64,000 nt of DNA, taken from Amycolatopsis umgeniensis (lineage in GTDB: Bacteria > Actinomycetota > Actinomycetes > Mycobacteriales > Pseudonocardiaceae). The DNA is taken from NCBI RefSeq assembly GCF_014205155.1, contig NZ_JACHMX010000001.1, forward strand, positions 2,914,001 through 2,978,000, given 5' to 3'. This document shows positions 1-64,000 of the stretch, piece after piece; the first letter of the stretch is position 1, and each line of letters begins with the position of its first letter. The notes below the pieces were generated by a model. That model made no database searches, was not told the origin of the DNA, and saw only the letters and a program-made list of their open reading frames with translations. The position numbers and the translations under genes were made by a program.

Positions 1-619
1 CGGGCCCGAACCGCCCTCGCTCCAGATCCCGCAGGATCCGCTCATGCCGCTCCAGGAACGGCTCGAAGAACGCGCGCGTGTTCTCCGCCAGCACGAAGAA
101 GAGCCGTGTCTCCGCCAGCACCTGGCGCATCGTCGTGCTGACCCGCTCGCTGTCCGCCAGATCGCCGAGCGCCTGATGGAACGCGATACTCGCGGTCCCG
201 ACGGCCTGCCAGTCGCCTTCGTCGGCCGCGGCACGCCCCTCCCGCACCGCTCGGGCGACAGCAGAAAGATCCACAGTGGACAGTTCGGACGCGCGCCGCA
301 GCGCACCGCATTCGGTGACCCGCCGCATGACGTAGAGATCCGAGATGTCCTGCGCCGTCAGCTCCCGTACGAACACGCCTCGGTTGAGTTCGTGTACCGC
401 GAGCCGTTCGTGCGCCAGCAGCTGGAACGACTCCCGCAAGGTGTTGCGCGAAACGCCCAGCGCGGCGCTGATCGACGGTTCGGAAAGCCTCGACCCAGGT
501 GGGAAGACGCCTTCGGTGATGCGCTGGCGCAGGATCTCGGCGACCCGTTCCGCTGTCCCGCTCCGTTCGAGCAGTGGTCTGTCGCGGGCAAGCGTCTCCT
601 CGGCATCCACAGTGGACAC
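1..619 (-). CDS. GntR-family (FadR/FCD type) transcriptional regulator, 3' truncated by window edge
   Basis: The first 206 residues are visible; the C-terminus lies beyond base 1. An N-terminal winged helix (residues about 15-80) contains the GntR signatures PPGSRLSEPSI and LGVSRNTLRES, followed by an all-helical FCD-type ligand domain with FHQALGDLADS and the start of an H-x2-I segment (ERHERILRDL). It begins at a GTG 4 bases after the stop of the upstream SDR gene and is the last gene of the TPP enzyme/hydantoinase/SDR operon. It is therefore the likely local regulator, probably acting on the palindrome at 6823-6837. The ligand is unknown; FCD domains usually bind small carboxylates. Family assignment is firm; the target is inference. 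Confidence 0.88.
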   Translation of the reverse strand, partial: MSTVDAEETLARDRPLLERSGTAERVAEILRQRITEGVFPPGSRLSEPSISAALGVSRNTLRESFQLLAHERLAVHELNRGVFVRELTAQDISDLYVMRRVTECGALRRASELSTVDLSAVARAVREGRAAADEGDWQAVGTASIAFHQALGDLADSERVSTTMRQVLAETRLFFVLAENTRAFFEPFLERHERILRDLERGRFGP

Positions 620-623
620 AGCG

Positions 624-1415
624 TTACCTGACGCCGAGTTCGAAGTCGAGACTGTACCGATTCCCCGGCATGGCACCGGCGGCTTTGGCGCCGTCGATCG
701 GGAGCGCGACCCCGTTGACGAACCGCGATTCGTCGCTGGCCAGGAAGACGACGGCCTTCGCGACCTCCCACGCCTCGCCGACCCGCCCGGCGGGTGTGCT
801 CGCGGTCAACTGGTGTTGCTTGGCCTCGAATTCTTCCGGTGACGCGAGCGTGCCGCGCAGCATGTCGGTGTCGATCGCGCCCGGGTTGACCGTGTTCGCG
901 CGGATCCCCTGGTGCGCGTGCGCGACGGCGATCGACTTCGTCATGCCGACCAGCGCGTGCTTCGTCGCGTTGTACACGGGGTCGCCGGGGCGGCCCATCA
1001 CGCCGCCGTTGGACGACGTCGTGACGATGCTGCCCGCCTTCCGCGCGAGCATATGCGGCAGCACCGCCCGGATGCCGAGGAAGGCCGCCCGCACGTTCAG
1101 CGCGAAGATGTTGTCGAATTCCGCCAGCGTGGTGTCCGACAATGGCTTGCCGAGGTGGATGCCGACGTTGTTGAACAGCACGTCAATCCGGCCGGTTTCG
1201 GCCAGCACGCCGCGGACGAACCCGTCGACCTGACCCTCGTCGGTGGCGTCCACAAGGGAGTGTGTGACGCCTTCGACGGACTCGGCGGGTTCGCGGATGT
1301 CGCTGGAGAACACGGTCGCGCCCTCGGCGACGAACTCCTTCACGGTGGCGAGACCGATACCCCTCGCGCCCCCGAAGACCACCGCGACCTTGTCTGCCAG
1401 CCGACCCATGCTCAT
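624..1415 (-). CDS. SDR family NAD(P)-dependent oxidoreductase
   Basis: A 263-residue classical short-chain dehydrogenase. The N-terminal Rossmann turn reads VVFGGARGIGLA, the structural NNVG motif follows near residue 85, and the catalytic motif is PVYNATKHALVG (Tyr-x3-Lys). It would oxidise or reduce a secondary alcohol/ketone with NAD(P). The start ATG overlaps the stop of the upstream hydantoinase B gene in an ATGA, and a second ATG lies two codons downstream. Translational coupling suggests it handles an intermediate of the same pathway as the TPP enzyme and the hydantoinase pair. The substrate cannot be read from sequence. Confidence 0.88.
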   Translation of the reverse strand: MSMGRLADKVAVVFGGARGIGLATVKEFVAEGATVFSSDIREPAESVEGVTHSLVDATDEGQVDGFVRGVLAETGRIDVLFNNVGIHLGKPLSDTTLAEFDNIFALNVRAAFLGIRAVLPHMLARKAGSIVTTSSNGGVMGRPGDPVYNATKHALVGMTKSIAVAHAHQGIRANTVNPGAIDTDMLRGTLASPEEFEAKQHQLTASTPAGRVGEAWEVAKAVVFLASDESRFVNGVALPIDGAKAAGAMPGNRYSLDFELGVR

Positions 1416-3121
1416 GTCCTCCCTCTCGACGAAACAGCCGTGTAGTCCTCCGGAAGGCGCACGAGCGCCTCGGGATCTCCGTGATAGGTGACTTCGACGC
1501 CGTACAGCTCGCGCGCCGCGCTCGGCGAGATGTACCTGTCGACGACGTCGGCGAGCACGGCTTCCGGATCCCGCTCGAACGGGTCGCCGTAACCACCGCC
1601 GCCCGGCAGGAACACGTTCACCACGTCGTACGGGCTCAGGTTCACCCGGGTCTTCGACGGCAGGGGACCTCGCGTCAGCTCGAACCGGCCGACGGCTCCG
1701 TCCTGCCCTGAGTCCACACCGGACGCCGGTCGGCGCACCCGGTCGACGTTCCCGTTGACACTCCACGAGATCTCGCCACGGGCAGCCATCGTGGTGCACT
1801 GGCCGAGGCCGCCGCGCCACCGTCCCGCGCCTCCGGAATCCGTGCGCAGCACACGTTCACGCTGGATCAGCGGGGCCATCGTCTCGATGACCTCCGTCGG
1901 CGTGGACCGCAGCCCGCTCGGGAATCCGGTCGTATTGAGTCCGTCCTTTGTGGACCGTGCGCCGATCCCGCCGGTTTGGAAGACGTTGAGCATGAACTCG
2001 CGGCCCTCGGCGTCGATACCACGCCAGATCGTCATCCACAACGCGTCCGCGCTGTGCGCCAAGGCAGTGCCGGGTATCACTTCGTGCAGCGCGGTGATCA
2101 GCAGCGAAGGCAGGAAGTGCCCGATCAGATGCCGGGACGCGACCGGCGCGGGCGGTGTGCAGTTCAGCACCGAACCCTCCGGAGCGGTGACGCGCACCGG
2201 CCGGAACGAACCCGCGTTGTGCGGCACTTCCGGGGAAATGGCCGCCTTGACCGCGAATGAGGCGTACGCGCGGGTGTAGTTGAGGACGACGTTGATCCCG
2301 CGGCGGCTCTGCGGCGACGAGCCGTCGAAGTCGAGGTGGATCTCGTCACCGTCGATCGTCACGGTGACCTTGAGGACGACCTCCTCGTCTTCGAACCCGT
2401 CGGTCACCAGCTCGCTGGTGTAAGCGCCGTCCGGCAGTTTCGCCAGCGCGTCCCGAAGCGCCCGCTCGGACCGGTTCATGATCTCCGCGGCGATGTCGTC
2501 GAGGGTGTCCAGGCCGAATTCCTCCAGCAGCCGCACCAAACTGGCGGCCCCGACCTCGTTCCCGGTGACCTGGGCGTACAGATCGCCGATGGTCTCCTCC
2601 GGGGTGCGGACGTTCGCGCGGATCAGCGATTCGAGATCCGCGTTGACCACGCCCGCGCGGAGGAACTTCATGATCGGCAGGCGCAAACCCTCTTCGAAGA
2701 CCTCATTGGCCTCGGCCGAAACCAGCCGCCCGCCGATGTCCGGTGCGTGACAACAGGAAGCGAACCACGCGACCAACCGTCCCCGCAGGAACACCGGCGT
2801 GGCGACGGTGATGTCGTTGATCTGCCCCGCCGTCTGCCACGGATCGTTGGTGAGCAGGACGTCGCCCGGTGCCAGGGTCTCCGGCGGGTACGCGGCGACG
2901 AAATGGTGCATCCCGGTCGCCATCGCGTTGATGTGGCCGGGAGTCCCGCCGACGGACTGGCCGATCATCTCGCCGCGCGAGTCGAACACCGCGCAGGCGA
3001 GATCGAGCGATTCCCGCACCACGGAAGAGAACGCCGTGTTGACGAGCGCGTTCTGCTGCTCCGCGAGGATCGAATGCAGCCGGTTTCCCAGCACTCCCAC
3101 GAGGATCGGGTCGACACTCAT
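1412..3121 (-). CDS. Hydantoinase B/oxoprolinase family protein (HyuB-like)
   Basis: 569 residues, the usual length of the B subunit of ATP-dependent hydantoinases/5-oxoprolinases/acetone-carboxylase-type enzymes. Typical family segments are visible: DPILVGVLGNRLHSI at the N-terminus, ESLDLACAVFDSRG, GGTPGHINAM, and a glycine-rich C-terminal FLPGGGGYGDPFERDP. It overlaps the hydantoinase A gene by 4 bases (ATGA) and would form the A/B complex with it. The pair is normally cytoplasmic and opens a cyclic amide or activates a carbonyl substrate with ATP. The exact substrate is unknown; the neighbouring TPP enzyme and SDR argue against a housekeeping 5-oxoprolinase. Confidence 0.9.
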   Translation of the reverse strand: MSVDPILVGVLGNRLHSILAEQQNALVNTAFSSVVRESLDLACAVFDSRGEMIGQSVGGTPGHINAMATGMHHFVAAYPPETLAPGDVLLTNDPWQTAGQINDITVATPVFLRGRLVAWFASCCHAPDIGGRLVSAEANEVFEEGLRLPIMKFLRAGVVNADLESLIRANVRTPEETIGDLYAQVTGNEVGAASLVRLLEEFGLDTLDDIAAEIMNRSERALRDALAKLPDGAYTSELVTDGFEDEEVVLKVTVTIDGDEIHLDFDGSSPQSRRGINVVLNYTRAYASFAVKAAISPEVPHNAGSFRPVRVTAPEGSVLNCTPPAPVASRHLIGHFLPSLLITALHEVIPGTALAHSADALWMTIWRGIDAEGREFMLNVFQTGGIGARSTKDGLNTTGFPSGLRSTPTEVIETMAPLIQRERVLRTDSGGAGRWRGGLGQCTTMAARGEISWSVNGNVDRVRRPASGVDSGQDGAVGRFELTRGPLPSKTRVNLSPYDVVNVFLPGGGGYGDPFERDPEAVLADVVDRYISPSAARELYGVEVTYHGDPEALVRLPEDYTAVSSRGRT

Positions 3122-5178
3122 ACCGTCACCACCAGGCTGGCATCCTCGCCGACCACGCAGTGAGCGCCCGGAGGAACGACCACGGTGGACTCGCGTTCTT
3201 CCACGATGGCCGGGCCTTCGACGCGATCACCCGGCTTCAGTCGGTACCGGTCGAACACCGCCGTGTCGACAAAGCCACCGTCGGCGGGGAAGTACGCCGG
3301 ACGACTCCCCTTGCGCGCGTCGCCTTCGGCCACCGCGTCCGCGAGTTTCAGAGTGACTTCGGGCACCGGGCCACGGGAAACGACCCGCCAGTTGAGCACC
3401 TCGATCGCGACGTCCGGCCCGGTCCGCCGGTACAGCGTCCGATAGGTCTCGGTGAAAGCGGCGACCAGCGACTCCGGCCAGTTCCCCCGCTCGACCGGTA
3501 CGCGGATTTCGTAGCCCTGCCCGGAATACCGCATCTCGGCGATCCGCCGGTGCGTCACCTCCGCACCGTCCACACCGGACTTCTCCAGCAGCTCCCCGCC
3601 CTCGGCCTCCATCTCGGCGAACAGCGCGTCGACCTGTTCCCCAGAGAGATCGAGTATCGCCGAACGCTCCGAGCGCACGAAGTCGAAGGCCAGTGGCGCG
3701 GTGAGGAATCCCGCCGCGCTCAGCACGCCGGCTGCCGGCGGGGCGACCACTTCGGGTGCGCCGAGCGCCCGCGCCACGCCGACACCGTGCACCGGTCCGG
3801 CGCCGCCGAAAGTGAACATCGGCAACTTCGCCGGATCCTTGCCGCGCTCGACGGCGTGGACACGCGCGGCGTTGGCCATGTCCTCGTTGACGCTCGTGTG
3901 AATACCCCAAGCGGCCTCTTCGACGCTGACCCCGAGCGGCCCGGCGATCTTCGCGCGAATCGCCTCGCGTGCGCCCTCGGCGTCCAAAGTCATTCCGCCA
4001 CCGAGGAAATATCCGGGATCCAGATAGCCGAGCACGAGGTCGGCGTCGGTCACGGTGGGCTCGGTGCCACCTCGTCCGTAGCAGACCGGGCCGGGCTCGG
4101 ACCCCGCCGAATCCGGGCCGACGGTGAGCAGGCCGAGCGCGTCGATACGGGCTATCGAGCCGCCGCCGACGCCGATCTCGATCATGTCGGTGACGGGCAC
4201 CTTGACCGGCAGCCCCGACCCCGGCAGCAGCCGGTACTTCCGGTCGACCTCGAACTCGTGCGTCACCAGCGGCGTACCACCGGAGATCATGCACAGTTTC
4301 GCCGTCGTGCCGCCCATGTCGAAGGCCAGCAAATCCTCGACACCGGTCGCGGAACCGATCGCGGACGCGGCCAGTGCCCCGCCCGCCGGACCGGATTCGA
4401 GGATGCGGATCGGGTAGCGCGCGGCCGTGTCGACGGTCGCGATCCCGCCGTTGGACAGCATGATGTGCGGCGACGGGCGCACCCCTGCCGCGTGCAGGCG
4501 CCGTTCCAGATCGCGCAGGTAGCGTTCGGTGAGGTCCTGCACATAGACGTTTGCGACCGTGGTGGACGCGCGTTCGAACTCGCGGATCTCCGGGACGACC
4601 TCGCTGGACAACGCGATCCGCAGCCTCGGCGCGACATCCTGGAGCACCTCGGCGGCGCGCCGTTCGTGCGCGGGATTCGTGAAGGCGTGCAGGAAACAGA
4701 TCGCCACCGCGTCGATCCCACGAGCGTCGAGCTCGCGGCCGAGACGAGCGACGTACTCCTCGTCCAGTCCTGTGTGGACGGAGCCGTCGGCGAGGATCCG
4801 CTCGGGGACGTCGAACCGCAGATGGCGCGGGACAAGCGGCGTCGGCAACTCGATGAGCAGGTCGTACAGTTCGTACCGATGTTCGCGCCGCATCTCCAGC
4901 ACGTCACGGAAACCGGCTGTCGCCAGCAGGGCGGTCCGCGATCCCTTGCGTTCGATCAGCGCGTTCGTGACCAGTGTGGTGCCGTGCACGAACTGCTCGA
5001 CGTCGGCCGCGTCCAGTCCGGCTTCGGCGAGTGTCCTCTTTAGACCTTCCTCAACGGCGCGAGCGGGCTCGTCGTGTGTCGTCAGCACCTTGCCGACGGC
5101 GACGATCCCGGTTTCGTCGAGCACGCAGAGATCGGTGAAGGTCCCGCCGATGTCCACGCCGACGCGAAGCCCGGTCAC
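3118..5178 (-). CDS. Hydantoinase/oxoprolinase A subunit (HyuA-like)
   Basis: 686 residues. The N-terminal actin-like ATPase signature GVDIGGTFTDLCVLDE is clear, followed by VHGTTLVTNALIERKG and the central FDMGGTTAKLCMISGG phosphate-binding segment; GGAGPVHGVGVARALG occurs in the C-terminal half. This is the ATP-binding subunit paired with the downstream HyuB-like gene (4-base overlap), and it in turn overlaps the TPP enzyme upstream by 4 bases. The A/B pair would couple ATP hydrolysis to ring opening or carboxylation. N-methylhydantoinase, 5-oxoprolinase and acetone/acetophenone carboxylase cannot be told apart from sequence alone. Confidence 0.9.
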   Translation of the reverse strand: MTGLRVGVDIGGTFTDLCVLDETGIVAVGKVLTTHDEPARAVEEGLKRTLAEAGLDAADVEQFVHGTTLVTNALIERKGSRTALLATAGFRDVLEMRREHRYELYDLLIELPTPLVPRHLRFDVPERILADGSVHTGLDEEYVARLGRELDARGIDAVAICFLHAFTNPAHERRAAEVLQDVAPRLRIALSSEVVPEIREFERASTTVANVYVQDLTERYLRDLERRLHAAGVRPSPHIMLSNGGIATVDTAARYPIRILESGPAGGALAASAIGSATGVEDLLAFDMGGTTAKLCMISGGTPLVTHEFEVDRKYRLLPGSGLPVKVPVTDMIEIGVGGGSIARIDALGLLTVGPDSAGSEPGPVCYGRGGTEPTVTDADLVLGYLDPGYFLGGGMTLDAEGAREAIRAKIAGPLGVSVEEAAWGIHTSVNEDMANAARVHAVERGKDPAKLPMFTFGGAGPVHGVGVARALGAPEVVAPPAAGVLSAAGFLTAPLAFDFVRSERSAILDLSGEQVDALFAEMEAEGGELLEKSGVDGAEVTHRRIAEMRYSGQGYEIRVPVERGNWPESLVAAFTETYRTLYRRTGPDVAIEVLNWRVVSRGPVPEVTLKLADAVAEGDARKGSRPAYFPADGGFVDTAVFDRYRLKPGDRVEGPAIVEERESTVVVPPGAHCVVGEDASLVVTV

Positions 5179-6806
5179 GAAGAACCCTTGCGATACCAGC
5201 GCGGCGAGGTGTTGAGCGGCGGCGCCATCTTCGCGCGGACCACCAGCACGTTCGGCTCGTCGGACTCGACGAACTCACCGAGCAACCGGCGGAACGCGCG
5301 CCCGAACCCCGACACGCGGTCCGCGTGCACCCCGAAGGACCGGGCGAGACCCACGAAATCGGGACTGTCCCAGTCGACACCCCGGCGCGGCAGCCCGGCA
5401 CGATCCTGGTCGTAGCGAAGCATCCCGTAACCGCCGTCGTCGACGATGATCACCGTGACCGGCAGCTGTTCCTGTGCCAGCGTGGCGAGATCGCCGCAGC
5501 CGAACAGGAAACCGCCGTCACCGCTGACGCAGATCGCACGGCCGGCGCCCGCGGCACCGGCGCCGAGCGCGGCGGGGAAACCGTAGCCGAGTGTGCCCCA
5601 GCCCATCGGATACGCGAGCTTGCGCGGGGCGCGGACGCGGTGGAACCCGCCGATCCAGTACCCGGCGACGCACATGTCCGCGACCACGACGGCGTCCTGC
5701 GGCAGCACTTCGTCCAAAGTGGACAGCAGATCGGCGGCCTGCGGCTCCTCTTCCTTGATCCGCTGCCGGACCCGGGCGGAGACCTTGGCGAGCCTGCCGA
5801 CGAGCGCCGCGATACCCGCCCGTTCCTCGACTTTCAGGGCCTCGGTGAGCACGCGGGCATCACCGACCAGCGTGATGTCCGGCGGGTAGTTCTTGGCCGC
5901 GTCGTCCGGGTCGACGTTGATCGCGATGAGCTTCTTCGGCTGCGGCATCAGCCAGTTCTGCGTCATCAGCCCGTCGAAGTCGGTGCCGATGGCGAGGACG
6001 ACATCGGCCTCGTCCCACAACGCGCCGACCTCGGGCGCGTGCACCGGGTTCGGGGCGAGACAGGGATGATCGACCGGCAGGAGGCCGCGAGCGCCGAACG
6101 TGGTGAGCACCGGCGCGGCCAGCCGTTCGGCGAGTTTGCCGATCGCCTCACCCGCCCCGGCACGCAGCGCGCCGCCTCCGGCCCAGATCAGCGGGCGATC
6201 GGCGGTGGCCAGCAGTTCCTCGGCCTCGGCGAGATCCGGGATCTCGGACGGCCGGGCGTGCGACCTCGGCGGGCGACGGGCAGGCGTCCGCTCAGACAGG
6301 AAGTCGGTGGGGATACCGACGTAAACCGGCCCGCTCTGCGGCTGGAGCGCGAGCCGGGCCGCGCGGTGAAGGGTGGCGGCGACCTGGTCCGCGCTCGGCA
6401 CGGTGAACCCGGCCTTGGTGACCGGCGCGAACATCGCCTGCTGATCCGACGTCTCGTGCAGCACGCCGCGGACCACACCGGGACGCCGCAGCGTCGACGG
6501 GATGTCGGTCGCGATGACCAGCATCGGCGCGGCCGACGCCATGGCCTCGCCGACGGCGGCGAGCGTGTTCGCCGCGCCGGGCCCCGTGGTCACCAGCGCG
6601 ACACCGAGCTTGCCCGTCGCGCGGGCGTAACCGTCGGCCGCGTACCCGGCCGTCTGCTCGTGCCGGACCCCGATGAGCCGGATGTCCGTATCGGCCAGCG
6701 CCTCCCATAACGGCAGGTTGTGCACCCCGGGGAGACCGAAGACGACTTCGGTCCCCAGAGCGGTCAGCGCGTCGACGAGATGCTGGGCTCCGGTGGGTGC
6801 AGGCAC
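5175..6806 (-). CDS. Thiamine pyrophosphate-dependent enzyme (acetolactate synthase/decarboxylase-like)
   Basis: 543 residues with the three-domain TPP-enzyme layout. The catalytic Glu50 lies in GVRHEQTAGYAADGYAR, the mid-protein FAD/DHS-like domain follows, and the C-terminal TPP-binding motif starts at CVSGDGGFLFG with the DDGGYGMLRYDQ segment 25-30 residues later. No regulatory subunit is nearby, so this is unlikely to be the biosynthetic IlvB; a catabolic 2-oxoacid decarboxylase or C-C lyase is more likely. It is the first gene of the operon. The GTG start sits 7 bases after a plausible -10 (CACTAT, minus strand), so the transcript looks leaderless. Confidence 0.85.
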   Translation of the reverse strand: MPAPTGAQHLVDALTALGTEVVFGLPGVHNLPLWEALADTDIRLIGVRHEQTAGYAADGYARATGKLGVALVTTGPGAANTLAAVGEAMASAAPMLVIATDIPSTLRRPGVVRGVLHETSDQQAMFAPVTKAGFTVPSADQVAATLHRAARLALQPQSGPVYVGIPTDFLSERTPARRPPRSHARPSEIPDLAEAEELLATADRPLIWAGGGALRAGAGEAIGKLAERLAAPVLTTFGARGLLPVDHPCLAPNPVHAPEVGALWDEADVVLAIGTDFDGLMTQNWLMPQPKKLIAINVDPDDAAKNYPPDITLVGDARVLTEALKVEERAGIAALVGRLAKVSARVRQRIKEEEPQAADLLSTLDEVLPQDAVVVADMCVAGYWIGGFHRVRAPRKLAYPMGWGTLGYGFPAALGAGAAGAGRAICVSGDGGFLFGCGDLATLAQEQLPVTVIIVDDGGYGMLRYDQDRAGLPRRGVDWDSPDFVGLARSFGVHADRVSGFGRAFRRLLGEFVESDEPNVLVVRAKMAPPLNTSPRWYRKGSS

Positions 6807-6843
6807 CTCGCCGATAGTGCCAGATCGTTCAACGATCCAGCAA
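6804..6843 (-). promoter_or_regulatory. Leaderless promoter with GntR-type operator in the spacer
   Basis: Read on the minus strand: -35 TTGCTG (6843-6838), 18-base spacer, -10 CACTAT (6819-6814), then 7 bases to the GTG start at 6806. The spacer contains GATCGTTCAACGATC (6823-6837), a perfect palindrome of two 7-base arms around one base. It fits the FadR-subfamily pattern T-N-GT-N3-AC-N-A. The GntR gene at the end of the operon is the natural candidate to bind here. Promoter strengths are inferred by eye. Confidence 0.6.
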
Positions 6844-6860
6844 CCATCCTGACGTCAAGG

Positions 6861-6910
6861 GGGTCGTGAGTGGCGTTTCGGGTTCTAACCCGACTTACCA
6901 CTCACGACCC
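6861..6910. repeat. Nested 50-base hairpin
   Basis: Outer arms GGGTCGTGAGTGG (6861-6873) and CCACTCACGACCC (6898-6910) are perfectly complementary over 13 bases. Inside them TCGGGTT (6878-6884) and AACCCGA (6887-6893) form a second 7-base stem. The right arm resembles the ends of the three direct repeats at 7095, 7312 and 7510, so this looks like an inverted pair of that repeat. Confidence 0.8.
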
Positions 6911-7094
6911 ACGCGGGCCGAGCGGTGCTTTCGCGTGACCGAGTGGACGACGCGTGTGATCAGACGGACGACACGCGTGACTGGACGGACGACATCGGCG
7001 ACGGCCGAGTCCACCGCGTGTCGTCCGTCCAATCACGCGTGTCGTCCACTCGGTCACGTGTGTCGTCCCACCGATTACGCGAAACCGCCGGACC
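6911..7094. repeat. Array of GGACGACACGCGTGA-type inverted repeats
   Basis: The core GGACGACACGCGTGA or a close variant occurs in forward orientation near 6945 and 6966 and in reverse orientation near 7016, 7033 and 7054; another partial copy lies near 7463. The blocks at 6937-6960 and 7034-7057 are near-perfect inverted repeats of about 23 bases, so the whole stretch could fold into one long compound hairpin. No credible ORF with a start signal is present. Confidence 0.7.
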
Positions 7095-7143
7095 GTAGGT
7101 GCCCAAGACACGGTTAGCCCTAACCCGAATCGCCACTCACGAG
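7095..7143 (+). repeat. 49-base direct repeat, copy 1 of 3
   Basis: Begins GTAGGT, contains AAGACACGGTTAGC and ends with TAACCCGAATCGCCACTCACGAG-like sequence (split here: TAACCCGAATCGCC then ACTCACGAG). Copies 2 and 3 share the same order of blocks at spacings of 217 and 198 bases. Confidence 0.75.
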
Positions 7144-7220
7144 CCGACGTGCTGCTCGGTTCCGGGTCCGTGGCCTTCACGCGCGGCCGCTGTGACTGCT
7201 GGTGCGCGTGGGGCGATCCG

Positions 7221-7281
7221 CAAGTCCGTGAAGGCCTCCTTGAGAGACCCAGGGTCCCTCAAGGAGGCCTTCACGGACTTG
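7221..7281. repeat. Long perfect hairpin (24-bp stem)
   Basis: Arms 7221-7244 and 7258-7281 are perfectly complementary over 24 bases (core AAGGCCTCCTTGAG / CTCAAGGAGGCCTT). The loop itself contains the small inverted repeat GACCC-A-GGGTC. There is no U-tract, and no gene ends within 900 bases on the plus strand. It is thus better read as a dispersed REP-like element than as a simple terminator. Half-copies of the same arm appear near 24680 and 24990. Confidence 0.8.
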
Positions 7282-7311
7282 GGCCGGGATCAAAACCGTG
7301 CCGGAATCCCA

Positions 7312-7360
7312 GTAGGTACATAAGACACGGTTGGCTCTGACTCGAATCACCGCTCACGAG
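7312..7360 (+). repeat. 49-base direct repeat, copy 2 of 3
   Basis: Same block order as the copy at 7095 (GTAGGT, AAGACACGGTT, then a CTCACGAG end) with a handful of substitutions. Confidence 0.75.
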
Positions 7361-7377
7361 GGTTGCGAGGGGTTTGT

Positions 7378-7442
7378 CGTGGTGTCCTGAAGGCCCCCTT
7401 TGAGACGTTCACCGTCCCAAAGGGGGCCTTCGGGACACCACG
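7378..7442. repeat. Long hairpin (24-bp stem, one wobble)
   Basis: Arms 7378-7401 and 7419-7442 pair over 24 bases with a single G-T wobble; the core is AAGGCCCCCTTT / AAAGGGGGCCTT. It lies between direct-repeat copies 2 and 3 and is the same kind of element as the hairpin at 7221. Confidence 0.78.
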
Positions 7443-7509
7443 GACGCGGACTCCCGTGTCCAGACGGACGACACGCGGCGGACCCGTGACCAACCGCGAC
7501 CCCAATCCA

Positions 7510-7558
7510 GTAGGTAACCAAGACACCTACGGCTCTAACCCGAAACGCCACTCACGAA
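7510..7558 (+). repeat. 49-base direct repeat, copy 3 of 3
   Basis: Third copy: GTAGGT, AAGACAC, TAACCCGAAACGCC, ACTCACGAA. It ends about 20 bases before the stop codon of the flavoprotein gene on the opposite strand. Confidence 0.75.
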
Positions 7559-7576
7559 CCCCAGCACCCGCCGCAC

Positions 7577-8206
7577 CTACCGATAAAGCCCTGCCGCGTA
7601 CCTATCCGGCTCGTAGTACGCCTCGAGGTCGGCGATGCTGTCCTCCGGCCGCTCGAAGGTCTTGGAGATGACCGCCCTCGACGGCATCGCGCCGGGCGTC
7701 CAGCTCTCGGGCGACCACAGCTTCGACCGCATGAACGCCTTCTGGCAGTGGTGGAAGATCTCGTCGATGTCGATCACCAGCGCGAGGTCCGGCCGGTTGC
7801 CCTTCACGATCATGTCGTCGAAGAACGGCGCCTCCCGCACCAGCCGCGCGCGGCCGTTGATCCGCAGCGTGTCACCGCGGCCCGGGATCAGGTAGATCAG
7901 CCCGACGTGCGGATTCGACAGCACGTTGCGGAACCCGTCCGCGCGTCGGTTGCCGGGGCGCTCCGGGATCGCGATCCGCTTGTCGTCCAGTACCAGCGTG
8001 AACCCGGCGGGGTCGCCCTTCGGCGAGACGTCGCAGGTGCCGTCCGCCGCCGACGTCGCGATCAGCACGAACGGCGACTCCGCCAGCCATCGCCGGTCCA
8101 TCTCGTGGAGCGAGGGCCGCGCCTTGTTCGCCGTCCGCTCCAGTGGCGGCGGCAGGATCTCGCGCAGCTCCGCCTCGGTGGTGACCTCGATGAACCCGTC
8201 AGACAA
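7577..8206 (-). CDS. PPOX-class FMN-dependent flavoprotein (MSMEG_1061-like)
   Basis: 209 residues of the pyridoxamine-phosphate-oxidase split-barrel fold. Family-typical segments are visible: CDVSPKGDPAGF, IPERPGNRRADGFRN and the C-terminal QKAFMRSKLWSPESW. Such proteins bind FMN or F420 and perform small-molecule redox steps; the substrate is unknown. The chosen start is TTG, 7 bases after a GGGAG Shine-Dalgarno, and overlaps the stop of the FAD oxidoreductase by 8 bases. That makes it the last gene of a three-gene operon with that oxidoreductase and the glutathionyl-hydroquinone reductase. Confidence 0.85.
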   Translation of the reverse strand: MSDGFIEVTTEAELREILPPPLERTANKARPSLHEMDRRWLAESPFVLIATSAADGTCDVSPKGDPAGFTLVLDDKRIAIPERPGNRRADGFRNVLSNPHVGLIYLIPGRGDTLRINGRARLVREAPFFDDMIVKGNRPDLALVIDIDEIFHHCQKAFMRSKLWSPESWTPGAMPSRAVISKTFERPEDSIADLEAYYEPDRYAAGLYR

Positions 8207-9356
8207 TGTTGTGCTCCCTCTTCACGGCCCCGTCACCGGCGAACCGGCGGACGTCGAGCTCGGTGATGTCGATGGCCGGGACCCGTCCCAGGTAGAGGTC
8301 CCGCACGAGCTCCCCCACGGCCGGACCCATCTGGAACCCGTGTCCCGAGAATCCGGTCGCGTAGAAGAACCGTGACACCTGGACGCTTTCCCCCACGATC
8401 TGGTTGCGGTCGGGGGTGACCTCGTACAACCCGGCCCAGCCGCTGCGGATCCCCGCTTCGAGCACCGCGGGCACCCGCCGAGCGGCGATCTCGGCGAGTT
8501 TCGGCAGCCAGTCACCCGGCTGGTAGCGGGTGTCGAAGCCGGGGTCGCCGTCACCGTCGCAGAAGGACATCGCCAGGCCGAGACCCTCGCGGTGGAAGTA
8601 GAAGGCCGACGGCATCTCGATGGTCAGCGGCACGGATTCGGGCAGGCCCGTGACCGGTCCGGTGAACACGACCTGCCGCCGGAACGGCCGTACCGGGAGC
8701 TCGACCCCGGCGAACTCGCCGATCTCGCCCGACCAAGCGCCCGCAGCGCAGACCACCGCGTTCGTCCGGATGAAACCGTCGCCGGTCCGGACGCCGGTGA
8801 TCTCGTCGCCGTCACGCTCGATCCCGACGACCTCGACACCGGTCCTCAGCACCGCTCCGTGCCCGCGGGCCGCCCTCGCGTACCCCTGGACCGCGGAGTC
8901 CGGGGTGGCCTTGGCGTCGTCCGGCGACCACAGCGCCGCGACCACGCCTTCGGTGTCGATCAGCGGGGAGAACCGTCGCGCCTCGGCCGGTTCGACGAGA
9001 CGGCTTCGGACGCCGTAGGAGTTCTGGAGTTCGGCGCAGCGTTCGAACTCGGGCAGATCGGCGGAGTCGGTGATCAAGTAGAGGTAGCCGTCGCGGCGGA
9101 AGTCGATCTCGGTGCCGTACGTTTCGGCGAACGAGGCGTACTCGGCCAGCCCCCGCAGCCCGATCTCGATGTTGACGCGCGTGGTGAACGACGACCGGAT
9201 CCCGCCTGCCGCCTTCGCCGTCGAGCCCGCGCCCAGGCTGTCACGTTCGAGGAGCAGCACCGAGGCGCCGGCGGCGGCTAGCCGGTACGCGCAGCTGACC
9301 CCGATGATGCCGCCGCCGATCACGACGACGTCGGTGCGTTCAGGAAGTGGCTCCAT
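8199..9356 (-). CDS. FAD-dependent oxidoreductase (DAO/sarcosine-oxidase-like family)
   Basis: 385 residues. The N-terminal dinucleotide fold is DVVVIGGGIIGVSCAYRLA, followed by the FAD-contacting RSSFTTRVNIEI region and a C-terminal YATGFSGHGFQMGPAVGEL, characteristic of D-amino-acid oxidase/sarcosine oxidase beta-type enzymes. It would oxidise an amine or N-methyl amino acid in the cytoplasm. It overlaps the upstream GST gene by 17 bases and the downstream flavoprotein by 8. Whether an electron acceptor other than oxygen is used is not visible. Confidence 0.86.
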   Translation of the reverse strand: MEPLPERTDVVVIGGGIIGVSCAYRLAAAGASVLLLERDSLGAGSTAKAAGGIRSSFTTRVNIEIGLRGLAEYASFAETYGTEIDFRRDGYLYLITDSADLPEFERCAELQNSYGVRSRLVEPAEARRFSPLIDTEGVVAALWSPDDAKATPDSAVQGYARAARGHGAVLRTGVEVVGIERDGDEITGVRTGDGFIRTNAVVCAAGAWSGEIGEFAGVELPVRPFRRQVVFTGPVTGLPESVPLTIEMPSAFYFHREGLGLAMSFCDGDGDPGFDTRYQPGDWLPKLAEIAARRVPAVLEAGIRSGWAGLYEVTPDRNQIVGESVQVSRFFYATGFSGHGFQMGPAVGELVRDLYLGRVPAIDITELDVRRFAGDGAVKREHNIV

Positions 9357-10353
9357 CCGTGGCCTCGATCCGTTCGTCCTCGGGCGGCGGTCCCGGCGGC
9401 GTGCCGTCGCCGAATGGGCGTCCGCCCAGCTGCTCCCGGTGATGCGGGGTCGTCCAGCCGGACAGGTCCGGTCCCACTGGGACGATCCGAGTCGGGTTCA
9501 CCTGCTCGTGCACCGCGTAGTAGTGCCGCTTGATGTGGTCGAAATCGACGGTGTCACCGAAACCCGACGTTTGGAAGAGGTCGCGGGCGTAGGCCCACAG
9601 CACCGGCAGTTCGGTCAGCTTGTTCCGGTTGCACTTGAAATGCCCGTGATAGACCGGATCGAAGCGGACGAGCGTGGTGAACAACCGGATGTCCGCTTCG
9701 GTGATCGTGTCACCGACGAGGTAACGCTGGGTTTCGAGCCGCTCGGAAAGCGCGTCCAGCATGGCGAAGAGCCGGGTGTACGCGTCCTCGTACGCACGCT
9801 GTTTGGTCGCGAAACCGGCCTGGTAGACAGCGGCGTTGACGTCGGCGAAGACACCGACGTTGACATCGTCGATCTCGTCGCGCAGCCGTTCCGGATAGAG
9901 GTCGGGCGCGCCGGGCCGGTGGAGACTGGTCCATTCGGTGGACAGATCGAGCGTGATCTGCGGATAGTCGTTGCTCACCAGCCGCTTGCTCGGAATGTCC
10001 ACAATGGCCGGAACGCTGATCCCGCCCATGTAGTGCGGATCGGCCGAGTGATAGGCCTCGGCCAGGTATTTGATGCCCAGCACCGGGTCCCGGTCATCGG
10101 GATCGAGGGTGAACCGCCAGCTCTTGTCGTCCTGGATCGGGTCGGTGACGGCCACGCTCAGCGCGGACTCGAGGCCGAGCAGCCGCCGGACGACCAGCCC
10201 CCGGCTCGCCCAGGGACAGGCCCGGCTGACCACCAGCCGGTATCTCCCCGCCTCCACCGGCCAGCCGTCACGGCCGTCGGCGGTGACGCGCGCGTCGAAA
10301 TGGTTGGCGGACCGACGGAACTCACCCGTCTTCGGATCGGTCGGGATCGTCAT
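9340..10353 (-). CDS. Xi-class glutathione S-transferase / glutathionyl-hydroquinone reductase
   Basis: 337 residues from the ATG at 10353. The thioredoxin-like half carries the hallmark Cys-Pro-Trp-Ala motif (SRACPWASRG), and the helical C-terminal half has TEADIRLFTTLVRFD and HFKCNRNKL, as in YqjG/ECM4 enzymes that reduce glutathionyl- or, in actinobacteria, probably mycothiol-type quinone adducts. The thiol partner is inferred from lineage. First gene of the three-gene operon. The long reading frame upstream of this ATG is antisense to the acyltransferase gene and is not used. Confidence 0.9.
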   Translation of the reverse strand: MTIPTDPKTGEFRRSANHFDARVTADGRDGWPVEAGRYRLVVSRACPWASRGLVVRRLLGLESALSVAVTDPIQDDKSWRFTLDPDDRDPVLGIKYLAEAYHSADPHYMGGISVPAIVDIPSKRLVSNDYPQITLDLSTEWTSLHRPGAPDLYPERLRDEIDDVNVGVFADVNAAVYQAGFATKQRAYEDAYTRLFAMLDALSERLETQRYLVGDTITEADIRLFTTLVRFDPVYHGHFKCNRNKLTELPVLWAYARDLFQTSGFGDTVDFDHIKRHYYAVHEQVNPTRIVPVGPDLSGWTTPHHREQLGGRPFGDGTPPGPPPEDERIEATDGATS

Positions 10354-10449
10354 GTGAGCCACCCTAAAGCGTGAGAAGGTGGTTTCGGTGTGCGTAGACT
10401 CTGGCACCCGGCGTGCTCGCACGCCGCCGCGCGGAAGGTGGTCCCGACG

Positions 10450-11826
10450 ATGCCGTTCATGCCCGTGACCGATTCGATGTTCCTTCTCGTGGAAACGCGC
10501 GAACATCCGATGCACGTCGGCGGACTCCAGCTGTTCAAGAAACCCGAGGACGCCGGGCCGGAGTACATGCGCGACATCCGGCGGAAACTGCTCGATTCCG
10601 ACAACATGCGCGACGTGTTCCGCCGCCGTCCGGCCCGGCCGGTCAACACCGCGGGTCACGTCGCCTGGGCGACCGACAACGACCTCGAACTCGATTACCA
10701 CTTCCGGCATTCGGCGCTGCCGCAGCCCGGCCGGATCCGCGAGCTGCTGGAACTGACCGGCCGCTGGCACAGCACCCTGCTCGACAGGCACCGGCCGCTG
10801 TGGGAGATCCACCTGGTCGAGGGCCTGCAGGACGGCCGGTTCGCGATCTACAGCAAGATCCACCACGCGCTGATGGACGGCGTTTCGGCGCTGCGTCATC
10901 TGCAGGGCACGCTGTCGGACGACCCGGCCGACCTCGACTGCCCGCCGCCGTGGGGCCGCAGGCCCAAACCGGACGGCGGCCGCAACGGCAAGGCGTCACC
11001 CTCGGTGCTCACCACCATGGGGAAGACGTTCAACCAGCTCGCCGGTATCGCGCCCGCCGCGATGAAGGTGGCGCGGGAGGCGTTCCAGGAGCACAGGCTC
11101 ACGCTGCCGGCGCAGGCGCCGAAGACGATGCTGAACGTCCCGATCGGCGGGGCACGACGGTTCGCCGCGCAGTCGTGGTCGCTGGACCGCGTGCGCAAGG
11201 TCGCCACCGCCGCCGGGGTGTCGCGCAACGACGTCGTCCTCGCGATGTGCTCGGGCGCGCTGCGGGACTACCTGATGGAGCAGAACGCCCTTCCCGACGC
11301 GCCGCTCACCGCGATGGTCCCGGTTTCCCTGCGACGCAAGGACAGTGGGGACGCGGCGGGGAACAACATCGGCGCGCTGCTGTGCAACCTCGCCACCCAC
11401 CTGACCGATCCGGCCGCGCGGCTCGCGACGATCAACGCGTCCATGCGCAACGGGAAGAAGCTGTTCTCGGAGCTGACCCCGCTGCAGACGCTGCTGCTGT
11501 CCGGGATCAACGTCGCCCAGCTCGGCGTGTCGCCGATCCCCGGCATCGTGAACAACACGAAACCACCGTTCAACCTGGTGATCTCCAACGTGCCGGGGCC
11601 GCGCAAGCAGATGTACTGGAACGGCGCGTCGCTCGACGGCATCTACCCCGCGTCGGTGCTTCTCGACGGGCAGGCGCTGAACATCACGTTGACCAGCAAC
11701 GGGGACAATCTCGACTTCGGCGTCACCGGCTGCCGTCGCAGCGTCCCGCATCTGCAGCGCATCCTGACCCACCTGGACACCGCGCTCGCCGAACTGGAGC
11801 ACGCGGTGTCTGTTGGGCGCGGCTGA
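10450..11826 (+). CDS. Wax ester synthase / diacylglycerol O-acyltransferase (WS/DGAT)
   Basis: 458 residues, typical of bacterial WS/DGAT. It starts PVTDSMFLLVETREHPMHVG, and the catalytic HHxxxDG motif (KIHHALMDGVSAL) is near residue 140. The second family motif region NLVISNVPGP lies in the C-terminal third. It esterifies fatty alcohols or diacylglycerol with acyl-CoA to make wax esters or triacylglycerol on the membrane face. The ATG at 10450 is preceded by GGAAGG; an in-frame earlier start would add residues that do not match the family. It stands alone and is followed by a hairpin terminator. Confidence 0.92.
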   Translation: MPFMPVTDSMFLLVETREHPMHVGGLQLFKKPEDAGPEYMRDIRRKLLDSDNMRDVFRRRPARPVNTAGHVAWATDNDLELDYHFRHSALPQPGRIRELLELTGRWHSTLLDRHRPLWEIHLVEGLQDGRFAIYSKIHHALMDGVSALRHLQGTLSDDPADLDCPPPWGRRPKPDGGRNGKASPSVLTTMGKTFNQLAGIAPAAMKVAREAFQEHRLTLPAQAPKTMLNVPIGGARRFAAQSWSLDRVRKVATAAGVSRNDVVLAMCSGALRDYLMEQNALPDAPLTAMVPVSLRRKDSGDAAGNNIGALLCNLATHLTDPAARLATINASMRNGKKLFSELTPLQTLLLSGINVAQLGVSPIPGIVNNTKPPFNLVISNVPGPRKQMYWNGASLDGIYPASVLLDGQALNITLTSNGDNLDFGVTGCRRSVPHLQRILTHLDTALAELEHAVSVGRG

Positions 11827-11827
11827 C

Positions 11828-11859
11828 CCTCTGGATGCGGTGAAAACCGCATCCAGAGG
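11828..11859 (+). terminator. Terminator hairpin after the WS/DGAT gene
   Basis: CCTCTGGATGCGG (11828-11840) pairs with CCGCATCCAGAGG (11847-11859) around TGAAAA. It lies between convergent genes and may serve both; there is no strong U-tract. Confidence 0.75.
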
Positions 11860-11873
11860 ACTAAACGCGCCGG

Positions 11874-12860
11874 TCAGCTGCCGTCGGAGACGTAGATGGC
11901 GCCCGGAGTGATCGTGTAGAGCTGCCCGTCGGGGCCGGCGGTGGCGTCACGGGTGCGCCCGAGGTTGGTCCAGAGCTTGCCGCCGTTGCCGTTCACGTCG
12001 AGCTTGTACGTGCCGCCCTTGAGCGACGCCATGTACAGCGAGCCCTTGTAGGCCGCCAGCCCGCTCGGCGTCGCCGAAGACGTCGGCCAGGCCTTGACCG
12101 GGTTGGTCATCCCCGCCGTGTTGCACGGGCCTTCGCAGGTCGGCCAGCCGTAGTTCTTGCCAGGGTCGATCTTGTTCAGCTCGTCGAGCTTGTTCGCGCC
12201 GATGTCGGAGACGTACAGCTGCCCGTTCGCCCAGGTCAGGCCCTGGACGTTGCGGTGGCCGTAGGAGTAGACGCGGCTGTTGAACGGGTTGCCGGGCGCG
12301 GCCGCGCCGTCGGTGGTGACGCGCAGGACCTTGCCGCCGAGGGAGTTCTTGTTCTGCGCGTTGGCGCCGTTCTGGCCGTCGCCGGTGCCCGCGTAGAGGT
12401 AGCCGTCCGGCCCGAACCGGATCCGCCCGCCGTGGTGGAAATTCGCGCCACGCGGGATGCCGGTGACGATCGGCGTCGGTGTCTGGCCCAGTTTCAGCTT
12501 GGCGATCCGGTTGTCGGAACTGGTCGTGTAGTAGATGAAGACCGTCTCGTCGGTGGCGTATTTCGGCGAGACCGCGATGCCGAGCAGGCCTGCCTCCGCG
12601 GTGACGCTCACCCCGGGGATGGTCTGGACCGTGGTGACCTTGCCCGCCTTGTCGATCTTGCTGATCGTCTTGGCGTCTTTCTGTGTGAAGAGGCCGGTGC
12701 CGTCGGGCAGGAAATCGATCGACCAGGCCTGGTTGAGGCCGCTCGCGAGTTGTCTGATCGCCTGGACGGACGGCGCTTCGGCGGCGGCCGCCGGAACGGC
12801 CGCGATCGACACGGCCGTCGCGGCGGCGAACGTGGCGGCGAGAGTACGACGTAAGGACAT
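11874..12860 (-). CDS. Secreted PQQ-dependent sugar dehydrogenase family protein (glucose/sorbosone type)
   Basis: 328 residues with a Sec signal peptide (MSLRRTLAATFAAATAVS... cleaved after an AAA near residue 27). The six-bladed GSDH propeller is recognisable: SGLNQAWSIDFLPDG near the start, GLLGIAVSPKY, the active-site segment NFHHGGRIRFGPDGYLY (His equivalent to the catalytic base of soluble glucose dehydrogenase), SYGHRNVQGL and NYGWPTCEG. Such enzymes oxidise aldoses with PQQ outside the membrane. It is divergent from a complete PQQ operon that starts 338 bases away, which makes PQQ use likely. The substrate is not determinable. Confidence 0.88.
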   Translation of the reverse strand: MSLRRTLAATFAAATAVSIAAVPAAAAEAPSVQAIRQLASGLNQAWSIDFLPDGTGLFTQKDAKTISKIDKAGKVTTVQTIPGVSVTAEAGLLGIAVSPKYATDETVFIYYTTSSDNRIAKLKLGQTPTPIVTGIPRGANFHHGGRIRFGPDGYLYAGTGDGQNGANAQNKNSLGGKVLRVTTDGAAAPGNPFNSRVYSYGHRNVQGLTWANGQLYVSDIGANKLDELNKIDPGKNYGWPTCEGPCNTAGMTNPVKAWPTSSATPSGLAAYKGSLYMASLKGGTYKLDVNGNGGKLWTNLGRTRDATAGPDGQLYTITPGAIYVSDGS

Positions 12861-13198
12861 GGGACGCCTCCTTCAGCTACACCCCTGGAGCTCGGATGGC
12901 GGCGGTAGGCGGGTGGTCGGGGGTCACCCGTCGAGTTGGATACAAACACACCACAGGACGAAACGGACACCACTGGACGGGGTAACGAAAGCGCTTCCCG
13001 TTAACCGTCATATGCGCCGAGCGTGACGACCGCGGCAGCTCGATCGGCCATAGGTAGGAAACTTTACAAAACGCCCCTCGAACTTGGACCTTACGTCTGG
13101 TCAGAATCGGCGGCCCGCTTCTAGGGTGACGGGGCTCGGCCCGGTTCGTTCCCATGTGGACGTTCCGGGGAGAATGTCAGCGATCCGAGGAGCAGGAA
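12861..13198. other. Divergent intergenic region between sugar dehydrogenase and pqqA
   Basis: 338 bases without a gene. It is less GC-rich than its surroundings near 13015-13100 and must hold the promoters of both flanking units. Apart from the pqqA promoter candidate listed separately, I see no strong inverted repeat or riboswitch-like fold. Confidence 0.5.
13098..13127 (+). promoter_or_regulatory. Candidate pqqA promoter
   Basis: TGGTCA (13098-13103) and TAGGGT (13122-13127) are separated by 18 bases and lie about 70 bases upstream of the pqqA ATG. Both hexamers are plausible for an actinobacterial housekeeping sigma factor but neither is a consensus match. Confidence 0.35.
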
Positions 13199-13294
13199 AT
13201 GATCGAAGCCATCGAGGTATGGACCACACCCGACTTCGTCGAGTACGAAACCCCCATGGAGGTCACCGCTTACGCGGCCCGCATGGAGGACTGA
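13199..13294 (+). CDS. pqqA: Coenzyme PQQ precursor peptide PqqA
   Basis: 31 residues, MIEAIEVWTTPDFVEYETP followed by MEVTAYAARMED. The conserved Glu-Val-Thr-x-Tyr block (Glu21 to Tyr25) is the part that PqqE crosslinks to build the PQQ skeleton. The N-terminal Trp-x2-Pro-x-Phe (W8, P11, F13) matches the usual PqqA leader. An AGGAG Shine-Dalgarno lies 8-12 bases upstream of the ATG. It is followed by pqqC, pqqD, pqqE and pqqB, so the identification does not rest on the short peptide alone. It is about 7 residues longer than many proteobacterial PqqA peptides. Confidence 0.93.
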   Translation: MIEAIEVWTTPDFVEYETPMEVTAYAARMED

Positions 13295-13303
13295 TTTCCC
13301 ACC

Positions 13304-13331
13304 CGGTGGTGGGGGCCGTCCCCCACCACCG
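13304..13331 (+). terminator. Intra-operon hairpin between pqqA and pqqC
   Basis: CGGTGGTGGGGG (13304-13315) and CCCCCACCACCG (13320-13331) form a perfect 12-bp stem with a 4-base loop, 9 bases after the pqqA stop, without a U-tract. It is placed where a partial terminator or RNA-stabilising structure would raise precursor-peptide mRNA above the enzyme genes, as described for other pqq operons. Confidence 0.7.
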
Positions 13332-13369
13332 CGCCGCCGTCCCGATCAGCGAGCCGTTGGAGCAGCACC

Positions 13370-14077
13370 GTGTCTCTTCACCTTTCCGCCGCGCCGATGT
13401 CGCCGCCGGAATTCATCGCGGCCCTGCGTGGACTTTCCCACCGCTATTGGGGTACTCACCCGTTCCATCAGCGGATGCACGGCGGCGAACTGTCCGAGGA
13501 AGAACTGAAGATCTGGGCCGCGAACCGCTGGTACTACCAGTGCGTGCTCCCGCAGAAGGACGCGGCGATCATCAGCAACTGTCCGGTGCCCGAGATCCGC
13601 CGGGAATGGCTCGACCGGATCGTCTATCACGACGGGACGAAAGCCGGGGACGGCGGAATCGAGCGGTGGCTCCGTTTGTGCACCGCCGTCGGGCTCGATC
13701 GCGAAGAGGTTCTCGATCAGCGGCACGTCGCGCCCGGCGTACGATTCGCCGTCGACGCCTATGTGACTTTCGCCCGCACGAAGCCGTGGCTCGAGGCTGT
13801 CGCTTCGGGGCTGACCGAAATGTTCGCGGGCCATCTGATGCAGCGACGCGTCGCCGACATGCTGGCGAACTATTCGTGGATCGCGCGGGAAGACCTCGCC
13901 TATTTCACCAATCGCATCGACAAGGTCTCCGGTGAGGGCAAAGGAACGCTCGACATCGTCGTGCGGCACGCCGTCACCCGCGAACAGCAGGAAAAGGCGA
14001 TCGCCGCGCTGTCGTTCAAAACCGACGTGCTCTGGTCCATGCTCGACGCCATCGAGCGCGCCGCGGCCAAGGAGTAG
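13370..14077 (+). CDS. pqqC: Pyrroloquinoline-quinone synthase PqqC
   Basis: 235 residues, slightly shorter than the usual 250. The all-helical PqqC fold is recognised from RYWGTHPFHQRMHGGELS near the start, AANRWYYQ, FAVDAYVTF, and SGLTEMFAGHLMQRR. The enzyme performs the final cofactor-free eight-electron oxidation and ring closure that makes PQQ. The start is a GTG with GGAG 7 bases upstream. It ends 2 bases before pqqD. Confidence 0.95.
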   Translation: MSLHLSAAPMSPPEFIAALRGLSHRYWGTHPFHQRMHGGELSEEELKIWAANRWYYQCVLPQKDAAIISNCPVPEIRREWLDRIVYHDGTKAGDGGIERWLRLCTAVGLDREEVLDQRHVAPGVRFAVDAYVTFARTKPWLEAVASGLTEMFAGHLMQRRVADMLANYSWIAREDLAYFTNRIDKVSGEGKGTLDIVVRHAVTREQQEKAIAALSFKTDVLWSMLDAIERAAAKE

Positions 14078-14079
14078 CG

Positions 14080-14352
14080 ATGACCACCCTCGAGATGGAC
14101 TCCGTGCCGCGGCTGCGGCGCGGAGTCCGGCTGAGTTATGACCAGACCAGGGAAACGCACGTCCTGCTGTTCCCCGAAGGCGTGCTCGTCCCGAATCCGA
14201 CCGCCGCCGCCGTACTCGGACTGTGTGACGGCGCGGCGGATGTCACCACGATCGCGGCCGCGCTGCGCGAGCGCTATGCCGGCGTCCGCGAGCAAGACAT
14301 CCTGGACGTACTTTCCCGGCTGGGAGATCGGCGGATCGTCGAATGGACCTGA
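14080..14352 (+). CDS. pqqD: PQQ biosynthesis peptide chaperone PqqD
   Basis: 90 residues of the RiPP-recognition-element fold: PRLRRGVRLSYDQTRETHVLLFPEG, then LNPTA-like VPNPTAAAVLGLCDG and the C-terminal winged-helix-like ERYAGVREQDILDVL. It presents PqqA to the radical SAM enzyme PqqE. The stop overlaps the pqqE start by 10 bases, consistent with a tightly coupled PqqD-PqqE pair. Confidence 0.93.
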   Translation: MTTLEMDSVPRLRRGVRLSYDQTRETHVLLFPEGVLVPNPTAAAVLGLCDGAADVTTIAAALRERYAGVREQDILDVLSRLGDRRIVEWT

Positions 14353-15431
14353 ACACTTCCACCGCGGCGCCACCGCTGGGAATGCTGGCCGAGCTCACCC
14401 ATCGCTGCCCGCTGCACTGCCCGTACTGCTCGAATCCGGTCGAAATGATCGCCCGCGACGGCGAGATGTCCACAGAGGAATGGATTTCCGTGCTCTCGCA
14501 AGCACGGGAGCTGGGCGTCCTCCAGGTGCACATGTCCGGCGGCGAACCGCTCGCCCGGCCGGATCTGCCCATCCTGGTCGAGCACGCCACGAAACTGGGG
14601 TGCTACGTCAACCTGGTGACGTCCGGGCTCGGACTGACGGAGTCCAGATTGGACGATCTCGTCGAACGAGGAATCGCGCATATCCAGCTGTCCGTCCAAG
14701 GTGCGACGGCCGAACGCGCGGACAGGCTCGCGGGCGCCCGGGCCCACGATCGAAAACTGGTCGTCGCCGAATTGATCAAGAAGGCAGGGTTGCCGCTCTC
14801 GGTGAACGTCGTCCTGCACCGGCAGAACCACGACCAGCTCGCCGGGATCATCGACCTGGCCGAGAAAATGGGCGCGGATCGGCTGGAACTGGCCAACACG
14901 CAGTACTACGGCTGGGCTTTGCGGAACCGCGACGCCCTGATGCCGACCAGGCGGCAACTCGACGAGGCCGAGCCGATCGTGCGCGCGGCCACCGAGCGGC
15001 TCCGCGGCCGCATGGAGATCATCTACGTCGTCGCCGACTACTACGAGCAGTACCCGAAGCCGTGCATGTACGGCTGGGGCGCGCGGCAATTGACGGTGGC
15101 GCCCAACGGGAACGTGCTGCCGTGCCCCGCGTCGACAGCCATCGAGACGCTCGAATTCGACAACGTGAGAAACAAGCCGCTGGCGTGGATCTGGTACGAA
15201 TCCAGCTCCTTCAACGCCTATCGCGGTGAGGCCTGGATGCCGGACACCTGCGGCACCTGCGAAAGGCGTTCGATCGACTTCGGCGGCTGCCGGTGCCAGG
15301 CTTTCCAGCTCACCGGCGACGCGGCGGCGACGGATCCCGTGTGCTCGCGTTCCCCGAATCGCGACGTCGTCGATCTCATCCTCGCCACACCGTCGAAAAC
15401 GGACGAACTCGTGATGCGGGGCCCGCGATGA
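14343..15431 (+). CDS. pqqE: PQQ biosynthesis radical SAM enzyme PqqE
   Basis: 362 residues. The radical SAM cluster motif is at the N-terminus, RCPLHCPYCSNP (Cys-x3-Cys-x2-Cys, about residues 22-29), followed by the SAM-binding MSGGEPLARPD. The C-terminal SPASM domain carries the auxiliary iron-sulfur cysteines in CMYGWGARQL, LPCPAS and DTCGTCERRSIDFGGCRCQ. PqqE forms the Glu-Tyr carbon-carbon bond in PqqA. It overlaps pqqD upstream and pqqB downstream (ATGA). Confidence 0.96.
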   Translation: MDLNTSTAAPPLGMLAELTHRCPLHCPYCSNPVEMIARDGEMSTEEWISVLSQARELGVLQVHMSGGEPLARPDLPILVEHATKLGCYVNLVTSGLGLTESRLDDLVERGIAHIQLSVQGATAERADRLAGARAHDRKLVVAELIKKAGLPLSVNVVLHRQNHDQLAGIIDLAEKMGADRLELANTQYYGWALRNRDALMPTRRQLDEAEPIVRAATERLRGRMEIIYVVADYYEQYPKPCMYGWGARQLTVAPNGNVLPCPASTAIETLEFDNVRNKPLAWIWYESSSFNAYRGEAWMPDTCGTCERRSIDFGGCRCQAFQLTGDAAATDPVCSRSPNRDVVDLILATPSKTDELVMRGPR

Positions 15432-16291
15432 GGGTGATCCTGCTCGGCACCGCGGCGGGCGGCGGCTTCCCGCAATGGAACTGCGCCTGCGCACTGTGCA
15501 CTTCGGACGCGCCGCCGCGGACGCAGGACTGTGTCGCGGTCAGCGCGGACGGCAAGGGCTGGTACCTGCTCAACGCGTCACCGGACATCCGCGCGCAGAT
15601 CCTCGCCACGCCGGCGCTCCGTGCCGGGCCTGGGCCCAGGGAGATCCCGCTGCGCGGAGTGCTGCTCACCGATGCCGAGCTCGATCATTCACTCGGCCTG
15701 CTTCTCCTGCGGGAAGCAGGCGGACTCCCGGTGTGGGCGCCAGAGGCCGTTCTCGGCGCGCTGTCGGAGCAGTTCCCCGCACGGTCCATCATCGACGGTT
15801 ACGGCGGCTGGGACTGGCTACCGTCGTCGGACATCGCGATCGACGGGCTTCGGGTGAGCGTGCTTCCCGTGAGCGACAAGCGTCCCAAGTACGCTCGTTC
15901 GTCCACTGAGGACGGCCCGTGGGTGGTGGCATACCGGATCGAAGACGTCGAGACCGGCGGTGTCCTCGTGTACGCGCCTTGCCTGAAGAGCTGGCCGGCC
16001 GGGTTCGACTCCTTCACTCGCGACGCCGGCCTGGTTTTACTGGACGGGACTTTCTACGCGCCGGACGAGATGTCGGGCGCCACGGCGGCCGCGGTCGGCG
16101 ACGGTGCCCAGCTGGCGATGGGGCATCTGCCGATCACCGGCAGTCTCGCGAAGCTCCGGCCCGGCCCGCGGTGGGCGTACACACATCTGAACAATACGAA
16201 CCCGGTGATCGACCCGTCCTCGCCGGAGCACGCCGCCGTAGTGGACGGCGGCGCCTCGCTTCCCTTGGACGGAACCGAATTCAAGCTCTAG
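15428..16291 (+). CDS. pqqB: PQQ biosynthesis protein PqqB
   Basis: 287 residues of the metallo-beta-lactamase fold: VILLGTAAGGGFPQWNCACALC (split: VILLGTAAGGG, then FPQWNCACALC with the Cys-x-Cys-x2-Cys structural zinc site), LNASPDIRAQI, LTDAELDHSLGLLLLRE and the C-terminal TNPVIDPSSPE. It hydroxylates or oxidises a tyrosine-derived intermediate. It normally comes second in pqq operons; here it is last. Its stop overlaps the stop of the convergent aldo/keto reductase gene. Confidence 0.94.
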   Translation: MRVILLGTAAGGGFPQWNCACALCTSDAPPRTQDCVAVSADGKGWYLLNASPDIRAQILATPALRAGPGPREIPLRGVLLTDAELDHSLGLLLLREAGGLPVWAPEAVLGALSEQFPARSIIDGYGGWDWLPSSDIAIDGLRVSVLPVSDKRPKYARSSTEDGPWVVAYRIEDVETGGVLVYAPCLKSWPAGFDSFTRDAGLVLLDGTFYAPDEMSGATAAAVGDGAQLAMGHLPITGSLAKLRPGPRWAYTHLNNTNPVIDPSSPEHAAVVDGGASLPLDGTEFKL

Positions 16292-17262
16292 GCGACACCT
16301 TCGGGGCTCGCGCCCACGACGGGAACGGCGTCGGCGGTGAGGCTGTCGATCTCCGCGAGATCGTCCGCTGTCAGGTCGACATCGGCCGAGGCGAGACTGG
16401 CTTCGATGTTGGCCGCCTTGCGCGCGCCCACGATCGCGACGTGCACGCCCGGCTGGGCCAGCGTCCACGCGATCGCGAGCTGACTGACCGAGATCCCTTT
16501 GCCCGCGGCGAATTCCTTGAGCCTGTCGACGATGGCGAGGTTGCGGCGGAAGGTCTCTCCGGTGAACGCGGACGACCGCGAACGCCAGTCGGTCTTCTCG
16601 AACGTCGTCTCCGGTGTGAAGGAACCGGTCAGCAGGCCGCTGCCCAGCGGGCTGTATACGAGCACGCCGACGTCGTTTTTCCTTGCATACGGCAGAGGAT
16701 CGGCCTCGATGTCGCGGCGGAACAGGTGATACGGCGGTTGAAGGGTTTCGACTGGACGGGTCCTGTCGAAACCCTCCAGTTCGGCGGCGTCGTAGTTCGA
16801 GACTCCGATATGTCGGATCTTCCCGGCGTCGACGAACTCCTGCAGGATCCCCGCGGTCTCCTCGGCCGGAGCGTCGGAATCGGGCCAGTGGATCTGGTAG
16901 AGGTCGATGTGATCCACGTCGAGGAAGCGGAGGCTGTCCTCGATGCCCTGCGTCAACCACTCGCGCCGGGAGTCGCGCGGACGTTCGGAACGTGGCTTGA
17001 TGCCACCCTTCGTGGCGATGACGAGGTTCTCGCGGTCGCGCTTGAGTTCGTCGCGCAACGCCTTTCCGAGCATCGCCTCGGATTTCCCGAACCCGTAGGC
17101 CTGAGCGGTGTCGAAGAAGTTGACCCCGAGTTCGCGGGCGTGGTGGATCGCGGCGATCGCCGCGTCCTCGTCGAACGAACCCCAGTCCCCGCCGAGTTGC
17201 CAGGTGCCGAAGGCGATCCTCGACACCTCGAGACCGCTCCTGCCCAATGTCGTCGTGCGCAT
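16288..17262 (-). CDS. Aldo/keto reductase
   Basis: 324 residues from the ATG at 17262. TIM-barrel AKR motifs are present: GTWQLGGDWG, the catalytic Asp/Tyr segment NFFDTAQAYGFGKSE, HIDLYQIHWPDSD, and the NADPH-binding GARKAANIEASLAS near the C-terminus. It reduces carbonyls with NADPH. It is divergent from an ArsR regulator and shares overlapping stop codons with pqqB, but nothing ties it to PQQ. A longer in-frame extension upstream is antisense to the ArsR gene. Confidence 0.9.
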   Translation of the reverse strand: MRTTTLGRSGLEVSRIAFGTWQLGGDWGSFDEDAAIAAIHHARELGVNFFDTAQAYGFGKSEAMLGKALRDELKRDRENLVIATKGGIKPRSERPRDSRREWLTQGIEDSLRFLDVDHIDLYQIHWPDSDAPAEETAGILQEFVDAGKIRHIGVSNYDAAELEGFDRTRPVETLQPPYHLFRRDIEADPLPYARKNDVGVLVYSPLGSGLLTGSFTPETTFEKTDWRSRSSAFTGETFRRNLAIVDRLKEFAAGKGISVSQLAIAWTLAQPGVHVAIVGARKAANIEASLASADVDLTADDLAEIDSLTADAVPVVGASPEGVA

Positions 17263-17333
17263 ACCTCCAGCAGAACACAGACATCGGATCATTGCACCGG
17301 ATCTCCCGGCCAACGAAACCCCCAAATAACTGT

Positions 17334-17371
17334 TTGACGGTTGGCGTCCCGGCAGTCGATACTCGGCCTCA
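17334..17371 (+). promoter_or_regulatory. Promoter of the ArsR regulator, probably leaderless
   Basis: TTGACG (17334-17339) and GATACT (17358-17363) are separated by 18 bases, and the ATG begins 8 bases after the -10. Transcription would start at or next to the initiation codon, and there is no Shine-Dalgarno in front of it. Confidence 0.55.
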
Positions 17372-17883
17372 TGTCCGAGTCCCCCAGTCTCGACGGGTTG
17401 CGCGTCCTCGCCCATCCCGTGCGGCTGCGCATTCTGTCGCTTTTGACCGGTGTCGCGATGAGTGCGGCCGAAGCCGCGCGTGAACTCGGTGAGACCCAAG
17501 CGAATATCAGCTATCACCTGCGGCGGCTGCACGAGGCCGGACTGCTCGACGTCGCCGAGGAGGTCCGGATCCGGGGCGGACTGGCGAAACGCTACCGGCA
17601 CGATCCGGAGTCCGGTGGCCGGTTCGCGTCGACGAATCCGCAGGAGGAACAGCTCCTCATCGCGGCGATGGCCGAAGAACTCAAGCGGCGCGGCGAATTC
17701 CTCGGTCAACAGGGTTCGGCGACCGACGCGGAGATCTGGGTCGACCGCGAGAACTGGGAAAAGGCGCTCGAACACGCTCGCGAACTGAGCGAGCTTCTGC
17801 ATGCGGCCGCACGGCCGCCCCGCACCCGGGGCACGATCCCGGTCAGCGCGACGGTTTCGCTGTTCGAAATGACGCGATCGTGA
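17371..17883 (+). CDS. ArsR-family winged-helix transcriptional regulator
   Basis: 170 residues. An N-terminal HTH (VLAHPVRLRILSLL, then ELGETQANISYHLRRLHEAGLL) is followed by a predicted wing (LAKRYRHDP) and a helical C-terminal extension. No cysteine metal-sensing motif is visible, so it probably senses something other than metal. The stop overlaps the start of the MFS gene (GTGA), so it probably controls that exporter. Confidence 0.87.
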   Translation: MSESPSLDGLRVLAHPVRLRILSLLTGVAMSAAEAARELGETQANISYHLRRLHEAGLLDVAEEVRIRGGLAKRYRHDPESGGRFASTNPQEEQLLIAAMAEELKRRGEFLGQQGSATDAEIWVDRENWEKALEHARELSELLHAAARPPRTRGTIPVSATVSLFEMTRS

Positions 17884-19100
17884 CATCACTGCGTGAGCCC
17901 TTACGCCACCACAACTTCCGATGGCTGATCGGCGGCCGCACGTTCGGGGAGTTCGGTAACGCCGTCGCCCCGCTCGCGCTGGCGTTCGCGGTGATCGACC
18001 TGACCGGTTCGGCCGTCGACATCGGCATCGTCGTGGGCGCCCGTTCGGTGGCGAGCGTCGTGTTGCTGCTGTTCGGCGGGGTACTGGCGGACCGGTTGCC
18101 CCGATCGGTGATCCTGCAGGGCACCGAACTCGCCGCCACGCTGACCCAGGCGACCATCGCCGCGAGCGTCCTTTGTGGATTCGCGTCGATCCCGCTGCTG
18201 GTCGGACTGAGTGTGGTCAACGGCGCGGTGGCGGCGATCTCCGCGCCCGCCTCGGCGTCGCTCACCCCGTTGACGGTTCCCGCGACCCTGCTGGCGCAGG
18301 CCAACGCGCTGGGCAGGCTGCTCTCGAACTCCGGCCGGATCGCCGGCGCCGGACTCGGCGGCGTTCTGGTCACCGCGGTCGGCCCGGGCTGGGCACTCGG
18401 CGGCAACGCGCTGCTGTTCCTGGGCTCCGCCCTGTCCTACCGGCGCATCCGGCTCAACCGCCGGGAACGAATTCCCGGCAGCCGCCCGCTGGCGGAACTC
18501 GCCGAGGGCTGGCGCGAGTTCCGGTCGCGGACCTGGGTGTGGGTCGTGGTCGTGCAGTTCATGGTGGTGAACGCCGTCATCGCCGGCGGGATCGGCGTGC
18601 TCGGTCCTGTCGTCGCCGACAGCTCCTTCGGCCGCACCGGCTGGGGATTCGCCCTCGCGGCGCAGACGATCGGCTCGCTCGTCGGCGGGATCCTCGTGGC
18701 CCGATGGCAGCCGCGGCGCGCGCTGTTCGTCGGCGTCGCGGTGATCCTTTTCGAAGCGCCGCCGTTGATCCTCCTCGGCCAAGCGCCCTGGCTGCCGCTG
18801 CTGCTGGCGGCCATGTTCGTCTCTGGCATGGCGATCGAGCAGTTCGTGGTGGCCTGGGACGTCTCGCTGCAGGAGAACGTGCCCGAGGAGAAACTCGCGC
18901 GCGTCTACTCCTACGACATGCTCGGTTCCTTCATCGCCCTGCCGCTCGGTCAGATGGCGGCGGGGCCTGCCGCGCAGCACTTCGGGGTCAGCACGACGCT
19001 GCTCGCTTGCGCCGCGCTGGTCGTGGCCGCCACCGGTCTCGCGCTGTGCAGCGGCCAGGTGCGCGGCCTGGTGCGGAAGACCCACGCCGCGCAACCCTGA
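17880..19100 (+). CDS. MFS transporter (EntS/DHA3-like exporter)
   Basis: 406 residues with about twelve hydrophobic segments. The N-terminal WLIGGRTFGEFGNAVAPLAL and the MFS motif A-like loop GGVLADRLPRSVI place it in the DHA3/EntS-like exporter group. The GTG start overlaps the ArsR stop by 4 bases. A drug or metabolite exporter under its own regulator is the likely role; the substrate is unknown. Confidence 0.85.
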   Translation: MTSLREPLRHHNFRWLIGGRTFGEFGNAVAPLALAFAVIDLTGSAVDIGIVVGARSVASVVLLLFGGVLADRLPRSVILQGTELAATLTQATIAASVLCGFASIPLLVGLSVVNGAVAAISAPASASLTPLTVPATLLAQANALGRLLSNSGRIAGAGLGGVLVTAVGPGWALGGNALLFLGSALSYRRIRLNRRERIPGSRPLAELAEGWREFRSRTWVWVVVVQFMVVNAVIAGGIGVLGPVVADSSFGRTGWGFALAAQTIGSLVGGILVARWQPRRALFVGVAVILFEAPPLILLGQAPWLPLLLAAMFVSGMAIEQFVVAWDVSLQENVPEEKLARVYSYDMLGSFIALPLGQMAAGPAAQHFGVSTTLLACAALVVAATGLALCSGQVRGLVRKTHAAQP

Positions 19101-19143
19101 CCTCACCGGCGATAGCAAAGGTCCCTTGCTCTCTTTCCGCAGG

Positions 19144-20520
19144 TCACGGCCAGGGACGGACCTCTTCGAGGAGTTTCGCGACCGCGAGCACCAGGTCGTC
19201 GGAGTGCCGAGGGCCGATGATCTGCAGGCCGACCGGGAGCCCACCGGAGGTGCGGCCCGCCGGAACGCTGATGGCGGGCTGCTGGGTCATGTTGAACGGG
19301 TAGGTGAACGGCGTCCAGTCCGGCCAGCCGCTCAGCCCGCTGCCCGGCGGCACCTCGTGCCCGGCCTCGAAGGCGGCGATCGGGAGGGTCGGCGTGATGA
19401 GCACGTCGTACCGCGTGTGGAACTCGCCCATCAGGATGCCCAGCGCGGCCCGCTCGGCGTTGGCGCCGAGGTAGTCGCTCGCCGAGAAGGTCTTGCCGAA
19501 CTCCCACACCTTCCGCAGCCCCGGGTCGACCATCGCATCCGAACCGGTGGGGAAGGTGTCCAGCCACTTGGCCGCACCCGTCGACCACAGGATGTCGAAA
19601 GCGTCTTTGGGGTCGGTGAAGCCGGGATCGGCCTCTTCGATGTGCAGGCCCGCGTCGCCCAGCGACTCGACCGCGGCCTTGACGATCGCCGCGACCTCCG
19701 GGTCGACGTCGACATAGCCGAGGGTCGGCGAGAAGGCGGCGTTCAGCCCTCGCACATCCCGGCGTACCGCTTCACGGAAGGTCGAGACGGGCGGGGCGAG
19801 CGCGGCCGGGTCGCGGTAGTCGGGCATCGCGAGGACGTCGAGGAGCAACGCGGTGTCGTCCACCGAACGCGCCATCGGACCGGCGTGCGACAGCGGCCCG
19901 AACGGGCTCGCCGGGAACAGCGGGATCCGACCGTGTGTCGGTTTGAGGCCGACGATTCCGCAGAACGAAGCCGGAATCCGGATCGAGCCGCCGCCGTCGG
20001 TGCCGACGGAGAGTTCGCCCATCCCGGCCGCGACCGCCGCGGCGCTCCCCCCGCTGGACCCGCCCGCCGTCGTCGACAGGTCGTGCGGGTTGCGGGTGAT
20101 CCCGGTCAGCGTGTTGTCGGTGACGCCCTTCCACGCGAGTTCCGGCGTCGTGGTCTTTCCCAGCAGCACCAAGCCGTTCTCGCGCAGTCGCGCGGTGACC
20201 GGGCTGTCGACGTCCCACGGCTGGTCGGGGTCGATGCACCGCGAACCGCGCAGCGTCGGCCAGCCCTGCGTCAGGAACATGTCCTTGATCGAGGCCGGGA
20301 CACCGTCGAGCCACCCGATCGGGTTCCCGTCCCGCCAGCGGATCTCGGACGCCTTCGCCTGTTCGAGCGCGCCATCGGCGTCGACCAGGCAGTAGGCGTT
20401 GGTCTCACCGTCCCGTTCTTCGATGACCCGCAACGCGTTCTGGGTGGCCTCGACCGGTGACAGCTCCCCCGTGGCATAAGCGGCGACGAGCTCACTCGCG
20501 GTCGACTTGGTGTCGTTCAT
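19144..20520 (-). CDS. Amidase (amidase-signature family)
   Basis: 458 residues. The Ser-cisSer-Lys triad is visible: Lys in [14 protein letters not shown], and the glycine/serine-rich signature [19 protein letters not shown] followed by [16 protein letters not shown]. It hydrolyses an amide to acid plus ammonia. The start ATG overlaps the stop of the D-2-hydroxyacid dehydrogenase gene (ATGA), so the two form an operon driven from the operator-bearing promoter at 21519-21558. The substrate is presumably an amide intermediate of the same pathway. Confidence 0.91.
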
Positions 20521-21518
20521 CCGGCCCCTAACCCTTGGCGAAGCGTCTCCGACGGCACGTATCCGAGCTGCTTGTCCACGACATTGCGCAGCGGCTCCCC
20601 CGCGCGCCAGCGACGGAAGTTGTCCGCGAACACCTCTACCAGAGTGTTCCGCCAGCCGACGAAGTCGCCCGACATATGCGGCGATATCTGCACGTTTTCC
20701 ATGGTCCACAAAGGACTGTCCGAGGGCAGCGGCTCGGTGTCGAAGACGTCGAGCGCGGCACCGCCGAGCCGACCGTCCCGCAGCGCGCCGACCAGGTCGG
20801 ACGTGACGACGAGCTCGCCCCTGCCGACGTTGACGAACCGCGCGCCGGGCTTCATCGCCGCAAAGGCCTCCGCGTCGAACATGCCCTTTGTCCGCTCGGT
20901 CAGCGGCGCGACCGCGACGACGTAGTCCGCGTCGGGCAGATGACGGGCCAAGTCCGAAGAGGAGTACACGTCCCCGAAGTCGGGATCGTCCTCACGCGGA
21001 CGGCGTCCGACGCCTGCCACCGACATCCCGGCCGCCCGGAGCAACCGCGCGATCGACCGGCCGATCGGCCCGGTACCGACCACCAGGACCCGGCGTCCGG
21101 CGATCCGTTCGCTCTCACGGTGCTTCCACCGCCCCTGCCGCTGCAGGTCCCACGAACGGACAAAATCCTTGGCGAACGCGAGGACGACCCCGAGGACGTA
21201 CTCGGCTATCGCCCCGTCGAACACCCCACGCGAGTTGGTGAGCACGACGTCGCTTTCCCGCAGCCTCGGGAAGAGCACCGGATCGACGCCCGCGCTGGCG
21301 ATGTGCAGCCAGCGCAGCCTGTCGGCCGCGTGCCAGGCGCCAGGTACGGCGGTCGAGAGGAAGTCATAGACGAAGAGCGCGTCGGCTCCGGACAACGCAT
21401 CGGCCAGTCCGGCCTCGCCGGTGTAACGAACCACCACGTCGGCTTCGATAGCGCGCATGTCCGGTGGGCGAGCGTCTCCGCAGAGCACCGCCAGCACTGG
21501 GGTCTCCGAGGCTTTCAC
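20517..21518 (-). CDS. D-isomer-specific 2-hydroxyacid dehydrogenase
   Basis: 333 residues. The NAD-binding Rossmann motif VLVVGTGPIGRSIARLL is in the middle, the catalytic region includes VNVGRGELVVTSDLV (Arg), DVFDTEPLP (Glu) and ISPHMSGDFVG (His). It interconverts a D-2-hydroxyacid and a 2-oxoacid. I chose the GTG at 21518 because it lies 6 bases after a -10 (TACGGT) with a perfect -35 (TTGACA) and 17-base spacer, implying a leaderless transcript. An upstream in-frame extension to 21728 runs antisense into the next gene. Confidence 0.87.
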   Translation of the reverse strand: MKASETPVLAVLCGDARPPDMRAIEADVVVRYTGEAGLADALSGADALFVYDFLSTAVPGAWHAADRLRWLHIASAGVDPVLFPRLRESDVVLTNSRGVFDGAIAEYVLGVVLAFAKDFVRSWDLQRQGRWKHRESERIAGRRVLVVGTGPIGRSIARLLRAAGMSVAGVGRRPREDDPDFGDVYSSSDLARHLPDADYVVAVAPLTERTKGMFDAEAFAAMKPGARFVNVGRGELVVTSDLVGALRDGRLGGAALDVFDTEPLPSDSPLWTMENVQISPHMSGDFVGWRNTLVEVFADNFRRWRAGEPLRNVVDKQLGYVPSETLRQGLGAG

Positions 21519-21558
21519 GTTGACACCGTAAAAGTGGCTCGTATGATTGTCAACAATC
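21519..21558. promoter_or_regulatory. Interleaved divergent promoters with shared GntR operator (site 1)
   Basis: Minus strand: -35 TTGACA (21553-21548), 17 bases, -10 TACGGT (21530-21525), GTG at 21518. Plus strand: -35 TTGACA (21520-21525), 16 bases, -10 TATGAT (21542-21547). The operator GATTGTCAACAATC (21545-21558) overlaps the minus -35 and the plus -10. One bound dimer would therefore cover both promoters. The same motif recurs at 22373 and 27689. Confidence 0.75.
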
Positions 21559-21618
21559 CGAGGAACGACCCCCGGAGCACCGGACCTGTGGCAGCAGAAG
21601 TTCTCCGGAGGCTGAAAC

Positions 21619-22359
21619 TTGGATTTCGACTTATTGGAGTTCGAAGGCCCGTTGGCGCAGCGCGGCATCGGCGTGATCGCTCCCTTCGACCTCGCCCTGG
21701 AACGTGAGCTGTGGCGCTGGGTGCCCATGGAGGTGTCCCTCCATCTGGCACGGACGCCCTACGAACCCGTGCCCGTCAGCATGGAGATGGCCCAGCTCGT
21801 CAGCGACAGCAGGCATCTCGCCGCCGCCACGAGAGACGTGCTCCACGTGGAGCCCGAAGTCGTCGCCTATCTGTGCACCTCCGGCAGTTTCGTCAACGGT
21901 GTGGACTACGAACGCTCCTTGACCAAGGCCATCTGCGACGCGGGCGCTCCGGACGCCGTCACCACCTCCGGGGCGCTGGCCGAGGTCCTGCACCAGCTCG
22001 ACCTCCACCGGGTCTCGGTACTGACGCCCTACGACGGCGACCTGACCGGGAAGCTGCACGACTTCCTGGACGAGCTCAGCGTGGACACCGTCTCGAGCGA
22101 CCACCTCGGCCTGGGCGGCGGCATCTGGAAGGTGAGCTACCGGACCATCGCCGAACGCATCCTCGCCGCCGACCACGCCGACGCGGAGGCCATCTTCGTC
22201 AGCTGCACGAACCTCCCCACCTACGATCTGATCGAGCCGCTCGAAAGCGCCCTCGGCAAACCCGTCCTCACCGCGAACCAGCTCACGATGTGGGCGTGCC
22301 TCCGGCGGATGAACCTGCCGATCGTCGGTCCCGGCAAGTGGCTCCGCGAGGTCGATTGA
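21619..22359 (+). CDS. Asp/Glu racemase superfamily protein, maleate isomerase-like (two-cysteine form)
   Basis: 246 residues. Both catalytic cysteine positions of the superfamily are kept: YLCTSGSFVNG in the N-terminal half and FVSCTNLPTYD in the C-terminal half. This pattern fits maleate cis-trans isomerase (maleate to fumarate) or a related racemase. It starts at a TTG preceded at 7 bases by GGAGG, and is divergent from the D-2-hydroxyacid dehydrogenase. A paralogue follows 43 bases downstream. The exact reaction is not provable from sequence. Confidence 0.82.
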   Translation: MDFDLLEFEGPLAQRGIGVIAPFDLALERELWRWVPMEVSLHLARTPYEPVPVSMEMAQLVSDSRHLAAATRDVLHVEPEVVAYLCTSGSFVNGVDYERSLTKAICDAGAPDAVTTSGALAEVLHQLDLHRVSVLTPYDGDLTGKLHDFLDELSVDTVSSDHLGLGGGIWKVSYRTIAERILAADHADAEAIFVSCTNLPTYDLIEPLESALGKPVLTANQLTMWACLRRMNLPIVGPGKWLREVD

Positions 22360-22386
22360 CCTCTTCCCCTACGATTGTCGACAATC
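22356..22386 (+). promoter_or_regulatory. GntR operator, site 2, over an internal promoter
   Basis: GATTGTCGACAATC (22373-22386) is a perfect 14-base palindrome lying between the two racemase-superfamily genes. A weak promoter TTGACC (22356-22361), 18-base spacer, GACAAT (22380-22385) overlaps it. It is the best match to the motif in the window. Confidence 0.72.
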
Positions 22387-22402
22387 TGCCTCCGGAGGTC
22401 CC

Positions 22403-23173
22403 GTGTCCATCTCGCCGCTCACCCCACCTGAGCCGCCGTCCGAGACGACCACGATCGGGTTCATCTACCCCGATCACGCGGCCGAAGACGACTATCCGCT
22501 CGCGGAGCAGCTTCTCGGCGGGGACATGGCCGGGATCAAGCTGCCGGTCGAGCACATCTACGGGACCGACCTGCACGCCGTGCCGGAGCTCCTGGACCTC
22601 GGCAGTGAAAGCCGTCTCGCCGACGGTGCCGCGCTGCTGGCCAAACACGAACCGGACGCGGTGGTGTGGGCGTGCACCAGCGGCAGCTTCGTCTACGGCT
22701 GGGAAGGCGCCCGCGACCAGGCCGACCGGCTGTCCGCCGTTGCCGGCGTCCCGGCGTCGAGCACCTCCTTCGCCTTCGTCCACGCCGCCCACGCCCTCGG
22801 CATCCGGCGGGTCGCGGTCGCCGCCAGCTACCCCGACGACGTCGCCCGGCTGTTCGTCGAGTTCCTCGGCGCCGGCGGGATCGAAGTGGTCTCGATGGGC
22901 AGCGCGGACATCGACACCGCCGCCGAGGTCGGCGAACTCAGCCCGGAAGCCGTCGTCGAACTCGCGGTGAGCCACGACCACCCGGCCGCCGACGCGCTGC
23001 TCGTCCCCGACACCGCCATGCGGACCCTCGGCGAGATCAACACGCTCGAGATCAGGCTCCGCAAGCCGGTGCTGACCGCCAACCAGGTCACCGTCTGGGA
23101 AGGCCTGCGGCTCACCGGGAAGTCCCCGCTCGTCCGCACACTGGGCGCGCTGTTCGGGCAGAGAGGCGACTGA
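22403..23173 (+). CDS. Asp/Glu racemase superfamily protein, maleate isomerase/arylmalonate decarboxylase-like (single-cysteine form)
   Basis: 256 residues. It is a divergent paralogue of the gene just upstream: the N-terminal cysteine remains (WACTSGSFVYGWEGA), but the second position reads LLVPDTAMRTL, with Asp instead of Cys. Loss of one of the two acid/base cysteines should prevent a simple two-base racemisation, so a decarboxylase or isomerase activity on a different substrate is likely. The start is GTG with CGGAGG 5 bases upstream, just behind operator site 2. Confidence 0.82.
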   Translation: MSISPLTPPEPPSETTTIGFIYPDHAAEDDYPLAEQLLGGDMAGIKLPVEHIYGTDLHAVPELLDLGSESRLADGAALLAKHEPDAVVWACTSGSFVYGWEGARDQADRLSAVAGVPASSTSFAFVHAAHALGIRRVAVAASYPDDVARLFVEFLGAGGIEVVSMGSADIDTAAEVGELSPEAVVELAVSHDHPAADALLVPDTAMRTLGEINTLEIRLRKPVLTANQVTVWEGLRLTGKSPLVRTLGALFGQRGD

Positions 23174-23176
23174 ACC

Positions 23177-23869
23177 ATGTCCTTGCCGGATATCGAGCCG
23201 GTCAGCCGGGAATCGACCGCCGGGATCATCGCGCGCCAGTTGCGGGACGCGATCATGACCGGCGCCCTGCCTCCCGGCACCCAGCTCGGTGAAACCGATC
23301 TGGCCTCCCGGTTCCAAGTGTCGCGGGGACCGCTGCGAGAGGCGATGCAGCACCTCGTCTCCGAAGGGCTCCTGCGCAGCGAGCGCCACCGGGGCCTGTT
23401 CGTGATCGACCTCGAACCCGGCGACGTCTACGACATCTACTCGGCGCGCTCCGCCATCGAGCGCGCCGCGATGCTGCGGGCCCTGCGCGGAGACCGGGAG
23501 AAGGTCGCCGCCGAACTCGAACAAGCCGTGGGCGCGATGGCCGTCGCCGCCGACGACGACGATCCGACAGCGCTCTCCTGGGCGGACCTCCGTTTCCACG
23601 AAGCACTGATCGACGCTTCCGGCAGCAAGCGGCTCGTGCGCATGGCGCGGACCCTGCTGATCGAGACCCGGATGTGCCTCACCGCACTGCAAGGGACCTA
23701 TCAGCAGGTCGAAGAGCGGGTCACCGAGCACACCAAGATCATCGAGGCTCTGCGCGCGGGCGACGAAGAGACCGCGTTGTCGCTGTTGGAAGCGCATATG
23801 GAAGACGCTGTCCAGCGGCTGGCCCCGGGGACCAGCCTTCGGGAGGGCGAAGCTCCCGCGGTGCCCTGA
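23177..23869 (+). CDS. GntR-family (FadR/FCD) transcriptional regulator of the surrounding catabolic cluster
   Basis: 230 residues. N-terminal winged helix: IMTGALPPGTQLGETDLASRF and VSRGPLREAMQHLVSEGLL. The C-terminal FCD domain has DLRFHEALIDASGS and EHTKIIEALRAGD with the histidines of the family's metal site. It lies 3 bases after the second racemase-like gene, within the operon. The three GATTGT-N2-ACAATC sites of the cluster match the FadR-subfamily operator shape, so it is very probably autoregulated and controls the amidase/dehydrogenase and aminotransferase units. Repression relieved by a pathway acid is inference. Confidence 0.9.
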   Translation: MSLPDIEPVSRESTAGIIARQLRDAIMTGALPPGTQLGETDLASRFQVSRGPLREAMQHLVSEGLLRSERHRGLFVIDLEPGDVYDIYSARSAIERAAMLRALRGDREKVAAELEQAVGAMAVAADDDDPTALSWADLRFHEALIDASGSKRLVRMARTLLIETRMCLTALQGTYQQVEERVTEHTKIIEALRAGDEETALSLLEAHMEDAVQRLAPGTSLREGEAPAVP

Positions 23870-23873
23870 GGAT

Positions 23874-24350
23874 TCAGCCACGGCCCCGCGCCCCCAGCAC
23901 CGGCTGCCCGCCCGTCCCACAGCGGAATTCCCTGTCCCACGGCCAATTGCCACGCTCGTCCTCGTAGACCAGTTGCAGGGCACGGAAATCGGCGCCGTAC
24001 ACGAGGACAGCGGTGAGCAGGTGTGCCGACGGCGCACTGAGCGAGACGGCCTCGAGCGCGGGCCACCCCACCTCCGCGGGCAGCACCTCGCCGGGTTCCG
24101 GCGGCCCCGACCGGACCACCTGCTGGGCGAAATAGTTCAGCAGCTGACCGGATCTTCGCTCTCTCAAGCCGGTGACGACGAGCTCCGGCAGCCCGGCGTC
24201 GGTGAGCCCGACCGTGTAAGCGAGGGCGGGATGGGCGGCTCCTCGCTCGACGGTCTGCACCATCCAGCCGTACTTCCGGATCAGCGGACGCACCTCCTCG
24301 GTGAGGTAGTCGTCGCGCGTCTTCCCGGGGTTGTCGCAATGCCAGCACAT
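23874..24350 (-). CDS. DUF4262 domain-containing protein
   Basis: 158 residues beginning MCWHCDNPGKTRDDYL, with HPALAYTVGLTDAGLPELVVTG, characteristic of DUF4262. The function of this family is not known. The Cys-x2-Cys near the N-terminus could bind metal or form a disulfide. An AGGAG Shine-Dalgarno lies 5 bases before the ATG. It converges on the GntR gene with a 4-base gap. Confidence 0.85.
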   Translation of the reverse strand: MCWHCDNPGKTRDDYLTEEVRPLIRKYGWMVQTVERGAAHPALAYTVGLTDAGLPELVVTGLRERRSGQLLNYFAQQVVRSGPPEPGEVLPAEVGWPALEAVSLSAPSAHLLTAVLVYGADFRALQLVYEDERGNWPWDREFRCGTGGQPVLGARGRG

Positions 24351-24790
24351 CGGTACTCCTCCAGTAGTCGAATCCGATGATCGACACTGTGCACCGGAGC
24401 ACCGACAAGAACTCACGGCCCGCGCGGCATTCCCGCCAGAAAGCGTTCTGTCACAACAAATTTTCGATGACAAGCCCTCTGGTTCCGAGCTGCGGCGATC
24501 GACTCGGGCTCCACCGAAGCCGCACTCGACCGTCTACGCGGAGTGCGGGATTCGCGGGAGCCTCGTAGCCTGCCGCTGACCGGGCGAGGCATGGCGAGTC
24601 TTCGACGTACGTGACCGCGAACGGCGATTCGAGTTTCCATTGAGAGGCAAGGACAAAATGGATTCGAGCGCGAAGGTTGCAAAGGCCTCCTCGAGGGATT
24701 CAGAGTCCCTCAAGGCGGGCCGGTATTTCCTTACCTACGTCTGACTTGCGTGAGGAGTGTGGTTGCACGGGACCATTCGGTGGCGGCAAC

Positions 24791-24841
24791 TCGAGTGGGG
24801 AAGATTCGGGACGTTGAACGTCCCACATCTTCCCCACTCGA
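24791..24841. repeat. Two-level hairpin with GGGACGT core
   Basis: Outer arms TCGAGTGGGGAAGA (24791-24804) and TCTTCCCCACTCGA (24828-24841) are perfect over 14 bases. The inner stem GGGACGT (24808-24814) / ACGTCCC (24818-24824) encloses a 3-base loop. Confidence 0.78.
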
Positions 24842-24907
24842 CCACACCAGCATCCAGCACAAGGGAATGGGGGGACACTCAGCGCCCAGATCGCCGAGCG
24901 ACGAGAC

Positions 24908-24956
24908 CGAGCGTGAAGGATTTGGGACGTCCAACGTCCCAAATCCTTCACGCTCG
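24908..24956. repeat. Perfect 23-bp hairpin with the same GGGACGT core
   Basis: Arms 24908-24930 and 24934-24956 are fully complementary, with a 3-base loop. The tip GGGACGT-CCA-ACGTCCC is nearly identical to the tip of the hairpin at 24791, whereas the outer stems differ entirely. This is a conserved tip on variable stems. Confidence 0.8.
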
Positions 24957-25042
24957 ACCGCTAGCCACACCAGCGGGCAAGCAAATCAGAGTCCCTCAAG
25001 GAGCCCTTCACGGTCCTGGCACCCGACATGACCAGCCCCGAA

Positions 25043-25065
25043 GTCATGAATGGACCGTTCATGAC
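25043..25065. repeat. Small hairpin GTCATGAA/TTCATGAC
   Basis: An 8-bp perfect stem with a 7-base loop about 35 bases past the end of the tartrate-type dehydrogenase gene (minus strand). It may act as its terminator, though there is no U-tract. Confidence 0.55.
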
Positions 25066-25098
25066 ATCCGGGACTTGACACGCCTCTATGCGGATGGT

Positions 25099-26187
25099 TC
25101 AAGATAGAGCGGCGACCACCGCGGAACCGAGTTCGGCGGTGGTGGACTCACCACCGAGGTCAGGGGTTTGCACGGTCCCCTCCTCGAGGACCTTCTCCAC
25201 CGCGGCATGAACGTCTTGCGCCGCAGCGGTTTCCCCGAGATGGTCGAGCAGCATCGCACCCGCCAGGATCTGCGCCACCGGATTCGCGATGCCTTGTCCG
25301 GCGATGTCGGGAGCGCTGCCGTGCACCGCTTCGAACATGGAAGGAAACTCACCGGTTGGATTGATGTTGCCCGAAGGCGCCATTCCGAGCCCGCCCGTCA
25401 CGGCCGCCGCCAGGTCGCTCAGGATGTCGCCGAATAGATTGGAAGCGACCACGACGTCGAGCCGGTCCGGCGCCTGCACCATCCGCGCGGCGAGTGCGTC
25501 GACATGGCACTGTTCGGCGTGCACGTCCGGATATTCGGAAGCGATTTCGAAGAAGATCTCGTCCCAGAACGGCATCGAGTGGATGAGCCCGTTGGATTTC
25601 GTCGCCGAGCAAACCCGCCCGGTCCGTGTCTTCGCCAACTCGAAGGCGTAGCGGATGATCCGCTCCACCCCGACCCGGGTGAACACGGATTCCTGCAAGA
25701 CGAACTCGTTCTCCAAACCACGATTGTGACGGCCGCCGATCTCCGAGTATTCCCCTTCGGAGTTCTCGCGGACGATCACCATCTCCAACTCTTCGGCGCT
25801 CCGGCCAGCCAGCGCCGACGTCGTCCCCGGCAGCAACCGGACCGGCCGGAGATTGACGTACTGGGTGAACGCGCGCCGCACCGGAATGAGGAGGCCCCAC
25901 AACGACACATGATCCGGGACACCGGGAAAGCCGACAGCACCGAGGAAGATCCCGTCGAACCGGGAAAGCTGCTCGATACCGTCGTCCGGCATCATCGACC
26001 CGGTTTTGGTGTACCGCTCACAGCTCCAGTCGAATTCCTTCCAGGACAAGGAGAAACCGTGAGATGCCGCCGCACGGTCGAGAACCTTGCGAGCCTCGAC
26101 CGTGACGTCGACGCCGATCCCATCGCCGGGGATGCTGGCGATCCGATATGAGGTCCCCGCTCGAGAAGCCGCTGTTTGAAAACTCAT
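25099..26187 (-). CDS. Tartrate dehydrogenase / D-malate dehydrogenase-type decarboxylating dehydrogenase
   Basis: 362 residues of the isopropylmalate/isocitrate dehydrogenase family. [11 protein letters not shown] begins the fold. SERYTKTG-like [35 protein letters not shown] and [13 protein letters not shown] are the tartrate/D-malate branch signatures; [22 protein letters not shown] holds the metal-binding Asp residues and [13 protein letters not shown] the cofactor site. NAD-dependent oxidative decarboxylation of D-malate or tartrate is likely. It overlaps the upstream aldehyde dehydrogenase gene by 4 bases. Confidence 0.88.
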
Positions 26188-27647
26188 AGAGCCACCGCGA
26201 TGTACTTGGTCTCGAGGAACTCGTCGATGCCGACGGTGCCGCCTTCACGGCCGAGGCCGGACTGCTTGATCCCACCGAACGGCGCCGCCGGGTTCGAGAC
26301 CAGTCCTTGGTTGAGGCCGATCATGCCGGCTTCCAGCCGTTCCGAAACCCGCAACGCCCGCTTGAGATCGGAGGTGTACACATAGGATACAAGACCGAAT
26401 TCGGTGTCATTCGCCGCCGCGATGGCCTCGTCCTCGCTGTCGAACGGAGTGATCGGGGCGACCGGTCCGAAGATCTCCTCCGAGGCGAGCCTGGCGTCCT
26501 TGGGCACGTCGGTGAGCACCGTGGCCTGGTAGAAATTGCCCGGACCGTCCACAGTAGACCCGCCGGTGAGGACGCGCGCCCCTCGCCCGGTGGCGTCGGA
26601 AACCAGGCCGCTGACCTTCTCGACCGCGGCTTTGTCGATGAGGGGGCCGACGACGACACCTTCCTCGGTACCGCGCCCCATCGGCAGGGCCTCCATACGC
26701 TCGGTGAGGCGCCGGGAGAACTCTTCGACGATGCCTCGCTGGACGTAGAAGCGGTTCGCGGCCGTGCAGGCCTCGCCGATGTTGCGCATCTTCGCAGTCA
26801 TAGCGCCGTCGATCGCCGCGTCGAGGTCGGCGTCTTCGAAGACCAGGAAGGGGGCGTTGCCGCCGAGTTCCATCGAGGTGCGGAGCACCTTGTCCGCGCA
26901 CTGTTCCAGCAGCTTCCGCCCGACACCGGTCGAGCCGGTGAAGGACAGCTTCCGGGCACGGCCGTCCCGGATCAAGGGCTCCATCACGCCGCCGGAGTCC
27001 GACGTCGTGAGCACGTTCAGCACACCTTCCGGCAGTCCCGCTTCGGCGAGGATCGCCGCGAGGGCCAACATCGAAAGGGGGGTCTGAGCAGCGGGCTTGA
27101 TGATCATCGTGCAGCCGGCCGCGACCGCGGGACCGATCTTGCGGGTGCCCATCGCCATGGGGAAGTTCCACGGCGTGATCAGCAGGCACGGCCCGACGGG
27201 CTGCTTCGTCACCAGGAACCGGCCCGCTCCGTTGGGCGCGACGGCGAAGCCACCGTCGATGCGCACGGCCTCCTCCGCGAACCAGCGGAAGAACTCGGCC
27301 GCGTAGGTGATCTCGCCCTTCGACTCCGCGAGCGGCTTGCCCATCTCCAGGGTCATCAGCAGCGCGAGTTCGTCCGCGCGTTTGATGAGCAGTTCGTAGG
27401 CGCGGCGCAGGATCTCGCCGCGTTCACGCGGGGCGACGTTCGCCCAGTCGGCCTGCGCGGCGACGGCGGCGTCGAGTGCGCTGACACCGTCCGCCGGTGA
27501 CGCGTCGGCCACCTCGCACAGGGCTTCACCCGTCGAAGGGTCGAGAACAGGGAAGGTCTTCCCGCTCGAGGCGGATACCCACTTGCCGCCGATGAACAGT
27601 TCCTTGTCGACCGCCGCGACTACACCGGTCTCACTGATCGAGCTCAT
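26184..27647 (-). CDS. NAD(P)-dependent succinate-semialdehyde dehydrogenase-type aldehyde dehydrogenase
   Basis: 487 residues from the ATG at 27647 (GAGGAGCG upstream). ALDH motifs: LLITPWNFPMAMGTRKIGPA, FTGSTGVGRKLLEQ, catalytic Glu in SMELGGNAPF, catalytic Cys in NIGEACTAANRFYVQ. The GEACTAANRFYV sequence is typical of succinate-semialdehyde dehydrogenases. It would oxidise the semialdehyde produced by the divergently transcribed class III aminotransferase. It is driven from the operator-bearing region at 27665-27707. The natural semialdehyde could differ from succinate semialdehyde. Confidence 0.9.
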   Translation of the reverse strand: MSSISETGVVAAVDKELFIGGKWVSASSGKTFPVLDPSTGEALCEVADASPADGVSALDAAVAAQADWANVAPRERGEILRRAYELLIKRADELALLMTLEMGKPLAESKGEITYAAEFFRWFAEEAVRIDGGFAVAPNGAGRFLVTKQPVGPCLLITPWNFPMAMGTRKIGPAVAAGCTMIIKPAAQTPLSMLALAAILAEAGLPEGVLNVLTTSDSGGVMEPLIRDGRARKLSFTGSTGVGRKLLEQCADKVLRTSMELGGNAPFLVFEDADLDAAIDGAMTAKMRNIGEACTAANRFYVQRGIVEEFSRRLTERMEALPMGRGTEEGVVVGPLIDKAAVEKVSGLVSDATGRGARVLTGGSTVDGPGNFYQATVLTDVPKDARLASEEIFGPVAPITPFDSEDEAIAAANDTEFGLVSYVYTSDLKRALRVSERLEAGMIGLNQGLVSNPAAPFGGIKQSGLGREGGTVGIDEFLETKYIAVAL

Positions 27648-27664
27648 CCCAACGCTCCTCCATG

Positions 27665-27707
27665 TTGTCCCGAACGCCATGCTATGGATATTGTCAACAA
27701 TCGACAA
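27665..27707. promoter_or_regulatory. Divergent promoters with GntR operator (site 3)
   Basis: TATTGTCAACAATC (27689-27702) matches sites 1 and 2. Plus strand: TTGTCC (27665-27670), 18 bases, TATTGT (27689-27694) overlapping the operator. Minus strand: TTGTCG (27707-27702), 17 bases, TAGCAT (27684-27679) with the operator in the spacer. An extra half-site (CGACAA, 27702-27707) follows directly. Confidence 0.68.
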
Positions 27708-27735
27708 CAGCTCAGCCGACCTAGGAGCGCAGCCC

Positions 27736-28986
27736 ATGGCCCAGCTATCACCGCTGCTCAAGCAGGCAACGCCGGTCGTGGTCGACCACGGTGAAGGGGT
27801 GTACCTCTACGACACCGATGGCAAACGTCACCTGGATTTCACCGCCGGGATCGGCGTGACCAGCACCGGTCACTGTCACCCGCACGTGGTGAGCGCCGCG
27901 CGGGAGCAGATCGGCAAACTCATCCACGGGCAGTACACGACGGTCATGCACAAGCCGATGCTGGAGCTGACGGAGAAGCTGGGCGATGTCCTGCCGGAAG
28001 GACTGAACTCCCTCTTCTACTCGAACTCGGGCAGTGAAGCGGTCGAAGCCGCGCTCCGGCTGTCGCGGCAGGCGACCAAGCGGCCCAACGTCATCGTCTT
28101 CCAGGGCGGATTCCACGGCCGGACCGTCGCGGCGGCGACCATGACGACGTCGGGTACCCGGTTCAGCGCCGGGATCTCGCCGCTCATGTCCGGTGTGCAC
28201 GTCGCGCCCTTCCCGTACGCCTTCCATTACGGCTGGGACGAGGAAACCGCGACGAAGTTCGCCCTCCGCGAGCTCGACTACCTGTTCGCGACGGTCTGCG
28301 CGCCGAACGAGACCGCCGCGTTCTTCATCGAGCCGGTGCTCGGCGAGGGCGGGTACGTCCCGGCGAACCCCGAATTCCTGGCCGGGTTGCGGGAACGCGC
28401 CGACAAGCACGGGATCCTGCTGGTGATGGACGAGATCCAGACCGGCTTCGGCCGGACGGGCAAGTTCTGGGGACACGACCACTTCGGGGTGCGCCCGGAC
28501 ATCGTGCTCATCGCGAAGGGTCTCGCGAGCGGGTTCCCGATCTCGGGCATCGCCGCGTCGGAGGAGCTGATGGCGAAGGCGCTCCCCGGTTCGCAGGGCG
28601 GGACGTACGGCGGCAACGCGGTGGCCTGTGCGGCGGCGGTCGCCACGCTCGAGGTGATCCAGCGGGAAGGGCTGGTCGAGAACGCCGCCGAACGGGGACG
28701 TCAACTGCTCGAAGGAGTCCGGGTGATCGCGGACAAGTCGCCGTCGATCGGCGACGTCCGCGGGCTGGGGCTGCTGGTCGGCTCCGAGTTCACCACACCG
28801 GACGGCGAGCCGGACACCGCGAAGGCCCAGGCCGCCCAGAAAGCCGCCTCCGCCAACGGGTTGCTGCTGCTGACGTGCGGGGCGTACATGAACGTCGTCC
28901 GGATGGTGCCGCCGCTGATCGTCGACACCGAACAGGTCGACGAAGCGCTGCGGATCTGGGGTGACGTCGTGGCGGGGGTCGAGTGA
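27736..28986 (+). CDS. Class III aminotransferase (4-aminobutyrate aminotransferase-like)
   Basis: 416 residues. Class III features: DFTAGIGVTSTGHCHP, SNSGSEAVEAALRLSRQ, FHGRTVAAATMT, VMDEIQTGFGRTGKFW, and the PLP lysine in VLIAKGLASGFPISG. An omega-amino acid or GABA-type donor is likely given the semialdehyde dehydrogenase next door. The ATG follows a TAGGAG Shine-Dalgarno. It is directly downstream of operator site 3 and overlaps the DUF3830 gene by one base. Confidence 0.9.
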   Translation: MAQLSPLLKQATPVVVDHGEGVYLYDTDGKRHLDFTAGIGVTSTGHCHPHVVSAAREQIGKLIHGQYTTVMHKPMLELTEKLGDVLPEGLNSLFYSNSGSEAVEAALRLSRQATKRPNVIVFQGGFHGRTVAAATMTTSGTRFSAGISPLMSGVHVAPFPYAFHYGWDEETATKFALRELDYLFATVCAPNETAAFFIEPVLGEGGYVPANPEFLAGLRERADKHGILLVMDEIQTGFGRTGKFWGHDHFGVRPDIVLIAKGLASGFPISGIAASEELMAKALPGSQGGTYGGNAVACAAAVATLEVIQREGLVENAAERGRQLLEGVRVIADKSPSIGDVRGLGLLVGSEFTTPDGEPDTAKAQAAQKAASANGLLLLTCGAYMNVVRMVPPLIVDTEQVDEALRIWGDVVAGVE

Positions 28987-29483
28987 TGGCGCGCTACATC
29001 ACGATCACCCTCGACAAGCGCGGGGTGTCCTGCCGTGCCCGGCTGCTCGACACCGAAGCCCCGCGGACCTGCCGCGCGGTGTGGGACGCGTTGCCGCAGA
29101 GCGGTTCGGCGTACCACGCGAAGTACGCGCGCAACGAGGTCTACACCCTCGTACCGCCCTTCGCCGAACCGAAACCGGGCCGCGAAAACCCCACGGTGAC
29201 CCCGATTCCGGGTGATGTCGTGTACTTCGGGTTCGAGGCCTGGGAGATCGGCAACCCGGCGTACGGCTACGACGACGGCAGTGAGGCGCACAGCGACCAG
29301 GGCGCGACGGACCTCGCGATCTTCTACGGCCGCAACAACCTGCTGATCAACGGTGACGCGGGCTGGGTGCCCGGCAACGTGTTCGCGACGATCGAGGAGG
29401 GGCTGGCCGAAATGGCCGAAGCCGCGCAGGACCTCTGGCTGCGAGGTGTCGAAGGCGAGACGCTTTCGTTCGCACGCGCGTGA
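28986..29483 (+). CDS. DUF3830 family protein (cyclophilin-like fold)
   Basis: 165 residues. RYITITLDKRGVSCRARLLDTEAP at the N-terminus (shown here in part), GDVVYFGFEAWEIGNPAYG and FYGRNNLLINGDAGW match DUF3830, predicted to adopt a cyclophilin-like barrel. Function is unknown; in actinobacteria such genes often sit beside amidases and aminotransferases of amide or lactam catabolism (general knowledge, not checked). It begins at the ATG of a TGATG overlap with the aminotransferase. Confidence 0.82.
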   Translation: MARYITITLDKRGVSCRARLLDTEAPRTCRAVWDALPQSGSAYHAKYARNEVYTLVPPFAEPKPGRENPTVTPIPGDVVYFGFEAWEIGNPAYGYDDGSEAHSDQGATDLAIFYGRNNLLINGDAGWVPGNVFATIEEGLAEMAEAAQDLWLRGVEGETLSFARA

Positions 29484-29486
29484 AAA

Positions 29487-29527
29487 CCCGTGGGCGACGA
29501 GGGTTCCCCACCCTCGCCGCCCACGGG
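29487..29527. terminator. Bidirectional terminator hairpin
   Basis: CCCGTGGGCG (29487-29496) pairs with CGCCCACGGG (29518-29527); inside, CGAGGG (29498-29503) pairs with CCCTCG (29511-29516). It lies between convergent genes. Confidence 0.75.
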
Positions 29528-29545
29528 CCGGCACCCCTCCCTGGC

Positions 29546-30532
29546 TTACTGCCGTTCGGCGGCGAGCCGGTACTCGACACCACCGACTTCTTCACCGCGC
29601 TGATCGACCTGGGTCACGTGAACGGTGTACTGCCCACCCGCGGCCTCGGCGCCGGCGGTGAAGCTCAGCCGGGCGTCGATCTGTTCGCCCGCCTTGAACG
29701 CCAACCCGCTGATCCGGGCCCGCTGCGGGTTCACGATGGCCAACTCGGTCTCGCCGACCCGTTCGACGCCTTCACCCTTCGCGCCGCCTGCCCGCCACCG
29801 CGCGGCGAGGTCGGGGCCGAGGTCGATGGTGATCCGGCCCGGGCCGGTGAACGGCCTGCCCGGCTGGGTGAAGACGATGTCACCGACCGCCGTGGGGTCA
29901 GGACCGTGCCAGCCGAACACGATCGGCCGGATCACCGGGACCTTGATCTTGAACGGGACCGCGTTCACGTTGTGCCAGGCGATGTTGTTGTTGTTCCGCG
30001 TGTTGAGGGAAGTACTGACGCCTTCCGTCGGCAGGTCGGTCGGCGAGAGCCACCGGGCCAGCAGGCAGAAGTGCGAGCCGATCGGGACCTTCCACGGGAT
30101 GACGACCGTCTTGGTGCCGTAAGGCACGTCCACGTCGAGCTTCGAACCGATGTAGTTCCACTGGTTCGGCCACTGGGCCACGGTGCCCTGCTTGGTGTAC
30201 CAGACCTGCAGGTTCCCCTTCTCGTAGGCGTCACCGTACGGGCCGGGGCGATTGAGCGTGACGTGGATGAAGGCGTTGCCGCCCTGGACGATCGGGTCGT
30301 CGGTGGCGCACAGGATCGTCGCCGAGAAACACACCCGGATATCGGGGCTGGAGTAGAGCGAGCCGGACGAGGCCTCGTACCCGTAATCGGATCCGTTGTC
30401 CCGGATGAAGACGTCGCTGCGAGCTTCCGGTGCGGCCTGCACCGCCGGTGCGACACCTGCGAACAAGGTCGCGACGGCCAAGACGGCCGAGGCGAGCAGC
30501 GTTCGACGGCGCCGCGGATTACTGCTGATCAT
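29546..30532 (-). CDS. Secreted protein of unknown function
   Basis: 328 residues with a clear Sec signal peptide (arginine-rich MISSNPRRRRTLLASAVLAV, cleavage after VQAA near residue 34). The mature part is rich in Trp, Tyr, Asn and Gly, with repeated PVIRPIVFGWHGPDP and YTVHVTQVD strands suggesting a beta-rich extracellular domain. I do not recognise a family. It is divergent from the AfsR-like regulator 149 bases away. Confidence 0.72.
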   Translation of the reverse strand: MISSNPRRRRTLLASAVLAVATLFAGVAPAVQAAPEARSDVFIRDNGSDYGYEASSGSLYSSPDIRVCFSATILCATDDPIVQGGNAFIHVTLNRPGPYGDAYEKGNLQVWYTKQGTVAQWPNQWNYIGSKLDVDVPYGTKTVVIPWKVPIGSHFCLLARWLSPTDLPTEGVSTSLNTRNNNNIAWHNVNAVPFKIKVPVIRPIVFGWHGPDPTAVGDIVFTQPGRPFTGPGRITIDLGPDLAARWRAGGAKGEGVERVGETELAIVNPQRARISGLAFKAGEQIDARLSFTAGAEAAGGQYTVHVTQVDQRGEEVGGVEYRLAAERQ

Positions 30533-30681
30533 GTTTCCCTCCTAGGGCGAAACATTCGACCTGTTGACCGTCTGTCAGGCCGGTTGTGGCGGGGTTGTCG
30601 TGATCGTGTGCCCTAATTGGCCGATTTCGGTGAGTCTTCGCCCAGATACGCTCACCGAGGTCACATGCCGGAGGGAGCAGC

Positions 30682-33669
30682 GTGCCCGGGCCAGGGGAAC
30701 TACGGGTGCTGGGCGCGGTCGAAGCGATCGGCCCCACCGGGCGGGCGGAGTTGCACGGCGCCCGCCAGCGAGCCGTGCTCGGCGTGCTCGCCCTGCACGC
30801 GGGCTCGGTCATCCCGATCCCCCGGCTGGTCGACGTGCTCTGGGGCGAAGATCCGCCCCGCACCGCGGTGAAGACCCTGCACAGCCACGTCGCCAGGATC
30901 CGGCAGGCGCTGGAGGACTGCGGATTCCCGCCGGTCCTGCAGACACGCAAACCCGGGTACGTCCTGGCCGTCGCACCGTCCTCAGTCGACGCCCTTCGCT
31001 TCGAAGAGGAACTTCGTGCCGCCAAACGGAACAACGCGGGCCAAGCGGTGGCGGCGTTGCGCGAGGCGTTGCGGCTCTGGCGCGGCGAGGCCTTCGCGGA
31101 CGCCGAACTCGACGGCTGGGGGCGGCGCGAGGTAGAGCGGCTCCAGGAACTGCGCCTGTCCGCCTGGGAAGAACTCTGGGACGCCGAACTCAGGCTCGGT
31201 GAACACGAGGAGGTCCTCCGTGAACTCCCGCGGCTGCGGGCCGGGCAGCCGTACCGCGAACGGCTCGCCGCGCTGCACATGCTCGCCCTGCACCGCTGCG
31301 GGAGGCATGCCGAGGCCCTGGAGACGTTCCAGGCCGTCCGCCGGGGACTTGCCGACGAGTTCGGCGTCGATCCCTGCCCGGACCTGGTCGAACTGCATAC
31401 GGCGATCCTGCGCCGCGCACCCGAACTCGACGCGCCCGCGCGGGGGACGGCACCCGCGCAGCTCCCCGCCCGTGTCGGGCATTTCACCGGCAGGCAGCAG
31501 GAACTCGCTTCTTTGGACAGGCTCCTCGACGAACCCGAGCCGCCGGTCGTGGTCATCTCCGGCGCGGCCGGAATGGGCAAGTCCGCGCTCGCCGTGCAGT
31601 GGGCGCACCGCATCGCGGACCGCTTCCCCGACGGCCAGCTCTTCCTCGACCTCGCCGGGCACGACCCGCACGAAGCGGTGTCACCGGGAGACGCGCTCGC
31701 CCATCTGTCGCGGGGACTCGGCCTCCCCGACGACCGGCTCCCGGACGCGACTGCCGAACGCGCGGCGCTCTACCGCTCGCTGCTGCACGGCAAGCGTTGC
31801 CTGATCGTCGCCGACAACGCGGGCAGCGTCGACCAGATCCTCCCGCTCGTGCCGGGGACGGCGAAAGCGATGTTGATCGTGACCAGCAGACAGACCCTGG
31901 CCGCGCTCGGCAGCAGGCACGCTGTCCGGGTGTTCGCCCTCGACGCGCTGGCCGATCCGGAATCGATGACCCTGCTGACCCGGGTGCTGGGCCCCGACCG
32001 GGTCACCCGCGAACCCGAGGAGGCAGCGCGGCTGGCAAGGCTGTGCGACGGGATGCCCCTGGCGTTGCGGATCGCCGCCGCGCGCCTGACCGGCGAACCG
32101 AACCGTCCGATCGCGGAACTCACCCGCGAGCTGACCGGCGCCGGCCGGCTGGAAACCCTTGCGGTGCAGGGAGATTCCCGGACCGTCAAAACCGTCCTCG
32201 CGAGCGCCTACCTGCCGTTGGACCACGCTTCGGCACAGCTGTTCCGGCTGTCCGGGTCGACGCCGGGGACGTCGTTCAGCTCGGCTCTCGGGAGCGCGCT
32301 GTGCGGGGTGCCCGCCGAAGCGGGCCGGGCCGCGGTCGCCGCGCTGTCCGCGGCGCATCTGATCACCCCGGCGGGCCCGGATCGCTACCGCCTCCACGAT
32401 CTGATCCGCGAGTTCGCCGTCGCTTGCGCCCGCGCCGACGAGACGACGTCGAGCCGCGCCGAGGCGGCGGACCGGCTGATCGACTGGTACCTGCACGTCG
32501 CCGCCGAGGCGAACCGGATCATCGACCCGAACCGCGACCTGGTCACCCCGGCGCTGCGCCACCCGCCGCCCGAACGACCGTTCCCGGCGGACAGACGTGC
32601 GGCGCTGGCCTTCCTGAGTTCCGAACGCGCGAACCTGCTGCCCGTGGTGCGGTTCGCGCGTGACCACGGCCGCAACACCGCCGCCTGGCAGCTCACCTAC
32701 CTGCTCACCAGTTTCTACGACACCACGGGCGGCTGGAACGAGCGGATCGGACTCTGCCGCGAAGGGGCCGCTGCGGCAGCCGAGCTCGACGATCCGTTGG
32801 CGGAGGCGGAAATGCTGCGCGCGCTGGGTGCGGCCTACTTCATGACCCGCAGGCTGACCGACGCGCTCGAAACCAACGCCCGCGCTTTGAAGGCCGCCCG
32901 AGCGGCGGGTGACCTCGAAGGCGAAGGGCACATCTACAACAACACAGCGAACGCCTATGCCGCGCTGCGCCGGTTCGACGAGGCGATCACCGCGTACCAA
33001 CTGGCGGTCGAGCGGTGCACCTCGGCGGGCAACCGGCTCGGTCGCGCGCTGTCCCAGCGCAACCTCGGCCATGCCTATATCCGCCGCGGCCAGCCGATGG
33101 ACGGCCTCAGCCCGCTGACGGCCGCGCTGGAGACGTTCCGCGAACTCGGCAACGCGCGTCTGGAGGCCGCCACACTGGACACGCTCGGCGAAGCCTACGA
33201 GGAACTCGGCGACCACGAAATCGCGCTGGAACACCTCGGCAAGGCCCTGGCCGCGAGCCGGGCGATCGGTGACCGATGGCAGGAGTGGGAATCACTGCTG
33301 CACGCCGGCCAGGTCCATCTTTCCCGCCGCGACTTCCCGGCCGCCCGCGACGATTTCGACCAGGCGCTGCTGATCAGCCGGGACGTCGGGAACCGGCACA
33401 GTGAGGCGGCCGCGCTCGACCGGCTCGGCCGCGCTCATCTGGGGCTCGGCGACCTGGTCGCGGCGCGGGAGAACCTCGAGCGCGGCCTCGCGGTCCGGGC
33501 AGGGGTCCCGGACCCGTACGAGGAGGCTCACCTGCACCGCGACCTCGGTGACCTCGAAGCGAGGTGCGGCGACACGGCCGCCGCGGCCGCCCACTGGGCT
33601 CGAGCGATCGAGCTGTACCGGCGGGCGAACGCGACGGCCGACGCCGACCTCGTCACCGGGCGGGGCTGA
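30682..33669 (+). CDS. AfsR/SARP-type regulator (OmpR-like HTH, BTAD, NB-ARC ATPase, TPR)
   Basis: 995 residues. The N-terminal winged helix (about 5-100, ELRVLGAVEAIGPTGR, LWGEDPPRTAVKTLHSHVARIR) is followed by the bacterial transcriptional activator domain (about 100-245, ending FGVDPCPDLVELH). An NB-ARC ATPase has its P-loop GAAGMGKSALAVQWAH at about 293. The C-terminal third is TPR repeats (about 690-990). This is the full-length AfsR arrangement, an ATP-dependent activator often linked to secondary metabolism. The start is GTG with GGAGGG about 6 bases upstream. No biosynthetic cluster adjoins it, so targets may be the flanking secreted proteins or lie elsewhere. Confidence 0.9.
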   Translation: MPGPGELRVLGAVEAIGPTGRAELHGARQRAVLGVLALHAGSVIPIPRLVDVLWGEDPPRTAVKTLHSHVARIRQALEDCGFPPVLQTRKPGYVLAVAPSSVDALRFEEELRAAKRNNAGQAVAALREALRLWRGEAFADAELDGWGRREVERLQELRLSAWEELWDAELRLGEHEEVLRELPRLRAGQPYRERLAALHMLALHRCGRHAEALETFQAVRRGLADEFGVDPCPDLVELHTAILRRAPELDAPARGTAPAQLPARVGHFTGRQQELASLDRLLDEPEPPVVVISGAAGMGKSALAVQWAHRIADRFPDGQLFLDLAGHDPHEAVSPGDALAHLSRGLGLPDDRLPDATAERAALYRSLLHGKRCLIVADNAGSVDQILPLVPGTAKAMLIVTSRQTLAALGSRHAVRVFALDALADPESMTLLTRVLGPDRVTREPEEAARLARLCDGMPLALRIAAARLTGEPNRPIAELTRELTGAGRLETLAVQGDSRTVKTVLASAYLPLDHASAQLFRLSGSTPGTSFSSALGSALCGVPAEAGRAAVAALSAAHLITPAGPDRYRLHDLIREFAVACARADETTSSRAEAADRLIDWYLHVAAEANRIIDPNRDLVTPALRHPPPERPFPADRRAALAFLSSERANLLPVVRFARDHGRNTAAWQLTYLLTSFYDTTGGWNERIGLCREGAAAAAELDDPLAEAEMLRALGAAYFMTRRLTDALETNARALKAARAAGDLEGEGHIYNNTANAYAALRRFDEAITAYQLAVERCTSAGNRLGRALSQRNLGHAYIRRGQPMDGLSPLTAALETFRELGNARLEAATLDTLGEAYEELGDHEIALEHLGKALAASRAIGDRWQEWESLLHAGQVHLSRRDFPAARDDFDQALLISRDVGNRHSEAAALDRLGRAHLGLGDLVAARENLERGLAVRAGVPDPYEEAHLHRDLGDLEARCGDTAAAAAHWARAIELYRRANATADADLVTGRG

Positions 33670-34453
33670 TCGCCACGGTCGAGGTCGTGTACACGAGCCT
33701 GCCCTGCGACGGCTCGAAGAACTCGACCCGTGCCTTCCCCGCTTGACCGGGCAGGAGCGTGAGTTCGGCGTATCCCCTCGTCTCACCGCGCTGGAAGGTG
33801 ACGACACCGTCCTTCACCGGGACATGGCCGGAGCCCTCGGTGCGATAGCGGACCGTGAGCGGTCCGGCCCACGGCCGGGAGAGCACGAGCGGAACCTTGC
33901 AGGTGGTGCGCGGCGCGAAGTTGGGCGGGATCGACCAGCAGATCTCCCCTTCCTGGGTCGTACCCACGGGGGAGGTTTTGGTCGCGTCGTCGTCGGCCAC
34001 CCAAGCGGCGCCGATGCTGTGCCCGATCCGCAGGCCCTTCTCGCCGTAGAGCAGCAGGGAGAACATCTCGTCGTTCTCGACGACGGAATCGGCGCGGACC
34101 TTGACCGCGACGGTCCGCGTATCCGCGCTCCCGGACCAGGTCAGCGTGCCGCCGCTCGGCAGGTAGTCGACGCCCTCCTTGGCGATGAACGCCGGATCGA
34201 CCGGCGAGCCGTTGCCCTCGATCGTCCGGTACTCGACCGAGCCCTGGGGCACGCAGCCGCCGTCGTCGAGGGAAACGGTGAAGAGAAGGGTGGTGTACCC
34301 GGCGCTGGTTCCCTCGGCCTGGCTGACGCCGCTGACGTTCACCACAGGTGCCGTGCAACCCGCTTCCCCGCCTTCGGCCACCGGCACCGCGAGCCCGAAC
34401 GTGACCGCGAACGCCGCCCCCAGCGTCGCGATCCGTCTCATCCTTGGTCCCAT
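33653..34453 (-). CDS. Secreted protein with Calx-beta-like domain
   Basis: 266 residues from the ATG at 34453 (GAAGGGG upstream). A signal peptide (RMRRIATLGAAFAVTFGLAV, cleavage near VAEG) precedes a Calx-beta-type repeat around residues 40-140, with the pattern DYLPSGGTLTWSGS and VRADSVVENDEMFSLLL. The second half (CWSIPPNFAPRTTCKVPLVLS onward, partial) looks like another beta domain. Calx-beta modules bind calcium and mediate adhesion or scaffolding. It converges on and overlaps the AfsR-like gene by 17 bases. Confidence 0.75.
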   Translation of the reverse strand: MGPRMRRIATLGAAFAVTFGLAVPVAEGGEAGCTAPVVNVSGVSQAEGTSAGYTTLLFTVSLDDGGCVPQGSVEYRTIEGNGSPVDPAFIAKEGVDYLPSGGTLTWSGSADTRTVAVKVRADSVVENDEMFSLLLYGEKGLRIGHSIGAAWVADDDATKTSPVGTTQEGEICWSIPPNFAPRTTCKVPLVLSRPWAGPLTVRYRTEGSGHVPVKDGVVTFQRGETRGYAELTLLPGQAGKARVEFFEPSQGRLVYTTSTVAISPAR

Positions 34454-34630
34454 CGAGCGTCCACCCCTTCCGGCGGGCCGCCGCGGCCCGCTGCGACATG
34501 GGTAACCGAGTGAGGTTGTCGTGAGGTTGTGACCGCCGGACAGCAAACGTGAAAAGGATTCATGGCCATCGTCGCCCACGACGTACTACGCTTCGGTAAC
34601 CAGGCAAAGACGCGTGAGGAAGGGCAGTCG

Positions 34631-36013
34631 ATGGGCGATGTTGCGGCACGGTTCGCCGAGATCGTCGGGGACACGAATTTGCTGGCAGGCGAAGCGATCC
34701 CCGAGGACTACGCACACGACGAGGCATTGACCATCACCCCGCGGCGACCCGCCTACCTGGCGAAACCGGAAACCGCCGAGGAGGTCGCGGAGCTGCTCAA
34801 GGTGGCGGGCGAACACGGCGTGCCGGTCACCGCGAGAGGGTCGGGCACCGGGCTTTCAGGCGGCGCGCAACCACGCGAGGACAGTCTCGTGATCTCTTTC
34901 GAGCGAATGAACGCCGTACTGGAGATCGACACCGAAAACCACGTCGCCGTGGTCCAGCCCGGCGTCACACTGTCCGAATTGGACGAAAAGGCGACGAAGG
35001 CCGGACTCGGCTACACCGTTCACCCCGGCGAACTGAGCGCGAGCGTCGGCGGCAACGTCGGGACGAACGCGGGCGGGATGCGCGCGGTCAAGTACGGCGT
35101 CACGCGGCACAACGTCGTGGGCCTGCAGGCGGTGCTGCCGACCGGCGAGATCATCCGGACCGGCGGCAAGACCTCGAAGGTGTCGACGGGGTACGACCTG
35201 ACGCAGCTGATCATCGGCTCCGAAGGCACCCTCGCGATCGCGACCGAGGTCATCGTGAAGCTGTACCCGCGCCTGCCGCACGGCGCCACGGTGTTCGCGC
35301 CGTTCGAGACCTTCGACGAAGTGATGACCGTCGTCCCGAAGATCATCGCCAGCGGGCTCGCGCCGCACATTCTCGAATACATCGACAACCTGACGCTCGC
35401 CGCGATCGGCTACAACGAGAAGCTCAGCCTCGGTGTCCCGGACAACATCCGCGACACCGCGCAGGCGTATCTGGTGGTGGCGCTGGAAAACCGGGACGAC
35501 GACCGGTTGCACGCCGATATCGAGGAACTCGGCGGCATGCTGGGCGATCTCGGCGCGATGGACGTGTACGTGCTCGAAGGCAATTCGGCACGCAGGCTCA
35601 TCGAGGCCCGGGAGAAGGCGTTCTGGACGGCCAAGGCGGCGGGAGCGGACGACGTCATCGACGTGGTGGTCCCGAGGTCCGCGATGCCGGAGTTCATGCG
35701 CCGGAGCAGGGAAATGGCGCTCTCGCGCGAGGCAGGCGCCCTCGGCTGCGGGCACGCCGGCGACGGCAACGTCCACCTCGCCATCTTCTGCAAGGACACG
35801 GCCAAGCGGAAGCAACTGCTGACCGACATCTTCGCGCTCGGCATGGAACTCGGCGGCGCGATCTCCGGCGAGCACGGCCTCGGAAAGGCCAAATCCGGCT
35901 ACTTCCTCGAACTGGAGGACCCGGCGAAGATCGCGCTGATGCGCCGGATCAAGGAGAGCTTCGACCCGGCCGGGATCCTCAACCCCGGCGTTCTTTTCGC
36001 TGAGAGGGCTTGA
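34631..36013 (+). CDS. FAD-linked oxidase, glycolate oxidase subunit GlcD/D-lactate dehydrogenase-like
   Basis: 460 residues from the ATG at 34631, with GGAAGG 10 bases upstream. The PCMH-type FAD domain is seen in VTARGSGTGLSGGAQP, NVGTNAGGMRAVKYG and LIIGSEGTLAIATEVIVKL; the C-terminal cap has GCGHAGDGNVHLAIF and SGEHGLGKAKSGYF. It oxidises a 2-hydroxyacid (glycolate or D-lactate) using FAD. It is followed after 3 bases by a TPP enzyme, a pairing that suggests the 2-oxoacid product is condensed or decarboxylated next. Confidence 0.9.
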   Translation: MGDVAARFAEIVGDTNLLAGEAIPEDYAHDEALTITPRRPAYLAKPETAEEVAELLKVAGEHGVPVTARGSGTGLSGGAQPREDSLVISFERMNAVLEIDTENHVAVVQPGVTLSELDEKATKAGLGYTVHPGELSASVGGNVGTNAGGMRAVKYGVTRHNVVGLQAVLPTGEIIRTGGKTSKVSTGYDLTQLIIGSEGTLAIATEVIVKLYPRLPHGATVFAPFETFDEVMTVVPKIIASGLAPHILEYIDNLTLAAIGYNEKLSLGVPDNIRDTAQAYLVVALENRDDDRLHADIEELGGMLGDLGAMDVYVLEGNSARRLIEAREKAFWTAKAAGADDVIDVVVPRSAMPEFMRRSREMALSREAGALGCGHAGDGNVHLAIFCKDTAKRKQLLTDIFALGMELGGAISGEHGLGKAKSGYFLELEDPAKIALMRRIKESFDPAGILNPGVLFAERA

Positions 36014-36016
36014 AAA

Positions 36017-37579
36017 GTGAGTGAGATGAACGGCGCCCAGTCCCTGATCCGCACACTCGTCGACAGTGGTGTCGACGTGTGCTTTTCGAATCCGGGCACC
36101 TCGGAGATGCACTTCGTGGCCGCGCTCGACACCGTGCCCGAGATGCGTGGCGTGCTCGGCCTGTTCGAAGGCGTCGTCACCGGCGCCGCGGACGGGTACG
36201 CGCGCATCGCCGACAAACCGGCCGCGACGCTGCTGCACCTCGGCCCCGGCCTCGGCAACGGACTGGCGAACCTGCACAACGCGCGGCGCGCGCACACCCC
36301 GATCGTCAACGTGATCGGCGATCACGCGACCTATCACAAGCAGTACGACGCCCCGCTCGAATCGGACATCGAAGCCGTCGCCGGTTCGCTCGAAGGCTGG
36401 GTCCGCCGCTCCGAGCACACGAAAGACGTCGGCGCCGACGCCGCCGCGGCCGTCGCGGCCTCGCAGGACGCCCCCGGACAGGTGGCGACGCTGATCCTCC
36501 CCGCCGACGCGTCCTGGGGCGAAGGCGGCGAGGCTTGCGCGCCCATCCCGCCGCGGATCCCTAAGGCCGTCGACGCGACGACGGTGAAGAACATCGCCGA
36601 GGTGCTGGCGAGCGGTGAGCCGGTCGCCCTGCTCGTCGGCGGCAGCGGCTGCCGCGAGGCCGGGCTGCTCGCGACCAGCAGGATCGCCGCCGCGACCGGG
36701 GTGAAGGCGTTCGTCGAAACGTTCCCGTCCCGGCTCGAGCGCGGCGAAGGCCTGCCGACGATCGAGCGGCTGGGCTACCTCGCCGAGCAGGTCGCGTACC
36801 AGCTCGACGGGATCAAGCATGTGATCGTCGCCGGAACGAAAGCGCCCGTTTCGTTCTTCGCGTACCCCGGCAAAGCGAGCAACCTGGTGCCCGAAGGCGC
36901 GCAGGTCCACGTTCTGGCCGAAGTCGGGCAGGACATCCCGCGTGCCCTGAACGACGTCGCGAACCTGGTCGCCGCCGAGACGGAGCCGGTGCTGCAGGAG
37001 GCCTCCCGGCCCGCGCTGCCGTCCGGACCGCTGACGCCGCAGAACTGGGTCGAGGTCATCGGCGCGCTGCTGCCGGAACGCGCGATCATCGCCGACGAGG
37101 CGAACACGTCCGGCCTCTTGCTGCCCGCCGCCACCGCCGGTGCGCCGCGGCACGACGTGCTCACCCTGACCGGTGGCGCGATCGGGTACGGCATGCCCGT
37201 CGCGACCGGAGCGGCCGTCGCCGCGCCGGATCGTCCGGTGATCAACCTGCAGTCCGACGGCAGCGCGCTGTACACGATTTCGGCGTTGTGGACGCAGGCA
37301 CGGGAGAACCTGAACGTCACCACGGTCCTGCTGAACAACCGCGCGTACGCGATCCTGCGGCTGGAGTTGCAGCGCGTCGGCGCGGACGCCAGCGGCCCCA
37401 AGGCGAACGAACTGCTCGACCTTTCGCGGCCGGACATGGACTTCGTCAAGATCGCCGAAGGCATGGGCGTCCCGGCGACAAGGGCGACGACCGCGGAGGA
37501 GCTGGCCGAGCAGTTCCAGCGCGCGCTCGCCGAGCCGGGACCGCACCTGATCGACGCGATCGTCCCCACACTGTTCTGA
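36017..37579 (+). CDS. Acetolactate synthase large-subunit-like TPP enzyme
   Basis: 520 residues. The catalytic Glu51 is in LGLFEGVVTGAADGYAR, and the C-terminal TPP site is INLQSDGSALYTISALW with the NNRAYAIL segment. In the TPP motif GDG is replaced by SDG, seen in a divergent IlvB-like branch often annotated IlvX or benzoylformate decarboxylase-like. No small subunit is present. I take the GTG at 36017, 9 bases after GAGAGGG; an ATG three codons on is the alternative. Likely co-transcribed with the GlcD-type oxidase. Confidence 0.82.
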   Translation: MSEMNGAQSLIRTLVDSGVDVCFSNPGTSEMHFVAALDTVPEMRGVLGLFEGVVTGAADGYARIADKPAATLLHLGPGLGNGLANLHNARRAHTPIVNVIGDHATYHKQYDAPLESDIEAVAGSLEGWVRRSEHTKDVGADAAAAVAASQDAPGQVATLILPADASWGEGGEACAPIPPRIPKAVDATTVKNIAEVLASGEPVALLVGGSGCREAGLLATSRIAAATGVKAFVETFPSRLERGEGLPTIERLGYLAEQVAYQLDGIKHVIVAGTKAPVSFFAYPGKASNLVPEGAQVHVLAEVGQDIPRALNDVANLVAAETEPVLQEASRPALPSGPLTPQNWVEVIGALLPERAIIADEANTSGLLLPAATAGAPRHDVLTLTGGAIGYGMPVATGAAVAAPDRPVINLQSDGSALYTISALWTQARENLNVTTVLLNNRAYAILRLELQRVGADASGPKANELLDLSRPDMDFVKIAEGMGVPATRATTAEELAEQFQRALAEPGPHLIDAIVPTLF

Positions 37580-37590
37580 GCGGACTCGTA

Positions 37591-37624
37591 TGTCGTAAGT
37601 CGCGCATCGGCGCGACTTACGACA
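37591..37624 (+). terminator. Strong terminator hairpin
   Basis: TGTCGTAAGTCGCGC (37591-37605) and its perfect complement (37610-37624) flank a 4-base loop, 11 bases past the TPP enzyme stop. It also faces the end of the HTH-protein gene on the other strand. Confidence 0.82.
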
Positions 37625-37628
37625 CCTC

Positions 37629-38102
37629 TCAGGTGGTCCGCGAGCGCTGGGCCAGCCAAAGGTTGGTCTGCAGGATATCCAGCCGGCTCAGATGCCGTAC
37701 GGGGCTTGATTTCTTGCCGACCTCGCGAAGCCAGTCGTTCACTTCACTCCACAGCCACACTCCGCCGCCCACGAGGTAGTACGGCTTGGGGAAAGGACTT
37801 CCGGCTTCAGCGCCTTCTACCATCCACTCACGTACCGTGTCCTCCGCTACGTCTGACCGGTCCGCGATGTCCGAGAGAGACATAAGATCCTCGCAGCACC
37901 TGTCGACGTGGACGCCGGAGATCTCCTCCAGGCTCGCCACGACCTTCCGGGCGACGTCCATCGGCTCATCGCCGTCTGTGGTCACCGTGAGCATCGTCAG
38001 CCCGCCATACGATGCTGTGAACACATCGTGGCCCTGGTGGATACGCAACACCGTCTCGTCCGACAGGGCACCCACAGCAAAGATCAACTCGAACTGACCC
38101 AC
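37629..38102 (-). CDS. HTH-domain protein, putative antitoxin/regulator partner
   Basis: 157 residues from the GTG at 38102 (GGGAAGG upstream); a TTG at 38135 would add 11. The N-terminal half (FELIFAVGALSD, GGLTMLTVTTDGDEP, VVASLEEISGVHV) resembles an alpha/beta ligand-like module. The C-terminal half has a MerR/excisionase-like helix-turn-helix, LSDIADRSDVAEDTVREWM, followed by a wing GGGVWLWSEVNDWLR. It is downstream of the small HicA-like gene, and I infer a toxin-antitoxin-like or regulatory pair. Confidence 0.68.
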   Translation of the reverse strand: MGQFELIFAVGALSDETVLRIHQGHDVFTASYGGLTMLTVTTDGDEPMDVARKVVASLEEISGVHVDRCCEDLMSLSDIADRSDVAEDTVREWMVEGAEAGSPFPKPYYLVGGGVWLWSEVNDWLREVGKKSSPVRHLSRLDILQTNLWLAQRSRTT

Positions 38103-38169
38103 GTTCCGCCTTCCCGAGTGGTACGGGAGCGCCAAGTTACCATCGGCGCCCGACCGTCGAGCAGCACGA

Positions 38170-38421
38170 TCACCCGTTCCGGGGCCTCGGCTGCTTGTCC
38201 AGCTCGTGGCGGTCAGGGCAGTGCCTGACCGCTTGTCTGAGGCGAGCCAGTTCGCCGTCGGGGTTCGCGGGAGTGCCGCTGACCGAGACCCTCCTGCTCA
38301 GATGCCGTGGACACGGGCAGTCGAGGACAACCCCGTGCCCACCAGGCCGCACCCTCCAACCAGTCTTGACCGCCTCCTCAATCTCGCGGTTGATAGCTTT
38401 GTGCTTGTGGTACTTGGCCAC
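38170..38421 (-). CDS. Small HicA-like protein
   Basis: 83 residues. INREIEEAVKTGWRVRPGGHG followed by SVSGTPANPDGELARLRQAV resembles the double-stranded-RNA-binding-like fold of HicA mRNA interferases (a GW-rich strand, then S-G-T-P). The canonical HicA histidine is probably H29 in PGGHG, and two Cys-rich motifs (LDCPCP) are extra. It starts at a GTG with AGGGGG upstream. Resemblance is by eye and remote; no toxicity is implied by sequence alone. Confidence 0.55.
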   Translation of the reverse strand: MAKYHKHKAINREIEEAVKTGWRVRPGGHGVVLDCPCPRHLSRRVSVSGTPANPDGELARLRQAVRHCPDRHELDKQPRPRNG

Positions 38422-38540
38422 ACAACCCCCTGGGCTGGGTCATTCGAGTCCGCTGCCTGACCGGGAAGGCCTCTCCCCAAGGGGTGTCGCCACAACGACG
38501 GACAATGAAGTCAAGAAGTGAATACGTGCCGGGAAGCGGG

Positions 38541-39812
38541 CTAGTCGACGCCCTTGAGCTTGCCACGGACCGCCTCGCCGGCCTTCGTTTCCGGCTTGGT
38601 GACCGCTTGGACAGCCCGTGTGATCGATTCCTTGCCTGAGCCCGCCGACATGGTGGCGACGCCGTCCTTGACGGTGACTTTGCCGCCGATCCCCTGCCAC
38701 GCCTCGGATACGACCCAGTTGACTTCCTTCAGGGTGGTCCGCGCCGCGTCGATGGCGGCTTCGTCGTTGCGATAGAACGCCGACCCCAGACTGGCCAGCG
38801 CGACCCTGACAGCGATCGTCCTGACCACGCGCGACTTGTCGACAAGCACCTCGTGCCCACCGAAGTGGTCGAAGATCTCGCGGAACCAGGTAACACCCGC
38901 CTCATGCAGTCGTTCGAAGTCGACTCCGTCCCAGGATTCGGCTCGCTTCGACTTGAGCAGCGCTTTGTTCGGGCCGAGAACGATGGCCTTGACCATCTGC
39001 TCCGCATGCGTGAGCAGGATCCACTCCCCCAGATTCTGGTGGGTTCCGGTCAACTGCCTGCCCGTGGTCGCGTACTTGATTCCGAGCTCGTCGAAGATCT
39101 TCTTCGCCGCGGCGATCCACTTGTTTCGCGGATCGATGTTCGCCTTCGTGATGGTGTCGACCCGAGTACCCTCGTAATTGAGATCGACGAACATCTGCGC
39201 GGCTTGTTCTTCGCTTATGCCGTGGTAAACCTCGACGGTGACCGGCTGGTTGAGCAGCCGGTCCTTCAAAGCGGCGGACACGCTCTGATCGGCGTTGATG
39301 ATAAGGGCGGCAAGGTGACGACACTCGCCGTCGGCCAAGGCTCCACGCCCCAAGCTCCCGTAGTCGTAGGTGTACCATGGGCTTCGCAGACCTTGGATGG
39401 TGACCGGGTCGGCAAGCTCCAGCATCGGCTCGGGCCACACGGACACGAATCCCGGAAGGACACCGAACGCCTCTTCCGGACTGGGCGCGAACTGGTCAAG
39501 CAGATAGGCACGCAGAGGGCCCTGAGTGTTCTTCATTTTCGCCGTGGCGATGTACCTCTCGACGAGAGTGGACTCACCGGCCACACTACGTTTCTCCAGG
39601 GCCTTCTTTTGAAAGGGGCGCTGCATTCTTCCTCGCAGCGGGGCCAGTTTCGCCGCGCGCGGCTCGACACTGAGCCCCTCCTCCATCTCCCGCATGGCCT
39701 CCTCAAGAGCAAGGCCCGAAATATGATGCTCTACAACCCAACTGAGCGGCACCACAGTTGTGAAGTGAAAAGCACTTCGACGAATTCCCGTGATCATTTT
39801 TGGAGCGAGCAC
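38541..39812 (-). CDS. DndB/DGQHR-domain family protein, orphan
   Basis: 423 residues. The central segment LADGECRHLAALI stands where DndB-family proteins have D-G-Q-H-R. Downstream VEVYHGISEEQAAQMFVDLNYEGTRVD (partial) keeps the family's conserved F-x-D-x-N. In phosphorothioate systems DndB is an accessory regulator of DNA modification; no dndA, C, D, E or restriction genes are present here. The Q-to-E and H-to-C changes suggest altered function. It starts at GTG 39812 (AGGG upstream) or ATG 39797. Base composition is visibly less GC-rich than the neighbours, supporting acquisition by transfer. Confidence 0.66.
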   Translation of the reverse strand: MLAPKMITGIRRSAFHFTTVVPLSWVVEHHISGLALEEAMREMEEGLSVEPRAAKLAPLRGRMQRPFQKKALEKRSVAGESTLVERYIATAKMKNTQGPLRAYLLDQFAPSPEEAFGVLPGFVSVWPEPMLELADPVTIQGLRSPWYTYDYGSLGRGALADGECRHLAALIINADQSVSAALKDRLLNQPVTVEVYHGISEEQAAQMFVDLNYEGTRVDTITKANIDPRNKWIAAAKKIFDELGIKYATTGRQLTGTHQNLGEWILLTHAEQMVKAIVLGPNKALLKSKRAESWDGVDFERLHEAGVTWFREIFDHFGGHEVLVDKSRVVRTIAVRVALASLGSAFYRNDEAAIDAARTTLKEVNWVVSEAWQGIGGKVTVKDGVATMSAGSGKESITRAVQAVTKPETKAGEAVRGKLKGVD

Positions 39813-40336
39813 AACACCCTGCTTCTCGATCGGATTGCGATATCGTGCTGCACTGGAGTTCGCCTGTCAAACACGGATCGATGCACTCGAGCACACCTCG
39901 GGCAACCACTCGACACGCACTCGAGCTAACGGACAAGAGGGCGATCGCGCCGACCCGCGCTGGTCATGACCGTTTCCCGACGCCCCCCACGGACGACGGC
40001 TCCCCATGCCTGTGCCGCAAGAGGCCGGACGCGAATCCCAACTCGATTCACTCGATCGAGCGAAGCCTTGCCGGGAAACTGGCTCAGACGGCCGCGCGTC
40101 TCAGGAGCATCGGCTCCACGTCCGGGCAAGCAAATAAGCAGCCTAGACAGGCAACCTTGCCTTCCGCGTCTCACCGATACCGTTCACGTGCGCACGAGCA
40201 ATAGTTGGCGAAGCCAATCGGCTGGAGAGAACAAGCCCCTTCGCTTCGGGAATACCTGAACCTCGGAAACAGCCGAGAAAGCCGACTGCCCTACAGCGGG
40301 ACGTTAAGGATTTCCGCCCGCCGCATCCTCAGCGCA
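39813..40336. other. Gene-free flank of the accessory islet
   Basis: 524 bases with lower GC than the surrounding genome. The only reading frames (about 80 and 130 codons) have Ser/Arg/Pro-rich low-complexity translations, no ribosome-binding site and no recognisable family. I see no tRNA, att-like direct repeat or IS end. It may be a decayed junction of the islet. Confidence 0.5.
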
Positions 40337-41758
40337 CTAGTGGACTGAAGCGACCAGCGGTTCGGGCTGGCGTTGTTTGGGAACGAAGGCTGTCAGGGCG
40401 AGGCCCAGGAGTGCCGCACCGGCGGCGACCACGAAGCTCAGCCGGAACCCGGTCGCCGAGGGAACCGAAACCCCGCCGACGGTGATCGCCAGCGACGCGA
40501 GCATGGTCGCCATCACCGCGCTGGACGTCGAGGTGCCGACAGAGCGCATCAGCGAGTTCAGCCCGTTCGCGGACGCGGTTTCGGTGACCGGGACCGAACC
40601 CATGATCAGCGCGGGCATGGCCGCGTAAGCGATGCCGACGCCGCCGCCGATGATGATCGACGCCGTGATCAGCTCGAAAGCGTTGTCCATCAACACGGTC
40701 GCGAAGAGGTATCCCGTCGCGATGGTGACGGCGCCGGTCATCAGCGTCGTGCGCGGACCGTAGCGCTCGATGAGCCGGGCCGAGACCGGCGACAGCATGA
40801 ACATGACCAGGCCGTTCGGGGCCAGGCAGAGCCCGGCTTGCACCATCGTCAACCCGAGGCCGTAGCCGGTCGACGCGGGTGCTTGCAGCAACTGCGGGAA
40901 CGACAGCGCCATCGAGTAGAGCGCGAACCCGATCATGATCGATGCGAGGTTGGTGAACAGCACGGGGCGACGCGCGGAGACCCGCAGGTCCACGAGCGGG
41001 TCGCGGCGCCGCAGCTGGTAGGTGCCCCAGATCAGCAGGATCGCCACCGCGGTTCCGGCGAAACCGAGCGTGCGGCCGCTGCCCCAGCCCCATTCGCCGC
41101 CCTTGACGATCGGCAGCAGCAAGCAGACCAGTCCGGCTGTCAGCCCCAGGGCGCCGAGGTAGTCGAAGGGCGCGGGTGTCTTCACCGGTGACTCCGGCAC
41201 CACGAACAGGATCAGCAGTCCGCAGACGAGCCCGAGGCCCGCCGACGCCCAGAAGAGGACGTGCCAGTCGGCGTTCTGCGCGACCAGCGCCGATACGGGG
41301 AGCCCGATGGCGCCGCCGACGCCGAGCGTCGAACTCATCACCGAGATCGCCGCGCCGACGCGTTCGGGCGCGAGTTCGTCGCGCATGATGCTGATCCCCA
41401 GCGGGATCGCGCCCATCGCACAGCCCTGCAACCCACGGCCGAGGACCATCAGCGCCAGCGAACTGGTCAGCGCGGAGACCACCGAACCGGCGACCAGGAA
41501 ACCCAGGCTGATCAGCAACAACCGGCGTTTGCCGTAGAGATCGCCGAGCCGTCCGCTCACCGGCATCACCACGGCTCCGGCGACCAGGGTCACCGTCACC
41601 ACCCACGACGCGTCGGACGGGGTCGCGTTGAGCAGCCGGGGAAACGACGGGATCAGCGGGACGACGAGCGTCTGCATGAACGAGGCCACCAGGCCACAGG
41701 TGGCGAGCACGACGACGAAGACCCGGGGCGAAGGTGCCCGGCCGGCCGGTTTCACCAT
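40337..41758 (-). CDS. MFS drug exporter (DHA2/EmrB-like)
   Basis: 473 residues with about fourteen predicted membrane spans. SGRLGDLYGKRRLLL is MFS motif A, LMVLGRGLQGCAMGAIPLG is the motif B region with its Arg, and SSTLGVGGAIGLPVSALV is the antiporter motif C, which marks proton-drug antiporters. No TetR or MarR repressor is adjacent. The gene stands alone between the islet flank and a lipoprotein gene. Confidence 0.88.
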   Translation of the reverse strand: MVKPAGRAPSPRVFVVVLATCGLVASFMQTLVVPLIPSFPRLLNATPSDASWVVTVTLVAGAVVMPVSGRLGDLYGKRRLLLISLGFLVAGSVVSALTSSLALMVLGRGLQGCAMGAIPLGISIMRDELAPERVGAAISVMSSTLGVGGAIGLPVSALVAQNADWHVLFWASAGLGLVCGLLILFVVPESPVKTPAPFDYLGALGLTAGLVCLLLPIVKGGEWGWGSGRTLGFAGTAVAILLIWGTYQLRRRDPLVDLRVSARRPVLFTNLASIMIGFALYSMALSFPQLLQAPASTGYGLGLTMVQAGLCLAPNGLVMFMLSPVSARLIERYGPRTTLMTGAVTIATGYLFATVLMDNAFELITASIIIGGGVGIAYAAMPALIMGSVPVTETASANGLNSLMRSVGTSTSSAVMATMLASLAITVGGVSVPSATGFRLSFVVAAGAALLGLALTAFVPKQRQPEPLVASVH

Positions 41759-41821
41759 GTGCGTCCCATGATCCGACCTTACACAGCACTCCCTTCCGAG
41801 GTGAATGGTTGACCGACAGGA

Positions 41822-42304
41822 TCACAACCAGGTGCGGACCCCACCGTGCCCGGAGCAGGTTCCGCGGCGATTCTGGCTGTAGCTATAGGAACCGTCCTTG
41901 CAGAGGGCGGTCGCGCCGTCGGCCGCGCCGGGTCCGGTCGCCGGCCGGTGGACGCAGAGGCCGTCGGTGTTGCGGTAGTAGTCGCTCCCGCATTCCGCGA
42001 GATTCGGCGCCTTCGCCGTGGGTGTCGTCTTCGGACGTGTTTTCGACGGTGGCGGCTCGACCTGCTTCGGCACCTCGACCGCGGTCGTGGCCGGTGGCAC
42101 GAACTGCTGAGGTGCCGGTGTCGGGCTCGGTGTCGCCGTGGTCGAGGGTGGTGGCGTCCAGCTGCTGGTCGGCGTGGCCGACGTCGACACCGGGCTGCTT
42201 TGCGGCGTGACCCGCCCGGTGGGCACGGTCTCCACACCGCAGCCCCCGGCGATCAGCAGTCCGATCGCCAGTGCCATCCCCAGTTTCACGGTTCTCTTCG
42301 GCAT
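41822..42304 (-). CDS. DUF3761 lipoprotein
   Basis: 160 residues. The lipobox LLIAGGC gives Cys22 as the lipidated residue. A Pro/Thr/Ser-rich stalk (about 30-100) crosses the cell wall, and the C-terminal domain CKDGSYSYSQNRRGTCSGHGG is the DUF3761 signature, with cysteines likely disulfide-bonded outside the cell. The function of DUF3761 is unknown. Confidence 0.85.
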   Translation of the reverse strand: MPKRTVKLGMALAIGLLIAGGCGVETVPTGRVTPQSSPVSTSATPTSSWTPPPSTTATPSPTPAPQQFVPPATTAVEVPKQVEPPPSKTRPKTTPTAKAPNLAECGSDYYRNTDGLCVHRPATGPGAADGATALCKDGSYSYSQNRRGTCSGHGGVRTWL

Positions 42305-42376
42305 AGCGGCCTCCCCGGCACGTGGTGGTGCCGCGTAGTCGGGAGATCGTTCGCCGGTGTTACCGCCGAGGGAAGG

Positions 42377-43129
42377 TCAGTCGACCATCGTGCCGCAACT
42401 GATGTTCAACGCCGTCGCCGTCATGCTGCGCGCGTGGTCCGAGGCGGCGAAGGCGGCGACACGGGCGACATCTTCCAAAGACGCCGTCCGCTTGAGCATC
42501 GTCGCCTCGACCATGTCGCGGATGGCGTCGTCGAGTCCGGCGCCCGCCGGGATCGTTTCCGGGATTCCGCCGGTGCGGAGGGTGACCACCCGGATGCCAT
42601 GCGGTCCGAGTTCGCACGCCAGCCCTCGTCGCAACGCCTCCATCGCGCTGAACGCGACCTGCAGGCCGCCGAGGTGGTACCCCGGCAACGGATCTCCGTC
42701 GCCGCCGAACATCAGGATCACCCCGGACCCCTGCCCGATCATGTGCCGGGCGGCCGCCCGCGCTGTCAGGAAGTTCGTCCGCACCGCCGTCCGCACCGGG
42801 CTTTCGAAGTCCGCCAACGACATCTCGACCAGCGGAGTGCCCTGGACGTCCTCATGCGTGATCACGTTCATCGAGATGTCGACACTGCCCGCCGAGGAGA
42901 CCACCGAAGCGGCGTGCTCGTCGATGGCCGCTTCGTCGAGTGCGTCGAACTCCGCCGTCTCGGCCTTCCCGCCCGCGTAACGGATTTCTTCGGCCAGTGC
43001 GTCGAGTTTCTTCAGTGTGCGGCCGGTGAGGTGGACTGTCGCGCCCTCCCTGGCGAAGCCGTGGGCCACCGCGGAGCCGATCCCGCCAGCTGCCCCGTAG
43101 ACGATCGCGTTCCTGCCTTCGAGCAACAT
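42377..43129 (-). CDS. SDR family oxidoreductase
   Basis: 250 residues. N-terminal AIVYGAAGGIGSAVAHGFA is the Gly-rich NAD(P) site. The active-site region is unusual: where Tyr-x3-Lys is expected, the sequence reads GGLQVAFSAMEALRRG, with no clear Tyr-Lys pair, so catalysis may be impaired or altered. It begins 9 bases after the stop of the SRPBCC gene and is likely the third gene of that operon. Confidence 0.8.
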   Translation of the reverse strand: MLLEGRNAIVYGAAGGIGSAVAHGFAREGATVHLTGRTLKKLDALAEEIRYAGGKAETAEFDALDEAAIDEHAASVVSSAGSVDISMNVITHEDVQGTPLVEMSLADFESPVRTAVRTNFLTARAAARHMIGQGSGVILMFGGDGDPLPGYHLGGLQVAFSAMEALRRGLACELGPHGIRVVTLRTGGIPETIPAGAGLDDAIRDMVEATMLKRTASLEDVARVAAFAASDHARSMTATALNISCGTMVD

Positions 43130-43138
43130 CGGATCCTC

Positions 43139-44026
43139 CTACTTCCCGTCCAGCGCGATGAGTCCTTCGGGCATTCCGTCCAGGTGGACGTCGACCCAGA
43201 TCGGGAGCCACATGTCGACCTCGTGGAACCGGCGCAGCTCGGCCAAGCCGCTGAGCCAGCCCATCCAGGAGCCATACGGCGGCTTCCCGTCAGAGAATCC
43301 ACTTTGGACGAACGTCAGTTTCGTGCCACCGCCGGAGTCCTCGAGTTCCCAGGAAGTCACGATGCCTTCCTCGTACGCGAGCGTCATCCTCCCGTCTGGC
43401 ACCAGATCGACGATCTTCGCCGGTTCCGGATCCTGCTCCAGCGAGCCCATCGCCCAGCGTCCGCCGACGCGCATCTCGGCCTCGATCCGCGCGCCGAACC
43501 AGCGCGTGAACGCGGCGGGATCGGTGATCGAGCGGTAGACCTCCGGTCGTGCCGCGTCGATGCGCACTTCTTCCCGCATCACCGGGGAAGTGAGGTCGCA
43601 GCGGGCGGTGATCGGGCGCCCCTCCACGTGATCGACGAGGTTCGCGACCGCCAGCGCCCAGAACGTGTGCATCATGCCGAGCGGCGAGTCCGAATCCGCC
43701 ATCAGCGCGGCGAAGTCCGGCAGGCCGGTCTGGCTGTACGACAAAGAGGTCCCGTCTCCGTCTTCCGCCAGCTCGAGTTCGACGACCGTCTCCGTACCGT
43801 CGACGGTCCAGGCGAACCGCAGGACGTGGTCTTCGGCCGTCAACAGCCGCTGACGTGGGACGGCGCCGTCCGGCGTGTAGCGGCCCCAGAATTCGTAGCG
43901 GGACGGCAGGTCGACTTCCGCGTACTCGGAAAGCCAGATACGCAGCGCTCCGGGGTCGATCAGCGCGTGCCAGACGTCGTCGATCGGCGCGCGCACACGC
44001 ACCTGGAAGCTCGCCGGTTCAGTCAC
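43139..44026 (-). CDS. Tandem SRPBCC/AHSA1-like domain protein
   Basis: 295 residues made of two START-like domains in a row: SFQVRVRAPIDDVWHALIDPGAL begins the first (partial), and EEVRIDAARPEVYRSITDPAAF begins the second at about residue 150. Each is about 140 residues, the normal size of one AHSA1 unit. Such folds bind hydrophobic ligands. The GTG start overlaps the HTH regulator's stop by 8 bases, the regulator-SRPBCC pairing common in actinobacteria. Confidence 0.86.
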   Translation of the reverse strand: MTEPASFQVRVRAPIDDVWHALIDPGALRIWLSEYAEVDLPSRYEFWGRYTPDGAVPRQRLLTAEDHVLRFAWTVDGTETVVELELAEDGDGTSLSYSQTGLPDFAALMADSDSPLGMMHTFWALAVANLVDHVEGRPITARCDLTSPVMREEVRIDAARPEVYRSITDPAAFTRWFGARIEAEMRVGGRWAMGSLEQDPEPAKIVDLVPDGRMTLAYEEGIVTSWELEDSGGGTKLTFVQSGFSDGKPPYGSWMGWLSGLAELRRFHEVDMWLPIWVDVHLDGMPEGLIALDGK

Positions 44027-44579
44027 GAGCCTCTCCTTTCGGGTAACAGGCCACGGCGAGTTTGAAGGCGTCGCCTTCCGCTCCGCCGTAGCGGGTGAAC
44101 AGATCCTGCAAAGTCGTCTTCAGTTCGTCGAGGAACTCCTGGCGGCGCTCCGGCTCCACCCGGATCTCTCCGGAGACACCGATCGACGGCAGTTCCGGCG
44201 CGGCCCTGTCGAGCGCCGCGATGTCCGCCTGGACCTCTTCCGTGAGGTCCACCAGGTAGCCGAGGCTCAGCTCGTCCCGCGCCGCCCGCGGGCCGATCCG
44301 GCCGACCAGCCCTGGCGACAGCCAGTACGAACGCGCGCTCGCCTGGTACACGCCCTCGTTGATGCCGCGCACCCTGCGTTCGGAAACCTGCGTCACGAGA
44401 CCGGCTTCCACCAGGCGTTTCACGTGGTAATAGACCCGTTGCGGCGTCTGATCCAGCACCGCCGCCACCTCGGTACAGGACCGCGGCTCCGCCAGTTGCC
44501 GCAGGACGTCCACGCGCTGGGGCTTCAGCAACGCCTCCGCCTGATCGAGCCGCTCCAGGTACGCCACATCCTTCATCAC
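44019..44579 (-). CDS. ArsR-like winged-helix regulator
   Basis: 186 residues. The HTH is LKPQRVDVLRQLAEPRSCTEVAAVL and DQTPQRVYYHVKRLVEAGLV, of the HTH_20/ArsR type. The C-terminal half holds the AHSA1-regulator-like helical region. The first codons are GTG-ATG. The predicted start of transcription falls on the GTG, so translation probably begins at 44579 without a leader. It controls the downstream SRPBCC and SDR genes by inference. Confidence 0.85.
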   Translation of the reverse strand: MMKDVAYLERLDQAEALLKPQRVDVLRQLAEPRSCTEVAAVLDQTPQRVYYHVKRLVEAGLVTQVSERRVRGINEGVYQASARSYWLSPGLVGRIGPRAARDELSLGYLVDLTEEVQADIAALDRAAPELPSIGVSGEIRVEPERRQEFLDELKTTLQDLFTRYGGAEGDAFKLAVACYPKGEARD

Positions 44580-44646
44580 GAAAATCAGTTTGAACGTAAA
44601 AATCTATTTTGTCAATTGCGCCGGATCGCGCTACTCTCGTGGTGTG
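44577..44646. promoter_or_regulatory. Back-to-back divergent promoters with overlapping -35 boxes
   Basis: Minus strand: TTGACA (44615-44610), 17 bases, CAAACT (44592-44587), then 7 bases to the GTG at 44579. Plus strand: TTGTCA (44609-44614), 17 bases, TACTCT (44632-44637), then 6 bases to the GTG at 44644. The -35 hexamers share five bases, so the two polymerases cannot bind together. Both transcripts look leaderless. The region is notably AT-rich. Confidence 0.7.
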
Positions 44647-45720
44647 GCGATCCTGCGGCGGTACTCGGCGGACATCGCGATCACCGTGGCGGTGATCGCG
44701 AGTTCCGTCGCGGTCTCGCTCGGCGCGAGCGCGGAACCGCCGCGCAACGCGGTCCTCGGCTGGGTCTGCGCGGTGCTCGCCTGTGCCGCCCTGTTCCTGC
44801 GCCGCAGGCACCCGCTTCCCGTCACGATCTTCACCGCGGTGTGCTGCGCGCTCTACTACCCGTACACGGATCCCGACGGGTTCGTGCTGCTCGCCTTCGC
44901 CTTCGCGCTGTACAACAACGCCTCGACAGGGCGGATCCGCAGCGCGGCGATCGTCGCGGCGGCCGCGATGGGCGGTGTCGCGGTCGGCGAGGCACGGGGC
45001 GGCGCCGCTCGGCAGGTGGACAACTTCGCGTTCCTGCTGATGGCGGGCTGGTTCATCGCACTGGTCGCGGTCGGAGCCGTGACGTACTACCGCCGCGAAG
45101 CCGAGCGCACCAAGGAGTCGGAAGCACAACGAAGGGCCACCGACGAACGCCTCCGGATCGCGCGCGAACTGCACGACGTCCTCGGGCACAACCTCGCGCT
45201 CATCAACGTCCAGGCCGGCGCCGCGCTGCACGGCAAGGATCCGGCGAAATCCGAGGAGGCACTGGCCACGATCAAACAGACCAGCAAGGACGCGTTGCGC
45301 GAACTCCGCGCCACCCTGGGCATGCTGCGGCAGGCGGATACGCCGAGCCTGGCCAGGGTCGCCGAGCTGGCCGAGTCGGCGGGCGCGCACGGACTGATCG
45401 TCCGGACCGAAATCGACGGCACGGCGAGGGAGCTGCCACCCGCCGTCGAACACGCCGCTTTCCGGGTCGTCCAGGAGGCGCTGACCAACGTCGCTCGGCA
45501 CGCCGCGGCGGGCACCGTCGTGGTCCGGATCGGCTACACCGACCATGATGTGTCCGTGCAGATCGACGACGACGGCCGGGGAGGCGCCGCGAAGCCCGGC
45601 AACGGGATCCGCGGGATGGCCGAACGAGCCGAAGCGCTCGGCGGCGAATTCGCCGCGGCCGCGCGCGAGAACGGCGGCTTCCGTGTGCGTGCCCGGCTTC
45701 CCTTGCGGGCGGCGCGATGA
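44644..45720 (+). CDS. Two-component sensor histidine kinase (NarL-type, HisKA_3)
   Basis: 358 residues. Four to five N-terminal membrane spans (about 5-150) precede the dimerisation box RIARELHDVLGHNLALI with the phospho-acceptor His, and the HATPase domain has VVQEALTNVARHA (N box) and IDDDGRGG (G1). The GTG at 44644 is chosen from the leaderless promoter; an in-frame extension to 44590 would cross the promoter. It overlaps the response regulator gene by 4 bases. Confidence 0.92.
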   Translation: MAILRRYSADIAITVAVIASSVAVSLGASAEPPRNAVLGWVCAVLACAALFLRRRHPLPVTIFTAVCCALYYPYTDPDGFVLLAFAFALYNNASTGRIRSAAIVAAAAMGGVAVGEARGGAARQVDNFAFLLMAGWFIALVAVGAVTYYRREAERTKESEAQRRATDERLRIARELHDVLGHNLALINVQAGAALHGKDPAKSEEALATIKQTSKDALRELRATLGMLRQADTPSLARVAELAESAGAHGLIVRTEIDGTARELPPAVEHAAFRVVQEALTNVARHAAAGTVVVRIGYTDHDVSVQIDDDGRGGAAKPGNGIRGMAERAEALGGEFAAAARENGGFRVRARLPLRAAR

Positions 45721-46385
45721 TCCGGGTCCTGCTCGTCGACGACCAGCGGCTGGTCCGCGCCGGGTTCAAGTCCATTTTGGACGGCGAGGCCGACATCACG
45801 GTCGTCGCCGAGGCGGCGGACGGGCGGGAGTCCCTCGAAGCCGCGCATGAACACCAGCCGGACGTGGTCCTGATGGACATCCGCATGCCGGTGATGGACG
45901 GACTCACCGCGACCCGGCATCTGCTCGGAGACCCGGCGCTGACCGGGGTCAAGGTCGTCATCCTCACCACCTTCGACCTCGACGAGGACGTCTACGGTGC
46001 CCTGCGCGCCGGCGCCAGCGGATTCCTGGTCAAGGACACCGAACCGGAGGAACTGATCCACGGCGTCCGGGTGGTCGCACGGGGCGACGCGCTGCTCGCG
46101 CCGTCGATCACCCGCCGTCTGATCTCCGAATTCGCGGGCCGGGTGGCGCGGCCGGGGCCTTCGCCGGTGCTGAACCGGCTCACCGAACGCGAACGCGAGG
46201 TGATGAGCCTGGTCGCGGCCGGTCTGTCCAATGACGAGATCGCGAAGGAACTCGTGCTCAGCCCCGCCACGGCGAAGACACACGTCAGCCGGATCATGAC
46301 CAAGGTGGGCGTCCGCGATCGCGCGCAACTCGTCGTGCTCGCCTACGAATCGGGCATGGTCACCCCTCGCTGGTTGACCCCGTGA
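45717..46385 (+). CDS. LuxR/NarL-family response regulator
   Basis: 222 residues. The receiver domain has the acidic pair in VLLVDDQRLV and the phospho-acceptor Asp54 in VVLMDIRMPVMDG; the Lys is in LVKDTEPEELI. The C-terminal LuxR HTH is LTEREREVMSLVAAGLSNDEIA. It is cotranscribed with the sensor kinase and followed by an MMPL transporter, a likely target. Confidence 0.94.
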   Translation: MIRVLLVDDQRLVRAGFKSILDGEADITVVAEAADGRESLEAAHEHQPDVVLMDIRMPVMDGLTATRHLLGDPALTGVKVVILTTFDLDEDVYGALRAGASGFLVKDTEPEELIHGVRVVARGDALLAPSITRRLISEFAGRVARPGPSPVLNRLTEREREVMSLVAAGLSNDEIAKELVLSPATAKTHVSRIMTKVGVRDRAQLVVLAYESGMVTPRWLTP

Positions 46386-46482
46386 CCACAACTCCGGTAG
46401 TACGGGAAACGCCTTAGGGGTACCCAGAAGTTGCGGCCGGAGTGCCCGCCGGAGCCCGACGAAACGCGGGCGGGAAAAGCCG

Positions 46483-48594
46483 ATGCTTTCCGCCATGGAC
46501 ACCATCACGCTCTCCGAAAGGCGGCCTGGGGGCGGCCTTTCGAGGCTGGCAGGCTGGTCACAGCGCCACCGCTGGCTCGCCGTTTCGCTCTGGCTGCTCA
46601 CTCTTCTCGGCGTCACCCTGGGCTCGCAGGTGGCGGGCAGCGCCTACCACGACGACCATTCCCTGCCGGGCACCGAATCGCAGCGGATCATGGAACTGTT
46701 CGAAGCACAGGCTCCCGCGCAGACCGGCGCGACCGCCGAGATCGTCTTCAAGACCGAAAGCGGACTCGCGACCGCGCGCGGGCCGATCGAGGAGATGCTC
46801 GCCGAAGTCCGTTCACAGCCACATGTGAAAGCGGTGACCAGTCCGTTCGACGACCCGTCCGCGGTTTCCCGCGAGGGCACGATCGGTTATGCCGCACTGG
46901 CTTTCGACCTCGAGTCGAAGGATCTGCCCTACGACGACATCGTGCGTGTCGTCGACACCGCGAAGAAGGCCGAATCGGCCGGGCTCCGGGTCGAACTCGG
47001 CGGTGAACCGATCGAGCGGACCAGCGAGAGCGGTGGGCCGTCGGAGGGCGTCGGAATGCTGGCCGCGCTGGTGGTCCTCGTCTTCCTGTTCCGCTCGATA
47101 CTCGCCGCCGGTCTCCCGGTGATCGCGGCGATCTTCGCCGTCGGCAGCACGCTCGGCGTGATCGTGCTCGTCAGCAGGTTCGTCGACATCGCCAGCTACA
47201 CGGCACCGCTGATGATGCTGGTCGGGTTCGGCGTCGGCGTGGACTACGCGCTGCTCATCTTCAATCGCTACCGCAGCGAAATACTGAGCGGTCTCGACCG
47301 CGAACAAGCGGTGCGGCGCGCCCTCGACACCGCCGGGCGCTCAGTCCTTTTCGCCGGTGGAACGGTGATCATCGCGCTGCTCGGCCTGCTCGCGCTCGGT
47401 CTCGGCTCCCTGCGCGGTGTCGCTCTCGCGGTGGCGTTGACCGTCCTGGTGACGATGATCGCGTCGGTCACCCTGCTGCCCGCCCTGCTGTCGCTTTTCG
47501 GCCGCCGCCTGGAAAAGGGCATCCGCAAGCACGCGGAGAAACGGGAACACGGCAAGGCCTGGGGCAAACTCGGCGACGCCGTGCAGCGGCGGCCGCTGGT
47601 CCCGCTGGCGATCGGCCTGCTCGTCCTCATCGGACTGTCGCTGCCCGCGCTCGGCATGCGCCTCGGATTCGCCGACGCGGGCACGGCTCCGGAAACGTCG
47701 ACCACCCGGCAGGCGTACGACCTGATGGCCGAGGGCTTCGGGCCGGGCTTCAGCGAGCCGCTGATCGTGGTCACCGAGAACGGTGATGGCGTCGCGCTGC
47801 AACGGAAACTCGAAACCACACCGGGAATCGCCAAGGTGACGCCGCCGAGGGGACAAGGCGTCACGACGGTCCTCGCCTTCCCCACGTCTTCCCCGCAGGA
47901 CGAAGCGACCGCCGAGCTCGTGGAGCGGCTGCGGACCGAGGTGTTGCCGGGTCTGCCCGGGAACTACCTGGTCGGCGGGAGTGTCGCGGCGGCGGTGGAC
48001 TTCGCGGACGCCGTCGGCGACCGGTTGCCGCTGTTCGTGCTGGTGGTCGTCGGGTTATCGGCGTTGCTGCTGATGGTGGTCTTCCGGTCGATTCTCATCC
48101 CGCTCAAGGCGGCCCTGCTGAACTTGCTGAGCATCGGCGCCGCGCTCGGCGTGATGACGGCGGTGTTCGGCGACGGCCTGTTCGGCGTGCAGCCGGGACC
48201 GATCGAAGCGTTCGTTCCGGTGCTGATCTTCGCGATCGTCTTCGGGCTTTCCATGGACTACGAGGTGTTCCTGGTGTCCAGGATGCACGAGGAATGGCGG
48301 CGCACCGGCGACGCACGGCACGCCGTCCGCGAAGGACTCGCCTCCACCGGAGGGGTGATCACGGCCGCGGCGGTGATCATGATCCTGGTGTTCGGCGCGT
48401 TCCTGCTCAATCCCGATCGGATGCTGGCGCAGTTCGGACTCGGGCTGGCGGTGGCGGTGCTGGTGGACGCGTTCGTGATCCGCTGTCTCGTGGTGCCCGC
48501 GGTGATGCGCCTGCTCGGGGAACGTGCCTGGTGGCTGCCACGATGGCTGGACCGGCGACTGCCGCACGTGGCACTGGAACCGTCGTCCCGCTGA
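46483..48594 (+). CDS. MMPL family RND transporter
   Basis: 703 residues. Two similar halves, each with one span, a large extracytoplasmic loop and five spans. The MMPL motifs GVGVDYALLIFNRYRSE and FGLSMDYEVFLVSRMHEEW carry the proton-relay Asp-Tyr pairs. It probably exports a lipid or hydrophobic compound. The ATG at 46483 is chosen for the GGGAAA upstream; 46495 is possible. A terminator follows. Confidence 0.9.
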   Translation: MLSAMDTITLSERRPGGGLSRLAGWSQRHRWLAVSLWLLTLLGVTLGSQVAGSAYHDDHSLPGTESQRIMELFEAQAPAQTGATAEIVFKTESGLATARGPIEEMLAEVRSQPHVKAVTSPFDDPSAVSREGTIGYAALAFDLESKDLPYDDIVRVVDTAKKAESAGLRVELGGEPIERTSESGGPSEGVGMLAALVVLVFLFRSILAAGLPVIAAIFAVGSTLGVIVLVSRFVDIASYTAPLMMLVGFGVGVDYALLIFNRYRSEILSGLDREQAVRRALDTAGRSVLFAGGTVIIALLGLLALGLGSLRGVALAVALTVLVTMIASVTLLPALLSLFGRRLEKGIRKHAEKREHGKAWGKLGDAVQRRPLVPLAIGLLVLIGLSLPALGMRLGFADAGTAPETSTTRQAYDLMAEGFGPGFSEPLIVVTENGDGVALQRKLETTPGIAKVTPPRGQGVTTVLAFPTSSPQDEATAELVERLRTEVLPGLPGNYLVGGSVAAAVDFADAVGDRLPLFVLVVVGLSALLLMVVFRSILIPLKAALLNLLSIGAALGVMTAVFGDGLFGVQPGPIEAFVPVLIFAIVFGLSMDYEVFLVSRMHEEWRRTGDARHAVREGLASTGGVITAAAVIMILVFGAFLLNPDRMLAQFGLGLAVAVLVDAFVIRCLVVPAVMRLLGERAWWLPRWLDRRLPHVALEPSSR

Positions 48595-48605
48595 CCCCGG
48601 ACGCT

Positions 48606-48635
48606 GGGAAAGGCCCGCAGTAACGGGCCTTTCCC
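48606..48635. terminator. Terminator hairpin between MMPL and S26 peptidase genes
   Basis: GGGAAAGGCCCG (48606-48617) and CGGGCCTTTCCC (48624-48635) form a perfect 12-bp stem with a 6-base loop between convergent genes; it can serve both. Confidence 0.82.
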
Positions 48636-48640
48636 GGTAC

Positions 48641-49057
48641 TCAGCCGAGACGGCGAAGCGCCAGGCCGAAGACCCGGTCCTCGGGAAAGTACCCGTGATG
48701 CCGCGAATCCGCGCTGAGCGCCCGGTTGTCGCCCAGCACCACCAGATGCCGTGGCGGCACGACCGCACCGGCCGCGACACGGCCCGCCGCTTCCTCGGGG
48801 ACCGTGTCCCCGCCGACCGCGACCACCCGTTTGACGGTCCAGCGCACCGGCAGCGGACCCGAACCGGGATTCTCGAGCACGACGACGTCCCCCACCGCGA
48901 TGGCTTGGGGGCGTTGCCGCGCCAGTATCCTGTCGCCCTCGTGGAACGTCGGCGTCATGCTGGAACCCGTCACGGCGATCACCGCCCAACGCCGCTTAGC
49001 CCAGCGCAGCACCAGCAGACCGGAAGCCGCCGAAGCCAGCAGGGCCAGGATCTTCAC
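48641..49057 (-). CDS. S26 family signal peptidase
   Basis: 138 residues. A single N-terminal span (ILALLASAASGLLVL) precedes the catalytic Ser33 in TGSSMTPTFHEGD, the Lys in RWTVKRVVAVGGD and the box VVLGDNRALSADSRHHG. It is short, like the proteases annotated as nickel-superoxide-dismutase maturation peptidases. The GTG start overlaps the ABC gene stop (GTGA). As last gene of the cysteine-rich peptide operon it is a candidate to cleave the peptide at its Ala-Ala-Ala site. No sodN is present. Confidence 0.87.
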   Translation of the reverse strand: MKILALLASAASGLLVLRWAKRRWAVIAVTGSSMTPTFHEGDRILARQRPQAIAVGDVVVLENPGSGPLPVRWTVKRVVAVGGDTVPEEAAGRVAAGAVVPPRHLVVLGDNRALSADSRHHGYFPEDRVFGLALRRLG

Positions 49058-50883
49058 GAGACTTCCTGAACGTATCCGTTGGCCTGCAGCCGGAAGAGCC
49101 GCGAATAGGTGCCGTCCAGCGACACCAGTTCGTCGTGGGTGCCCAGCTCCGCGACCCGGCCGTCGACGAGCACGGCGATCCGGTCGGCCGCCCGTACGGA
49201 TCCGAGCCGATGGGAGATGAGCACACTCGTGCGGCCGGCTCGATGCTCGGCGAGCGAAGTGTGGATCTCGTGTTCGGCCTCGGCGTCGAGCCCCGACGTG
49301 GGCTCGTCCAGGATGAGCAGATCCCGCTGGTCCCGCAGGAACGCCCGCGCGAGCGCGACCCGCTGCCATTGCCCGCCTGAGAGCAGGACACCGGTTTCCG
49401 GATCGTCCTTGTCCTCCTCGCTGACGAAACTCCGGGAAAGAAGTGTCCGGTAACCGCGAGGCAGATTCGCGAGCGTGTCGTGGATTCCCGCTCGCTCGGC
49501 CGCGGCTGTGAGCCGCTCGTCGACAGGGCCCAGTTCGTCCGCGCCGTCGACGTCACCGAGCGCGATGTTCTCCGCCGCGCTCATCTCGTAGGTCATGAAA
49601 TCCTGGAACACCGCGCCGAGTCTGCGTCTCAGTTCGTCGACCGGCAGATCGCGCAGGTCGGCACCGTCCCAGAGCACGGCTCCGCGGGTCGGGTCGTAGA
49701 ACCGGCACAACAGTTTCACCATCGTGCTCTTCCCCGCCCCGTTGTGCCCGACCAGCGCCATCGACTCTCCACAAGGGATGAAGAGGTTCACCCCGCGCAG
49801 CACCCACGGATGCCCTGGGCCGTAGCGGAACCAGACATCGCGGAACTCGATCCCATGCCGCAGCGGCGAAACCTTTCCCGGCTCCGGCGGAACGGGGAGA
49901 TCGGAGCCTTCCGTCGTCACGGTGCGGTAGTGCTCGAACAACAGCAGGGCGTTGTGCGCCGCACCGATCCGGCCGATCAGATTGGCGAGTGAACCCTGCA
50001 CGCCCGCGACGGCCGCGGTGAAGACAGCTATGTCACCGACGGTCAGCTGACCTCGGCCCGCGGCCAGCACCGCCCAGACCAGCCCGGTACCGGCGACGAC
50101 GGCGCTGAGCGCGCCCAGCAACCCCTGGACGCGCAACTCACGAAGATCGGTACGGCGTCGTTGCGTGTTGGCCTTGCCGAGCTCGGCCAGCATCCGGCCC
50201 CGGAACAGCTTGCCGAGCCCGAGCAACCGGATCTCCTTGGCGGCGTCGAGGCCGGTCATCAACTGCATGTAGAAGAACTCACGCCGTTCGGTGGGGCTGA
50301 GACCGGTCAGCACCTGCGCACGGCGCTTGCTCAGTTTCAGTTCCGCGATGAGCGTCGGGACCGCGGCGACCATCACGACCGCGGTGACCGGGAGGCTGAC
50401 CGCCGCCAGCGACACCAGGAACCCGACCGTGGTCAGCACGGCCTGGACGCCGCCGACGAACGAATCCAGGATCACGCCGGGACCGGAGTAGCTGTGCTGC
50501 TGGGCCAGGTGCAACCGGTCACGGTAGGCGGGCTGTTCGAGGCGGGCGAGGCCGGCCAGCCGTCCTGTCGCGAGATACAGCCGGTCCCTGGTGAGCAGGG
50601 TGACCCGGCGGGTGAGCTCACCCGACAGGTACCGCCCGGCCTCGCCGAGCAGCGCGACCGACACTCCCGCGACAGCGAGACCCACGGCGAGCAAGGTCAG
50701 CTCGTCCAGCCGGACCTCGGCCGCGACCACCCGGTCGAGAACGAGCTTGGTCAACCACGCGACGATCACCGGCAGGACACCCGTCAGCACGCTGATCGCG
50801 AGACTGCCCAGCAGGATCAGCGGCGCGGCGGCCCAGGCGACACCCAGCGCGACGACGGCCGACCGCGGGCCAGGAGAGCTCAC
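49054..50883 (-). CDS. ABC transporter, fused permease and ATPase
   Basis: 609 residues. A six-span exporter domain (about 1-320) is followed by the nucleotide-binding domain with Walker A VGHNGAGKSTM, signature LLSGGQWQRVALARA, Walker B DLLILDEPTSGLD and the H-loop VLISHRLGS. There is no C39 peptidase domain at the N-terminus, so any leader cleavage must be done by another protease; the adjacent S26 peptidase is suited. The GTG start overlaps the stop of the thioredoxin-like gene. Confidence 0.92.
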   Translation of the reverse strand: MSSPGPRSAVVALGVAWAAAPLILLGSLAISVLTGVLPVIVAWLTKLVLDRVVAAEVRLDELTLLAVGLAVAGVSVALLGEAGRYLSGELTRRVTLLTRDRLYLATGRLAGLARLEQPAYRDRLHLAQQHSYSGPGVILDSFVGGVQAVLTTVGFLVSLAAVSLPVTAVVMVAAVPTLIAELKLSKRRAQVLTGLSPTERREFFYMQLMTGLDAAKEIRLLGLGKLFRGRMLAELGKANTQRRRTDLRELRVQGLLGALSAVVAGTGLVWAVLAAGRGQLTVGDIAVFTAAVAGVQGSLANLIGRIGAAHNALLLFEHYRTVTTEGSDLPVPPEPGKVSPLRHGIEFRDVWFRYGPGHPWVLRGVNLFIPCGESMALVGHNGAGKSTMVKLLCRFYDPTRGAVLWDGADLRDLPVDELRRRLGAVFQDFMTYEMSAAENIALGDVDGADELGPVDERLTAAAERAGIHDTLANLPRGYRTLLSRSFVSEEDKDDPETGVLLSGGQWQRVALARAFLRDQRDLLILDEPTSGLDAEAEHEIHTSLAEHRAGRTSVLISHRLGSVRAADRIAVLVDGRVAELGTHDELVSLDGTYSRLFRLQANGYVQEVS

Positions 50884-51422
50884 CTGACCGCCAGGCGCGG
50901 CAGCACTTCCGGCTGGAAGCCGGCGGCCACGACCCGCCCACCGGGACCGAGCATCGCCACCACGGGCGTTCCGCGTACCTCGAAGGCCTTGCTGACCACG
51001 CCCCCGACCGGCTCGACGACGACACGGGCCACCGGTGCCAGCCTGGCGACGAACTCGGCCGCGCCGTCGGCGTCTCCTTGGACCACGGCGAGAACGTGCT
51101 CCCGGGGATGATCTTTCGCGTGCTCGACGAAGTCAGGAAGCTTCTCGATACACGTATCGCACTCGACGGCGAAGAACCCCGCGAGCGTCTGTTCGGTGAA
51201 GCCGGACCGCGATACTTCGGCACCGTCGATGGTCCGCGCGGTGAAGTCCGCGACCCGGTTCCCTTCGGCCACCATGACCGGCCCCGCGGGAACGCGGTTC
51301 TCGAGCGCCTTGCCGATCAGCTCGGAGTGGGTGCGCAGCCTCTTGATCACCCCGAACGTCAGCACCAGATCGAGCACGAGCAGAGCGCCGACCAGAACGA
51401 GAACGGCGATCAGGATCCCCAT
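50880..51422 (-). CDS. Membrane-anchored thioredoxin-fold protein (MauD/TlpA-like)
   Basis: 180 residues. One N-terminal span (LIAVLVLVGALLVLDLVLTF) is followed by an extracytoplasmic redoxin domain with the active-site Cys-x2-Cys in FAVECDTCIEKLPDF and the cis-proline in RGTPVVAML. It would form or isomerise disulfides outside the membrane. Paired with the MauE-like gene 2 bases upstream, it recalls the MauD/MauE pair that matures the disulfide-rich light chain of methylamine dehydrogenase. Its likely client here is the six-cysteine peptide. Confidence 0.85.
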   Translation of the reverse strand: MGILIAVLVLVGALLVLDLVLTFGVIKRLRTHSELIGKALENRVPAGPVMVAEGNRVADFTARTIDGAEVSRSGFTEQTLAGFFAVECDTCIEKLPDFVEHAKDHPREHVLAVVQGDADGAAEFVARLAPVARVVVEPVGGVVSKAFEVRGTPVVAMLGPGGRVVAAGFQPEVLPRLAVR

Positions 51423-51424
51423 AC

Positions 51425-51976
51425 CTACTCCTTGACGAGTTCCGGGACGTCCCGGAAAAGTTCCACGATGTCGTCGGAGCGCACGGCGACGAAGCCGACG
51501 ACGAGACCGGCGCAAAGCGCGACGGCCGTTCCCGGAAGAGCGCCGTGCGGTGATTCGACGAGGGAAGCCACCGAGCCGATCAGCGCGATACCCAGCAACA
51601 GGACGTTGCGCACCACCTGGGGTACGCCGAGTGGCATCGCGCTCCTGCCGAAGCAATGACACGGCGCGCGTTCGCCGCGCGACAGCGACAGCGTGATCGC
51701 CGCGGTGAACACCGCGAGAAGCGCCGCCGCACCGGTGAATGCCGGGAAGAGGGCACTCCACCACCGGCCCGCCGAACCGGTGATCAGCACCCCCACGATG
51801 ACGAATTCGACCGCGACGACCATTCTCGCGACAATGGCGCGTCGCGCGCGCGGAATCAGTCCCAGTGGCCCCGCGGACGCCACAAAGGAACGAAATCTTT
51901 CGCCGCCGAATTTGCCGGCGGCGGAGATACCGAACACGAGAGTCAGCGCGGCGGCGCAAGCGATCGACAAGTACAT
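51425..51976 (-). CDS. MauE/DoxX-like redox-associated membrane protein
   Basis: 183 residues with four to five membrane spans. The MauE hallmark is the cysteine pair in RAPCHCFGRSAM, placed in a loop between spans. Such proteins pass electrons between a thioredoxin-like partner and the membrane. The gene follows the peptide gene after 61 bases that include a strong hairpin, and has GGGGAG upstream of its ATG. Confidence 0.84.
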   Translation of the reverse strand: MYLSIACAAALTLVFGISAAGKFGGERFRSFVASAGPLGLIPRARRAIVARMVVAVEFVIVGVLITGSAGRWWSALFPAFTGAAALLAVFTAAITLSLSRGERAPCHCFGRSAMPLGVPQVVRNVLLLGIALIGSVASLVESPHGALPGTAVALCAGLVVGFVAVRSDDIVELFRDVPELVKE

Positions 51977-51999
51977 GCGTTCTCCCCACCCCTGGAAAG

Positions 52000-52029
52000 G
52001 GAAGACGGCGGCCGAAGCCGCCGTCTTCC
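52000..52029 (-). terminator. Hairpin between cysteine-rich peptide and mauE-like gene
   Basis: GGAAGACGGCGGC (52000-52012) pairs perfectly with 52017-52029; on the minus-strand RNA the loop is UUCG, an extra-stable tetraloop. It begins 8 bases after the peptide stop, with only a broken U-rich stretch after it. That makes it a likely partial terminator or 3' stabiliser of an abundant peptide mRNA. Confidence 0.75.
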
Positions 52030-52037
52030 GGCACTTC

Positions 52038-52211
52038 TCAGCAGCGGGTGCTGACCTGGTAGCAGAGGCAGCTCACGCAGTCCTTGTAGAAATGCCACCT
52101 GCGCCCGGCCTCGTCGGGCCAGCACCCACAGAATTCGTGCGCCGCCGCCGGCACTTCGGGCACCACTTTGCCCAGTAACCGATCACCGAGTTTCTGAACC
52201 AATTCGAGCAT
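52038..52211 (-). CDS. 57-residue six-cysteine peptide, putative exported precursor
   Basis: Starts MLELVQKLGDRLLGKVVPEV, then PAAA, then a 33-residue tail from His25 with Cys28, 30, 45, 48, 50 and 57 (pattern C-x-C-x14-C-x2-C-x-C-x6-C). The N-terminal 20 residues form a charged amphipathic helix, not a Sec signal. Ala-Ala-Ala before His25 looks like a signal-peptidase cleavage site. The ATG at 52211 has GGTGG 8 bases upstream; a GTG at 52223 is less well placed. I do not recognise a family. Context (MauE, MauD-like, ABC exporter, S26 peptidase) suggests a disulfide-rich peptide bacteriocin, signal or structural peptide. Confidence 0.72.
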   Translation of the reverse strand: MLELVQKLGDRLLGKVVPEVPAAAHEFCGCWPDEAGRRWHFYKDCVSCLCYQVSTRC

Positions 52212-52396
52212 GACAAATACCACCTTCCCCAGTTCCAGTGAATTTGACGTGCATCAGCGGGAGAATAGACGGACTTCAAGCCAAAGAAATCATTACTCCA
52301 ACCCCCAGTCGGCCGGCCCCCACCGATTCGGTCACGATAGCGGGAGAAATACGGCAAGGCAACAGGCTGCGAACGCGCCACCCCTTTGCCGCACAG

Positions 52397-52437
52397 AAGG
52401 GGCCGTTCAGGACGATGTCTGTCCTGAACGGCCCCTT
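52397..52437. terminator. 17-bp terminator/REP-like hairpin
   Basis: Arms 52397-52413 and 52421-52437 are fully complementary (core GGCCGTTCAGGAC) with a 7-base loop. It lies 27 bases past the FadB stop and upstream of the peptide gene, both on the minus strand, so it ends the fatty-acid operon and insulates the peptide operon. Confidence 0.82.
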
Positions 52438-52463
52438 CGTGTCATGCCTGGCCGGGAAGTGGC

Positions 52464-54635
52464 TTACTCGTAGATCTCACCCTTCGCGGCCTTCTCGACC
52501 AGCGAAGCGGGCGGGGTGAAGTGGTCACCGTAGCGCTCGGCCAGCTGGCGCGAACGGTCGACGAAGCCCTGCAGACCACCCTCGTACTGGTTGATGTACT
52601 GGATGACACCGCCGGTCCACGCCGGGAAGCCGATGCCGAAGATCGAGCCGATGTTGGCGTCGGCGATGGTGGTGAGCACACCCTCGTCGAAGCACTTCAC
52701 GGTCTCGAGCGCCTCGGCGAACAGCATGCGCTCCTTGAGGTCCTCGAAGGGAACCTCGGCGCTGCCCGACTTGAACGCGTCGCGCAGGCCCGGCCAGAGA
52801 CCGGTCCGCTTGCCTGCCTCGTCGTAGTCGTAGAAGCCCGAGCCGGTGGAGCGGCCCTTGCGGTCGAACTCCTCGACCATCCGGTCGATGACACCCTCGG
52901 ACGCGTGCCCGTTCCAGGTGCCGCCTGCCGCCTCGATCGCTTCGCGCGTCTCCTTGCGGATCTTGCGCGGCAGCGTCAGGGTCAGCTCGTCCATCAGCTG
53001 CAGCGGCGGGGCCGGGTACCCGGCCTGCGAACCGGCCTGCTCGATCGACGCGGGCTCGACACCCTCGCCCAGCGCGGCGACGGCCTCGTTGATGAACGTG
53101 CCGATGACGCGCGAGGTGAAGAAGCCGCGGCTGTCGTTGACGACGATCGGGGTCTTCTTGATCTGCAGCGTGTAGTCGAAGACCTTCGCCAGCGTGGCGG
53201 GCGAAGTCTTCTCACCGCAGATGATCTCGACCAGCGGCATCTTGTCCACCGGCGAGAAGAAGTGGATCCCGATGAAGTCCTCGGTGCGCTGGACGCCCTC
53301 GGCGAGCGAGGTGATCGGCAGCGTGGAGGTGTTCGAGCCCAGCACGGCGTCCGGGTTGACGAAGCCCTCGATCTCCTTGAAGACCTTGTGCTTCAGCTCG
53401 ACGCTCTCGAAGACGGCCTCGATCACGAAGTCGACGCCGGCGAAGTCCTCCGCCTTGTCGGTCGGCTTGATCTTGGCGAGCAGCGCGTCGGACTTCTCCT
53501 GCGTGGTCTTGCCACGGGAGAGAGCCTTCTCCTCGAGCTTGACCGCGTAGCCCTTGCCCTTTTCGGCGCCTTCGAGGGTGACGTCCTTGAGCACGACGTC
53601 GATACCGGCCTTCGCCGAGACGTACGCGATCGCGGCGCCCATCATGCCCGCGCCGACGACGCCGACCTTCTTGGCCGTGTACTTCTCGAAGCCGTCCGGT
53701 CGCGAGCCGCCGGAGTTGATGCTCTGCAGGTCGAAGAAGAACGCCTTCGTCATGTTCTTCGAGACCTGGCCGGTCGCGAGGCTGATGAAGTAGCGCGTCT
53801 CGACGGTGATCGCGGTGTCGAAGTCGACTGTCGAACCCTCGATGGCCGCGGCCAGGATCGCCCGCGGGGCAGGCATGTTGGCGCCCTTGATCTGCTTGCG
53901 CAGGTTCGCCGGGAACGCGGGCAGGTTCGCCGCGAAGCTCGGGTTCGACGGGGTGCCGCCCGGGATCTTGTAGCCCTTGACGTCCCACGGCTGCACGCCG
54001 CCCTCGGGGTTGGCCTTGATCCACGCCTTCGCGGCCGGGACCAGTTCCTCGACGGTGCCGACGAGCTCGTGCACGAGGCCGAGTTCCTTGGCCTTCGCCG
54101 GACGGTGCCGCTGGCCCTGCAGCAGCACGTTCAGCAGCGCGCTCTGGATGCCCAGCAGGCGAACGGTGCGGACCACGCCACCGCCGCCGGGGAGCAGGCC
54201 GAGGGTGACCTCGGGGAGACCGATCTGGCTGCCCTTGACGTCGGCCGCGATGCGGTGGTGCGTCGCGAGCGCGATTTCGAGGCCGCCACCGAGCGCGGCG
54301 CCGTTGATGGCGGCCACGACCGGCTTGCCCAGCTGCTCGAGCCGTCGCATCTGGCCCTTCATCAGGGCGCTGCTCTCGGTGATCTCGGCCGCGTTCTCCG
54401 GCTTGGCCTTGATCAGGTCGTTGAGGTCGCCACCGGCGAAGAAGGTCTTCTTGGCCGAGGTGAGGACGACACCGGTGATGCCGTCCTTCTCCGCCTCCAG
54501 GCGGTCCACGACCACGCCGAGCGACTCGCGGAAGTCGGCGTTCATCGTGTTGGCGGACTGCTTCGGGTCGTCCAGGGTGAGCACGACGATGCCGTCGGCG
54601 TCCTGCTCCCAGCGGATGGTCTTCGCTTCAGTCAT
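52464..54635 (-). CDS. fadB: Fatty-acid oxidation bifunctional enoyl-CoA hydratase/3-hydroxyacyl-CoA dehydrogenase
   Basis: 723 residues. N-terminal crotonase domain (about 1-190) with the oxyanion-hole segments SAKKTFFAGGDLNDL and INGAALGGGLEIALATHHR and the acidic LPEVTLGLLPGGGGVVR. The NAD-binding site KVGVVGAGMMGAAIAY is near residue 327, and the catalytic His-Glu dyad lies in GIHFFSPVDKMPLVEI. It catalyses the two middle steps of beta-oxidation. It follows the thiolase gene after 10 bases, giving a FadA-FadB order. Confidence 0.95.
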   Translation of the reverse strand: MTEAKTIRWEQDADGIVVLTLDDPKQSANTMNADFRESLGVVVDRLEAEKDGITGVVLTSAKKTFFAGGDLNDLIKAKPENAAEITESSALMKGQMRRLEQLGKPVVAAINGAALGGGLEIALATHHRIAADVKGSQIGLPEVTLGLLPGGGGVVRTVRLLGIQSALLNVLLQGQRHRPAKAKELGLVHELVGTVEELVPAAKAWIKANPEGGVQPWDVKGYKIPGGTPSNPSFAANLPAFPANLRKQIKGANMPAPRAILAAAIEGSTVDFDTAITVETRYFISLATGQVSKNMTKAFFFDLQSINSGGSRPDGFEKYTAKKVGVVGAGMMGAAIAYVSAKAGIDVVLKDVTLEGAEKGKGYAVKLEEKALSRGKTTQEKSDALLAKIKPTDKAEDFAGVDFVIEAVFESVELKHKVFKEIEGFVNPDAVLGSNTSTLPITSLAEGVQRTEDFIGIHFFSPVDKMPLVEIICGEKTSPATLAKVFDYTLQIKKTPIVVNDSRGFFTSRVIGTFINEAVAALGEGVEPASIEQAGSQAGYPAPPLQLMDELTLTLPRKIRKETREAIEAAGGTWNGHASEGVIDRMVEEFDRKGRSTGSGFYDYDEAGKRTGLWPGLRDAFKSGSAEVPFEDLKERMLFAEALETVKCFDEGVLTTIADANIGSIFGIGFPAWTGGVIQYINQYEGGLQGFVDRSRQLAERYGDHFTPPASLVEKAAKGEIYE

Positions 54636-54645
54636 TGTCTCTTCC

Positions 54646-55857
<1,212 letters not shown>

Positions 55858-55918
55858 AGAAAAACTCCTCCGCGTACGGCGCTGTATCAGGACGGATCGT
55901 ACCGGCCAGTAGCCATGC

Positions 55919-55992
55919 TAATGGTCATTAACATAAACCGCGATAACCCCATGGTGTCAATGGGTTGCGATGCACGCAACCGGCGCTATCGT
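55919..55992. promoter_or_regulatory. Divergent fadA/TetR control region with two inverted repeats
   Basis: TAATGGTCATTA (55919-55930) is a 12-base near-palindrome on the fadA side. GGTTGCG-ATGCA-CGCAACC (55963-55981) is a perfect 7-base inverted repeat overlapping the -35 of a plus-strand promoter: TTGCGA (55965-55970), 16 bases, TATCGT (55987-55992), 10 bases before the ATG of the TetR gene. Both sites have the size of TetR operators. Confidence 0.62.
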
Positions 55993-56002
55993 GTGTTCAC
56001 CT

Positions 56003-57196
56003 ATGGATCACCCGACAGAGCGTTCAGCCCGACCGCGCGACCGCAAGGCCCAGCTGGCAGGCCTCGCCGCGGAGCTGTTCCGCGCCCGCGGGTTCCACGG
56101 CGTCGGCATCAACGACATCGCCGCCGCGGCGGGTATCACCGGCCCCGCCCTGTACCGGCATTTCGCGGACAAGCAGGCGGTGCTGTCCTACGTCGTGTTG
56201 TCCGGCATCGACGACATGGAGACGGCCACCACCGAAGCGCTCGCCGACGTCGACCTTCCCGTTCCCGCCCAGGTCAACGCCCTGTTGGACACTCTCGCCG
56301 CACAAGCCGTGGAGCGGCGGGAGGTCGCCGCGCTGTGGCGCTGGGAGGGCAGGCATCTGCCCCGGGACGGCCGCCGGGAGATCCGCCGCCGTTCGGGCGC
56401 GGTGCTCGCGGCGTGGTCCAAGGCACTGCTCGCGGTTCGTCCCGAACTGACCGCCGACGACGCCGAGCTGCTGTGCTGGGCGGGGCTGAGCGTCTTCGGG
56501 AGCGTGTCCGTCCATCACACGTCCGTGGCGAAGAAACGCTTCGCGCAGATCCTGGTGCAGCTGGCGGAGTCGGTGCTGCATGTCACACTGCCCGAGCCCG
56601 CGGAGTTGCCGGACGAGACGCCGTCGATCGCGCTCGGCGAGCCGTCCCGCCGCGAGCAGATCCTCGCGGCCGCGACAGAGCTTTTCGGACAGCGCGGCTT
56701 CCGCGCGGTGAGCATGGAGGAGATCGGCGCGGCGGCCGGGATCGCCGGGCCCAGCGTGTACCGGCACTTCCCCAGCAAGGCCGCGCTGATGGTGGCGATC
56801 GGGCACCGCGCGGCCGACAGGCTGGCGCTCGCCGCGGAACGCGCGCTGCGGACCGACGACGAGCGTGACGCGCTGCGCAGGCTGGCGGCGTCCTATGTGC
56901 ACACCCTGCTGCACACGCCCGAGCTGCTGGTGTCGTTCTCCGGCAGCCCCATGGAGCTGCCGGAACGCGACAAGGCGGACCTGATCCGGGTCCAGCGGGA
57001 CTACGTCGCGCGCTGGATCGCGCTGGCTTCGGAAGTCCGCCCGGAACTGAGCCTGCGCGAAGTGAAGATCACCGTGCACGCGGCGCTGACCATCGCGAAC
57101 GACCTCGCGCGCACCCGCCGGGTCAACGGCCGCCCGAACATCGAGGCCGAGCTGACGACGCTGATGCACGCCGTCCTGAAGGTCAGCTCTCAGTAA
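56003..57196 (+). CDS. Double-TetR regulator (two complete TetR units in one chain)
   Basis: 397 residues, twice the usual length. Two TetR DNA-binding domains are present: GFHGVGINDIAAAAGITGPALYRHFADKQ (partial, residues about 30-58) and GFRAVSMEEIGAAAGIAGPSVYRHFPSK (partial, about 233-260), each followed by its own helical ligand-like domain. A single chain could bind both half-sites of an operator as a pseudo-dimer. The divergent position suggests control of fadAB. The ATG at 56003 is preferred over an in-frame ATG at 55970, which lies on the predicted operator. Confidence 0.9.
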   Translation: MDHPTERSARPRDRKAQLAGLAAELFRARGFHGVGINDIAAAAGITGPALYRHFADKQAVLSYVVLSGIDDMETATTEALADVDLPVPAQVNALLDTLAAQAVERREVAALWRWEGRHLPRDGRREIRRRSGAVLAAWSKALLAVRPELTADDAELLCWAGLSVFGSVSVHHTSVAKKRFAQILVQLAESVLHVTLPEPAELPDETPSIALGEPSRREQILAAATELFGQRGFRAVSMEEIGAAAGIAGPSVYRHFPSKAALMVAIGHRAADRLALAAERALRTDDERDALRRLAASYVHTLLHTPELLVSFSGSPMELPERDKADLIRVQRDYVARWIALASEVRPELSLREVKITVHAALTIANDLARTRRVNGRPNIEAELTTLMHAVLKVSSQ

Positions 57197-57231
57197 ACTC
57201 GCGTGTTCCGCAAAGGCACCGAGGGCACGAT

Positions 57232-58437
57232 GTGCGCGTGCCCTTGCATCTGGTGACCCGGGACGAAGACCACAAGGTCTCCCCGCTGGAGCTCTTCTTC
57301 GATCTGGTCTTCGTCTACGCCATCACCCAGACCACCCAGCTGATGGCCGACCACCTCTCCCCGCTCGGCATCGGGCAGGGGGTGGCCACGATCGCCGTGC
57401 TGTGGTGGTGCTGGTGCGCCTACGCCTGGCTGGCCAACACCCTGCACGTCGACCGGGGCATCGCCCAGCTGGCGATGTTCGCCGCGATGGGGACGATGTT
57501 CCTCGTCTCGCTGACCATCCCGGAGGCGTTCACCGACCTGCCCGGCGGCCTGTACGCGCCGCTGATGTTCGTCGGCTGCTACTTCATCGTGCGGCTGCTG
57601 CACCTGCTCGCCTACTTCGGCGCCGCCCGGACCGATCCGGGACTGCGCAAGGTGATCCTGAGGATGTTCGTCGGACTGCTGCCGAGCGTCGCGCTGCTGA
57701 CCGTCGCGGCCTTCTTCACCGGCTGGGTCCAGCTCGGCATCTGGGCCGTCGCGCTGCTCGCCGACTACGTCAACGTCTTCCGGACCCGGTCTTCGGACTG
57801 GCGGCTGCACCAGCCCGGTCACTTCGCCGAGCGGTTCGGGTTGATCGTGATCATCGCGCTCGGCGAGTCGATCGTGGCGATCGGCATCGGGATCAGCTCG
57901 TATCCGATGTCCTGGCCGATCACCCTCGCCGCCGTCTTCGGGCTGGTGCTGGCGTCGGCGATGTGGTGGATGTACTTCGCCGTCGTCGCGCACGTCTCCG
58001 AGCACAACCTGAAGCGCGCGGAGGGCGTGGAGCGGGTGCAGATCGGGACGGACACCTACACATTCCTGCACCTCCCGCTCATCGCCGGGATCGTGCTCGT
58101 GGCACTGGGGCTGAAGAAGTCGCTGCTGTACGTGTCCGATACTGAGCACCACAGCCTCTCCGACAGCCTGCACGGGACACCGATCTGGGCGCTCACCGGC
58201 GGGCTCGCGCTCTATCTGATCGCGTTGAGCGGGCTGCGTCGGCGGAACCTCGGTTCGTGGAACGTGCAGCGGCTGGTGCTCGCTGTCGTCCTGCTGGCGG
58301 CGACGCCGTTGCTGGAACTGGTGCCCGCGGTCGTGCTGGTCGGCATCGTGGCGCTCGCGGCCGTGGGATTGGTGATCTTCGAGAGGCGCCGGCTGGCGAA
58401 GCGACCACTGGTGACCGAGACCCCGGATCTGGGCTGA
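57232..58437 (+). CDS. Low temperature requirement protein A (LtrA) family membrane protein
   Basis: 401 residues with about ten membrane spans. The family signature VSPLELFFDLVFVYAITQTT opens the protein, with RFGLIVIIALGESIVAIG in the middle and EHNLKRAEGVERVQIG after it. LtrA was named from Listeria growth at low temperature; its biochemical function is not known. It starts at a GTG 35 bases after the TetR gene; an upstream ATG in another frame is not used. Confidence 0.9.
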   Translation: MRVPLHLVTRDEDHKVSPLELFFDLVFVYAITQTTQLMADHLSPLGIGQGVATIAVLWWCWCAYAWLANTLHVDRGIAQLAMFAAMGTMFLVSLTIPEAFTDLPGGLYAPLMFVGCYFIVRLLHLLAYFGAARTDPGLRKVILRMFVGLLPSVALLTVAAFFTGWVQLGIWAVALLADYVNVFRTRSSDWRLHQPGHFAERFGLIVIIALGESIVAIGIGISSYPMSWPITLAAVFGLVLASAMWWMYFAVVAHVSEHNLKRAEGVERVQIGTDTYTFLHLPLIAGIVLVALGLKKSLLYVSDTEHHSLSDSLHGTPIWALTGGLALYLIALSGLRRRNLGSWNVQRLVLAVVLLAATPLLELVPAVVLVGIVALAAVGLVIFERRRLAKRPLVTETPDLG

Positions 58438-58574
58438 AGGGGCCCTTCACCGAGTGAGATGCGAGGAAAGACCCCTTCACCTCGTGAGCAATCCGGCCTC
58501 CCCGACGGACCCAAATCACTCACGAGCGTGACGTTCGCCTCCCCCCTGGTAGCGCATCGGCCTCAAGGGAGTTA

Positions 58575-58592
58575 ACCTACTCACGAGTAGGT
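58575..58592. promoter_or_regulatory. Operator-like palindrome upstream of the fadE pair
   Basis: ACCTACTC-AC-GAGTAGGT: two perfect 8-base arms around a 2-base centre, 22 bases before the GTG of the acyl-CoA dehydrogenase gene. Size and symmetry fit a TetR-family operator, differing from both sites at 55919-55981. Confidence 0.65.
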
Positions 58593-58614
58593 AAGCGAGG
58601 CAGGGAGACTCACC

Positions 58615-59937
58615 GTGGGTGCGCCTAGGAAACGAGACGCGATGGGCCTTGGCCTGTCCGCGCTCACCCGGCTGGCCGGGAGCAAGGTCATTGAACGGGC
58701 CGGACTTCGGAAGCCCGTGCAGAACCTGGTCAGTGCCGGGACGCGCAACGGCTTCCGGGTCGCGGGCGCGGCGGGACGGACGTTCAAATCCGCCCAGAAG
58801 CTCGGCAAGCCCGCGCGGCTCGCGCCGGCCGAGGACACGGGGCTGTTCGACCTCACCCCGAGCGAGGACCAGCAGCTCATCGTCGAGACCGTGACGGAGT
58901 TCGCGGCCGAACAGCTGCGGCCCGCCGCCGCCGACGCCGACGCGAAGCTCCAGGCGCCCGAAGGCCTGCTGAGCCGCGCCGCCGAACTCGGCATCACGCT
59001 CGTCGGCATCCCCGAGGAGCTGGGCGGCATCGGCACCGAACGTTCGGTCGTCACGAACGCGCTGGTCGCCGAGGCCCTCGCGCACGGCGACCTCGGACTG
59101 GCCGTCACGGTGCTCGCGCCGTCAGCGGTCAGCACCGCGCTGGTGTCCTACGGCGACGAGCAGCAGCAGGCGGACTACCTGCCCGCGTTCGTCGGCGAGA
59201 ACGTCCCGGCCGCGGCGCTCGCGCTACAGGAGCGGACGGCGCTGTTCGATCCGTTCAAGCCGGCCACCAAGGCCCGCCGCACGCCGAAGGGTTACCAGCT
59301 CGACGGCGTGAAGTCACTGGTCCCGCGTGCCGCGGACGCCGAACTGTTCATCGTGTCGGCCGATCTCGAAGGCCGTGGTCCGGCGCTGTTCCTCGTGGAG
59401 TCGTCCAACTCGGGCGTCACCATCGAGACCGAACCGGCGATGGGCCTGCGCGGCGCGGCGACCGGCAAGCTGCACCTGGAGAAGGTCGCCCTGCCCGCCG
59501 GAGCGCTGCTCGGCGGCGGCAAGGCCGAGGTCTTCACCGAGGTCGTCCGGCTCTCGCGGCTCGGCTGGGCCGCGCTGGCCGCAGGAACCGCGAAGGCCGT
59601 CCTCGACTACGTGGTGCCTTACGTCAACGAGCGCAAGGCGTTCGGCGAACCGGTGAGCCACCGGCAGGCCGTCGCGTTCTCGGTGGCCGACATCGCCATC
59701 GAATTGGAAGGACTGCGGCTGGTCGCGCTCCGCGCCGCCGCTCGCGCAGAACAGGGCAAACCGTACGCCCGCGAGGTCGCGCTGGCCCGGAAGCTGGCCG
59801 CCGACAAGGGAATGCAGATCGGCAGCGCCGGTGTGCAGCTACTCGGCGGGCACGGCTTCGTCAAGGAACACCCGGTCGAACGCTGGTACCGCGACCTCCG
59901 GGCGATCGGCGTCATGGAAGGCGCCGTCCTTCTCTAG
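58615..59937 (+). CDS. Acyl-CoA dehydrogenase (FadE), first of tandem pair
   Basis: 440 residues. An actinobacterial-type N-terminal extension of about 75 residues precedes the acyl-CoA dehydrogenase fold: LFDLTPSEDQQLIVETVTEFA begins it (partial), GIPEELGGIGTERS lies near the FAD site, and NERKAFGEPVSHRQAVAFSVADIAIE forms part of the C-terminal helical domain (partial). The C-terminal QLLGGHGFVKEHPVERWYRDLR (partial) is the region of the catalytic glutamate. It oxidises acyl-CoA to enoyl-CoA. The GTG start follows GGGAG. Confidence 0.91.
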   Translation: MGAPRKRDAMGLGLSALTRLAGSKVIERAGLRKPVQNLVSAGTRNGFRVAGAAGRTFKSAQKLGKPARLAPAEDTGLFDLTPSEDQQLIVETVTEFAAEQLRPAAADADAKLQAPEGLLSRAAELGITLVGIPEELGGIGTERSVVTNALVAEALAHGDLGLAVTVLAPSAVSTALVSYGDEQQQADYLPAFVGENVPAAALALQERTALFDPFKPATKARRTPKGYQLDGVKSLVPRAADAELFIVSADLEGRGPALFLVESSNSGVTIETEPAMGLRGAATGKLHLEKVALPAGALLGGGKAEVFTEVVRLSRLGWAALAAGTAKAVLDYVVPYVNERKAFGEPVSHRQAVAFSVADIAIELEGLRLVALRAAARAEQGKPYAREVALARKLAADKGMQIGSAGVQLLGGHGFVKEHPVERWYRDLRAIGVMEGAVLL

Positions 59938-59955
59938 GACTTTCGAAAGGCAATC

Positions 59956-61164
59956 ATGATCAACCTTGAGGTTCCGAAGAAGGCCGGCACCCTGATCAAC
60001 CAGGCGTACCAGGCCGCGGCCGAGGTGTTCCGGCCGATCTCGCGCAAGTACGACCGCGCCGAGCACACCTATCCGGCCGAACTCGACATGTTCGCCGCGC
60101 TGCTGGACGGACTGAACTCCTCCGGCGAGGGCGGTGCGGGCGCGGCGGGCGTCCGCCGGTCAGAGAAGAACGAGAAACCGGGCAACCGCAACGGGTCCAA
60201 CCTGAACATCGTGCTCGGCACGATCGAGATGTGCTGGGGCGACGTCGGACTGCTGCTGTCGATGCCGCGTCAGGGCCTCGGGAACGCCGCCATCGGCTCG
60301 GTCGCCACGGACGAACAGCTCAAGAAGTTCTCCGGGCTGTGGGCCGCGATGGCGATCACCGAACCGGACTGCGGCTCGGACTCGGCCGCGATCACCGCCA
60401 CCGCGCGCCTCGACGGCGACGAGTACGTGATCAACGGCGAGAAGATCTTCGTGACCGCGGGCGAACGCGCCGACGCCGTCGTCGTCTGGGCCACTCTGGA
60501 CAAGACGAAGGGCCGCGCGGCGATCAAGTCCTTCGTCGTCGAGAAGGGCACGCCCGGCTTCGAGGTGGTGCGCGTCGAGCACAAACTCGGCATCCGCGCC
60601 TCCGACACCGCCGTGCTGCGCTTCGAGAACGTCCGCGTGCCCAAGGAGAACCTCCTCGGCACGCCGGAGATCGACACCGCCAAGGGTTTCGCCGGGGTCA
60701 TGCAGACCTTCGACAACACCCGTCCGCTGGTCGCCGCCATGGCCATCGGTGTCGCCCGCGCGGCGCTGGAGGAGACCCGGAAGATCCTCACCGACGCCGG
60801 CGTGACCATCGACTACGACAAGCCCGTCCACAGCCAGCACGCGGCCGCGGCCACGTTCCTGCAGCTGGAAGCCGACTACGAAGCGGCGTACCTGCTGACC
60901 ATGGAATCGGCGTGGATGGCCGACAACCGCAAGCCGAACTCGCTGCAGGCCTCGATGGCCAAGGCGAAGGCGGGCCGGTCGGTCGTCGAGATCACGCTGA
61001 AGTGTGTCGAGCTGGCCGGAACCTTGGGCTACACCGAGGAATCGTTGCTGGAGAAGTGGAGCCGGGACGCGAAGATCCTCGATATCTTCGAGGGCACGCA
61101 ACAGATCCAGCAGCTGATCGTGGCTCGCCGGATCCTGGGCAAGACCAGCGCCGAGCTCAAGTAG
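59956..61164 (+). CDS. Acyl-CoA dehydrogenase (FadE), second of tandem pair
   Basis: 402 residues. AMAITEPDCGSDSAAITATA is the FAD/acyl-CoA-binding motif, INGEKIFVTAGERAD follows, and the C-terminal DIFEGTQQIQQLIVARRILG is the classic acyl-CoA dehydrogenase ending. It follows its paralogue by 18 bases with GAAAGG upstream. Two unequal FadE chains in tandem may form a heteromeric enzyme, as known for some actinobacterial FadE pairs; that is inference here. Confidence 0.92.
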   Translation: MINLEVPKKAGTLINQAYQAAAEVFRPISRKYDRAEHTYPAELDMFAALLDGLNSSGEGGAGAAGVRRSEKNEKPGNRNGSNLNIVLGTIEMCWGDVGLLLSMPRQGLGNAAIGSVATDEQLKKFSGLWAAMAITEPDCGSDSAAITATARLDGDEYVINGEKIFVTAGERADAVVVWATLDKTKGRAAIKSFVVEKGTPGFEVVRVEHKLGIRASDTAVLRFENVRVPKENLLGTPEIDTAKGFAGVMQTFDNTRPLVAAMAIGVARAALEETRKILTDAGVTIDYDKPVHSQHAAAATFLQLEADYEAAYLLTMESAWMADNRKPNSLQASMAKAKAGRSVVEITLKCVELAGTLGYTEESLLEKWSRDAKILDIFEGTQQIQQLIVARRILGKTSAELK

Positions 61165-61179
61165 CACCCCAGTGCCACG

Positions 61180-61214
61180 AAGGGGGCCCGTGCAGCTGCA
61201 CGGGCTCCCTTTTC
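61180..61214 (+). terminator. Rho-independent terminator after fadE pair
   Basis: GCCCGTGCAG-CTGCACGGGC (61186-61205) with flanking AAGGGG/TCCCTT extends the stem and is followed by TTTTCGTTT. This is the only hairpin in the window with a clear T-run. Confidence 0.85.
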
Positions 61215-61315
61215 GTTTATTCCCAACAGAATGACAACACCATCAAGTGAACCGCCGTGGCGACCGGACAGAGGTACCCTCAAACCTTCCTTTGCCCGCT
61301 AAGGCCGGAGTCGCG

Positions 61316-62350
61316 ATGAGACTCGCCGCTCGACAGCTCTCCCCTGCCGCACGCTGGTGCCTCATCGTTCTCGCCATAACCGTGGGCTACTTCGCGGCGG
61401 GCCAGATCGGGATCCAATGGGCGATCGTGCGGGAGCAGATCTCACCATTGTGGCCCGCGGCCGGGGTCGCGCTGGTGGTACCGATGCTGCTGGGGCCGCG
61501 GTTCTGGCCGGCGATCTTCTTCGGCGCCCTCCTGACGAACATCGCCCTCGGCCCCTCCTTGATCACGGTCATGGTGATCTCCGCGGGGAACACGCTCGGG
61601 CCGATGCTGGCCTACGCGGTGATGCGGTGGCTGGGTTTCCGCAACCAGCTCGACAGGCTTCCCGACGCCGTCCTCCTGGTGGTGGTCGGGGCGATCGGGG
61701 GCACGGCCGTCAGCGCCGCGCTGGGCACCGGCGTGCTGGTCCTCAGCGACGCGCTGAGCCCGCCGGACTTCTGGGCCACGGCGCTCGTGTGGTGGACCGG
61801 CGACGCGATGGGCGTCCTGACGATCACGCCTTTGCTGCTCCTCGCGCCGAGGTTCCGCCTGCCGAGGCGAGTTTCACTCGCGCGCTGGGGTGAGGCGGTG
61901 GCGCTCGCGATCCTCGGCATCGGCACGGCGATCCTCGCGTCCACGACGACGTCCAAGCTGTTCTTGGTCTTCCCCGTGCTCGTCTGGGCCGCGTTGCGCT
62001 TCCGGCAGGCCGGGGCGCTGCTGTGTTCCTTGTGCGTCTGCACTTTCACGATCTTCGCCGCCGTGAACGGGCTCGGCCCCTACGGTCCCTACGAGCTCGT
62101 CACCCGCATGCTGCACGTCCAGGCCTTCGACGCCACCGTCGGGCTGACGGCGCTGGCGCTGTCCACGATCGTCCTGCAACGCGACCGCGCCACCGCGGAG
62201 ATCACCGACGCCTGGCGCCAGATCACCGAGATGGTCGACATGATCGCGCCACGCCAATCCCTGCGCAGCGCGATGACCACCCAGCGCAAGGACGGCGAAC
62301 CCGCGGCTGAGGCTCAGGCGGCCTGTTCGTCGAGGAAACAGTCGAGGTAG
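61316..62350 (+). CDS. MASE1-domain membrane protein
   Basis: 344 residues from the ATG at 61316, with GGAG 5 bases upstream; an in-frame GTG at 61247 has no such signal. Eight or nine membrane spans form a MASE1 sensor: ITVGYFAAGQIGIQW, ISPLWPAAGVALVVPMLLG and WWTGDAMGVLTITPLLLL are typical. No GGDEF, EAL or kinase domain follows; only a 60-residue tail with a short coiled region is left. It overlaps the end of the convergent hydrolase gene by 37 bases. Confidence 0.83.
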   Translation: MRLAARQLSPAARWCLIVLAITVGYFAAGQIGIQWAIVREQISPLWPAAGVALVVPMLLGPRFWPAIFFGALLTNIALGPSLITVMVISAGNTLGPMLAYAVMRWLGFRNQLDRLPDAVLLVVVGAIGGTAVSAALGTGVLVLSDALSPPDFWATALVWWTGDAMGVLTITPLLLLAPRFRLPRRVSLARWGEAVALAILGIGTAILASTTTSKLFLVFPVLVWAALRFRQAGALLCSLCVCTFTIFAAVNGLGPYGPYELVTRMLHVQAFDATVGLTALALSTIVLQRDRATAEITDAWRQITEMVDMIAPRQSLRSAMTTQRKDGEPAAEAQAACSSRKQSR

Positions 62351-63369
62351 CGCCATGTGGTCCCGCGCGCCTTCCGGCCGGTGAGGACGCCCAGGTGCCC
62401 GCCGGGCGCGGTCTCGAAGGTCACCGACGGTGAGTTGTCCAGCAGGTCGGTGAGCCGTTCGACGGCCGCGCGCGGGGCGATCGTGTCGTTCTGCCCGGCG
62501 ATGATCAGGGTCGGCACCTTGACCCCGGACAGCGCGATGATGCGGCCGTTGAGGTCGACAGTGCCCTCGGCGAGATCGTTGGCGCGGAAGAACCGGTGGT
62601 AGATCTGGCCGAACGTCCGTCCGGGGTAGGCGATCATGTTGTCCATGAAGTGGTCGACGGCCTCGATCTGCGCCAGATAGTCCCGGTCATCGAGATTCTT
62701 CAGGATCGCGAGGGGTTTGGTGATCTCCTTGCTGATCCCGGTCGCGCGGAAGACCCGGCTGACCAAATAGGACGGTGCGCCGCCGAGCACGCGGTAGATC
62801 GGGGTCAGCAGATGACCGCCCGTGAGGTCCACCAGCGGACGGAACGGGGCGATCAGCGGGATCGCGGTGAAGTCGAAGGGCGACGCGATGGTCGCGATCG
62901 ACTCGATCGGCAGTTCGGGCTGATCGGCGGCGGTCAGCAGGGAGAAGATCCCGCCGAGGCACCAGGCGACGACGTGGACAGGCCGGCCGCCGGCGTCCTC
63001 GCTGACCTTGCGGATCGCCCGCGGGAGCACCTCGTCGATCCAGTGCTCGATGCCGAGGCGCCGGTCTGAGAACGCGACGTTCCCGTAGTCGACCAGGTAG
63101 GTGTTGCGGCCGCCGTCGACCAGATGCTCGGCGAGGCTGCACCCGCGGCGCAGGTCGAAGCACAACGCGGGCGCGGCCAGCGGCGGCACCAGCAGCACCG
63201 GCGGGCCGGACGCCGGGTCCTTGCCGTTCGTCAGCCGGTACACCGAACGGTTGGGGCCTTGGTCGATCAGGACGCGCGGAACCGGGCGGAGATCGGCGAC
63301 ACCACCGTGCAGCACCTTCCCGACGACGTTCGACGCGGCGGCGGCGAGCCGTGCCGGGGGTGTTGCCAT
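62314..63369 (-). CDS. PHA synthase-like alpha/beta hydrolase
   Basis: 351 residues from the ATG at 63369. VLLVPPLAAPALCFDL, NTYLVDYGNVAFSDRRLGIEHWI (partial), and the nucleophile elbow VVAWCLGGIFSLL, in which Cys replaces the lipase Ser, are typical of PhaC-type polyester synthases. The catalytic Asp is in IIAGQNDTIAP and the His in PGGHLGVLTG. It is shorter than a full PhaC (about 560-600 residues), lacking most of the N-terminal domain. Polymerising or acyl-transfer activity is uncertain. Confidence 0.82.
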   Translation of the reverse strand: MATPPARLAAAASNVVGKVLHGGVADLRPVPRVLIDQGPNRSVYRLTNGKDPASGPPVLLVPPLAAPALCFDLRRGCSLAEHLVDGGRNTYLVDYGNVAFSDRRLGIEHWIDEVLPRAIRKVSEDAGGRPVHVVAWCLGGIFSLLTAADQPELPIESIATIASPFDFTAIPLIAPFRPLVDLTGGHLLTPIYRVLGGAPSYLVSRVFRATGISKEITKPLAILKNLDDRDYLAQIEAVDHFMDNMIAYPGRTFGQIYHRFFRANDLAEGTVDLNGRIIALSGVKVPTLIIAGQNDTIAPRAAVERLTDLLDNSPSVTFETAPGGHLGVLTGRKARGTTWRYLDCFLDEQAA

Positions 63370-63487
63370 GAGGTGCCTCCTGGAGGGATGAACGCGGTAA
63401 TGAGCAATCTTGCCGCCTACGGGCGCACGACTCAACACCGTCTCCGTCCCAGGCCGTCCACTTCGGACGGTTGTTAGGCCGTCCGAG

Positions 63488-64000
63488 CTAAGAATCGGTG
63501 CTCTTTTCCGCCGCCGGAGCACTTCGCGCGGCACGCGATTCGTACTCCGCGCGGGCACTGGAATGCGTTGCGGAGGACAAAATCTTGTCGCCGCCGAGCG
63601 CGCGAAGCAGTCCCTCGCCGAGGCGGCGCGGGAGCAGCCGTGTGATCCTGCCCATGGCGTCCAGCGACGCGGGAACGAAGACGTCGAATTTGGGACGTCG
63701 CAACGCATCGACAATGGCGTTCGCCACATCTTCCGGCTGGACCGATTTGAAGAACTTCGCCTCGCCGAGCCCGCTGGCCAGTTCCGTGCGCACCACGGCG
63801 GGCATCACGCACGAGACCAGCACACCCGTTCCGTGCAATTCCAGATGTACCGATTCCGACAATCCGACGACGGCGTGTTTCGTCGCGCAGTAGGTGGCGG
63901 CACCGGGGAATCCGGCCTTTCCGGCCATCGAGGCGATGTTGACGATGTGGCCGGTGCCACGCGGGCGCATGCGTTTGACCGCTTCCCTGGTGCCGTGGAT
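63488..64000 (-). CDS. SDR family oxidoreductase, 5' truncated by window edge
   Basis: 171 C-terminal residues are visible. GHIVNIASMAGKAGFPGAATYCATKHAVVGL holds the catalytic Ser and the Tyr-x3-Lys pair (given in part: TYCATKHAVVG). A C-terminal extension of about 60 residues follows the core. The N-terminal cofactor site lies beyond base 64000. The substrate is unknown. Confidence 0.88.
   Translation of the reverse strand: MHGTREAVKRMRPRGTGHIVNIASMAGKAGFPGAATYCATKHAVVGLSESVHLELHGTGVLVSCVMPAVVRTELASGLGEAKFFKSVQPEDVANAIVDALRRPKFDVFVPASLDAMGRITRLLPRRLGEGLLRALGGDKILSSATHSSARAEYESRAARSAPAAEKSTDS

Follow-up and report, generated by a model that had tools for sequence, protein, structure and literature searches.

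The methylamine dehydrogenase cluster contains a membrane protein of Pfam family PF07291 (MauE) and a MauD-like membrane redoxin, both presumed to act in disulfide formation, with the dehydrogenase as their substrate; to our knowledge, little is known about the role of MauE outside methylamine metabolism. In the C39 bacteriocin exporters, whose peptides carry double-glycine leaders, a dedicated ABC exporter and a leader protease act on the leader, and the SodX-type protease of nickel superoxide dismutase maturation is an S26 enzyme that cuts the leader off a specific substrate.

In 2020 decRiPPter, scanning Streptomyces alone under a strict filter that required transporter, peptidase and regulator genes, flagged three candidate RiPP families with mauE, one of them also with mauD, whose precursors have at least eight cysteines; its authors suggested a role of mauE and mauD in precursor modification, and its account of these families leaves them uncharacterised (PMC7794033). 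The locus described here lies in the window, that is, the whole 64,000-nucleotide stretch of the Amycolatopsis umgeniensis genome that was analysed. Compared by description, it shares mauE, mauD and a cysteine-rich precursor with those families, and here too mauE stands beside precursor, transporter and peptidase genes; its precursor has six cysteines against their eight or more, while the precursor of another operon in this genome has eight. The passages on those families give no leader motif, AxA site or link to an S26 gene (PMC7794033). Because clusters of MauE and MauD with cysteine-rich precursors had been flagged, this kind of system was foreseen, and the initial annotation went too far in calling it undescribed; what stands is that the published families were left uncharacterised.

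The defensin-like bacteriocins actifensin and laterosporulin are also short secreted peptides with three disulfides, as is predicted for the window peptide. Actifensins are actinobacterial and ABC-linked, but the published pattern, C-X5-12-C-X3-C-X9-10-C-X4-5-C-X-C, does not fit the cysteine spacing of our peptide (Table 1) (PMC6989792).

A discrete five-gene cassette

The five ORFs of the initial annotation were all recovered on the minus strand between 52211 and 48641, in the order peptide, MauE, redoxin, ABC exporter and S26 peptidase (Table 1), and the tight linkage claimed for the last four was borne out: the MauE and redoxin genes are 2 bp apart, and the ABC gene shares 4 bp with the redoxin gene on one side and 4 bp with the S26 gene on the other, with 61 bp separating the peptide gene from that of MauE. 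When 30 loci adjoining the neighbouring FadJ gene were compared, the operon was found in four, and in seven of the other 26 the flanks lay 35-53 bp apart, so that the five genes can be regarded as one cassette. At these empty sites nothing besides the five genes travels with it.

Table 1. Features of the cassette, in window positions
Feature	Position	Strand	Basis or remark
Discrete cassette extent	48617..52455	.	Flanking DNA adjacent in seven relatives without the cassette
Peptidase S26 of the signal peptidase I family (138 aa) with SM..K..GD motifs	48641..49057	-	TIGR02227, motifs
ABC exporter, 609 aa, permease and ATPase fused, lacking a C39 peptidase domain	49054..50883	-	Domain searches
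Membrane-anchored MauD/TlpA-like redoxin, 180 aa, CDTC	50880..51422	-	Motif, PF08534 match
Membrane protein of the MauE family (183 aa) with CxCFG motif	51425..51976	-	PF07291
Hairpin with UUCG loop on a 13 bp stem, directly 3' of the precursor stop	52000..52029	-	z -3.65
Gene of the 57-aa precursor peptide with six Cys	52038..52211 (stop included)	-	ORF, conservation, selection, leader family
Mature peptide as predicted (33 aa, residues 25-57), its six Cys spaced C-x1-C-x14-C-x2-C-x1-C-x6-C	52041..52139	-	From sequence
Leader, residues 1-24, MLELVQKLGDRLLGKVVPEVPAAA	52140..52211	-	Cysteine-free, lacking a hydrophobic core of signal-peptide type
Ala22-Ala23-Ala24; S26 cut predicted in front of His25 (-3/-1 rule)	52140..52148	-	[AVG]xA position conserved

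The machinery proteins agreed with their assignments. The MauE protein carries APCHCFG and matches PF07291 (E 2.9e-22), with CxCFG kept in 40 of 40 relatives; the redoxin has CDTC, its CxxC is kept in all 36 relatives, and it matches PF08534 with an E value of 2.4e-4 at 21.3 bits, just under the Pfam cut-off of 26.6. An ABC ATPase domain was found in the exporter, and a search for a C39 peptidase domain in this protein gave no match. Unlike the C39 bacteriocin exporters, the cassette thus has an ABC protein without this N-terminal domain and a separate S26 enzyme as protease, and its precursor bears an AxA site instead of a double glycine before the core. The S26 protein, with its Ser and Lys motifs, scored 77.7 bits against TIGR02227 (cut-off 47), and SM.P..K(R/K)..GD was present in 34 of 36 relatives, the two misses being a clipped start and a degenerate copy; against TIGR02754, in contrast, it reached 36.2 bits for a cut-off of 63.25, which separates it from the SodX-type protease. 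Searches of this genome with PF02975 and PF09055, for the methylamine dehydrogenase light chain (mauA) and Sod_Ni respectively, found no match, control genomes being equally silent.

A conserved leader and variable cores

The precursor starts at an ATG at 52211 and stops at 52038, with cysteines at 28, 30, 45, 48, 50 and 57; the annotated positions of these residues proved exact, and the triple alanine does precede them. Four residues would be gained by starting at an in-frame GTG (52223), but this codon falls within the likely ribosome-binding site, and the ATG is therefore preferred. The best 15-residue Kyte-Doolittle mean of the leader is 0.44.

Across the class, the leader follows LGDRLLxxxVPxxxAxA, with AxA at a constant distance. 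Among representatives of 21 core clusters, mean identity was 42% in the leader and 28% in the core (19% with the cysteines removed); these 21 clusters thus combine an encoded precursor, a conserved leader and a variable core, as expected of a RiPP. In 93 precursors, [AVG]xA stood in the same place in every case, the pattern itself including the motif; the spacing was 8 in 92 and 7 in one, the last residue was always Ala, and the third-last was Ala (64), Val (27) or Gly (2). AxA also occupied the fixed place in 33/33 class-wide leader hits, any other offset giving at most 14/33. The AxA score is partly built in, the first 31 precursors having been picked by eye for leader and cysteine-richness and AxA being a component of the leader model as well as of the 93-peptide pattern. 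Inspection of 31 peptides confined the cysteine-spacing signature proposed by the initial annotation to the orthologues of the window peptide, and it is the leader, not the spacing of the cysteines, that is the conserved feature of the class.

The cores vary and mostly contain 6, 8 or 10 cysteines; only four were found in L071, and also in L127, L181, L195, L197 and L204. The number was even in 92/93 precursors, 33/33 class-wide hits and 31/31 cysteine-bearing held-out hits, but 62 of 85 unrelated ORF tails with six or more cysteines were likewise even, and even numbers prove less than they appear to. Three further weak held-out hits without cysteine look like chance. For the core of the window peptide, AlphaFold gave no confident fold (pLDDT 50.5); the predicted monoisotopic neutral mass of the 33-residue product is 3983.67 when reduced and 3977.62 with three disulfides. 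Several precursors can stand beside one set of machinery genes (three in L111 and L134; two in L119, L070, L182, L203 and L206). Measured against mononucleotide shuffles, the sequence 3' of 20 of 31 precursors folds strongly (z under -2), and the hairpin of the window is probably an attenuator or an mRNA-stabilising element.

Association of the precursor with the machinery genes

The same set of genes, with many different peptides, was found across actinomycetes. A cysteine-rich precursor was present in 49 of the 50 family-search loci with MauE, redoxin and ABC genes (35 of the first 36, and all 14 such held-out loci, which lay among the 18 places left over from that search), which speaks against the possibility that homologous operons lack such an ORF; it was present in none of five loci with MauE and without redoxin or ABC genes.

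The S26 gene and the AxA leader also occurred together. In the first 76 loci, scored partly by eye, both were present in 68, neither in seven, the leader only in one and the S26 gene only in none. These comprise 36 family loci (both in 35, neither in one) and 40 class loci (both in 33, the leader only in L120, neither in six), the class counts including by-eye additions; the AxA precursor of seven of the 40 came from a by-eye search, and the Fisher test gave p 0.003 with model hits alone and 1.2e-5 with six by-eye additions. In 33 held-out loci, tallied by the unchanged models only, both were present in 28, the S26 gene only in one (L212) and neither in four, three of which have MauE alone. 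These counts support the view that gene and leader come and go together, and they are the strongest comparative support for the interpretation given below.

No clear precursor was seen at L059, L123 and L139 (the last with a redoxin alone), nor at L213, nor, by the model, at L212 despite its S26 gene, and L144 has a short six-cysteine ORF without the leader. L136-L138 have no S26 gene within 15 kb, an eight-cysteine peptide without AxA, and MauE and redoxin as one fused ORF; these three and L213 belong to one genus and are not independent.

Proposed pathway and alternative readings

Our data suggest that the cassette probably makes and secretes a disulfide-cross-linked peptide by the steps the initial annotation had put forward, each of which found comparative support. 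The 57-residue precursor would be produced in excess over its partners, with the downstream hairpin as attenuator. As the 24-residue leader has no Sec-type hydrophobic core, it would target the precursor to the dedicated ABC exporter, and the precursor would be unfolded, with its thiols reduced, while it crosses the membrane. On the outer side, a dedicated S26 peptidase would replace the C39 domain of ordinary bacteriocin exporters and cleave at the conserved AxA; this predicted cut after Ala24 is strongly supported by the co-occurrence. The membrane-anchored redoxin would then oxidise the six cysteines to three disulfides through its CxxC and be re-oxidised by MauE, as DsbA is by DsbB, in line with the gene fusion, and the product would be a 33-residue secreted peptide. 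The role of such a peptide would most likely be that of a bacteriocin, or else some other form of antagonism or signalling; that it is antimicrobial is a guess which could go either way.

We further incline to the view that these loci represent a distinct, actinomycete-wide class of ribosomal peptides with disulfides as the sole modification, in which a constant leader (LGDRLLxxxVPxxxAxA) precedes at least 21 dissimilar cysteine-rich cores, a captured signal peptidase serves ABC export in place of C39, and MauE and the redoxin fold the product outside in the manner of a DsbA/DsbB system dedicated to peptides. Such a chassis would then serve generally to fold and export peptides that have two to six disulfides. 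If our interpretation is right, secreted peptides knotted by disulfides, forming a large family without a name and annotated as "hypothetical protein" in actinomycete genomes, would be recognisable by their leader; leader, S26 and MauE would give a handle for genome mining, MauE would gain a testable partner and substrate, and the peptides might be a new source of antimicrobials, the export and oxidation system perhaps being usable to produce disulfide-rich peptides in bacteria.

An unlikely alternative is a secreted metal-binding peptide (for copper, zinc or iron handling) whose thiols MauE and the redoxin keep reduced. CxC and CxxC pairs are frequent in metal sites, and MauD and MauE are described as acting in the assembly of a metabolic enzyme (PMC7794033); however, a single metal site would fix the cysteine spacing, which varies between core clusters, and among the matches listed none of the five proteins hits a family of metalloregulators or metal transporters. 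The fusion of MauE with a CxxC redoxin would also suit oxidation better.

Leader and variable cysteine-rich core are equally typical of precursors modified by enzymes, as in lanthipeptides or sactipeptides, and the redox pair could then be only protective. This we consider very improbable: among the matches listed (Pfam, NCBIfam), none of the five proteins hits a modification enzyme, be it a dehydratase, cyclase or radical-SAM enzyme, and no additional gene accompanies the cassette at the empty sites, although an enzyme with its gene at another locus might act on the peptide.

SodX-type S26 proteases are known in enzyme maturation, and the S26 enzyme and redox pair might serve another substrate, such as an exported enzyme encoded elsewhere, the peptide being their chaperone, inhibitor or regulator. 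MauD and MauE, too, are mentioned in connection with enzyme maturation (PMC7794033). There is little chance of this, as diverging precursors beside one machinery set, with variable core and constant leader, resemble a product and not a regulator, and AxA co-occurs with the S26 gene.

That the peptide is a chance ORF, a short frame in a GC-rich genome, is refuted by a frame kept at the protein level in close relatives (57/57 or 93% identical in three of 59 other genomes searched), by dN/dS values of 0.030/0.441, 0.038/0.259 and 0.015/0.302 in three pairs, and by the near-universal precursor of homologous operons. Purifying selection thus acts on the secreted peptide we propose. In the 9.2 Mb genome of A. 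umgeniensis, a soil bacterium, the second operon of this type, at G000:C1:8514816 (L078), was the sole other family-profile match among the 150 of 485 candidates scored.

The cassette and its precursor peptide

The five genes (Table) encode a 57-aa peptide, a MauE-family membrane protein (PF07291, E 2.9e-22), a membrane-anchored redoxin with the motif CDTC, whose PF08534 match was weak and under the cut-off, an ABC exporter in which the Pfam scan found no C39 domain, and an S26 peptidase that exceeded the NCBIfam cut-off of TIGR02227 and scored under that of the nickel-SOD protease model. No Pfam or NCBIfam model covered the peptide. One 2-bp gap and two 4-bp overlaps link the MauE, redoxin, ABC and S26 genes, and the 61-bp spacer between the peptide and MauE genes holds a 13-bp hairpin with a UUCG loop. 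As strong folds (z under -2, from mononucleotide shuffles) follow 20 of 31 precursors, the hairpin would fit an attenuator favouring precursor expression.

The initial annotation had asked for this peptide frame to be conserved at the protein level in close relatives, and this was borne out: it was found in three of 59 other genomes searched, at 100, 93 and 93% identity, with mostly silent substitutions and dN well under dS (dN/dS pairs 0.030/0.441, 0.038/0.259 and 0.015/0.302).

Coordinates of the features discussed
Feature	Position	Strand	Content
Five-gene cassette	window 52211-48641	minus	peptide, MauE, redoxin, ABC, S26
Flanks 35-53 bp apart in seven relatives	window 48616 and 52456-52462		
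Inverted repeat, one end	window 48606-48635		GGGAAAGGCCCG...CGGGCCTTTCCC
Inverted repeat, other end	window 52396-52438		AAGGGGCCGTTCAGGAC...GTCCTGAACGGCCCCTT
Neighbouring genes	window 45717-48594	plus	LuxR-type response regulator, MMPL transporter
Second operon of the source genome	G000:C1:8514816-8515013 (L078, open frame 3805-4023)		8-Cys precursor, leader MRKTVERLSDKLLSVFVAKADVGA
Short 6-Cys ORF of class locus L144	end 6949	minus	ends MYCFCNSGRWCCATTTYYACYDHGC

The source genome (9.2 Mb, one contig) carries a second operon of this kind, ordered precursor, redoxin, ABC, S26 and, last, MauE; its precursor family is common to several Pseudonocardiaceae.

Precursors, leaders and the S26 peptidase in relatives

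Searching 297 family genomes for MauE gave matches at 58 places in 44 of them, own included. In the first set of 41 loci (39 places, the G014 locus and the Rugosimonospora locus L007, with about 15 kb retrieved around each), MauE, redoxin and ABC genes occurred together in 36. Of these, 35 had both a Cys-rich ORF of the leader type and an S26 gene; the sole exception, L059, had neither. The remaining 18 places, tallied later with unchanged models, comprised 14 with all three genes, in each of which the leader ORF and S26 were present, a partial locus that also had both, and three with MauE alone and neither. The expectation that homologous operons carry a Cys-rich short ORF thus held in 35/36 and 14/14 cases. 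No precursor was found in the five MauE loci lacking redoxin and ABC. At L075 (G234:C8), one of these five and possibly a decayed operon, MauE adjoins a degenerate-looking S26 frame, and redoxin, ABC and precursor are all absent.

At the class level, 394 genomes were searched with a redoxin profile, which gave 59 places in 31 genomes, own included. Among the 40 loci retrieved first, a model trained on Cys-free leaders picked out 33 ORFs, each with 6, 8 or 10 Cys, in 27 loci. Leaders ending in AxA were recognized by eye in seven more (L116, L132, L145, L126, L127, L146 and L135), giving AxA precursors in 34/40 loci, or 37/40 when AxA-less 8-Cys peptides, seen by eye in L136-L138, are counted. 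No clear precursor was found in L123 and L139, the latter with redoxin only. The short ORF of L144 adjoins the redoxin gene, without the class leader and with S26 not nearby. Of the other 15 loci, scored by models only, 13 had leader ORF and S26; L212 had MauE, redoxin, ABC and S26 with no leader-type precursor by model, and L213, from the genus of L136-L138, had neither leader ORF nor S26 by model. Two 8-Cys Kibdelosporangium precursors (P0015 and P0024) are labelled 'ShKT domain-containing' in a public source.

An N-terminal leader is common to all 93 precursors assembled (31 from loci, 5 by model, 57 database proteins). In 75 of the 80 distinct leaders, Asp stands 14 residues ahead of the final Ala; Leu-Leu and Pro usually follow, and then [AVG]-x-Ala, with a spacing of 8 in 92 precursors and 7 in one. 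The cores form 21 clusters at 50% identity, Cys numbers being even in all except one singleton. These counts describe the family and are no test, since AxA is part of the pattern and the first 31 precursors had been chosen by eye. Better tests come from the class-wide leader hits, of which 33/33 have AxA at the fixed offset (although the Ala was part of what this model had learnt), from the held-out loci, and from co-occurrence with S26, which is independent of the motif.

Among the first 76 loci (36 family, 40 class; L135 taken as leader-positive by eye), 68 had both S26 and AxA leader, seven neither, one (L120) the leader only and none S26 only. With model hits alone, the class loci gave 26 both, 1 leader only, 7 S26 only and 6 neither (Fisher p 0.003), and with six by-eye additions 32, 1, 1 and 6 (p 1.2e-5), p-values that are optimistic because of relatedness, L136-L138 and L213 being one genus. 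The 33 held-out loci, by models only, gave 28 both, 4 neither, 1 S26 only and 0 leader only. In L136-L138 the 8-Cys peptide lacks AxA, no S26 gene lies within 15 kb, and a single fused ORF encodes MauE and redoxin; the fusion links MauE with redoxin, and the joint absence links S26 with AxA. This variant has an extra ABC ATPase upstream, and the AxA-less leader of L136 includes FAPVNALRD.

Proposed maturation and relation to known systems

The sequence itself shows the five proteins with their families, the leader, AxA and the cassette. The best 15-aa hydropathy mean of the leader averages 0.72 over the 93 precursors and is 0.44 in our peptide. Since the leader has no Sec-type core, the precursor would be exported by the ABC protein; the S26 peptidase would cut after Ala24, and the redoxin would oxidise the peptide and be recycled by MauE, yielding a product with three putative disulfides.

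Several varied copies are typical of antagonistic peptides. Our guess of a bacteriocin-like role rests on cores that vary too much to share one binding site and on the several precursor copies per locus (L111, L119, L134, L070, L182, L203 and L206). The predicted model of 8-Cys relatives is beta-rich, and its Foldseek neighbours include laterosporulins, at non-significant scores.

PMC7794033 describes candidate RiPP families from Streptomyces, of which three have mauE and one of these mauD as well; their precursors all contain at least 8 Cys, and the mauE/mauD proteins are suggested to modify them. Those families are the same kind of system as our cassette, found computationally and, as far as described there, left uncharacterised; we found no later work on such systems in the open-access literature. 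As far as the literature was searched, several points are new: the class-uniting leader, the AxA motif with its link to S26, the occurrence across several actinomycete families, the variants that are fused or lack S26, and the cassette behaviour. The proposed mechanism, with its predicted product mass, is likewise new within that search.

The cassette as a discrete unit

Anchoring on the neighbouring FadJ gene matched 40 genomes of the genus and returned 30 loci, four of which contain the operon. In seven of the 26 operon-less loci the flanks lie 35-53 bp apart, so that exactly this five-gene stretch differs in those genomes. Two more (L164 and L165) have the flanks about as close with slightly different breakpoints, L158 and L166 have other DNA between them, and for the others just one of the two sides aligns over the 1.5 kb compared.

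The inverted repeats at both cassette ends may serve the adjoining genes as two-way terminators. The LuxR-type regulator and MMPL transporter genes are convergent with the cassette, and the MMPL end keeps its place in cassette-less relatives.
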